A stretch of DNA of 31,444 nucleotides from a virus. Position 1 is the first letter of the stretch, and each line of letters starts with the position of its first letter. Of the stretch, positions 1 to 31,444 are shown piece by piece. Position numbers and translations under genes: made by a program. The notes under the pieces are model-generated. The model made no database searches, was not told the DNA's origin, and worked only from the letters and a program-made list of their open reading frames with translations. The stretch covers positions 1 through 31,444 of IMG/VR virus record IMGVR_UViG_3300032246_001409. One strand, 5' to 3'.

Positions 1-123
1 CGTAAATCGTCTGCACTAGAACGCCACCATCTGTGTGTCCTAGTTGAACGGCCACATCGGACGGACTCAAGCCCTGCTCAAGAAGATAGGTGGCGCAGAA
101 GTGCCTAAGCTCGTAGTAGTGCA
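1..123. repeat. Left copy of 123-bp terminal direct repeat (circular genome closure)
   Basis: These bases are identical to 31322-31444 at the other end of the window. The repeat lies inside the integrase reading frame, and joining the two copies restores one uninterrupted gene. The simplest reading is a circular or circularly permuted genome whose assembly overlaps itself, not a physical terminal repeat. Confidence 0.95.
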
Positions 124-958
124 TTGTTGGACGACCGAAGGCAACCCTGACCGGGTTCCACATCCAATGCCATGAAGGTTGATACAGCTGCTTGCCGTTC
201 GGGGTGGTGAATACGAGCGAGTCGTGAAGAGCCGGTGTCTGCTCAATGGCATGCGCTGCGATCTCCGGCAGGGCGATGACTCGCGTCTTGCCATTCTTCG
301 GGGGGCCCATTGTCCGACTTGATGACTGAACCGCCTTGCTGATAACAAGCTCTGTCTCTCGAACATCAGCGCGCTCAAGGGCAAACAGTTCGCCTGGGCG
401 AATCCCGGTGTAAGCGCTGACAAGAATCGCGCACTTCATCACTTGTGCTGTGACTGGTTGATGCACCAGTTCACATGATGCTGTGAGGCGTTGAATGTCC
501 TCAGCTGTAAGCCAGTCGGGCTTGAGGTCGCGCTTAGCTTTGCGTTGCTTCAGTCCAAGGTTGTAGAACGGGTTGATGCTGATGAGGTCGTCTTTGAGGG
601 CATCGCTGAACATGGCCCTAAGACTTGAAAGCTCTGACGGGTGCTCAAGCGTCCATGCTCGAGCAGCGCGTCTGTCGATGCGAGCAAGCTGACGGGTGCC
701 AAACGCAGCTGCGAATCGTTTAACGCGCTCGCGGTTGTGTTTGTTGGTGCTTGCGGCTGGGCGTGGATAGTCAACTGTCCAGCGCTCAGCGAACTCGGCG
801 ACGGTCACTGTGCTGTCGAACTTGCGTCTGCGGTGTGTTGCTTCAGCGTCTTGAGCTTCGCGCTTAGTGTTGAAGCTGCCAACATGTCGCATCTTCTTGG
901 CTTCGGAGTCATAGACCTGTGCGATCCACTTGCCTCGGTCGTTCTTATGAATTGCCAT
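1..958 (-). CDS. int: Tyrosine-family site-specific integrase (N-terminal and most of catalytic part)
   Basis: I translated this frame by hand; it is open from ATG at 958 to the window edge and continues in the right-end copy, giving 350 residues in total. The N-terminus is the AP2-like/arm-binding type seen in phage integrases (MAIHKNDRGKWIAQVYD), followed by a SAM-like core-binding domain. The catalytic domain shows the first Arg in GIRPGELFAL, a YELRHFCATYLLEQG motif (the usual first His of HxxRH is Tyr, a common variant), and LGHTD. The start overlaps the excisionase stop by 14 bases, so the two are probably co-translated. It would integrate the circular genome at attP, which appears to overlap its own 3' end. 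Confidence 0.95.
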   Translation of the reverse strand, partial: MAIHKNDRGKWIAQVYDSEAKKMRHVGSFNTKREAQDAEATHRRRKFDSTVTVAEFAERWTVDYPRPAASTNKHNRERVKRFAAAFGTRQLARIDRRAARAWTLEHPSELSSLRAMFSDALKDDLISINPFYNLGLKQRKAKRDLKPDWLTAEDIQRLTASCELVHQPVTAQVMKCAILVSAYTGIRPGELFALERADVRETELVISKAVQSSSRTMGPPKNGKTRVIALPEIAAHAIEQTPALHDSLVFTTPNGKQLYQPSWHWMWNPVRVAFGRPTMHYYELRHFCATYLLEQGLSPSDVAVQLGHTDGGVLVQTIY

Positions 959-1190
959 GTTGTTCCCCCTGGGCGATTAGCCAAGCGATTGCCTGACTGC
1001 GTTGGAACCTCAGCCTACTGCCCACCTTGTGAGAAGGCATACCCTCTTTAACGCGACGCTCTACCCAGCTGACGCTAAACCCAAGGTGATTGGCCAGCTG
1101 CTGCTTCGTAATAAATGGCTCAGTCCAGTCAATCGTTGCCGCTGGTCGAGGACGACGGGCTTCGCCAATGTTATGAACGGTCGCTGACAC
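945..1190 (-). CDS. xis: Excisionase-like small HTH protein
   Basis: An 81-residue protein with a helix-turn-helix of the excisionase/MerR type: FITKQQLANHLGFSVSWVERRV followed by the wing-like GSRLRFQRSQAIAWL. I chose GTG at 1190 over the upstream ATG at 1229: GTG overlaps the methyltransferase stop (TAGTG) and has AGAAGG nine bases upstream. The position directly before and overlapping int is typical of a directionality factor. It would bend attP or attL/R DNA and steer the integrase toward excision. It could instead be a transcriptional regulator of int. Confidence 0.8.
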   Translation of the reverse strand: MSATVHNIGEARRPRPAATIDWTEPFITKQQLANHLGFSVSWVERRVKEGMPSHKVGSRLRFQRSQAIAWLIAQGEQHGNS

Positions 1191-2269
1191 TATGCGCCAC
1201 CTTCTGCCAGCAAACGACGCGCAATCCACTCGGCAACGGTTGCTGTTACGCCATCACCGCAAGCTGCATAACGCCGACCGTCCGGGCGCGTCATATCTTC
1301 GCTGGGTTGATAGCCCGCCTCAAACCATCTTGGAACTTCAAGAAGGCTTGAACCGCTTGTCAGAGTCCAACCATCGGGCCAACCTTGAAGTCTTTCGCAC
1401 TCGACAGGCGTTAGACGTCGTACAACGGACTCGTTAGAAATAACGCCCGCGCGGCCGGTAGCCATTCCCGTATTGGCTCCCATTGTCGGAACGACCGTGT
1501 CGGCCTTATGGTTCAACGAATCCCAACTAAGAATGCCCATTCCGTCGGCGTTCTTACTGAGGGCCGGAGAGACTACTCCGGAAATAGGGTCTGGCTTATG
1601 ATGGAATGCTAAGGCTTGATTGTTGTGTCCTCTGCGGTCAGAGTTGAGCCGTCGCGCAGTTTCAATAAAGCGTGTTTGAGTGGTTCCGGAATCGTCTTGT
1701 TGCGTCCTTCGGCTCGACGTAATATTCCCGTTGCCGCCCTCTGAGATATCAAGAACCTCGCCGGGAACGCTTGACTTAGAACGTTGTGCAACGACGAAGA
1801 TCCGCTTGCGTCTTTGGGGAACACCGAAGAATTGGCTGTCCAGCACTCGCCATGTTGGTTGAGTAAACCCGATGTCGGCCAACGAACGCAGAACAATGGC
1901 GAAATCTCGCCCGTGATTGGAACTGAGCAGTCCGGCAACATTCTCAAGGACGACATACCCTCCTTGTTGAACAACTCGGTCTGCGATTCTAATTGCGTCA
2001 TAAAACAATCCGCTCCGTTCTCCAGCAAGCCCAGCACGACGGCCAGCAACGCTGAGGTCTTGGCAAGGAAATCCGCCAATAAGGCAATCCACCTGCCCTT
2101 GATAATCAAAAGTGCGCACATCGTCATAAATTGGGACATCGGGCCAGTGCCGAGCAAGGACTTCGCGTCTATATGCGTCGGCTTCACAAAAAGCGACATG
2201 CTCAAATCCCGCCCTTTGAAATCCCAAGTCCATGCCGCCAACACCGCTAAACAAGCTGATTGTCTTCAT
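1190..2269 (-). CDS. DNA cytosine-5 methyltransferase
   Basis: A 359-residue C5-cytosine methyltransferase, full length for a phage enzyme. Motif I is FSGVGGMDLG at residues 6-15. The catalytic Pro-Cys lies in GGFPCQDLS, ENV is motif VI, and QRRKRIFVVA is motif VIII. A target-recognition region follows, then RRLTPVECERLQGWPDGW and GDGVTATVAEWIARRL as motifs IX and X. ATG at 2269 overlaps the preceding stop (ATGA) and is preceded by AGAAGG; the longer frame back to 2305 only reads into the previous gene. No restriction endonuclease lies beside it, so it is probably an orphan enzyme protecting phage DNA. The gene is bracketed exactly by an 18-bp direct repeat. The target site is unknown. Confidence 0.93.
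   Translation of the reverse strand: MKTISLFSGVGGMDLGFQRAGFEHVAFCEADAYRREVLARHWPDVPIYDDVRTFDYQGQVDCLIGGFPCQDLSVAGRRAGLAGERSGLFYDAIRIADRVVQQGGYVVLENVAGLLSSNHGRDFAIVLRSLADIGFTQPTWRVLDSQFFGVPQRRKRIFVVAQRSKSSVPGEVLDISEGGNGNITSSRRTQQDDSGTTQTRFIETARRLNSDRRGHNNQALAFHHKPDPISGVVSPALSKNADGMGILSWDSLNHKADTVVPTMGANTGMATGRAGVISNESVVRRLTPVECERLQGWPDGWTLTSGSSLLEVPRWFEAGYQPSEDMTRPDGRRYAACGDGVTATVAEWIARRLLAEGGA
1192..1209. repeat. 18-bp direct repeat at the 3' end of the methyltransferase gene
   Basis: ATGCGCCACCTTCTGCCA on the plus strand, identical to 2268-2285. On the coding strand it encodes the end of the protein (LAEGGA) and supplies the ribosome binding site for the next gene. Confidence 0.9.
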
Positions 2270-2634
2270 GCGCCACCTTCTGCCAACTCGCGCCGCATTG
2301 ACCAATCCACCAGGCGCTCCAAGATCCGCCTGTCAGCATTAAGCCTGAACCCAGCCTGCTCCAATGCTTCCTTCACACCAGCTGCCACATCTCGCTTCAT
2401 GCGAAGGTCAGCAACCGTCTTGTCACCCCTAGCAATGTCAGCTGTGGTTGACCATGCCACGCCCTCAGCGTGCAACTCAATGATCTTGCGGGCAAGGGCA
2501 GTCCTATAAGCGAGCTCTGTTGCCGCAGCAGTCTCAACAGCCTGCGCTCGATCACGCTCCGCTTCCACCTGCCTGATAGACGCTTGATGCGCAGCTGCGC
2601 GAGCCTGGGCAAACGTGAATGGGCTTTCGCTCAT
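2266..2634 (-). CDS. Unknown helical protein of the early operon
   Basis: A 122-residue, strongly helical protein rich in Ala, Glu and Arg. It includes a stretch reading GVAWSTTADIARGDKTVADL and ends in WSMRRELAEGGA. I do not recognise a characterised family; the first 60 residues look like a coiled coil. ATG at 2634 overlaps the preceding stop (ATGA), so I rejected the longer frame to 2676. The last codons form one arm of the direct repeat bracketing the methyltransferase. It could be a partner or regulator in DNA metabolism, but nothing in the sequence shows this. Confidence 0.8.
   Translation of the reverse strand: MSESPFTFAQARAAAHQASIRQVEAERDRAQAVETAAATELAYRTALARKIIELHAEGVAWSTTADIARGDKTVADLRMKRDVAAGVKEALEQAGFRLNADRRILERLVDWSMRRELAEGGA
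2268..2285. repeat. 18-bp direct repeat at the 5' end of the methyltransferase gene
   Basis: Identical to 1192-1209. Here it encodes LAEGGA at the end of the preceding gene, plus the ribosome binding site and start region of the methyltransferase. The two copies bracket the methyltransferase as a cassette. Confidence 0.9.
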
Positions 2635-2828
2635 ATCACCGGCTCCCAACTGTTCAACCATTTGCCGATCTCCCACACTGACAGTTCGGCTCCCTCACCC
2701 CAATCAGCAATGACCAGGCTGCGGCCTCGCATGTCAGTCCCGTGCCCGACTACGCAGACAACATGCCGTTCATCGTCCACGTTGCCCCAAAGGCTTCCGA
2801 GGGCTGGCATGATCGTCGTGCGGTTCAC
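2631..2828 (-). CDS. Small unknown beta-rich protein, paralogue of the gene at 6800-6997
   Basis: A 65-residue protein beginning at GTG in a GTGA overlap with the HNH nuclease stop. The pattern (PALGSLWGN, then VVCVVG, then SLVIADWG, then a final amphipathic segment) matches the gene at 6800-6997 in layout and length, which suggests an SH3-like or other small beta-barrel fold. Function is unknown. Confidence 0.75.
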   Translation of the reverse strand: MNRTTIMPALGSLWGNVDDERHVVCVVGHGTDMRGRSLVIADWGEGAELSVWEIGKWLNSWEPVI

Positions 2829-3130
2829 AGTCGCTCCCCTGTGATGATGCGCCTGGCACGTTCCAGCCCGGAGGCCATGCGCGTAGCGTAAACCTGCTCA
2901 TCAAGGGTGAGATATGGGAGAAGGTCGAGATCGTGCGAGTCATACGACGTGTGGCAGCTGCGGCACAAACCCACAACCGCATCAGCGCCCATGTTTGCCT
3001 CAGTTGGGTTGATCGAGCGTGGGATTACATGCGCAGCGTCAACCCCGGCTGTCTTGCAAACTCGGCACCTGCCGTGATTGTCAGCTTCAACCTTTGCCCT
3101 GGCGGCTGTCCAGTCGCGCCTGTTAGCCAT
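2825..3130 (-). CDS. HNH endonuclease (early region)
   Basis: A 101-residue HNH nuclease. Zinc ligands come from CRVC (about residues 21-24) and CRSC further on. The catalytic core is AAHVIPRS, followed by GLCRSCHTSYDSHDL. ATG at 3130 lies just inside the end of the previous gene; the longer frame to 3292 is only read-through into it. It sits among recombination and methylation genes and could be a stand-alone homing-type or nicking enzyme. No restriction partner relationship with the nearby methyltransferase can be shown from sequence. Confidence 0.88.
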   Translation of the reverse strand: MANRRDWTAARAKVEADNHGRCRVCKTAGVDAAHVIPRSINPTEANMGADAVVGLCRSCHTSYDSHDLDLLPYLTLDEQVYATRMASGLERARRIITGERL

Positions 3131-3302
3131 TGTCGCGCTCCGGATCGTGCTTCTTAGGTGGCAAACCCATGAACGCCGGATGGCGCGTGCGAGCAACCAG
3201 CACAAACATCGCCGCCTCACGATTCCATTTCCACAACTGTCCAGGCTCACCATCCCTAACGGCTTCAGCCAAGGCCTCATCCCAAATCTCAAGCCAACTC
3301 AT
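3123..3302 (-). CDS. Small unknown Trp-rich protein
   Basis: A 59-residue protein, starting MSWLEIWDEALAEAV, with four tryptophans and a basic Pro-rich C-terminus (GLPPKKHDPERDNG). ATG at 3302 overlaps the preceding stop (ATGA), and the end overlaps the HNH start by 8 bases. The context and coupled start support it as real. No family recognised. Confidence 0.72.
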   Translation of the reverse strand: MSWLEIWDEALAEAVRDGEPGQLWKWNREAAMFVLVARTRHPAFMGLPPKKHDPERDNG

Positions 3303-3502
3303 GCCGCGTTCCTCCTGTCAATCTCCCACGCGACAGCGTGCTCGGCCATCTGCAACCGGGCAGCCTGCTCCCTGACGATCGCCTGAGATTCTTTAAGCGC
3401 AGCGCGCATTTCCACAAATGCCTTGCGGCACTCGTGCGCTTCAAGCTTTGCCTCTTCAAGCTCGGCGGTGAGATCACTGATGACACGCTGCGCGACGCTC
3501 AC
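3299..3502 (-). CDS. Small coiled-coil protein
   Basis: A 67-residue, almost wholly helical protein with heptad-like spacing of hydrophobic residues (ISDLTAELEEAKLEAHE, then FVEMRAALKESQAIV). It starts at GTG in a GTGA overlap with the mIHF-like gene. It probably oligomerises; function is unknown. Confidence 0.72.
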   Translation of the reverse strand: MSVAQRVISDLTAELEEAKLEAHECRKAFVEMRAALKESQAIVREQAARLQMAEHAVAWEIDRRNAA

Positions 3503-3822
3503 TGCCCGTACTCCCGCAACACCTTCACAAGTGCTTCACGCTGGCGAGGTGTAAATTCACCAATCGTCCTGTGACTGCTCACCATCGCCTGAACAAAGAT
3601 CCGAGCCGATCGAGCACGAGTCATATACCTCACCATGTCCAACAACTTCTCCACTGGCATCGTCCTGACCTCGGGCGCATTGTCCTCAATCACGATCGAG
3701 CAGTAATACGCGCCATCGTCACGCTTCAAGCGCTTCAGATCCTTACGAAGGCCAGCGCGATACGCACGAATACCATTTGCTACTGCGAGGGCTTGCATGT
3801 TCTGCTCCGTCTGAACGCCCAC
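3499..3822 (-). CDS. mIHF-like (actinobacterial integration host factor) DNA-binding protein
   Basis: A 107-residue protein. The N-terminal helix is rich in Arg and Lys (YRAGLRKDLKRLKR). It is followed by an H2TH-like pattern known from mycobacterial IHF: RTMPVEKLLDMVRYM, a middle basic segment, then RTIGEFTPRQREALVKVL. It begins with GTG at 3822, just after the SSB stop. By analogy it would bind and bend DNA non-specifically, perhaps assisting attP synapsis or replication. The family assignment rests on the pattern of conserved positions that I recall, so it is moderate. It could instead be an unrelated small helical protein. Confidence 0.6.
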   Translation of the reverse strand: MGVQTEQNMQALAVANGIRAYRAGLRKDLKRLKRDDGAYYCSIVIEDNAPEVRTMPVEKLLDMVRYMTRARSARIFVQAMVSSHRTIGEFTPRQREALVKVLREYGQ

Positions 3823-3824
3823 GA

Positions 3825-4196
3825 TTAGAACGGAACGTCGTCGTAAGTTTCGGCCTGCTCACTAACTGGGCCCTTGCTCTGAAACTGCACCTGCTGTGCG
3901 ACAACCAAGACCTTTGACTGTTTCTTGCCGTCCTTCTCCCATGACTGCCATTCAAGGCGACCATCAAGGACGATGCTGCTGCCCTTCGAGAGAAACTTTG
4001 CGCAGTTAACCCCCTGTGGGCCCCACACGTTCACATCGAAAAAGTTCGGCTTGTCTTCCCATTCCCCCTGGGCGTTCTTGCGACTCGCATTTACTGCCAG
4101 TCCGAGCACGCAAAGGCTCGTTGCCCCAATCTCTTTGATCTCTGGATCTCTCGTTAGGTTGCCACTGAGAACAACCCGGTTGATGTTGCTTGCCAC
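3825..4196 (-). CDS. ssb: Single-stranded DNA-binding protein
   Basis: A 123-residue SSB. The OB-fold begins INRVVLSGNLTRDPEI and continues through FFDVNVWGPQ, FLSKGSSIVLDGRLEW and the DGKK turn. The C-terminal acidic tip ends DDVPF, the partner-binding motif of bacterial SSBs. I chose GTG at 4196 because it begins at the conserved N-terminus and has AAGGGG eight bases upstream; the longer frame to 4253 adds non-SSB residues. It coats single-stranded DNA during replication and recombination and belongs with the initiator, loader and annealing genes. Confidence 0.96.
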   Translation of the reverse strand: MASNINRVVLSGNLTRDPEIKEIGATSLCVLGLAVNASRKNAQGEWEDKPNFFDVNVWGPQGVNCAKFLSKGSSIVLDGRLEWQSWEKDGKKQSKVLVVAQQVQFQSKGPVSEQAETYDDVPF

Positions 4197-4274
4197 TTTC
4201 CTAACCCCTTTTCGATAGATGACTTCTGACAGCTGCAAAGACAAGGCAGCCAAGCGCTACATACGACGGCGTAT

Positions 4275-4784
4275 TCACTGAAGGTGGCTTTCAATGTCGC
4301 CCACTGTTAAACGATCTTCAACCTTTGGTGTCCAGCAGAAAAACTCTTCGCCATCAAGATCAAGTGGTTGCCCAGATGAAACGATTCTTTGTTGTCTTAC
4401 TAATTGCTTGATTCGTGAGCGCAGCGTTTTTGAGGCATCTGACGAAGGCTTGCCAAAGTCTTTGTTGAAATCGTCAACAAGAACTGAATGGCTGGTGTTG
4501 CCTAGCTGAGCAACTCGTTCCAAAACCCATTGCTGCTGTGCCGCCTGAAGCTCTCTAGAAGCTCGCTGACGCTTTCCGGGAGCAAATGTTGATCGTGAGT
4601 CGTATGTCAAACCAAAAAGCGCGTCAATCGACTCTTCGGCGCTTTCGGCAAGATCAAGCTCACGCATGACTTCTTTAAGCGCAACAATGAAGCCGAGCTC
4701 CTGACTGCGGCTCCATCCTTCTTTGTGAAGCTGAACTCCTTGCTTGATTTTGTCTGCCAACACCTCTGGCGTTAAGTAAGTCAT
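4275..4784 (-). CDS. Unknown protein with possible C-terminal winged helix
   Basis: A 169-residue protein between the loader-like gene and ssb, overlapping the former by 4 bases. The N-terminal half is helical. Residues about 85-140 (WVLERVAQLG, then LRSRIKQLVRQQRIV) look like a winged-helix domain, followed by an acidic region (DLDGEEFFCW). The position in the replication block suggests a DNA-binding accessory role, which is inference only. Confidence 0.72.
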   Translation of the reverse strand: MTYLTPEVLADKIKQGVQLHKEGWSRSQELGFIVALKEVMRELDLAESAEESIDALFGLTYDSRSTFAPGKRQRASRELQAAQQQWVLERVAQLGNTSHSVLVDDFNKDFGKPSSDASKTLRSRIKQLVRQQRIVSSGQPLDLDGEEFFCWTPKVEDRLTVGDIESHLQ

Positions 4785-5284
4785 TCATTCCCCCTTGCAG
4801 CCCCAGCTGCGGTTGTTTTATTCACTGCCTTCGCGCCGTTCAAAACGCCAAGATTTTTAAGCTGCTCTCGCCCGCCCGGATGCGTTGGGCCACCCAACCT
4901 GCCCGTCTGTGGACGCCAATCCACAAACTGTCCATGCGGATCGTGGAACGCGATAGCCATGTCACGCCCAAAGGCCAAAGCCGTCCGGCTGAAGACATCC
5001 GCGAAGCGTGCTCGAGCAGTGCGTTCGTCAGCGACGCGCACGCCACCCTCACTGCGACCGTCCCTGACCTTGGCAAGCACTTCGCCTGGCACTGGCAGGT
5101 AACGCTGACCGTCAGCTGCAACCCCTCGCAGTGCGTACATGCCTTCCCGATAGGTCACGGCTTCACCATCGAGATCGGCGAGCATGAACTTCCAGCTGCT
5201 GAGCTGGACTTCACTCATTGCGTCTTTGGAGACGAACATGCCTTCAAGGTGATCGACAAACTTGCTGAACTCGTCATCAGTCAT
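4781..5284 (-). CDS. Helicase-loader-like replication protein
   Basis: A 167-residue protein. The first 75 residues (FSKFVDHLEGMF, then SSWKFMLADLDGEAVTYREGMYAL, then YLPVPGEVLAKVRD) match the small helical domain of phage helicase loader and inhibitor proteins of the G39P type. The C-terminus is basic and unstructured-looking. It follows the initiator with a short overlap, the usual initiator-then-loader order. The expected role is to bring the host replicative helicase to the origin. The match is by pattern, so confidence is moderate. Confidence 0.6.
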   Translation of the reverse strand: MTDDEFSKFVDHLEGMFVSKDAMSEVQLSSWKFMLADLDGEAVTYREGMYALRGVAADGQRYLPVPGEVLAKVRDGRSEGGVRVADERTARARFADVFSRTALAFGRDMAIAFHDPHGQFVDWRPQTGRLGGPTHPGGREQLKNLGVLNGAKAVNKTTAAGAARGNE

Positions 5285-5774
5285 TTGTCAGTCCCTCCAA
5301 CTCTCTTATTTTTCGCGTGCGCGTAACGCTTAGCGCAGCTAAGCGTGGTTCGGGTTCGGGTACGGGTACGGGTACGGGCTTGGATTCTGCTTGCGCTTTG
5401 CTTCCGTTCTGCTTGCGTTCTGCTTGGCGTCTGCTTGCGTTTTGCTTGCCGCCTGCTTGCCCGCTGCTTCGCTTCTGCTCGGACTTTGCTTCTAATTCGG
5501 CGCGTAAAGGCTGATAGTCGGCGTAATCGTGCATTTGCCAACCATCGCGGCTTGCGTCCTCATCCCAAAGGCCAACCTCGACCAGCAACGCGGCCTCAGC
5601 CTCAGCGCCATTCAAGAGGGCCCAGCTGCGCGGGATGAACCCATCGGTCATCTGACCGTTGGCCCAAGTGCCAGCGTGAAACCAAACGCCAATAACGGCG
5701 TGTCCACCCCGTGCCCTAGCACTGACAAACTTGTGGTGCTCCATGATGCGATCGTCAGCTTTGAACCACGCCAT
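5277..5774 (-). CDS. Phage replication initiator-like protein carrying origin-like iterons
   Basis: A 165-residue protein. Residues 1-95 (AWFKADDRIMEHHKFV, then AVIGVWFHAGTWANGQMTDG, then GWQMHDYADYQP) are the N-terminal domain common in actinophage replication initiators. Residues about 98-130 are a Gln/Lys/Arg/Ala-rich linker encoded by ten 11-bp DNA repeats. A Pro/Val/Glu stretch follows, and the protein ends with a short basic tail. ATG at 5774 overlaps the preceding stop (TAATG). The repeat unit is not a multiple of three, so selection appears to act on the DNA. The protein is shorter than full O-type initiators and probably works with the loader gene that follows. Confidence 0.72.
   Translation of the reverse strand: MAWFKADDRIMEHHKFVSARARGGHAVIGVWFHAGTWANGQMTDGFIPRSWALLNGAEAEAALLVEVGLWDEDASRDGWQMHDYADYQPLRAELEAKSEQKRSSGQAGGKQNASRRQAERKQNGSKAQAESKPVPVPVPEPEPRLAALSVTRTRKIRELEGLTND
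5352..5378 (+). other. G-quadruplex motif next to the iterons
   Basis: Five runs of GGG on the plus strand, separated by three-base loops (TTC, TAC, TAC, TAC). This satisfies the canonical four-tract quadruplex rule. It lies 5 bp from the iteron array and encodes the Pro-Val-Pro-Val stretch of the initiator on the other strand. Confidence 0.8.
5383..5492. repeat. Ten tandem 11-bp iterons, candidate replication origin
   Basis: Ten contiguous 11-bp units with no insertions or deletions. The plus-strand consensus is CGTTCTGCTTG; units 3 and 4 are identical. TGCTT is conserved in nine units, with TGCTC in unit 9. The array lies inside the initiator gene, as the lambda origin lies inside O. The period equals about one DNA helical turn and does not match codon periodicity. 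Confidence 0.88.
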
Positions 5775-5932
5775 TAGCGACTAGTCCTTCGAAGTGTCGG
5801 CTCGCTCGCCAACAGCACACTGTCGGGGCGCTGATTACGCTGCTTGATCCACGCCTGCACTTCAGTTCGGCTGACCTCAAACGGCCACTCCTGCCGCTTA
5901 TCTTTCCTGCGTGTGTTCCCCCAAGTATTCAC
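5774..5932 (-). CDS. Small unknown basic protein
   Basis: A 52-residue frame that I translated by hand, starting NTWGNTRRKDKRQEWPFEV and ending LRRTSR. GTG at 5932 overlaps the previous stop (GTGA), and its TAA overlaps the initiator start (TAATG). Perfect coupling on both sides supports it as real. It is strongly basic and may bind DNA; no family recognised. Confidence 0.65.
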   Translation of the reverse strand: MNTWGNTRRKDKRQEWPFEVSRTEVQAWIKQRNQRPDSVLLASEPTLRRTSR

Positions 5933-6153
5933 ACTGTTTCCTTTCGTGTTTCAATCCAACGGGTCAAAATTTGGGCTGCGGCTTCAAGGCTGCCTTCGTA
6001 ATCACGGATAGAGATCTCGTTGATGCGTTCTGGCTTGCCATGCCAAGTCAGGTAGAGCTCGCGTTTCACCACGTCGCTGCCAGTCAGGCCAACGTCCATG
6101 CCGTGCTCGGTTGCGATTTTGATGAGGCGCTTCATGTACTTGCGCTCGATCAC
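5929..6153 (-). CDS. Small unknown protein
   Basis: A 74-residue protein beginning with GTG at 6153 in a GTGA overlap (IERKYMKRLIKIATEHGMDV) and ending WIETRKETV. The longer frame to 6198 only overlaps the upstream gene. It has alternating charged and hydrophobic segments. No function can be assigned. Confidence 0.7.
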   Translation of the reverse strand: MIERKYMKRLIKIATEHGMDVGLTGSDVVKRELYLTWHGKPERINEISIRDYEGSLEAAAQILTRWIETRKETV

Positions 6154-6803
6154 GAGTAACCACCGTTCAAGCCGCCAATGCGACGGATGCGATTGCACTC
6201 GTCAAGCCACTTGTCACGAGCGACTGTTCGGTCGTCAAACGTTTGGACTGCAAAGGCGAGTGTGGTTGCCATGCAGTAGCCGAGTGAGGGCAGCCCGATC
6301 GTCATCTGCTCTGGAGTACAGGTCAGGTAATACGCAGCTGTTGATGCTGCTTGCAACGTGCTGAGGGCAAGCCCGGCCTCGTAACGCTCGCCTACAACGT
6401 CGCGGTGTGCTCGATCAGTCCAGGCTTCCTCAAATCCCCATTTCAACGGGTCGGGTACTGGACTCTCCCCTTCGGCCTGAACTGCTTGTCGGATTGAGTC
6501 AGTTGGGAACTGCCATTCGTACCGATGCTCCCGGTAAGCGTCGTCAATCTGGTCATATAGGTGCTTGAAGCTCACCCAGTGGCATTTGACTGGTTCACCA
6601 GTTGGTTCTGTGGCCGTGTAAACCCAGCGCTCCAACCTGTGCGCAAGATGAGTCCGCAGCCAATCAGCATCCTTTGGGATAGTCCGCAGATCCGGCAGGA
6701 CTGTGCCGTCTGGGGCCAGTTCACGGCCAGCGCTGGCGAACGCGTCAGCTATGCCCTGGGGGAGCGTGTAATCAGGCTTGCAACGTGTGGCGATAAAACT
6801 CAT
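6150..6803 (-). CDS. Unknown early protein, 217 residues
   Basis: A 217-residue soluble protein with many Trp, Tyr and His residues (HLAHRLERWVYTA, HWVSFKHLYDQIDDAYREH). A hydrophobic central part follows (STLQAASTAAYYLTC), and the C-terminus is basic. It overlaps its upstream neighbour by 4 bases. I recognise no catalytic motif. The early-operon position suggests a role in DNA replication or takeover of the host. Confidence 0.72.
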   Translation of the reverse strand: MSFIATRCKPDYTLPQGIADAFASAGRELAPDGTVLPDLRTIPKDADWLRTHLAHRLERWVYTATEPTGEPVKCHWVSFKHLYDQIDDAYREHRYEWQFPTDSIRQAVQAEGESPVPDPLKWGFEEAWTDRAHRDVVGERYEAGLALSTLQAASTAAYYLTCTPEQMTIGLPSLGYCMATTLAFAVQTFDDRTVARDKWLDECNRIRRIGGLNGGYS

Positions 6804-6997
6804 GTGCCACGCTCCGTGAAGGTCTCAAAGAACCGCTCCAGCGGATAGGCGGTGACATCAGCTGCACTAAGTCCCCATTGAAAGACGACGTAACTGTCAA
6901 CTCGTCGAAGGTGAACCCCGACCACTTCAATAACTTGTCCTGGCTGCTTTGGGTTTTCCCACCAGCTGCCAATGCGCGGCACCTCAATAAGGCTCAT
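6800..6997 (-). CDS. Small unknown beta-rich protein, paralogue of the gene at 2631-2828
   Basis: A 65-residue protein (IEVPRIGSWWENP, then GQVIEVVGVHL, then SYVVFQWG, then LERFFETF). Its layout parallels 2631-2828: a GS-W turn, a VVG strand, a strand ending in WG and an amphipathic C-terminus. Both ends overlap neighbours by 4 bases. Function unknown. Confidence 0.75.
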   Translation of the reverse strand: MSLIEVPRIGSWWENPKQPGQVIEVVGVHLRRVDSYVVFQWGLSAADVTAYPLERFFETFTERGT

Positions 6998-7362
6998 GCT
7001 GCCTCCTCGTACCAGTCGGTTTCAGGTTCGAACACGGATGCGTCAAACAGGCCGCTCGGCTCTTCTGGTGACCCACCCGCGATCCCCCCGGAGTTACCAA
7101 CAGGAGCGTCGTTGACCACGACCCTGCTTGGCTGCGAGTGAGTCACCACAGGAGCCGAATTGCGCAGCACATACACGGCCACGCCAGCCTCCGTTTGACA
7201 GTCGATGCTGTGCCCTTCTTTTTTGAGATCAAGAATGCGAGCGGCAACGCGCAAGATGGGACTTCCGCCATCACAAACGTTTGGTGCAAGGAAGTCAGTT
7301 GGGCTCACACCACGCCCGCCAGCCCTCTTCAGTTGCGCGAGGATGCGCTGCTTTTGAGTCAT
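6994..7362 (-). CDS. Winged-helix DNA-binding protein, candidate regulator
   Basis: A 122-residue protein. Residues 1-65 form a winged helix: TQKQRILAQLKRAGGRGVSP, then RVAARILDLKKEGHSI, then a wing ending GVAVYVL. A long Pro/Gly/Ser-rich linker follows, then an acidic C-terminus (ETDWYEEA). ATG at 7362 overlaps the stop of the small coiled-coil gene (ATGA), so I rejected the long frame to 7521. It is probably a transcription or replication regulator of the early operon. Confidence 0.78.
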   Translation of the reverse strand: MTQKQRILAQLKRAGGRGVSPTDFLAPNVCDGGSPILRVAARILDLKKEGHSIDCQTEAGVAVYVLRNSAPVVTHSQPSRVVVNDAPVGNSGGIAGGSPEEPSGLFDASVFEPETDWYEEAA

Positions 7363-7508
7363 GGCTTTACCCGCCCAAACTGCTTCGTGATTGCATGGGT
7401 TTCGAGTGTGCCCAGGCGTGTTGCAAGGACGAGAACCTGAGACTCCAATAGGCGAACACGTTCCTCCAGCTGCCGTTCGCGGCTCTTGTAAAGGCGAAGG
7501 GCGTTCAT
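7359..7508 (-). CDS. 49-residue coiled-coil mini-protein
   Basis: I translated this by hand: NALRLYKSRERQLEERVRL, continuing LLESQVLVLATRL and ending KQFGRVKP. Leucine and valine heptads run through most of its length. ATG at 7508 overlaps the nuclease stop (ATGA), and its stop overlaps the next start (ATGA). The double coupling supports it as real. It probably forms a dimeric or trimeric coil with an unknown partner. Confidence 0.7.
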   Translation of the reverse strand: MNALRLYKSRERQLEERVRLLESQVLVLATRLGTLETHAITKQFGRVKP

Positions 7509-7870
7509 CGGTTGCCCTCATCGAGCTCGCGTTCCTTTGAGATCAGATCGAGGTAACGCTCGGCTGGCATCGTCACAGTCCACTCGCGCCTGCTGGGCCT
7601 GTGAAAGATGACCCAGTTGACGATTTGTCCGGCTACCGCACCAGCTGCTCCACTGACAATCGAATCGGCTACTTGGTCAATCCACTGGTAAAGACGTGCT
7701 TGCTCCATGCGCTTGATCTCGACGTGATCGGGAAGGTCACCTGCCAGATCGCCGCCACCGGACGCGCCGGAAGCAAACCCCCGAGTGCACTGAAAACCCC
7801 GTGTACGGAACAACTCCTGCACTTCAAGTTCGCCCCTAGCACCTTTCAGGCGTGACTGGTTGCCGCTCAT
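7505..7870 (-). CDS. PDDEXK-type nuclease, probable Holliday junction resolvase
   Basis: A 121-residue nuclease of the restriction-endonuclease fold. An N-terminal Glu lies in KGARGELEVQELFRTRGF. The metal-binding core is GGGDLAGDLPDHVEIKRMEQ, giving the D...ExK signature, and it is followed by LYQWIDQV. The small size, the Arg/Gly-rich N-terminus and the place among recombination genes fit an Hjc-like junction resolvase that would trim branched replication or packaging intermediates. The start overlaps the preceding stop by 4 bases. Confidence 0.75.
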   Translation of the reverse strand: MSGNQSRLKGARGELEVQELFRTRGFQCTRGFASGASGGGDLAGDLPDHVEIKRMEQARLYQWIDQVADSIVSGAAGAVAGQIVNWVIFHRPSRREWTVTMPAERYLDLISKERELDEGNR

Positions 7871-8118
7871 CGCACGATCCCCTTGCTGAACGAGTTCTTG
7901 CGCTTGATCGTTTGGACCGTCCCACCGTTTTCAGCCCAGCTGCGCGCCCATTCGCGCTTGCAGGCATCACAGAGATCAGCGCTGTGGCGGTCAATGTGGA
8001 ATGCCTGCCAGCGGGCGGGTGATGGTCCGTAACCATTGGTCCTGCCGGGTTTCTCAGCGTGCACTTCGTCGAGGTCGCACTTGCCGAGCATGTATTCCTC
8101 CCTAAACACGAGGCTCAT
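7867..8118 (-). CDS. Unknown small protein with Cys pairs
   Basis: An 83-residue protein starting MSLVFREEYMLGKCDLDEVH. Later it shows HSADLCDACKREWARSW, so CDAC with the earlier Cys and His residues could bind zinc. ATG at 8118 overlaps the previous stop (ATGA); the frame to 8166 is a shadow extension. No family recognised. Confidence 0.7.
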   Translation of the reverse strand: MSLVFREEYMLGKCDLDEVHAEKPGRTNGYGPSPARWQAFHIDRHSADLCDACKREWARSWAENGGTVQTIKRKNSFSKGIVR

Positions 8119-8360
8119 GCTTCGCCCCCGTCTAGTCCCTCGATCTCCTCGTGTTCGCCCTTCCAATAGCCAATCGGCACTGCGTAATAAGCGTGTGATT
8201 CGTGCGCTGGTTCTGCGAGGCGAACGGCTTTGGCCTTGTCATACCCCTCAGCTTCAGATCCGAGCTTGGGCGGGTACTTCAACTGGCCGTCAGCACCAAC
8301 GACAACCCACTTTTCACGCTTGGGCTTCTCCTTACGCTGGATCTTCTTGCCCCGTGCCAT
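8115..8360 (-). CDS. Small unknown protein with basic N-terminus and acidic C-terminus
   Basis: An 81-residue protein. The N-terminus is very basic (ARGKKIQRKEKPKREKW). A middle part rich in aromatic residues follows, and the C-terminus is acidic (EHEEIEGLDGGEA). The start overlaps the upstream stop (TGATG). The charge split suggests nucleic acid or protein contact, but function is unknown. Confidence 0.7.
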   Translation of the reverse strand: MARGKKIQRKEKPKREKWVVVGADGQLKYPPKLGSEAEGYDKAKAVRLAEPAHESHAYYAVPIGYWKGEHEEIEGLDGGEA

Positions 8361-9004
8361 CAGGCCTCAACCACCCGTCCAACCTCGATCAAACCGACCA
8401 GCGCGTCCAAACGTGTTTTGGGGAAACGAGGCAATGCCTTTGCAACCCAATCCCCTGCCTCTGCTTCATCAGTGATGTTTGGGGATGGCTTCTCAGCGGC
8501 TTTGCACATCATCAGCATTAACTCCCGATCAAGTACGGCGCGTTCGGTTGCCATGCCAATGACCTTGCGACGGTCACTAGCTGTGAGAGAAACGACTGGG
8601 GCTTCATCAGAGGCCCGCCCCGACCCTGACGAGACACCAGCTGGTGGCAGTTGCTTAAAGTCCTTGTTCTCCAGCTGGGCCTTGCGCACGTCTTGTGCGC
8701 TTGCAATGCCCTTATGCGCTGCAATACCGAGTGCTACGAGGGCCCTGCCCCAAGCTGAGGTTTCAGCGTTGGCGAGCTCTGATCCGCGTGTGAAGTTTGT
8801 CTTGCCGGGAAATGGCTCTGATGCAGTGCCAATGCCAGGGCGGTTGTCGTCGTGATGACGGTAAGCCTTCGCTGTGTAAACGATGAGCGTGTCGCCCTGT
8901 GCCTCAATGAACTCCCAGCTGCCTTGCAGGCACCCTTCTGGGAACTCCTGCTTGAACATCTGAATGCGGTCTTTGACCTCGATGTAGTCGGTTGGGCCTT
9001 TCAT
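8360..9004 (-). CDS. Rad52/Erf-like single-strand annealing protein (putative)
   Basis: A 214-residue protein. The N-terminal part (YIEVKDRIQMFKQEFPEG, then AKAYRHHDD) leads to the segment NAETSAWGRALVALGIAAH followed by KGIASAQDVRKA. This is a hallmark of a large actinophage family related to Erf/Rad52 annealing proteins. A Gln/Pro/Ser linker follows, and a helical C-terminal domain at about 150-214 resembles a small SSB- or DNA-contacting module. With the junction resolvase and SSB it would form a recombination set. The family role is inferred from the GRAL-type motif. Confidence 0.6.
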   Translation of the reverse strand: MKGPTDYIEVKDRIQMFKQEFPEGCLQGSWEFIEAQGDTLIVYTAKAYRHHDDNRPGIGTASEPFPGKTNFTRGSELANAETSAWGRALVALGIAAHKGIASAQDVRKAQLENKDFKQLPPAGVSSGSGRASDEAPVVSLTASDRRKVIGMATERAVLDRELMLMMCKAAEKPSPNITDEAEAGDWVAKALPRFPKTRLDALVGLIEVGRVVEA

Positions 9005-9162
9005 CAGCCGATCCGCCTGCGAACGATGCTGCGAGCGCGGTAGTAGCGAACGTCACTCCACCATTCGCGTACCCATGTCAAGACGTTAAGGAGCATTGCG
9101 ATGGCGACGATCAGTACGCCTCCCCACTCGTCTGTTGGCCCTGCTGTTGCGATCAGATTCAC
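9004..9162 (-). CDS. Small single-pass membrane protein, first gene of the early operon
   Basis: A 52-residue protein with one membrane segment (WGGVLIVAIAMLLNVLTWV) and a basic C-terminal tail (RYYRARSIVRRRIG). I prefer GTG at 9162 because GGGGGA lies five bases upstream; a TTG start at 9213 would add 17 residues but has no ribosome binding site. As the first gene left of the control region it would be expressed first after derepression. Superinfection exclusion or a membrane anchor are possible roles, neither shown. Confidence 0.62.
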   Translation of the reverse strand: MNLIATAGPTDEWGGVLIVAIAMLLNVLTWVREWWSDVRYYRARSIVRRRIG

Positions 9163-9221
9163 TGTTTTCCCCCAGTCCCGCTGTGTGCGGTCTTTTAACG
9201 ATTCGGCACTCAATCACACAA

Positions 9222-9353
9222 TGCGGACGGAAACAACTTCCGTGAGCTTATTCCCCGCAATGTGCGGTTATTTCGTTGAACTTCGGGAAAGTCCTTCACG
9301 GTCTGCGGGAAAGTTATTTCGACTCCGTGCAAGTTCCGTGTAAGTTCCGGGTT
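9222..9353. promoter_or_regulatory. Immunity control region with repeated operator-like sites
   Basis: This lies between the divergent early operon and the repressor. The motif CAACTTCCGTG is at 9234-9244, CAAGTTCCGTG at 9330-9340, and a degenerate AACTTCGGG at about 9279-9287. GTTATTTC occurs at 9267 and 9313. TGCGG recurs at about 41-50 bp intervals (9222, 9263, 9304, 9355), and CCGCA/TGCGG forms an inverted repeat at 9255-9267. These are probably repressor binding sites. I could not place confident -35/-10 boxes on either strand. Confidence 0.65.
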
Positions 9354-9674
9354 ATGCGGAAACAGAAGCCAGCGGGCAGCGACAGACTCGCCGCCCGTCT
9401 AAAGCAACTCAGAGGTGGCCTGACTCAACAGCAGGCAGGCGAACGCGCTGGCATCAACGGCAACACTTGGCAGAACCTCGAACGGTCAATGGTGAAACCA
9501 CAACCGATCACGCTTCAACGTATTGCTAATGGGTTTGGCGTGGAATACGCCGAACTATGGTCCTATGTGGACGACCAGCCGCTAGTTGAGCGGTTTAGCG
9601 ACGAAGAGCTTGATCGACTTGCGATGCGCCTGGCACCGTTGATTGCTCAGCATCTTCGCTCGCAAGACCAATAG
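9354..9674 (+). CDS. Cro/CI-type HTH repressor
   Basis: A 106-residue protein and the only clear plus-strand gene. An XRE-family HTH occupies about residues 10-65 (LAARLKQLRGGLTQQQAGER, then NTWQNLERSMVKPQPITL). A short acidic helix region and C-terminal helices follow. There is no peptidase domain, so induction would not be by self-cleavage. I prefer ATG at 9354, at the natural HTH N-terminus; the frame back to 9276 would translate the operator repeats. No strong ribosome binding site precedes it, so a leaderless transcript is possible. It probably maintains lysogeny by silencing the leftward early operon. Confidence 0.85.
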   Translation: MRKQKPAGSDRLAARLKQLRGGLTQQQAGERAGINGNTWQNLERSMVKPQPITLQRIANGFGVEYAELWSYVDDQPLVERFSDEELDRLAMRLAPLIAQHLRSQDQ

Positions 9675-9780
9675 CTTCAACAATCCGGCTCAAAAGCTCA
9701 CGCTCCGGGCCCACTGGCAGGACGCTAACTACACCCTGTAGTGCGCCAGCAATCTTCCATGCTTCGTGCAGGGCATTCAT
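9595..9780 (-). CDS. Small unknown protein converging on the repressor
   Basis: A 61-residue helical protein (NALHEAWKIAGALQGVVSVL, then GPERELLSRIVEAIGLA) whose last 80 bases overlap the repressor end on the other strand. It has only a weak ribosome binding site but a promoter-like sequence lies just upstream. Composition looks coding. The overlap keeps confidence modest. Confidence 0.45.
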   Translation of the reverse strand: MNALHEAWKIAGALQGVVSVLPVGPERELLSRIVEAIGLASEDAEQSTVPGASQVDQALRR

Positions 9781-9807
9781 GCTCGATCACCACTTGAACT
9801 TGGGCAC

Positions 9808-9836
9808 ATTGTCTGTTGGTGAAAGAACGGCGGCAA
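9808..9836 (-). promoter_or_regulatory. Candidate sigma-70-type promoter beside a C/G homopolymer
   Basis: On the minus strand TTGCCG and GACAAT are separated by 17 bases, upstream of the small ORF starting at 9780. A 14-base homopolymer at 9843-9856 lies 6 bases beyond the -35 box. Confidence 0.3.
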
Positions 9837-9842
9837 TGAACG

Positions 9843-9856
9843 CCCCCCCCCCCCCC
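9843..9856. repeat. 14-base C homopolymer (G on the coding strand)
   Basis: Fourteen consecutive C residues in an intergenic stretch, followed by TGTTTTTCG. Such tracts are prone to slippage in replication and to sequencing error, so the exact length is uncertain. Confidence 0.85.
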
Positions 9857-9935
9857 TGTTTTTCGTTGATCTCTCCATGCGCGGCAACCTACACTAATCC
9901 CGCTCACCATAAAACTAAAAATTCCTAACGGTGTG

Positions 9936-10343
9936 TCAGGACTCGGCGTGAGCTTTCCTTAGTGCCGCGTACATCAACAACCCATGCCTAAGTGCTTCCT
10001 GCAAGTACGCGGCCCGATGGTCGTCCTCAACGCCCTCGATCATCATGCGCTGCAGCTGCCAAGGCCCATAGTTGCCCACGCCGTCAGCAACCTCTTCCAG
10101 CCACTCCAATACAAGATCCCTGCCTTCCGGCAACCTGATGGGCCCAGGCTCAACTCGCTTGTTAGCGAAGGCGTGAAGGCTGTCAGCCACATGCGGCAAG
10201 CCAACAGCGTCGGCTGCGTTTCTCAGCACGTCAAGTTCGAACTGTGGATCGCGCTCCATCACATCATCAGCTGGCAGCGTGCTTCCACACTTCACACACT
10301 GATGCTCAAACCTTGGATCACTGTTGCGACTGTGATCGCACAT
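9936..10343 (-). CDS. Unknown protein with N-terminal zinc-ribbon-like motif
   Basis: A 135-residue protein. Near its N-terminus CDHSRNSDPRFEHQCVKCG offers Cys/His ligands (C2, H4, C17, C20). The rest is helical and acidic (LVLEWLEEVADGVGNYGPWQL, then a long C-terminal helix). ATG at 10343 overlaps the metallophosphoesterase stop (TAATG), so I rejected the frame to 10445. Co-expression with that gene is likely. No known function. Confidence 0.75.
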   Translation of the reverse strand: MCDHSRNSDPRFEHQCVKCGSTLPADDVMERDPQFELDVLRNAADAVGLPHVADSLHAFANKRVEPGPIRLPEGRDLVLEWLEEVADGVGNYGPWQLQRMMIEGVEDDHRAAYLQEALRHGLLMYAALRKAHAES

Positions 10344-11782
10344 TAGAACTGTTCCCCCCGCCATATTGCCTTCCCCCGTTTCTCGTCGAACACCGCGTGT
10401 TCGAGGTTCGTTTGCCCATCCGGAAATAACGTCACGGTTGCCCAACCGGGATGCCAGTCGCTACGTCCGTGGTTGTACCCCAGGTTGTTCTGTGCCATAT
10501 GCCCGATCTCAGCGCCCTGCACGATCGTGCTCACACCATCACGGTCAAACAACGCTTTGAACGCATGACTCTTGGCATGGGTGTGACCGACTGCAACGGA
10601 AGCTTGCAGGCTGTCCATTGTCTTCTTTGCAGGTTGCCCCCCGACGAACATGCCGTGCCGGATCTCAAAGTCCTCACCGATCCGTAGCCGGTTGTGTTTG
10701 TAGCCGCCCGGTTCGTCAATGCACTTGATGCCAAGCTCATCCATTCGGAGTAGTCGTTTGATGCTCAGCGCATCATCAGCCCGTCCAGCACCGGGAACAT
10801 CAGCTGGTCTGATGCCCCACAACCGTTCCGCCCTCAGAAGGCTCTCATTTCGAATGCGTTCGTCGTGGTTGCCGAGCATGAACCACCATTTCGTCTTCGG
10901 GCTTGCCTGAACTATCTCCGAGAGGATTTGATACCCCGTGTTGATGCAGTCCTGGGCGGTCGCGTTGAAGCGAGGGTCGCCACTGTCGCCGTACTTCGAA
11001 ATGTTGCTGAAGTCCACAAGGTCACCAAGGTGCACTCCACAATCAGGTTTGACGCGCTCACAGAAGCTCAAAAACGCCGTGTGAGCCGCTTCGCTGTGCA
11101 ACGGGGCCTGATGGTCGGACACGAGAACCCACGTCTGAGGACGCGATTGTGAAGCTGGCCGAACCTTTGGCATCCTCCGCGCTGGCGCGTCACTCGCCGG
11201 GAAGATCATGGCAAGGTCCGGCTTACGAATCAGATCGACGCGCAGCTGCTTATGCATTTGACCACCAGCGCCCATCCACTCATTCACACGAGCCCGGTCA
11301 ATCCTCCACTCGTCTAGGCTAAACCCACGTTCAAGGCAAAGCTCTTCAGCGTCTTTGAGCTCTGATGCGGTCAGGGTTGCAGTAGTGCCATCAAGCTTTG
11401 TGTTGTTGCCCGCACGAAGAGCCTTCGCATCAAGACCATGACGGCCAAGCTCATGCCGCAATGAACTATCCGTAACGCCCAATTGCTGGCTCACCGCTCG
11501 CAGCGTGGGGGCTTCCATAACCATTTTCTTTAGCACGTCAATCGACGGCCAGTTGATCGTGCCCGAGAACCGATCTGGTTTGCGCTCCGATTTACTTTTT
11601 GCGGCCTGAACTCGTTCCCTGAGCGTGAAATCACCCTCACGAATGAGCCTTCTGATGTGCGAGTGAATCGTCTGCTCGGGAACACCAAGCTGCAAACCGA
11701 CAGCGACAACACTGCCGTGCTGCTCGACTAGGGCAACAAGTTCTTCAGCTGTGGGGAGCGGCTTACGCTTGCTCACACCCAT
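10343..11782 (-). CDS. Metallophosphoesterase with two N-terminal HTH segments
   Basis: A 479-residue protein. Two helix-turn-helix-like units lie at about 10-50 (ELVALVEQHGSVVAVGLQLG) and 80-115 (LRAVSQQLGVTDSSLRHELG). The calcineurin-type domain spans about 215-460 with SDHQAPLH, GDLVDF, LGNHDER, RHGMF and GHTHAK, the full set of metal ligands. It probably hydrolyses a phosphodiester or phosphomonoester, and the HTH part suggests a DNA substrate or DNA tethering. I chose ATG at 11782 because the longer frame to 11902 would read through the lysis-operon terminator and an operator-like repeat. Its upstream region carries the immunity-type repeat, so repressor control is plausible. Confidence 0.85.
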   Translation of the reverse strand: MGVSKRKPLPTAEELVALVEQHGSVVAVGLQLGVPEQTIHSHIRRLIREGDFTLRERVQAAKSKSERKPDRFSGTINWPSIDVLKKMVMEAPTLRAVSQQLGVTDSSLRHELGRHGLDAKALRAGNNTKLDGTTATLTASELKDAEELCLERGFSLDEWRIDRARVNEWMGAGGQMHKQLRVDLIRKPDLAMIFPASDAPARRMPKVRPASQSRPQTWVLVSDHQAPLHSEAAHTAFLSFCERVKPDCGVHLGDLVDFSNISKYGDSGDPRFNATAQDCINTGYQILSEIVQASPKTKWWFMLGNHDERIRNESLLRAERLWGIRPADVPGAGRADDALSIKRLLRMDELGIKCIDEPGGYKHNRLRIGEDFEIRHGMFVGGQPAKKTMDSLQASVAVGHTHAKSHAFKALFDRDGVSTIVQGAEIGHMAQNNLGYNHGRSDWHPGWATVTLFPDGQTNLEHAVFDEKRGKAIWRGEQF

Positions 11783-11817
11783 AAGCCTGCGCAGCCCTTC
11801 GGACGGAATCCCGCATT

Positions 11818-11842
11818 GTGCAAGTTCCGTGCAGGTTATTTC
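11818..11842. promoter_or_regulatory. Operator-like repeat upstream of the metallophosphoesterase gene
   Basis: GTGCAAGTTCCGTG at 11818-11831 is a 14-base exact match to 9327-9340 in the immunity region. GTTATTTC follows at 11835-11842, matching 9267 and 9313. The site lies about 36 bases before the proposed start codon and next to a terminator, as expected for a repressor-controlled promoter. Confidence 0.6.
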
Positions 11843-11861
11843 TGCGTGGTAGAACGCGAAA

Positions 11862-11891
11862 TGGCCCCGCACCCCGAAGGGTGAGGGGCCA
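11862..11891 (-). terminator. Hairpin terminator after the lysis cassette
   Basis: A 12-bp stem (TGGCCCC plus CACCC on one side, one G-A mismatch) is capped by a CGAA-type tetraloop. It lies 30 bases beyond the holin stop. On the minus strand it is followed by TTTCGCGTTCT, a weak U-rich tail. It would end late transcription before the next regulated unit. Confidence 0.75.
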
Positions 11892-11920
11892 GCGGCCTGC
11901 AAACTCTGTGTTAAGGCCGA

Positions 11921-12088
11921 CTAGGGACGTGCGCTTCGAATGCCCACTGTGGCAGCAAACGCAATGACAGCGTTCAGGACAGTCTGGACTGATGTGGCAG
12001 TGTCGCCACCCAGCACGCCCTGAGAAACGAGAACGCTGATTACTGCGACTACAACGCCACTGAGGGCGCTTGCCTGTGCTTTGGTCAT
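11921..12088 (-). CDS. Small holin
   Basis: A 55-residue protein with two hydrophobic segments: about residues 6-25 (ASALSGVVVAVISVLVSQGV) and 35-48 (VLNAVIAFAATVGI), joined by a short Gly/Asp turn. The tail is basic. ATG at 12088 has AAGGAG six bases upstream, overlapping the endolysin stop; the long frame to 12217 is only an extension inside the endolysin. Size, topology and place next to the endolysin fit an actinophage holin that opens the membrane for lysis. Confidence 0.8.
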   Translation of the reverse strand: MTKAQASALSGVVVAVISVLVSQGVLGGDTATSVQTVLNAVIAFAATVGIRSARP

Positions 12089-12098
12089 AGGGAGCTCC

Positions 12099-12788
12099 TT
12101 AGCTCTTGAATGGTGGACGAACAACAGCTGCGATAAGTGAGCGATCGCGTTCGCGTCGGAACACGCCACCACCGTTTGATTGGCTGCCCGAGTTGCCACT
12201 GGACGTGTTGCCTTCAATCGTGAATACGGTGCGACCGTTACGGCTCATAAACAAGCCAACGTGGTCAACTCCGCCACCGTCAAAGTCAAAGAAAACCCAG
12301 TCGCCAGGGCGGGCTTCCTCAAGGCTGATGCGTTTCAAGCCATGCTCGCCATTCTCGGCCATCTCGACAACGCTGACCGTGTACCCGCCAATCATCGCTG
12401 GGTTTAGGCGCTTGCGAGTTCCAACATACGCGGATGCGTTCACAAAACACTGGCACCAAGGCACACCCCCGCCGGGATAACCGCTCATTTCCTGCCACGC
12501 TGTAATCCTTGGGCCCCGGTTGCTTCCCGCCGGATTTTCGGTAATGCCAACGCGAGCCTTCGCCCAGTTCACAGCTCTAGCCCGTTCACCCGGTGCCTTG
12601 CGCGTTGCCGGGGCATTCAGCGCTGCAGTTGTGCGAGGGCCAACCGTGCCACTCGCTTCCAAACCATGCGCTTTTTGAAACTTTGCGATCTGCTTGCGCG
12701 TCCTTGGGCCCATGCCCTCATTAAACGGCCAGCCCTTCGGCCAGTATCCATGCGCACGAAGGCGACGCTTGATAGCGCTCCCAGTCAT
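12099..12788 (-). CDS. Endolysin: peptidoglycan-binding domain plus CHAP amidase/peptidase
   Basis: A 229-residue lysin. Residues 1-60 form a PG_binding_1 repeat (IKRRLRAHGYWPKG, then GPRTRKQIAKFQKAHGL, then GTVGPRTTAALN). Residues 70-225 form a CHAP domain with the catalytic Cys in PWCQCF (C112 or C114), the His in VDHVGLF (H176) and EGNTSSG. There is no signal peptide, so release depends on the holin. AAGGGGGA precedes ATG at 12788. It lies between the XhlA-like and holin genes. Confidence 0.93.
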   Translation of the reverse strand: MTGSAIKRRLRAHGYWPKGWPFNEGMGPRTRKQIAKFQKAHGLEASGTVGPRTTAALNAPATRKAPGERARAVNWAKARVGITENPAGSNRGPRITAWQEMSGYPGGGVPWCQCFVNASAYVGTRKRLNPAMIGGYTVSVVEMAENGEHGLKRISLEEARPGDWVFFDFDGGGVDHVGLFMSRNGRTVFTIEGNTSSGNSGSQSNGGGVFRRERDRSLIAAVVRPPFKS

Positions 12789-12812
12789 TCATATCCCCCT
12801 TCGGGTTCGGTG

Positions 12813-13019
12813 TTACCTGTTCACGTGATCGAGCACGACGTACAGGACTGGAACGCAAGCAATCAGCAAAGCGATCAGCCTGTTCGTGGTGCTAGCGCGC
12901 TCTTCAAGACGTGTCACACGATCTTTAACCTCTGACAGGTCGGCGCTAATCGTGTCTGTGTTCTTCTTGATGCCGTCAAGTTCACGCATAAGCCAAGTGT
13001 GTTGTTCTTCGGAAGTCAT
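12813..13019 (-). CDS. XhlA-like membrane-associated lysis protein
   Basis: A 68-residue protein. A coiled coil spans residues 5-43 (LDGIKKNTDTISADLSEVKD, then VTRLEERAS), followed by one membrane segment (LIALLIACVPVLYVVLDHV). This layout is that of haemolysin XhlA-type proteins found in phage lysis cassettes as holin partners. It lies directly before the endolysin. It could instead be a holin regulator. Confidence 0.72.
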   Translation of the reverse strand: MTSEEQHTWLMRELDGIKKNTDTISADLSEVKDRVTRLEERASTTNRLIALLIACVPVLYVVLDHVNR

Positions 13020-13032
13020 AGGTCAATAGGGA

Positions 13033-13554
13033 TCAGGTTTGTCGGAGGGCGTAATACTGCTCGGTCAAAGTAAACGTCGTGCTGCCAGTGTCCTTGTAAG
13101 CCTTGATGTCGATCGTGTGCGTACCCGGCGCAACGTTGTAGCCGATCACAACAAATCCCCCTGGCTGACCGCCACTGATGCCGGGAAGGCTTCCCAAACC
13201 AGTTTTGTCTCCGGGCGTGGTTGAGCGAGTCACAGCAGCATTGTTTGTGAACTCCAATATCTGCTGGGCGCTGGCACCGTCAATCGACGATGTGAAAACT
13301 GTGCTCTGTGACGCTGCCCCGTGACTGCCTCTGACTGCGCACCACAACTCGATTACATTGTCACCAGTGCAAGTGAACGTCAGCGAGCGAATCGTCTTAG
13401 GTGAAGCGTTCGTGTCCGAGCTGGTCACGTTCACGTTGATGCCCGTGTTGTAGTACTTCAGGCCACCACGCGTCCTGCGCTCCAACGCTGCAAGCCGATT
13501 GTTGATTTTCCTGATCTGCCCGCTGAACGTCGGATACCTGTCGTAAACGGTCAT
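13033..13554 (-). CDS. Minor tail or tail-tip protein
   Basis: A 173-residue protein. A short N-terminal helical anchor (QIRKINNRLAALERRTRGG) precedes a beta-rich domain (VIELWCAVRGSHGAASQS, then FVVIGYNVAPGTHTIDIKAY) that looks like a TNF- or lectin-type jelly roll. ATG at 13554 overlaps the stop of the gp37-like gene (TGATG). The N-terminal helix followed by a beta domain is common in receptor-binding tail-tip proteins, but the role is inferred. Confidence 0.65.
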   Translation of the reverse strand: MTVYDRYPTFSGQIRKINNRLAALERRTRGGLKYYNTGINVNVTSSDTNASPKTIRSLTFTCTGDNVIELWCAVRGSHGAASQSTVFTSSIDGASAQQILEFTNNAAVTRSTTPGDKTGLGSLPGISGGQPGGFVVIGYNVAPGTHTIDIKAYKDTGSTTFTLTEQYYALRQT

Positions 13555-14648
13555 CAAAGAACCTCAAACTGAAGTGTGTTGGCAGTCTCGACCAGCTGCT
13601 CGTCAAACTCAACTTGAATCTGGTTGATGCGATACGACCCATTCAGTGTGTACGCCGGTTCGCTGATAACCACGTTTACCGTGTCACCAAGGTAATAATC
13701 AGCGCTCACACCCCACTGTGGAGCAAGGATTGGATCAGCGACAATCTCAACGCTTTGCCGGGGACTGTTTTTCAAGTAGTTATTTGCCACGCTTTGGCTG
13801 CTGTGAGTACCCGCGCTGACTTGCTCAAAGTACTCGCCATAGTTGTAAAGGCTCTTCCACGTCGCGTTCAAAGTTGACGGGTAGTTCTGAATGGCAGTAA
13901 AGCTATACGTGGATGGTGCAAACCCCGTGTTGTTGTTGTCGCTCTGGGCAAGGACAACGTTCCTGGGCGGTTGCATTGAGATCCTTGCGCTCGTGCAGTT
14001 AGCGAAGCTTGGCCCGCCAGCGATCTCGCCAACGCCAAACGACAGAGTGGACGATTTGTCAGTGCCAAGGTTTGGCGCGATCTTGAAAAGGCCGGCGGCA
14101 TGATCGACGTACCAGTCAAAGTCAGCTGCGGACGTTGCCGCATCGAGCATTTCCCTGACGTTCGTTGCCGTGCCCGTATCGCAAGACACGGTTCCAGACA
14201 CTGCGCTGACAGTTGAGCGCGTTAACCGTGTTGTGTTCTGCGGCCACTTGATCTGCTGCAACGTGCTTGTGTTACCCAAGACGTAGTTGACCAGTGTGTT
14301 TACGCCTGATCGGGCTGGCACGTCAAACGCCAGCTGGTGACTCATCGGACCAGTCCAATCAGTGAACGTCGCGGTCACATCACCACCATCGCCAGCGGTC
14401 ATTTCCAATGATTCCAATGGGCCTGTGAACACAACAACCCCGTCACGCGCCAAGCGCACAACGGGAATCGTGGTCGCCAAGACCGTATAAAGGCTAAGCG
14501 CGTCAGCCGATGATGCGTCGAGCGTCACGTCCAACGTGCTTGTCTGAGTCAGTCCAAACTGCAACCGGGCATTTGTGGCTGATTGTGCCCATGCGGCAAT
14601 CGTGCCGTCCGGATACTCGATGGTGAGCCCGTACTGCCTGTTTGCCAC
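13554..14648 (-). CDS. Tail-tip protein, ReqiPepy6 gp37-like (Tal-type)
   Basis: A 364-residue beta-rich protein. The N-terminus (YGLTIEYPDGTIAAWAQSA, then ARLQFGLTQTSTLDVTLDA) and later features (REMLDAATSAADFDWYVDH, then YYLGDTVNVVIS) match the siphovirus ReqiPepy6 gp37-like family, a tail-tip protein that follows the distal tail protein. It would form part of the baseplate hub. It lies three bases after the distal tail gene. Confidence 0.75.
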   Translation of the reverse strand: MANRQYGLTIEYPDGTIAAWAQSATNARLQFGLTQTSTLDVTLDASSADALSLYTVLATTIPVVRLARDGVVVFTGPLESLEMTAGDGGDVTATFTDWTGPMSHQLAFDVPARSGVNTLVNYVLGNTSTLQQIKWPQNTTRLTRSTVSAVSGTVSCDTGTATNVREMLDAATSAADFDWYVDHAAGLFKIAPNLGTDKSSTLSFGVGEIAGGPSFANCTSARISMQPPRNVVLAQSDNNNTGFAPSTYSFTAIQNYPSTLNATWKSLYNYGEYFEQVSAGTHSSQSVANNYLKNSPRQSVEIVADPILAPQWGVSADYYLGDTVNVVISEPAYTLNGSYRINQIQVEFDEQLVETANTLQFEVL

Positions 14649-14651
14649 CTG

Positions 14652-15500
14652 TTACCACCAAGCGTCACGCCATGACAGCGTGCAAGTGCTTGAAGCTGAT
14701 GATCCGCCACTCAACTGTTGCGTCCACGTCCAACTGCTCGTGCCCGGATAAAGCACAGGCCACTCTGTTGTTGGACTTAGAAGGTTGGGAGTTGAGCTTG
14801 TGCGCAGTTCGCAGTCAATGTAATCGTTAGCGGCCAAAATTGAGGCTGTTGCCGACGCATCAAGGACGATCGTGCTGCCCTGGGGGCTAACAGTTGAATA
14901 AGCCGCTGGAACGGTGACCGTTACATAGTCAAGCAACCGACCAGTGCCAGCAGTCCACTCAAATCGCGGTGACACGGGAGCATTGCCAGCATTGGTCACA
15001 TTGGTGCTGCTGCTCGTAGCAACAACTGTGGTAGCGATTGTCGCAGTGCTCGTGTTGAGCGTCGTTCCATACCAGCGTGGATCAGGAGCACGGAAGTTCA
15101 CCTGATACTGCAAATAAGCGCCACTGCCCTCAAAAGATGGTTGTGCAGCGCCAGTCAACACCACCGACGTTTGCCGCTGCGTAGTGCCATCGGGAAGAGT
15201 GATCGTCAGTGTGCCCTTAGACAGGAGCGTGCTTTGAAACGCTGCTGAAAGCGCATCCCACTTAGTCCATACATCCGACTGCGACGATCCAATGATTTCG
15301 CCTTCAAGCGTAATGTTTCGCTCGCCCAAATATCGAGTGTCATCAAGGACACCATCGCGCCCTGGCGCAGTCCTGAACACGTCACGGGGACTGGGAGGGC
15401 CACTAATGCCATCAGTTCTGCTGATCTGATAGTTGCCGGTTGCCGCGTGAATGTCTATGGCTGATCCAACGGCTGGCGTGAACGTGACCTTAGAGAGCAT
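14652..15500 (-). CDS. Distal tail protein
   Basis: A 282-residue protein. The N-terminal half has the distal-tail layout: a start strand (KVTFTPAVGSAIDIHA), DGISGPPSPRDVFRTAPGRDG, then RNITLEGEIIGSS. FRAPDPRWYG marks the end of the first domain. A beta-sandwich (galectin-like) second half follows. ATG at 15500 directly follows the tape-measure stop. It would cap the tail tube and carry the tail-tip proteins. Confidence 0.82.
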   Translation of the reverse strand: MLSKVTFTPAVGSAIDIHAATGNYQISRTDGISGPPSPRDVFRTAPGRDGVLDDTRYLGERNITLEGEIIGSSQSDVWTKWDALSAAFQSTLLSKGTLTITLPDGTTQRQTSVVLTGAAQPSFEGSGAYLQYQVNFRAPDPRWYGTTLNTSTATIATTVVATSSSTNVTNAGNAPVSPRFEWTAGTGRLLDYVTVTVPAAYSTVSPQGSTIVLDASATASILAANDYIDCELRTSSTPNLLSPTTEWPVLYPGTSSWTWTQQLSGGSSASSTCTLSWRDAWW

Positions 15501-16817
15501 TTATGCCGTCCTTGTTTGCATCTGCCACGCGAACCTTGCGGCCAGCTGGTTCTCATCAAGCGAGTTGCCGTAGTTGTTCACAACAAACGTGTTGCCACCA
15601 GTGCCCATGCCCATTGCAGCGCCAGCTTGCGCGTACAAAGCTGCTCCGCGAGCTCGGTGCTTGCGGCTCAAAGGAATGATGGCCTCTGGCCCATCCTCAC
15701 CAACAATCGCGTTTTGAGCACCGTTGACAATGCCACCAGTTGCAAACAGGCCAGCTTTCTTGCCAGCGCTGTACAAGATCTTGCCCGTTCTCGTGACGGG
15801 ATCAAGCTTCTGAAGCAAACTGTTAAATTTGTCAAGTCTTTTGAGGACGTTCCAGATCGACTCAAGTGACGAGCCAACGTCGTAAAGCTTGCCCGCAAGC
15901 TGACCAGCAGGTTTCACCCCAGAACGAAGTCCCGCCGCAGCATCAGTGGCCGCACCTGCAAACTGCGACAGTTTTGGAATGACCGTTGTGGCAAGCTGAA
16001 TCTGCACGCCGTCCCAAAGATCAGACAACTTTTTCTGAGCTTTTCCGAGGTTGGTGACATCCTTCTTTGTCTTATCGTTAATGGTCAAACCAAGCAGAGC
16101 CATTTCGCGTTTCAGCGCTTTGACCTTATCGCCACCCTGATTCAGCATTGGAATCAACTGACGGCCCGAGCGACCAAACAACTTCATTGCAAGATCAGTC
16201 TTGCCAACACCATTTGGCATTCCCTTAAACTTGTCAGCAAGCGCAATCAGCGTGCGGTCCATGTCCTTTGATTTCAACAACGCTGGTGAAATGCCAGCCT
16301 GGGCAAACAACTTCAACTGTTTAGTTGCCGCAGTCCCCGTACCAGTCGCTAAAACCATCCGCTTAGACATGATTCCCAAACCAGTTGTCAACTGTTGAGA
16401 TGACAAACCAAACCGACGCGCAACGCCAACCCACGCCGAGCTTGACTCAGTAGACATGCCCGTGGCGTTCTCCAACAGCTTTGTTTCAGCTGTCAACCGC
16501 TTGAGCTTGTCAATGCCCTCGCCAACAAACTGCACTGCCTCACCGACAGCTGCAACACCAACTGCTGCGCCAACCATTGGGCCCGTAAGGCCAGCACCAG
16601 CTGACGCAATGTTCCTGAATCGGCCCACTGTCTGATTCATTGCCCCATTAAGGCCGCCAACGTTTTTCTTCAAGGGAGCAAAGATGCCACCAGTGCCACG
16701 CCCAGCCGCAGCGGCTTGACGCTTGAAGTAGTTCAGCTGTCGCTGTGTTTTCTGCAGCTCGCGTTCTGCGCGACTCGCATCAGCAGCAATCTCAAGTGTG
16801 ACTGACTTTTTAGGCAC
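15501..16817 (-). CDS. Tail tape-measure protein (short)
   Basis: A 438-residue protein. The N-terminus is helical (RAERELQKTQRQLNYFKRQ). Gly/Ala-rich hydrophobic segments lie at about 70-100. A long helical middle part follows, and the C-terminus carries the usual FATGGIVNGAQNAIVGEDGP with EAIIPLSRK, seen at the end of many tape measures. It starts at GTG 16817, overlapping the frameshifted chaperone frame by 8 bases, with AGAAAGG six bases upstream. At roughly 0.15 nm per residue the tail would be about 65 nm, short for a siphovirus. Confidence 0.93.
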   Translation of the reverse strand: MPKKSVTLEIAADASRAERELQKTQRQLNYFKRQAAAAGRGTGGIFAPLKKNVGGLNGAMNQTVGRFRNIASAGAGLTGPMVGAAVGVAAVGEAVQFVGEGIDKLKRLTAETKLLENATGMSTESSSAWVGVARRFGLSSQQLTTGLGIMSKRMVLATGTGTAATKQLKLFAQAGISPALLKSKDMDRTLIALADKFKGMPNGVGKTDLAMKLFGRSGRQLIPMLNQGGDKVKALKREMALLGLTINDKTKKDVTNLGKAQKKLSDLWDGVQIQLATTVIPKLSQFAGAATDAAAGLRSGVKPAGQLAGKLYDVGSSLESIWNVLKRLDKFNSLLQKLDPVTRTGKILYSAGKKAGLFATGGIVNGAQNAIVGEDGPEAIIPLSRKHRARGAALYAQAGAAMGMGTGGNTFVVNNYGNSLDENQLAARFAWQMQTRTA

Positions 16818-17264
16818 GATTAGCCTTTCTTGCCTCGCGGGCTTCTAGTTCCAAATCTTCACGAATGAGAACCCATTCACGATCTGTCAAATCACGCATA
16901 TGAAACGGCAGCAGCCCATAACGGCGTGCTAGGACTGGATGCCAGAGTCCTCGACCGCGCCGTCTTGTGTAGGGGGGAGCTCGCTGCCCTCCACAATCTC
17001 AATCGCACCCATTGGCAATGCTCGAAGCTCCTCCAATGAACACAACGGATACTTCCTGCGCTTTGCAAGGAACGCGAGAGCCAATACGCCCTTCACGCTC
17101 TCAATGTTCTCCGCGATGCTGCCACCGATCAGCGCTTCGACTTCCTCAGCTTCACCCCAGGTCAAATCCTGAAGGTCAATTTGGAACTCTTCACCGTCGA
17201 TCTTGATCGTTATTCCCGAATCACTAGGCACGTCAACCCCCGTTTGCTCGTTGTTCAAACTCAT
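16810..17264 (-). CDS. Tail assembly chaperone, long form by -1 frameshift (GT-type)
   Basis: Reading 98 codons from 17264 to the slippery site C-CCC-CCT and shifting back one base opens a second frame of 53 codons. It starts YTRRRG, runs GLWHPVLARRYGLLPFHMRD, then LTDREWVLIREDLELEAREA, and ends at TAA 16810. The product would be 151 residues. The second frame has no start codon of its own suited to separate expression and overlaps the tape-measure start. Both Pro codons keep pairing after the slip (CCC and CCC). Frameshifted chaperones are near-universal in long-tailed phages. Confidence 0.78.
16929..17264 (-). CDS. Tail assembly chaperone, short form (G-type)
   Basis: A 111-residue acidic protein: IKIDGEEFQIDLQDLTWGEA, then VKGVLALAFLAKRRKYP, ending VEDSGIQS at TAG 16929. 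Layout and position just before the tape measure are those of lambda G-type chaperones. Start is either ATG at 17264 or GTG at 17231, the latter one base after the previous stop; I kept the ATG because the resulting N-terminus resembles family members. A slippery CCCCCCT at 16971-16977 allows a longer product. Confidence 0.8.
   Translation of the reverse strand: MSLNNEQTGVDVPSDSGITIKIDGEEFQIDLQDLTWGEAEEVEALIGGSIAENIESVKGVLALAFLAKRRKYPLCSLEELRALPMGAIEIVEGSELPPTQDGAVEDSGIQS
16971..16977 (-). promoter_or_regulatory. Slippery heptamer C CCC CCT for -1 ribosomal frameshift
   Basis: On the minus strand the in-frame codons are CTC CCC CCT ACA. Slipping back one base re-pairs both Pro tRNAs and leads into the open T-type frame. 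Confidence 0.75.
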
Positions 17265-17655
17265 GGCCAATGCGATCCATTGTCCGCAAAATGCCATTTA
17301 CTGCCTCTGGAATAAGCCTGTCCGCAGCCTTATTCACATACTGCGTTCCGGTCATACCCGACCCGTTCGTGTGACGGCCCGTGTTCTGCGGCCACCGATA
17401 CCTTGAAACGCCCCTGGCACCCGTTGAAGTCACTCGAAGGCGCGTCTGGTTCTTCGTGAAGCTCGTCGAGGACCCAATACTTGCTTTCAGGTTGCCCGTC
17501 CGAACACGCACGTTGGCGCGCTCGTAATCAGCACCCTTCTTTGCGTAGTCCCTGAACGTTGCCTTCAATTGCTTTTCCAGATCCGGCGCGTACTCCTTCA
17601 AGGCATGACGGGCATTGTGAATATCAACATCCACGTTAATCCCGATTTCGTCCAT
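17233..17655 (-). CDS. Tail-completion protein, HK97 gp10-like
   Basis: A 140-residue basic protein. LEKQLKATFRDYAKKGADY, then RTGNLKASIGSS, then YRWPQNTGRHTNG and a C-terminal helix match the HK97 gp10-like family, which acts at the junction between tail and head. It lies immediately after the tail tube gene. Note that here the family member follows, not precedes, the tube gene. Confidence 0.78.
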   Translation of the reverse strand: MDEIGINVDVDIHNARHALKEYAPDLEKQLKATFRDYAKKGADYERANVRVRTGNLKASIGSSTSFTKNQTRLRVTSTGARGVSRYRWPQNTGRHTNGSGMTGTQYVNKAADRLIPEAVNGILRTMDRIGHEFEQRANGG

Positions 17656-17658
17656 TGG

Positions 17659-18630
17659 TTAGAACGACGCGTCGAGGCTCAGATACTCAATTTTGACGGG
17701 CTCATTGGTGCCATCGTCAAGGGCTTTGAAATCAATGCTCTGCTCAATGATGTCACCGCCACCCGTTGGAGTTTCACCAACGAAGATTGCAGCTGGGATT
17801 GTGATCTGAACGTAACCCTTGACTGAACTTTCGATTGCGGCTTGCGTCTCAAACTTCGCAACGATTTCAACGTTCGAATGGCCCGTGAACTTGTTGTACT
17901 GGGTAAGGCCTTCCCAATCAACGTTCAGCTTGCCCTCACACGAGCGCATGTCAGCCTCAACTGGCTTTGCTGGGCTTGCATCGCCAAGGAAGTAACGATC
18001 AGTCTTGCGACCGTTCTCGATCTTCATAGTGAAGTCAGAAACGTTAACGGCAACCGTGTCAAGCTTGACAACCGCGCCCGAAAAGATCAACGGAGTACTC
18101 GATGGGTACGAAGCACTCGTTGCACTTGCAGCTGACACTGTTTCAGTCTTGCCATAAATGCTGGACTTCATTGTGGCGATCTCGCCAGCCTTGCAAGCAA
18201 TCTCCATATCCGAGATTACGCAGCCAGCGTAAGTGAACTTATGAGTTGTGCCAGCAACATCTGCGCGGGCGATCTCAGTCGTAAACGAGAGACTGTCAAG
18301 GCCACTATCGGCTGTGAACGTGTGCAGACGACGATTTGTTGCGCCGCCTGGCGTAGTCGTAACAACCTTGCCCATCAGCTGCTTGAACCAGAAGCCAGCG
18401 CCAGCTGACGGAATCTCAATCTCAACGTCGCCTTGAACGTGTGACTTGCTAATTACGTGGCCATTTGTGGACAAGTAACGCCGACTTGCCTTCAGTGCTT
18501 TGCTCTCAACGTAGTCAAGCTTCAGCCCAACGTTTTCTGACAGGACTTCAAAGCGCGTATCCGGAGATACGGCAGTTCCATATGTGGCCTCGGCCTTTAC
18601 GGCGAGTGTGTGGTCTCCAACCTTTGCCAT
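17659..18630 (-). CDS. Major tail tube protein
   Basis: A 323-residue beta-rich protein. It begins AKVGDHTLAVKAEATYGTAV, then LSENVGLKLDYVESKALKAS, with a repeat-like later part (VKLDTVAVNVSDFTMKIENG). The layout is that of siphovirus tail tube proteins of the Tail_tube type. AAGGAG lies six bases before ATG 18630, a strong site for an abundant product. It forms the tube around the tape measure. Confidence 0.85.
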   Translation of the reverse strand: MAKVGDHTLAVKAEATYGTAVSPDTRFEVLSENVGLKLDYVESKALKASRRYLSTNGHVISKSHVQGDVEIEIPSAGAGFWFKQLMGKVVTTTPGGATNRRLHTFTADSGLDSLSFTTEIARADVAGTTHKFTYAGCVISDMEIACKAGEIATMKSSIYGKTETVSAASATSASYPSSTPLIFSGAVVKLDTVAVNVSDFTMKIENGRKTDRYFLGDASPAKPVEADMRSCEGKLNVDWEGLTQYNKFTGHSNVEIVAKFETQAAIESSVKGYVQITIPAAIFVGETPTGGGDIIEQSIDFKALDDGTNEPVKIEYLSLDASF

Positions 18631-18633
18631 AAT

Positions 18634-18807
18634 CTACTCCTTGTCCCCAGCAGGGGCCTTCTTGGTCTTTGAGCGAACGAAACCGGCGGCTTCTAGCTCC
18701 TTTGCAATATCAGCCGGAACATCGACTGTTTCGCCCTGCTTCACGAACAAGCGCAGTTCGGCAAGGTGCACTTCATACGACGGGCCTTGATAAGTGACCT
18801 TTGCCAC
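18634..18807 (-). CDS. Small head/tail-junction region protein, 57 residues
   Basis: I translated this by hand: AKVTYQGPSYEVHLAELRL, then FVKQGETVDVPADIAKELE, ending KKAPAGDKE. GTG at 18807 has GGAGG eight bases upstream. It ends three bases before the tail tube start. The core (strand, turn, GETVDVP, AAGF) resembles the 66-residue protein at 20088-20288, so they may be paralogues. Small proteins of this type are common among actinophage head genes; their role is unclear. Confidence 0.75.
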   Translation of the reverse strand: MAKVTYQGPSYEVHLAELRLFVKQGETVDVPADIAKELEAAGFVRSKTKKAPAGDKE

Positions 18808-18810
18808 TGG

Positions 18811-19242
18811 TTAGACCTCCAAATCCTTGTCTGCAATCACTCGAACCTCGCAAGTGATCTCAACAACATTTCGCTCAGGGCCGTTAAAAGACCGCTGATC
18901 GAAGCTCACAACTTCTGCGATCAACACGCTGCCGTTCAGACTGGAATCCGTTGCGATCGCAGCTTCAACACCAGCGAGCATTGTCCAGGCCCGCTCTTCG
19001 CTGTCGAGCAGATCGCCGGTCAAAACTTGACTGACGATTGCGATTTCAACAGTGAGCTCTTCGCGCCTATTTGCCTTGCCAAGGCTGCGGGCCCGTTCAG
19101 TGTTTCGAACACTGTTGATGAAGATGCACTGCAACTCCATTTCGCTACCGGGATGCCCAATGAGGATCTGCTGCCCTTTAAGCGTCGGCTCGTTGATGAG
19201 CGCCCTGATGATCTCCTTCTTGACGCGCAACGCATTAGTCAT
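18811..19242 (-). CDS. Tail terminator-like protein
   Basis: A 143-residue protein with an alpha/beta layout (ALRVKKEIIRALINE, LTVEIAIVSQVLTGDLLDSE, then FNGPERNVVEITCEVRVIAD). Size, fold pattern and place between the connector and tail tube genes fit a tail terminator or neck protein that closes the tail tube and joins it to the head. No sequence signature fixes this. Confidence 0.62.
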   Translation of the reverse strand: MTNALRVKKEIIRALINEPTLKGQQILIGHPGSEMELQCIFINSVRNTERARSLGKANRREELTVEIAIVSQVLTGDLLDSEERAWTMLAGVEAAIATDSSLNGSVLIAEVVSFDQRSFNGPERNVVEITCEVRVIADKDLEV

Positions 19243-19245
19243 GGT

Positions 19246-20088
19246 TTAGGCCACTCCGAATGACTGCTTGTACATCTGCACTACTTGGTTCAAAGCTGGA
19301 AGGCTGAACAACGCGCCTCGAACGCCAGCTGTGACCAGCTGCGCGGTGCCGTCCTCTGACGTGATGCTCTGGGCGCGAGCGTCAATGCGACTTTCCACGA
19401 GTGAATGACGAACACCCTCGACCACAGCTTGCTTTACCAGCCCTGGCACTTGCGAATAGCCGAACACGCCGGTGACAGTGATGTTCCTGCGGCCCGCTTC
19501 CCAAAAGTATGTGGGCCTGAGTAGCACTCCGGCTTCTTCGTCAATTCTGAGAGCGTCAAGGTCAACCTGTGTAAGTGCTTGCGTGACCACGTTGTCTGTA
19601 ACGCTAATTGCGCTCACGGACTGCGGGCGAGCATGGCGAGTAAAGAGTTCATCACTGCCACCGCCGTCGTACTTCACGCCAACGCGCTCGACGGGCACGA
19701 ACGAAACTCCACACGCCTGTTCCAGCTGATCCTCGATCTCCGTGATCGTTTGCTCAATCAACTCATCCGGGTAACGATTCACATCGTCTAAGGGACGAAG
19801 CCTGCGACAGTCACCGATCGACGCTGTGCGATTGCCAACTACTTGAACAGGAAGGGTCACGGTGCTGGTTCCCTGAGCGTCCACGATTGTGAACACGGCT
19901 GTCAAGCTGCTAACCGTTGATTGCGCTGCAAGCGCGTACGTCACACGATCAGCCTCAACGTTGCACGATGCGGCTGAAGCAATGCTGGTCGCATCACGAT
20001 CTCGTGTGATCGTGACCGTAGCCGACGTTGGTTTTGTGTCCCGAGGGACGCTGAGCGTGCTCGGTTGCCCCTTCAGGACGCGCAACAT
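19246..20088 (-). CDS. Head-tail connector with N-terminal Ig-like extension
   Basis: A 280-residue protein. Residues 1-85 look like an Ig-type beta-sandwich (TSATVTITRDRDATSIASAA, then TLPVQVV). From about residue 95 the helical connector fold begins (RPLDDVNRYPDELIEQTITE, then IEDQLEQACGVSFVPVERVG), as in HK97 gp6-type adaptors. It ends with a basic helix and QMYKQSFGVA. It would form the ring below the portal. The start overlaps the preceding stop by one base. Confidence 0.75.
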   Translation of the reverse strand: MLRVLKGQPSTLSVPRDTKPTSATVTITRDRDATSIASAASCNVEADRVTYALAAQSTVSSLTAVFTIVDAQGTSTVTLPVQVVGNRTASIGDCRRLRPLDDVNRYPDELIEQTITEIEDQLEQACGVSFVPVERVGVKYDGGGSDELFTRHARPQSVSAISVTDNVVTQALTQVDLDALRIDEEAGVLLRPTYFWEAGRRNITVTGVFGYSQVPGLVKQAVVEGVRHSLVESRIDARAQSITSEDGTAQLVTAGVRGALFSLPALNQVVQMYKQSFGVA

Positions 20089-20288
20089 CAGCGAGTCTCA
20101 ACAGTCTTGTCAGCAGTGGCTTTTGTTGCCTTCTTTGCGCGAGTCTCAGCAACCGCTTCGCCCAATCCTTTTTCAAGGAGTGCTTTTGCTTCTGCGGCAT
20201 CAACTTCGATTACGTCCCCCACAACCCATGACTCGTTGCCGTCAACACGCGATGTGAGAAGGCGAATCTTGATTTTACTTGCAGCCAT
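20088..20288 (-). CDS. Small protein following the capsid gene
   Basis: A 66-residue protein. A compact beta-rich front (KIKIRLLTSRVDGNESWVVG, then DVIEVDAAEAKALLEKGLG) is followed by a Lys/Ala/Thr-rich tail (AKKATKATADKTVE). It is of the small head-gene type found just after major capsid genes in actinophages. It resembles 18634-18807 in its core. It might decorate or stabilise the head; not shown. Confidence 0.72.
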   Translation of the reverse strand: MAASKIKIRLLTSRVDGNESWVVGDVIEVDAAEAKALLEKGLGEAVAETRAKKATKATADKTVETR

Positions 20289-20331
20289 TTTTGGCTCCTT
20301 TCCCCACTAGAAGATTGAAATTGAGCGAACA

Positions 20332-20357
20332 CCGCCCCCACCTTGTAGTGAGGGCGG
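20332..20357 (-). terminator. GC-rich hairpin after the major capsid gene
   Basis: A 10-bp stem of CCGCCCYCAC pairing with GTGNGGGCGG (one G-T wobble) with a 6-base loop. It lies about 18 bases beyond the capsid stop. The tail on the minus strand is only weakly U-rich, so it may partly terminate, giving excess capsid transcript, or protect the mRNA 3' end. Confidence 0.65.
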
Positions 20358-20374
20358 GTCCGTCCAAAACAGGA

Positions 20375-21565
20375 CTACGAAGCGGCCTGCTTGAGGCTCC
20401 GGAGAGCGGATGAGTCGGTGATCTTCGCGTCAACGCGGAGAGCAACCTTAAAGCCGACGTGGCCGGTGTCGGCAAAGCGCTCGTTGAGCACTGCAACCTG
20501 AACCGGGGTGCGGCGAACGGTGTAACCCATTGGGTCACCGTAAACAGCTACGACCTTGGTAGCGGCAGGAGCGTCAAGCTGCTCGATGTACACAGGCGAG
20601 CCCAGAAGGGTTGCCGGAGTACCAGCTGCGAGACCAGGCTGGAGGATGTAGTCGCCTGAGCCTGATGCCTTCAGCTTGCGAACACCCTTGAGCCATGTGT
20701 CGTTGACAAACCAAGCTGCCGATGCGCGGTACGGAGCCGAAAGGCTGTGCTGCGTGTCGAACACTTCGTCTGCTGTGGTAGCCGTTGTGGAAGCGGCAGT
20801 GACACCAACGGTGCACTTTGTGATTCCCTGCGGCTGTGATGAACCCGTACCAGTGGCGAGAACTGCACCAATCTGGTTGCCAAGGTAACGGGAAACCTGA
20901 CGCTGAACGTATGACGAGATGTCAAACGCAGCGTCGGCAAGGAGCTCTTCCGAGACCTTGATGATTGCACCGTACTTGTAAGCGCCAATGGCCGTCGAAG
21001 CGGTCGTCGGAGCTGGGTTTGAGTACGTTCCCTCTTCTGCAACTAGGGCGATTGCCTCGTCGGCAGTGCTGGTTGGGAGGTTGATGATCTGACCATCGCT
21101 CGTCTCAAGGATGTTCGAAAGGTCAAACAGTCGGGTCTGAAGGACCATTGACTGGATCAGCTGGTTGCTCCACTGTTGCGGAACCCACTCTGAGCCTGAG
21201 CCAGCTGTGGCCTTGACAAGAGTGGCACGAGCTTCAACGTCAGTTCCCTTCGAACGAAGGAAGCTGCCAAACATGTCAAGTGCATCGCGCTTCTCTTCGA
21301 CTGCAACACCCTCGTCGATGACGACGGGCGCTTCATCGCCAAAGGCGAGTGAACGGGCCTCGTCAGCCTTCATCTCAGGTGCGATTCCAGCAACACGCTC
21401 AAGGCGGTTGATGGTCTCATTGGTGGAATCAAGCTCGGCCTCGCGGCGATCGAACTCGGTTGCCTGCTCCGCAGTAAGGGTCTCGTTCTCGTCGAGGATG
21501 CGACGCATCTCGGCAAGCTGATGAGCAGCCTTGTGGCGGAGATCGGTGATCTTGTCGATTGACAT
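20375..21565 (-). CDS. Major capsid protein, HK97 fold
   Basis: A 396-residue protein. Residues 1-90 form a helical, acidic delta-domain-like scaffold (KITDLRHKAAHQLAEMRRIL, then EFDRREAELDSTNETINRLE). From about 120 the HK97 capsid fold follows, with ATLVKATAGSGSEWVPQQW, the P-domain, VSEELLADAAFDISSYVQRQ and the last strands (VAVYGDPMGYTVRRTPVQVA). Its neighbours are the prohead protease upstream and a hairpin downstream. The N-terminal scaffold would be removed by the protease. Confidence 0.95.
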   Translation of the reverse strand: MSIDKITDLRHKAAHQLAEMRRILDENETLTAEQATEFDRREAELDSTNETINRLERVAGIAPEMKADEARSLAFGDEAPVVIDEGVAVEEKRDALDMFGSFLRSKGTDVEARATLVKATAGSGSEWVPQQWSNQLIQSMVLQTRLFDLSNILETSDGQIINLPTSTADEAIALVAEEGTYSNPAPTTASTAIGAYKYGAIIKVSEELLADAAFDISSYVQRQVSRYLGNQIGAVLATGTGSSQPQGITKCTVGVTAASTTATTADEVFDTQHSLSAPYRASAAWFVNDTWLKGVRKLKASGSGDYILQPGLAAGTPATLLGSPVYIEQLDAPAATKVVAVYGDPMGYTVRRTPVQVAVLNERFADTGHVGFKVALRVDAKITDSSALRSLKQAAS

Positions 21566-21606
21566 TTAGATCAACCTTTCTCAGTCCCAAATGGACTGTG
21601 TTGTAT

Positions 21607-22860
21607 TTACGCTGCGCGTTTGTCGCGCAACTTCAAACGGCGCGCCCTGTGTCGGTGCGTGCCCTCATCGTCAGCCCGCCGAGGCTGCGAGTCAGCCTGA
21701 GAGGACTGCTGCACGGCGGCACCCTGTCCCTCTTGCTCTGACTCACTTGTTGACGAAGATTGGTTGCTGCGCGTCAGCGCAACAGAAGTGGTGTCAGCGT
21801 AAGCCGGGAACACAACCGGGCTTACATCAAGCAGATCGTCAAACTCTGTGATCGTGCGAATCATTGTGCCGTCCGGTGCATCAGTCCACGTTTGACCTTC
21901 AGCCCTGACACGGAAAGCAAAGCTCGATTGGCTTACATCGCCACGCTCTAGGAGCACTTTGAGATCGCGCCCATAGCTGGTGTCAGCCACGTTGACCTCA
22001 TAAACAAGTCCCCTGGGGTCTTCACGAAGTGTGAGCGACCCATTAGTAGTGCGACCAAGGATCAGATTCTGATCGTGATTAAACAGGGCGGCAACATCAA
22101 GGTTGTCGCGCTTCAAAACTTTGCGAAACGCTCCACGTTGAATGACTTCACGGAACCCGCCAAGATCGCCTGACTCTGAACCAAACACGGCAGCGTGCCC
22201 AGTGAGCGTCCATCCACCATTCGCGGCTTCCCGGATTTCAGTAGTTACAGGAGCAATCCTGCGCTCGACCACATCAGCACCATTTCGCAGTTCACTTACC
22301 AACGCTGGATTTTCACGAAGATCTAGCTCGTTAATGATGCGCGTTTCCTTGTTCATAACGTCCTCCCTTGTGCCCGCTGCTGGGGCAAGTTCCGAGCGAC
22401 TATGGTTGCCGCCTCGTTCCACGTAAATCACCGATTTCCAACTTTCTCTTTTGATCTCTGTCAGGGCTGTTTGCAACTTCTGATAAAGCTCCTGAACGCG
22501 AGCGTCTGGTACTGGGTGCTCACGTGTTTTCTGAACATCAAGCAACGTCTGCAAGGGCGGGTTAAAAACAACGGCGTAAGCGGGCACTTTTGACCGTTGA
22601 GCAATGCCCAAAAGACGAGCTCGCATTCGTTTGCCGATACCAGTTGAATCAAAATAGACTTGATTGCCTGATTGGATGAGGTCAAACGTCTTTACGATTG
22701 CTTCCTCAACAACGTCAACTGGCTTAGCGTTTGGATCAGTCCTTAAAACTTCAAGGCTGACTCGTTTTGCATTGGGTAAGTTTTCTTGAGCCCATGTTGT
22801 TTTGCCAGCGCCAGGAGCGCCAATCAGCACAATTAGCGAGCGCTCTGGGTACTCGATCAT
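21607..22860 (-). CDS. P-loop kinase fused to HK97 prohead protease
   Basis: A 417-residue fusion. Residues 1-150 form a polynucleotide-kinase-like P-loop domain (AAA_33 type): GAPGAGKTTWA at 14-24, VYFDSTGIGKRMRARLLG at about 68-85, then AVVFNPPLQTLLDVQKTREH and a C-terminal helix. Residues about 200-360 are a U35 prohead protease: FNHDQNLILGR with His262, SQSSFAF with Ser312/313, then a Ser/Gln-rich tail. There is no stop between them. An internal ATG at 22356 (Met169) has a perfect GGGAGG site, so free protease (249 residues) is probably also made. The kinase alone is known in actinophages; the fusion to the maturation protease is unusual. Confidence 0.9.
   Translation of the reverse strand: MIEYPERSLIVLIGAPGAGKTTWAQENLPNAKRVSLEVLRTDPNAKPVDVVEEAIVKTFDLIQSGNQVYFDSTGIGKRMRARLLGIAQRSKVPAYAVVFNPPLQTLLDVQKTREHPVPDARVQELYQKLQTALTEIKRESWKSVIYVERGGNHSRSELAPAAGTREDVMNKETRIINELDLRENPALVSELRNGADVVERRIAPVTTEIREAANGGWTLTGHAAVFGSESGDLGGFREVIQRGAFRKVLKRDNLDVAALFNHDQNLILGRTTNGSLTLREDPRGLVYEVNVADTSYGRDLKVLLERGDVSQSSFAFRVRAEGQTWTDAPDGTMIRTITEFDDLLDVSPVVFPAYADTTSVALTRSNQSSSTSESEQEGQGAAVQQSSQADSQPRRADDEGTHRHRARRLKLRDKRAA
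22354..22367 (-). promoter_or_regulatory. Internal ribosome binding site and ATG within the kinase-protease gene
   Basis: AAGGGAGGACGTTATG on the minus strand: GGAGG sits five bases before ATG at 22356, in frame with the fusion and exactly at the domain border. It would let the protease be translated without the kinase. Confidence 0.7.
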
Positions 22861-22862
22861 GT

Positions 22863-24056
22863 TTAAACGCTTGTGCCGTCAGAAGGTGGTTGTGGTGCGT
22901 CTAATGGTGCGTCAGCGACCATTTCGATCGGCCCACGGTTTAGTTCGGACCGAACTTCGTCACGAGTGACAATGCCTTCCTTAAACAAGGCAAGGTTGAT
23001 ATCCGCAATTGTCTTCGTGTCACCACGGGTAAGATCGGTGGTGTCAAACTTCAAGCTGAACTGACTTCCCAAACCATTGGTGGAAAGCAGATCCGTGTCG
23101 CGCATCAAGCTCTTCTCCCAGCGAGTAAGCCAGCGGCGAAGAGTGAACCTCACAAAGTGCTCGTACTCCATTGCCGTCGTCGTGTAGGTCAAACTTGACC
23201 CATTAGCGTTTGTCTGCAGCATGTGCGCTGGAATCTGCATCAGGCGAGCAACGTTCAGCGTCGAAAGCTCCATCTGCTGAACCATCTGAGCATCTTCCAA
23301 AGGAAGGCTCATCGGCTCAAACTTCATGCCCTCTTCAAGAATGGCCACACGGGATGCGTTGCCCGTTCCCCCATGCGAAGCGTGCCATTGAGCACGAAGA
23401 CGCTCGGCAGCCTCCGGGCTTAACCTATTTGGATGCGTAAGTACACCGCCAGGGGTTGCATTGTTAGCCCAGAACTTGCCCGCGTACTTTTCAACTGCGG
23501 CATAAGTTCCAAGGCCCTGACGTGCCATCTGAATTGGGCTTACGCCAACCAGCCCGTCAAAGCTCAGGCCACGAATATGAATGAAGTCACGTTGTGTGAA
23601 CGGGCCCTTGTTGCCATCAATTACGTAATAGGGAACACCGTTCTTGTCACGGTCAACCTTGACGCGCTCAGGAGCAATCGGCCAAAGCTCTGTGACCTTT
23701 TTATTAGTCTTGACCTTCAGTAGAAAGGCATTTCCCCAAAGCAACAGGTGCCCCATTGCGACCTCGATAAGCTCGCCGCCATCCATCCAAGCGTTCGGTG
23801 AGTCAAGGAGCTTGGCTACTGGATGGTGTGGCGTTTCGATGCGAGTGCCATCGGGCTGTGTGCGATAAACGTGCAACGGAAGGCTGCCCACTGCGCCAGC
23901 GACCAGCTGCACTGCGGCCCAGACTGGGACAAGGCGAACACTGTTCTTGTTCGTAACGGATTCGTTAGCGAAAGTTTGTTCGAGGAAAACTGCATCGTCG
24001 TTCACAAACTCGATCGGCACAGCACTGCGCTGCGACCACTTGTCGAAGAGGCCCAA
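22863..24056 (-). CDS. Portal protein, HK97/phage portal family
   Basis: A 397-residue portal. It has VPVWAAVQLVAGAVGSLPLH near the N-terminus, LIEVAMGHLLLWGNAFLLKV, FIHIRGLSFDGLVGVSPIQM, and the late LNVARLMQIPAHML with FVRFTLRRWLTRWEKSLM. The start is TTG at 24056, with AGGAG six bases upstream. The dodecameric portal would be the packaging channel between terminase and head. It lies between terminase and the kinase-protease gene as expected. Confidence 0.95.
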   Translation of the reverse strand: MGLFDKWSQRSAVPIEFVNDDAVFLEQTFANESVTNKNSVRLVPVWAAVQLVAGAVGSLPLHVYRTQPDGTRIETPHHPVAKLLDSPNAWMDGGELIEVAMGHLLLWGNAFLLKVKTNKKVTELWPIAPERVKVDRDKNGVPYYVIDGNKGPFTQRDFIHIRGLSFDGLVGVSPIQMARQGLGTYAAVEKYAGKFWANNATPGGVLTHPNRLSPEAAERLRAQWHASHGGTGNASRVAILEEGMKFEPMSLPLEDAQMVQQMELSTLNVARLMQIPAHMLQTNANGSSLTYTTTAMEYEHFVRFTLRRWLTRWEKSLMRDTDLLSTNGLGSQFSLKFDTTDLTRGDTKTIADINLALFKEGIVTRDEVRSELNRGPIEMVADAPLDAPQPPSDGTSV

Positions 24057-24072
24057 TGTGTTCTCCTAAAGC

Positions 24073-25575
24073 TCAGAGGACCAACAGGTCCGAGGTTTCA
24101 TAGACGGAATCTGTTCCGCCGTCCTGCTGTGTGGCAACCGTGAACGCGAGCAACAAGGCAATGAGCGCGTCGATCTTGCCCCGGCCCGTCTTGCCTCTGG
24201 GCGCTTTAGCAATTCGCCAGCCGCGCTCGGTCATCTTGATGCTGCCAGCCTCAACATGCGCTTCAAGTTTCGGATCACCGTTATGAACTAGCTCTCCCCT
24301 GTTCACAGCCTCCAACAACCTCGAGCAAGCCGGAACGGTTCGCTCATTCGTCATTGGAAACTCGATCATCACAGCGCCTCTAGCTTCAAGCTCCTGTGCG
24401 GATCTGGCGAAGCTCCATAAATCGAAGACGACGCCGTGAACCTCAAACTTGTCATGCAAGTTAATGATGTGGTTCTCAATCAACGCAAGATCAAGTTCGC
24501 CACCCTCCGGCGGCGTAAAAATCTCAGCCTCAACGGCCCAACGCTCATCCTCAAGTTGATGGACAACGGTAACGGCACTCGTATCGTGCCGAAGGCCAAT
24601 GTCCACGCCAATCCAAACGCGGGCATGCTCGGGAATAACAAGGTCGTAGTCAGCAAGTGTTCCCCACTTGCCAGGCTCAATCCAACTGTCTTCCAGATTC
24701 GTAACCCACTGGTTGCAGGCGTACCTAAGCCATTCGCGTTTATGCATCGACGGGCTCTGATGCCGCCTGCTCAAATCCTCAACCGTTACGAAGCTCGACG
24801 GGTTCGCCTTCTTAACGATCTCCATGTCGTCGCAATCTTCGCCCTCTGGGACTTCCCACATGTGAGCAACGAAAGAGCCGTCGGGGCTACGACTGCGAAT
24901 GTGAAAGCCAGTCTGTTCGCGGTCTTCCAGAAGATGCGCTCGCTCACGGAGCTTGCCCAATGGACTCTCAAGATCAGCCCCCGCCGTTGAAATCGTGACC
25001 ATCTGACCCTTGTCACGCTTGCCAAGACCATCGCGGGCAATGGCGTAAAGGTCTGGTGACTTATGCCTGTGAAGCTCATCGCAAAGGAACAGCGTTGGCG
25101 CAATACCATCAGCTGTGTTCGAGTCGCTGGCAAGCACCTTGACCGTGCCATTGTCCGACCGTGACCTGAGCTCTCGATACCCGTCCCTGACCGAAATCAG
25201 CTGCTGCAAACGCTCCGAGCGCTTAACAAACCCAGCCGCATGCTGGTACATCAGCGAAGCCTGATCCCTTGATGCAGCCGCGATGTAACAGCTGGCGTCC
25301 CGAGTAGTCAGCAGGTGATAGACGGCTGTCGCCGCGTAAAGCGTGGTCTTGCCGTTCCCCTTGCCAAGCAAGACAAGCATTTCCTGAGCGCCATCAAAGA
25401 GATCGAGCAATACGCGCTTCTGCCAATCCTCGAGCACAAACAACCGCCCGTCATTCGTAATCAACTCGCTTTCAGCGAACGCTACAAAGAGCTCAAGCTC
25501 CTGCTTTGCGCTGTCTGAATGCTGCGAGCTGATCGAAGACATCTGCTTCGACCGGCTTGGCTTCTTCTTGCTCAT
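24073..25575 (-). CDS. Terminase large subunit
   Basis: A 500-residue enzyme. The Walker A motif is GKGNGKTT at 71-78 and the Walker B is TLFLCDELH at 161-169, with the coupling motif TISTAG following. The nuclease half has WIGVDIGLRHDTSAV (Asp325), VVFDLWSF (Asp385) and GKIDALIALL (Asp469). It translocates DNA into the head and cuts it. The start overlaps the small subunit by 83 bases; ATG at 25542 is an alternative. The HK97-like class suggests cos-type packaging, but that is inference. Confidence 0.96.
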   Translation of the reverse strand: MSKKKPSRSKQMSSISSQHSDSAKQELELFVAFAESELITNDGRLFVLEDWQKRVLLDLFDGAQEMLVLLGKGNGKTTLYAATAVYHLLTTRDASCYIAAASRDQASLMYQHAAGFVKRSERLQQLISVRDGYRELRSRSDNGTVKVLASDSNTADGIAPTLFLCDELHRHKSPDLYAIARDGLGKRDKGQMVTISTAGADLESPLGKLRERAHLLEDREQTGFHIRSRSPDGSFVAHMWEVPEGEDCDDMEIVKKANPSSFVTVEDLSRRHQSPSMHKREWLRYACNQWVTNLEDSWIEPGKWGTLADYDLVIPEHARVWIGVDIGLRHDTSAVTVVHQLEDERWAVEAEIFTPPEGGELDLALIENHIINLHDKFEVHGVVFDLWSFARSAQELEARGAVMIEFPMTNERTVPACSRLLEAVNRGELVHNGDPKLEAHVEAGSIKMTERGWRIAKAPRGKTGRGKIDALIALLLAFTVATQQDGGTDSVYETSDLLVL

Positions 25576-25927
25576 CTCTGCGCTCCCAAGGTCGCTCGAG
25601 CAGGTACTTCATAGCCTGCACATTCCCGTCAATAGCTGCGCCCTCCAACAGGCCAACCAGCTGCTCAACGGAAAGGCCCCCCGCCCGTTCTTGACTGACT
25701 AATTCCGATGGCTTAGATCTCGCCCTAGGACGAGGGATCTGTTCATAAGCCTGGACAAACTCAAATTGCGGTCCTTCGCTTGCCTCTTTGCCAGCCGTCA
25801 TCCATCGGCGAATGGTTGCCGTGCTGACTCCCACAGTTCGGTTTGCGTCTTCCTGTGTCTTGCCCTCACGGAGCAACGTCAACCAGTGTTCTCGGCGTGC
25901 TTTGTCAAACCTGATGGCCTTGCTCAT
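25493..25927 (-). CDS. Terminase small subunit
   Basis: A 144-residue protein. Residues 10-50 form a helix-turn-helix (EHWLTLLREGKTQEDANRTV, then STATIRRWM). A central linker rich in Pro and Arg follows, then an oligomerisation helix (SVEQLVGLLEGAAIDGNVQA) and the WERRDEQEE tail. It directly precedes and overlaps the large subunit. It would recognise the packaging site, possibly in the 146-base gap upstream. Confidence 0.85.
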   Translation of the reverse strand: MSKAIRFDKARREHWLTLLREGKTQEDANRTVGVSTATIRRWMTAGKEASEGPQFEFVQAYEQIPRPRARSKPSELVSQERAGGLSVEQLVGLLEGAAIDGNVQAMKYLLERPWERRDEQEEAKPVEADVFDQLAAFRQRKAGA

Positions 25928-26073
25928 GTACCTAAAGTCCTTCCCCCAACTGACTTTTATTCACAAATTCATCTCGTGGTGGGTTCGCCGCGGTCGAAAA
26001 TCAAAGAATTGCGCCATCAAATTTGTTGTGAAAAGTGCCTAGGGCGCGTTCTAAGGGCCTGTTCTCCGCACCT
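25928..26073. other. Intergenic region between HNH and terminase genes, candidate packaging site
   Basis: A 146-base stretch without a gene, with an AT-rich central part (CAAATTTGTTGTGAAAAG) and GC-rich flanks. In many HNH-terminase phages the cos site lies here. I see no definitive cos ends, so this is positional inference only. Confidence 0.3.
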
Positions 26074-26445
26074 TCAGCCGGTAGGTTGAGTGCCTTGCCT
26101 TCGCCGTGAGGCGCGATGTTCGGCCTCAACTATTGGGTGGCACGTTCGGCACAGGACTTGAAGGTTGGTTTGGTCGTGGGTGCCTCCCTCGATCAGGGGG
26201 AGGATGTGATGCACGGTCAGATCATTGGGTGAGTAGCACCGTTCGCACATGCCACTTGTGCGGCTGATGGCTCTAGCCCTTGCCCGTCGCCACTCTGCTG
26301 TCTTGTATGCGCTGCGGTCCCGTCGGGCTGTGCCTTGTCTTGCCGTGTCGTAGTACGAGCGCTTTGCCGTGTGGCATTTGGGACAGCGCGATCTGCCGTT
26401 GCCCTGGGGGAAGAGCTTGCCGCACGTTAGGCAGCTGACTTGCAT
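26074..26445 (-). CDS. HNH endonuclease next to terminase
   Basis: A 123-residue HNH nuclease. Two zinc pairs lie at the N-terminus (CLTCGK, CPKC). CERCYSPNDLTVHHILPLIE holds the first HNH strands and the His pair, followed by TNLQVLCRTCHPIVE. ATG at 26445 overlaps the tail fibre stop (TAATG). HNH proteins beside terminase are often required for cos cleavage and packaging in HK97-type phages, and this is the likely role here. Confidence 0.92.
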   Translation of the reverse strand: MQVSCLTCGKLFPQGNGRSRCPKCHTAKRSYYDTARQGTARRDRSAYKTAEWRRARARAISRTSGMCERCYSPNDLTVHHILPLIEGGTHDQTNLQVLCRTCHPIVEAEHRASRRRQGTQPTG

Positions 26446-28919
26446 TAGCTGCTGAGGACTGTGACGCGCAGGGCGTTGTTGGATTGCGCTGGGCTTGAGC
26501 TGCCCGACCAGCCAAGGTTGATGCCTGAGTCTTGTCGTGCGTCGATTCTGATGGTGTCAAGCGTGTTGCATTTCATTATGTATGAAAGGTCCGTGTTCTG
26601 GACAAGGGCATTGGCTGGGATGCTTACGCCGGGCCGGTCAATGACTGTTCCGCCACTGTCAACGTGTCGGATTAGCATTGCTCGACCGCCAGTAGCGTTT
26701 GTTGTCCAGCCAATGTGGGCGCTTACAAGGATTGTACAGCCGTAGTTGATTTGGATGTATCCAGCAGTGTGGCTGGTTCCTGATGCTGAACCGAGTGAAT
26801 ATGAAAGGTACGTTGTGTCGCCTGTTTGATCTGCGGCGTTGAGTCCAATGCCGACGACGGTTGATCCGCTTGCGATTACTTGGGCTGTGTTTGACCACAT
26901 GAAGATTGTTGGCAGCTGGAACTTAGTTGACGTGATGTTCGCTCCTGAAGAAACGTCAGAGTCAACGAGCTTGCTTTGAGACAGAACACCACCTGATGTT
27001 GCTCTTACGATTCCGGCAACGCTGCCTGGGATGGTGACCGTTCCTGTGAACGTTGGGCTTGCCGTTGGTGCCGCGCCAATATCCGAAGGAACGAGCGCAT
27101 CACTGCCTCCGGTTGCGTGTGAAGACTTATGCGCTGTGGGAGTGCGCGTGTCTGACAACCGTGAATCATTTCCCGCAGCTGCTTCCGTCGCACCTGTTCC
27201 AAGTGCCCTCACGCTTGCAGTGCCAGCGGCTTGAACGGTAAGCCCAGTGTGCGTGTGGTTGCCTGCTGCGGCTTCCGTTGCTCCAGTGCCAAGTGCCCGA
27301 ACGCTTGCAGTGCCAGCGGCTTGAACGGTAAGGCCCGTGTGACTGTGATCTGATGCGGCTGCCGTGAGTGCTGTGCCGTCTCCCGCAATCGCTCTGACGG
27401 ATGCTGTGCCTTGGGCTGCTGCGGTTGTTAGGTTGACGCTTGATGCCTGTTTGTCTGCAAGGTCAGTCGTGAGGTTTGTGACCTGTGATTGGGCAATCGT
27501 GATCGGGTCTGAGCCCGCGCTTCCGTGTGACGAAGCGTGACTTGTTGGTGTTCGGGAGTCTGATAGGCGACTGTCGGATGTGATGACAGCAGTGCCGGTG
27601 ATGTCAGCTGGGGCGTGGGTGTGCGATGTGGTTGCCGCACCAATGCTGGCTGGTGTGATGCTAACCGCACCAGTGTTTCCGTTGACGCTGAGAACTACAT
27701 CGAGCGGGGTTTGCAGGAGTGTCCAGTCGGCCATTGTGCTAGCCGTGCCCGTGTTTTTGATGTAGCTCTTTGACTCATCGGTCCGGACTGCAACGTCGCC
27801 TTCCTGTGACGTCAGGGCAAGCTGGGCGGCTTGTGAGCCGACCGTGTAAACGCTGGTAATGGCGATCGCTGGAAGTTGAGCGCTGCTGATCTGCCCGCTG
27901 CTGTCAAGACCTGCAACACCATTGGCAACGTTCTTGCTCGCCGCGTCAACAACTTTGTTAGTGCTGCTGATGCTGGTGCTTGATGTGGTGTGGCTTGCAC
28001 TGACAGCTTTATCACTCGTGACGTTCGCACCAGAGGTCATACCGCCTGAAAGGTCAAGGGCATGGCCGTGGTCTGCGCGGGCTGGGTAACCGTTGGAGCC
28101 TGCACCAATAGCGTTTGTTGACGAAGACGTGACAGTCAGCGGTGTGATTGTGCCGTTGCTTGCCTGATTTACCCAAGACTGCCATGTGCCCGGAGTGCCG
28201 CCCGTGATGCAAACTTGGATTCGACCATTGAGGGCAACAAGCATGTCACCCTGAAGCCATGTTCCCGTTGTTGGCGGATTGGACGAAGAGTTGTAACCGC
28301 AGAACCTGTTAGCGGCATAGCCACCGATAGGGTTGCTGAGAAGTTTAGAAGTATCCGCGATGCCGTGAACGCTTGTAGTGCCAGCAGTGTGCGAGTCAAG
28401 GCTGGACTGCAAAGCGACTCCACCAGACCCGGTTGTGATGCCTATTGTTGCTGATGTGCTTGAGCCTGAGTTGGTAATCGGAGCAGTAACGCCAACAACA
28501 CCCGATGGTCCTTGAGCGCCAGTTGCGCCAGTGTCACCCTTTGCACCAGTCGCACCAGTCGGGCCGGTTGAGCCAGTGGCACCAGTTGAGCCTGTTGGCC
28601 CAGTTGGACCCTGCGAACCAGTAGCGCCCGTTGCACCCTGTGATGCGACCAACTGCCACTTACTGCTAACCCCTGGCACATCCGTTGAAAGAGTGGCCTG
28701 CTTGGCGTAATAGCTAGACCCCGAATACGAAACAAAGTCATTGAGGCTGTAAGCCTGGGCACTCCACGCGCCTTGGCTATTAAGCGTAGTGCCAGCTGGA
28801 CCCTGTGGGCCCGTCCCACCAACACGAAGGATTTTTGTCTGGTCATTGAGTTTCACCGTAAGACCGTTAGCCGTGATCTTCACAGTTTTCTCAACTGCGT
28901 TGACCTTCACGACACTCAT
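26445..28919 (-). CDS. Collagen-like tail fibre / receptor-binding protein
   Basis: An 824-residue fibre. Residues 1-46 form a short head-end domain. Residues 48-92 resemble a chitin-binding-like module ([20 protein letters not shown], then WQLV). Residues 95-140 hold about 15 uninterrupted Gly-X-Y triplets. The middle region has repeated His-rich turns ([29 protein letters not shown]), including a 30-residue unit duplicated as a 90-bp DNA repeat. The C-terminal 150 residues are a beta-rich head domain ([18 protein letters not shown]), probably the receptor-binding part. It sits upstream of terminase, far from the other tail genes. ATG at 28919 overlaps the previous stop. Confidence 0.9.
27211..27330. 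repeat. 90-bp direct repeat in the tail fibre gene
   Basis: The 30-base sequence starting ACGCTTGCAGTGCCAGCGGC at 27211-27240 recurs exactly at 27301-27330. The offset of 90 bases equals one 30-residue fibre unit. It could allow fibre length change by recombination. Confidence 0.85.
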
Positions 28920-29257
28920 GTCTTGACAACCTCGATCGTGCCGTGCAGAAGCAGATCAGCCTTGCCACTGCCACTGGTGATAACAAGGTCATACGCGCCA
29001 GTGTCGATCTTCCAGTCTTGGACTTGCGCTGGCGTGCGCGAAACCGTCACCGTGCCAGCAGACCCGCCGAGGGTAATACCCGAACCGCTGGTAAGCGTCG
29101 CAATGACCGTGCCATTGGGCTTATCCATGACACGGAATGAGGCCGTGTACCCCGTGAGGTTCACGACCGTCGTTGCATCATTGTCAGAGTAGTAAGTAAG
29201 CGACAAATCAAGCGACTCCTGAGCGAAGGTCTTGATGTCGTATTGCTCTGGGCTCAA
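28916..29257 (-). CDS. Beta-sandwich structural protein upstream of the tail fibre
   Basis: A 113-residue protein: [20 protein letters not shown], then [15 protein letters not shown], then [20 protein letters not shown] and [12 protein letters not shown]. The strand pattern fits the phage baseplate-upper-protein N-terminal (BppU-like) or Ig-like fold. I chose TTG at 29257 because AAAGGAG lies seven bases upstream; the longer frame to 29338 includes hairpin-rich intergenic DNA. It may anchor or assemble the fibre. Confidence 0.7.
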
Positions 29258-29334
29258 CTGACAACTCCTTTGAAAAATGAGGGCGGCACCACACTGGAAG
29301 CCTTGGGGGGAAAGCGACCCTTGCGATGCCGCCA

Positions 29335-29353
29335 GCACACCTGGGGGGTGTGC
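29335..29353 (-). terminator. Possible hairpin before the beta-sandwich gene
   Basis: A 7-bp perfect stem (GCACACC with GGTGTGC) and 5-base loop, in the gap of about 130 bases. A second long-range stem (GGCGGCA with TGCCGCC) flanks it and is followed by CTCATTTTT on the minus strand. A partial terminator or a transcript-processing site is possible. Confidence 0.35.
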
Positions 29354-29389
29354 CTCGCCCGCAGCTGATCGGAACTGGGGCGAAGATGG

Positions 29390-29671
29390 TTACTGCACGT
29401 CGCGTGTGTCACGGAGCTTCATGCCCCGCTCGATCACAGCGTGCCGAGTGCGAAAGATCAGGCCAATGGCACACGCTGCCCGATTGCCAATCAACGGGCT
29501 CAATGCGGCTCGCTTAATTAACGGGCTTGCATCCAAGTCTTGTGTCAGGGCGTAAAGGCCAACGTGTTTGTCGTCCGTTGTTTGTACTGGGACGATCGCT
29601 ACAAGTGTGCCCTGGTCAAGTAGTTCAAGTGCACGGTCGTACATTGAGCCACCGTGTAGATCCTCGGGCAT
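29390..29671 (-). CDS. Unknown small protein
   Basis: A 93-residue protein with mixed helix and strand (MYDRALELLDQGTLVAIVPV, then HVGLYALTQDLDASPLIKRA). ATG at 29671 follows the preceding stop by one base. An internal Met at residue 10 is an alternative start. No family recognised. Confidence 0.7.
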   Translation of the reverse strand: MPEDLHGGSMYDRALELLDQGTLVAIVPVQTTDDKHVGLYALTQDLDASPLIKRAALSPLIGNRAACAIGLIFRTRHAVIERGMKLRDTRDVQ

Positions 29672-29672
29672 G

Positions 29673-29900
29673 TCACTGGACTGCGTATTTGGCCCGGTGG
29701 GCTTTCAAGCGCGTTGCGCTTTCCTCGCATTGAGAACACTTGCAGGTGTAAGTGCCATCACAGGCAATGGTGCGTGTGAGTTCTGGCATGGTCTGCGGTG
29801 CGCAACCGGGGGCTGCTGGTATTTCGCGTGGGTTCAGCCCGTAGCGCACGAGTTCTTCGCGCAGGCCGTAACAGAGTTGGCACCTACAAGTGCGAGTCAC
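29673..29900 (-). CDS. Cys-rich mini-protein with paired CxCxxC motifs
   Basis: A 75-residue protein. CRCQLC lies at residues 5-10 and CKCSQC at 53-58, with further Cys at 33 and 47. The two CxCxxC modules and nearby Arg and Tyr residues suggest one or two zinc sites. I chose GTG at 29900 because GGAAGG lies seven bases upstream; the long frame to 30125 would overlap the transglycosylase gene. It may bind nucleic acid or act as a small regulator of the downstream fibre genes. No family recognised. Confidence 0.72.
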   Translation of the reverse strand: MTRTCRCQLCYGLREELVRYGLNPREIPAAPGCAPQTMPELTRTIACDGTYTCKCSQCEESATRLKAHRAKYAVQ

Positions 29901-29966
29901 GATGTGCCCTTCCAAATTTTTGAGGCCCAATGTGTGGGCGTCGAATGAACGGGGCGTGACAGTGAA

Positions 29967-29996
29967 GGTGCAGTTGCTCCGGGAGCAACCTACACC
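29967..29996 (-). terminator. Long intergenic hairpin after the transglycosylase gene
   Basis: GGTGCAGTTGCTCC pairs with GGAGCAACCTACACC with one bulge, giving a 30-base near-perfect hairpin centred on CCGGG. It lies 35 bases beyond the transglycosylase stop and 67 before the Cys-rich gene. There is no clear U tract, so attenuation or mRNA processing is as likely as termination. Confidence 0.5.
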
Positions 29997-30030
29997 TAGT
30001 GACGCACTATGACACCCATTTCGGACGGAA

Positions 30031-30507
30031 TCAGATTGCGCGCTGCTTATACCTACTTCGATATAGCCGGTCGAGGATATCTGCGGCCATGTGAGCGTCC
30101 TTGCGGAAGTTTCCACTCGTGCCACGTCCGGGAAAGTTCCCTGTCAGTCCAAAGTGACAGGCGTACCGTCCAAAGCCTGACTCCACTCCCCAAATGCCAA
30201 GTAGTAGCCGGAAAGGCACGTGATGGTGGACTGCCGCATCAAGGACAATCTGACGACGTTTGCCCTTTGGGGCGCGTGGCCACATCTCGTTCACCATGCC
30301 AACCGAGTAGCTGCCGCCCGTGTAATCGTTGAGAACGCCAGCGAAACGCCAGCTGACAGCCGCAGTGCGAGCCTTGTAGGTCAGGGTGTGCTCGGGAATC
30401 CGAGCGCGTGGTTGCGCCTGGGCTGCCCTGATGCACATCAAGTCCAAGGCAACAACAATCAAGATGCAGGCAACAGTGCGCACTGGGATTCGCTTGCGCT
30501 GCTTCAT
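30031..30507 (-). CDS. Secreted or membrane-anchored lytic transglycosylase-like protein
   Basis: A 158-residue protein. The N-terminus is a signal peptide or anchor (KQRKRIPVRTVACILIVVAL, ending AAQAQP). From about residue 90 the lysozyme-like fold is seen: HHVPFRLLLGIWGVESGFG with the catalytic Glu, then FGLTGNFPGRGTSGNFR, then DILDRLYRSRYK. It would cleave glycan strands. It overlaps the upstream gene by 4 bases. The position away from the endolysin suggests a role in DNA entry or wall remodelling, or a lysogen-expressed cell-wall enzyme. Confidence 0.78.
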   Translation of the reverse strand: MKQRKRIPVRTVACILIVVALDLMCIRAAQAQPRARIPEHTLTYKARTAAVSWRFAGVLNDYTGGSYSVGMVNEMWPRAPKGKRRQIVLDAAVHHHVPFRLLLGIWGVESGFGRYACHFGLTGNFPGRGTSGNFRKDAHMAADILDRLYRSRYKQRAI

Positions 30508-31094
30508 CGGGCCCGCTCAACCTTGCCAAGCTCAACGAGATACCTTTGCGCGTTGCGCTGCATTGACTTGACGCTGCGCTGATCCTCCGGATTCTGACAA
30601 TACGTTTCCGCCGCCCGGCGCGTGCCATGCTCACGAGCAAACCGGGCAACAGTCAGCCGACCATCCTGAGTTCCCAGATCCGGAGCGTGACGGCGACTAT
30701 GCCTGCAGCTGCGAATCTCACCCTGAGCTTGGGTAATCACATGAAACTTTGTGCTGATACGCCGATCAGTGTCTTTGATGTGACCGGCTCGCTTGTAATC
30801 CCCGGCAAGCTGCCCTACTGGATCTTCGGTGAGCGCTTTGCCACTCGGCCCAACTGGAAGGCGCACCGCATTAGCGTCAGCTGCTTGCATTTCCGTTGGT
30901 GCGGCTTTGACCTGACTGATTGTGGACAGATCAAGCAGTAGCCTGACCATGAGCCGATCGAGACGCTGCTCGAAGTGCTTGCGCCTGAGCGTGTCGGAAG
31001 TTCGAGCGTCGTCTGTCGGAAGTGCCGTGTGAGGTTTTTGCCCCAGCGCGTGTGAGGTCTGTGTGAGGTCTGGTTGAGAAACCACCGATTTCAT
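30504..31094 (-). CDS. Unknown protein, first gene after the integrase/attP region
   Basis: Up to 196 residues. Convincing coding pattern starts near LRRKHFEQRLDRLMVRLLLD; the C-terminal part is basic (GRLTVARFAREHGTRRAAET, then KSMQRNAQRYLVELGKV). The start is uncertain: ATG at 31094, 31202 or 30950, none with a good ribosome binding site. The 31202 start would read across the hairpin and arm-like repeats of the attP region. Its stop overlaps the transglycosylase start (ATGA). No function assigned. Confidence 0.6.
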   Translation of the reverse strand: MKSVVSQPDLTQTSHALGQKPHTALPTDDARTSDTLRRKHFEQRLDRLMVRLLLDLSTISQVKAAPTEMQAADANAVRLPVGPSGKALTEDPVGQLAGDYKRAGHIKDTDRRISTKFHVITQAQGEIRSCRHSRRHAPDLGTQDGRLTVARFAREHGTRRAAETYCQNPEDQRSVKSMQRNAQRYLVELGKVERAR

Positions 31095-31270
31095 TGCACA
31101 TACACCACACACACAATGTGAGGTCCGACTGCACGAATCGCCTTCTAAATCAGTGTTTGCGGCACTTTGCCGCAGGTTCAAATGTAGTCGGGGAGAGTTC
31201 ATTCAATACCTATGCAAATGCCTTCCTTATAGGGAATCTTGACTGTCTTGTGTGAGGTCCGTGTGAGGTC
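31028..31270. other. attP: attP-like region with six integrase-arm-type repeats
   Basis: TGTGAGGTC (one copy ending TT) occurs in the same orientation at 31028, 31051, 31062, 31117, 31251 and 31262. Two pairs are spaced by exactly 11 bases. They straddle a 125-base stretch between the integrase stop and the next gene. Such direct repeats on both sides of a core are the layout of lambda-type arm sites. Confidence 0.65.
31158..31174. other. Perfect 7-bp inverted repeat with 3-base spacer
   Basis: TGCGGCA-CTT-TGCCGCA between the arm-like repeats. It could be an integrase core-type site at the crossover region, or a weak terminator for int. Confidence 0.4.
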
Positions 31271-31444
31271 CATTCACGGCCTTACGAATGCGATCTCGGG
31301 CAGCTGCCTCGCTTGGATGTCCGTAAATCGTCTGCACTAGAACGCCACCATCTGTGTGTCCTAGTTGAACGGCCACATCGGACGGACTCAAGCCCTGCTC
31401 AAGAAGATAGGTGGCGCAGAAGTGCCTAAGCTCGTAGTAGTGCA
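31227..31444 (-). CDS. int: Integrase, C-terminal part with the nucleophile tyrosine
   Basis: This is the 3' end of the integrase split by the window edges; its first 123 bases duplicate 1-123. It carries the motif LGHTDGGVLVQTIYGHPS with the active-site Tyr, then a short basic tail ending in TAA at 31227-31229. Two TGTGAGGTC repeats, read on the plus strand at 31251 and 31262, lie within this coding end, so the gene tail and part of the attachment site share the same DNA. Confidence 0.95.
   Translation of the reverse strand, partial: HYYELRHFCATYLLEQGLSPSDVAVQLGHTDGGVLVQTIYGHPSEAAARDRIRKAVNGPHTDLTQDSQDSL
31322..31444. repeat. Right copy of 123-bp terminal direct repeat
   Basis: Exact copy of bases 1-123. 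Position 31321 is the last unique base. Minus-strand reading passes from position 1 to position 31321 without breaking the integrase frame. Confidence 0.95.

Follow-up and report, generated by a model that had tools for sequence, protein, structure and literature searches.

Why should a phage gene join a polynucleotide kinase-like domain to a prohead protease, and which products would such a gene make? The question is raised by one gene in the stretch of viral DNA analysed here (the window, 31,444 bp). An exact 123-bp direct repeat at its ends (positions 1-123 equal 31322-31444) identifies this record as a complete or circularly permuted genome. The gene lies among head genes read, on the minus strand, in the order terminase, portal, fused gene and major capsid protein (Table 1). 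A reading made earlier from the sequence alone had placed it correctly at 21607-22860 without giving the strand; the plus strand is full of stops there.

Table 1. Features of the fused gene and its neighbours, in window positions
Feature	Positions	Strand	Basis or remark
Portal protein, upstream neighbour	22863..24056	minus	PF04860, 2.7e-93
Whole fused gene, ATG to TAA, 417 aa	22860→21607	minus	open frame and two Pfam domains above cut-off
Start codon of the putative long product	22858..22860	minus	2 nt past portal stop; SD -1.8 kcal/mol
PNK-like P-loop kinase domain, residues 1-151	22408..22860	minus	GAPGAGKTT at residues 14-22
Linker, residues 152-168 (...ELAPAAGTREDV)	22357..22407	minus	homologous to linkers of L004 and L041 (alignment)
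Internal Shine-Dalgarno (SD) AAGGGAGG	22362..22369	minus	conserved in relatives
Core protease from internal ATG 22356, predicted, 249 aa	21607..22356	minus	
Peptidase_S78 domain, residues 208-363	21772..22239	minus	Pfam, 146.7 bits against cut-off 21, E 9.1e-43
Protease tail, residues 364-417, low-complexity, then basic helical	21610..21771	minus	kept among relatives
Major capsid protein	20375..21565	minus	PF05065, 4.1e-48, residues 127-391

A kinase domain in frame with the prohead protease

The sequence-only reading described a complete P-loop kinase domain running in frame into a U35-type protease with its His and Ser motifs, and we found this to be so. The frame of 417 residues is unbroken, and a domain search of the two halves returned the families predicted for them, AAA_33 and Peptidase_S78 (the present name of Peptidase_U35). 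The protease also matches the NCBIfam model TIGR01543 for HK97 proheadases (104.7 bits against 59, 4.3e-30). Its catalytic motifs are invariant in ten aligned relatives: H262 in NH(D/S), here NHD, and S312-S313 in SSFAF. Judged by these motifs the protease is intact, and cleavage of the capsid protein is predicted for it. A low-confidence model places a helix at residues 395-416 of the tail. The catalytic domain, the His and Ser motifs and the portal-protease-capsid order are shared with the HK97 family (Peptidase_S78, TIGR01543, phrog_80), and the capsid protein of the window likewise has a delta-like N-terminal region, with about 126 residues before the capsid fold. The window differs from this family in having a kinase module at the N-terminus, with a conserved internal start where the two parts meet.

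The AAA_33 match (residues 9-128, 52.7 bits against a cut-off of 27, E 7.4e-14) speaks against the absence of a kinase fold, and phrog_505, polynucleotide kinase, matches the same half (4e-9). The nearest solved structures are 4gp6 and its kin, 171-residue chains deposited as 'Metallophosphoesterase' (5e-8), which we identify as the Pnkp kinase domain of Clostridium thermocellum. Aligned with this domain and five kinases of phages, the window keeps every invariant residue: G19, K20, R40, T73, R113 and V117. The module thus has the Walker A P-loop, the Arg of the DxxR position (Arg40), the lid Arg113 and the domain length of AAA_33 polynucleotide kinases, though Glu37 stands where these have the general-base Asp (the D of DxxR), and the insert after this Glu is shorter. 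Because of Glu37 we call the domain PNK-like rather than a proven polynucleotide kinase, and kinase activity cannot be assumed. Unlike these kinases, it has no phosphatase or ligase partner domain and is joined to a head protease instead; its score of 42 against the cut-off of 750 of the full-length equivalog bacter_Pnkp is what one expects of a lone domain. An AlphaFold run on the fusion with the alignment of the loci left the kinase part unmodelled (pLDDT around 25). The G+C content is 49% in the kinase part and 55% in the protease part, against 55.6% in the genome; the lower value is compatible with a later acquisition of the kinase, without proving it.

Each part belongs to a known family, and the combination was met once only. 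A viral-contig search with the kinase as sole query found no relative. Among the tblastn matches listed for the kinase in phages (72 records), most were PNK/ligase-type genes of large phages and none was annotated as a head gene. The best of these matches (MT836289, L032) was dropped: its kinase frame continues into unrelated sequence, and no phage head genes were noticed in it. In 395 genomes from the class of an Actinomycetota MAG, matches were to the kinase only or the protease only, with no clear fusion; two kinase matches listed there extend beyond the kinase domain (to query positions 256 and 271). Across these searches the window is the sole kinase-bearing genome, and a second kinase-protease fusion was not found.

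Two starts in one frame

The sequence-only reading had also proposed an internal ribosome binding site before ATG 22356, at the domain border. The site is there: AAGGGAGG, read from 22369 to 22362, has an SD energy of -11.8 kcal/mol, the strongest of the 76 internal in-frame ATGs of 12 window genes (runner-up -7.5) and stronger than that of any of the 12 gene starts tested, which reach -11.6 at most. Taken alone it is only moderately unusual, because synonymous reshuffling of the peptide AAGTREDV does equally well in 245 of 5000 cases (4.9%). Since the peptide itself favours a strong SD, the argument for an internal start rests on its conservation in relatives.

This conservation is extensive. 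Across the group the border start is retained as ATG, GTG or TTG, and most of the phages that keep the site (L002, L003, L004, L034, L036, L041 and L050-L052) have no module upstream of it. The very same AAGGGAGG occurs at the border in L002, L003 and L041, all at -11.8 like the window, and AAGGGAGA in L004 (-8.9) and L036 (-11.2); the energies are -11.5 in L050 and L051 and -9.3 in L034 and L052. Weaker sites (-6.3 to -7.0) are found in three relatives with a Dps module (L037, L054 and L058). In L033 we looked for a good internal start at the border and it is missing, so the free protease does not come from the border start in every relative.

The start of the long product follows the portal stop by 2 nt in the window and in L037, and in L041 the module start overlaps that stop by 8 nt. 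Since ATG 22860 is nearly devoid of an SD and the internal start is kept in module-free relatives, ATG 22356 is probably the original and principal start of the protease, and the kinase-protease fusion probably a minor product coupled to the portal stop. The sequence-only reading, sound on the fusion, the identity of the domains and the internal ribosome binding site, had allowed for both products and is revised here as to their rank. Nested in-frame pairs of this kind have a precedent in phage lambda, where gpC and Nu3 are two head-assembly products made from one frame by means of an internal start. The lambda short product is a scaffold, the C-terminus of the protease, whereas in the window it would be the protease itself, from a strong and conserved internal SD. 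Three nested starts seem possible in L037 (2374-4071), for phrog_2859-Dps-S78, for Dps-S78 (ATG 2740, SD -11.5) and for S78 alone.

A module slot on the protease

A survey of fused and split forms in related phages had been suggested, and it changes how the gene is to be seen. In two relatives, L002 and L003, the protease is 97-98% identical to that of the window and the DNA on both flanks 88-96% identical, yet the kinase is absent. Their protease ATG overlaps the portal stop, and their similarity to the window is picked up again practically at the internal AGGGAGG. The core-protease tree groups the window with L002, L003 and L004 as one clade (100/100), within which the kinase is known from the window alone; the L004 contig begins too near its linker to show what the linker joins.

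Other phages of the wider group, which was collected by terminase and protease scans, have different domains in the same place. A ferritin/Dps domain, akin to iron-storage proteins, precedes S78 in frame in L033 (5.5e-13), L054 (2.6e-17) and L058 (7.9e-14). L037 has phrog_2859, Dps and S78 in one frame, and L041 has phrog_2859, a four-cysteine HiPIP-like domain akin to an iron-sulphur protein (HIPIP 0.002, under the Pfam cut-off), and S78. The module is in frame in six of the six extended members of the window group whose sequence is known (the window, L033, L037, L041, L054 and L058). The order phrog_2859, HiPIP-like, Dps and S78 is found in one frame in L129, an Actinomycetota MAG contig. 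The isolate Pontimonas phage phiPsal1, with a circular genome of similar size (31,069 bp), likewise has N-terminal modules in frame with S78, in its case HiPIP-like and phrog_2859 where the window has the kinase; the annotation of the protein (AUV61415) names nothing but a prohead protease. In the core-protease tree, most branchings around the Dps and HiPIP-like forms lack resolution.

Because close relatives have no kinase and others have different in-frame modules at the same place, we regard the kinase as one of several domains that can fill a module slot on this protease. The module-bearing protease is hence not the isolated case that it had first appeared to be. In L144-L150 S78 comes first, with the phrog_2859 and HiPIP-like modules on its C-terminal side, the HiPIP-like part recognised by eye from the pattern CxNC...ICKLWVIPE that it has in common with L041; attachment to the protease therefore seems to weigh more than the position after the portal gene. 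In L144 (1406-3136), L145, L146 and L148-L150 these C-terminal modules are followed by a helical tail. A long extension at one end is present in 25 of 106 distinct S78 frames, a sample that is not random, and at least one of these is a C-terminal capsid fusion. L046 (3192-5036) has S78 and Phage_capsid in one frame, the protease being joined directly to the major capsid protein. L158 (2798-4609) has an S78 frame of 603 aa with about 395 residues at the N-terminal side, including weak matches to DUF3721 and DUF5824, putatively a further module set on an S78 protease.

Possible roles of the fused module

A mechanism may be proposed from these observations. A PNK-like module would have been exchanged in frame into the 5' end of an HK97-type prohead protease gene. 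Ribosomes would start mainly at 22356 and yield free protease, and coupling to the portal stop would yield a smaller share of the kinase-protease fusion. With the protease and its basic tail common to both products, the fusion would be incorporated into the prohead beside the free protease, which would make the protease a loading tag, and the ratio of the two starts would set the number of module copies carried in. The protease may later sever the module inside the prohead, leaving it to stay in the head for injection or to depart. We regard this joint account, from module exchange to the severing of the module, as evenly poised between right and wrong, and loading and release by cleavage as plausible. 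In phage T4, internal proteins reach the prohead by means of propeptides, which the protease gp21 removes (PMC9026906). The idea of enzymes that enter the prohead and are released by the protease is thus shared with T4 Alt and IPI-III, where the capsid-targeting tag is a short propeptide; in the window the process is proposed only, and the protease would take the part of the tag. We recognised no cleavage motif in the linker between module and protease. The kinase, Dps and HiPIP-like modules have no obvious single function in common, which counts against a loading explanation. More broadly, one might tentatively speculate that prohead proteases have become dedicated cargo carriers in a group of environmental, partly actinobacterial phages: exchangeable enzyme or metal-binding modules would enter the prohead on the protease, be released there and reach the next host along with the DNA, and an internal start would provide cargo-free protease.

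The fusion may instead be made and its kinase serve in the infected cell, in end or RNA repair, the slot being merely a place that tolerates insertions and has no part in functional packaging. Phage polynucleotide kinases such as that of T4 are generally known to work in the cytoplasm, in RNA repair with RNA ligase (PMC9703825), and insertions are readily accommodated at the border of a gene. A pure insertion site leaves unexplained why all the extended members of the group with known sequence are in frame and why other phages have their modules at the C-terminus, and we find this explanation somewhat unlikely.

It is also conceivable that the module serves the protease as a scaffold-like or regulatory part, acting through spacing, dosage or delayed activation, with a dead kinase whose enzymatic ancestry is incidental. 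The replacement of the catalytic Asp by Glu gives this mild support, and folds as unrelated as kinase, Dps and HiPIP-like recur at one place as if mass or assembly outweighed chemistry. But the P-loop, Arg40, Thr73 and the lid Arg113 are retained in the kinase, and the Dps module retains, by eye, the HxxHWNVxG...HID.LAE residues of solved Dps proteins. Phages with no module are moreover common and presumably viable. We judge such a role quite unlikely.

It is very improbable that free protease from 22356 is the sole product, with a kinase frame barely translated and joined to it as a by-product of module shuffling. The gap between the SD energies at 22860 and 22356 fits this idea, but the geometry of ATG 22860 relative to the portal stop is good for re-initiation, the SD of the long product is strong in L054 (-9.6) and moderate in L058 (-6.5), and the kinase frame is unbroken and matches its domain family strongly. 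An assembly chimera, or a frameshift or stop missed near 22356, is scarcely credible even for a kinase known from a single metagenomic record, because both flanks are collinear with the independent contigs L002 and L003, the linker is homologous to those of L004 and L041, the record closes with its terminal repeat, and comparable fusions are known from further contigs and from an isolate.

In the open-access literature searched, we met no account of prohead proteases with fused, exchangeable accessory domains, and PHROGs already places long forms such as that of phiPsal1 among ordinary proteases (phrog_80). Were the protease to bring the modules in, HK97-type phages would possess a general means of packing non-structural enzymes into their heads with no separate targeting tag, and many proteins labelled only 'prohead protease' would conceal a second function. 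As an isolate with a module-bearing protease, phiPsal1 offers a system in which this can be tested.

Some other genes of the window deserve mention. We noticed no integrase; a frame with a repressor-like XRE-type HTH (by eye) lies at 9276-9674 (plus strand), the head genes being on the other strand. On the minus strand, 10343-11902 encodes a 519-aa protein with metallophosphoesterase-like motifs seen by eye (GDLVDF, GNHDE, GHTH), for which Pfam gives only weak HTH matches; it could be a candidate partner of the PNK-like kinase. The minus strand also encodes a C-5 cytosine DNA methyltransferase (1190-2305; PF00145, 7.4e-55) and a tail protein of 824 aa with collagen-like repeats (26445-28919).
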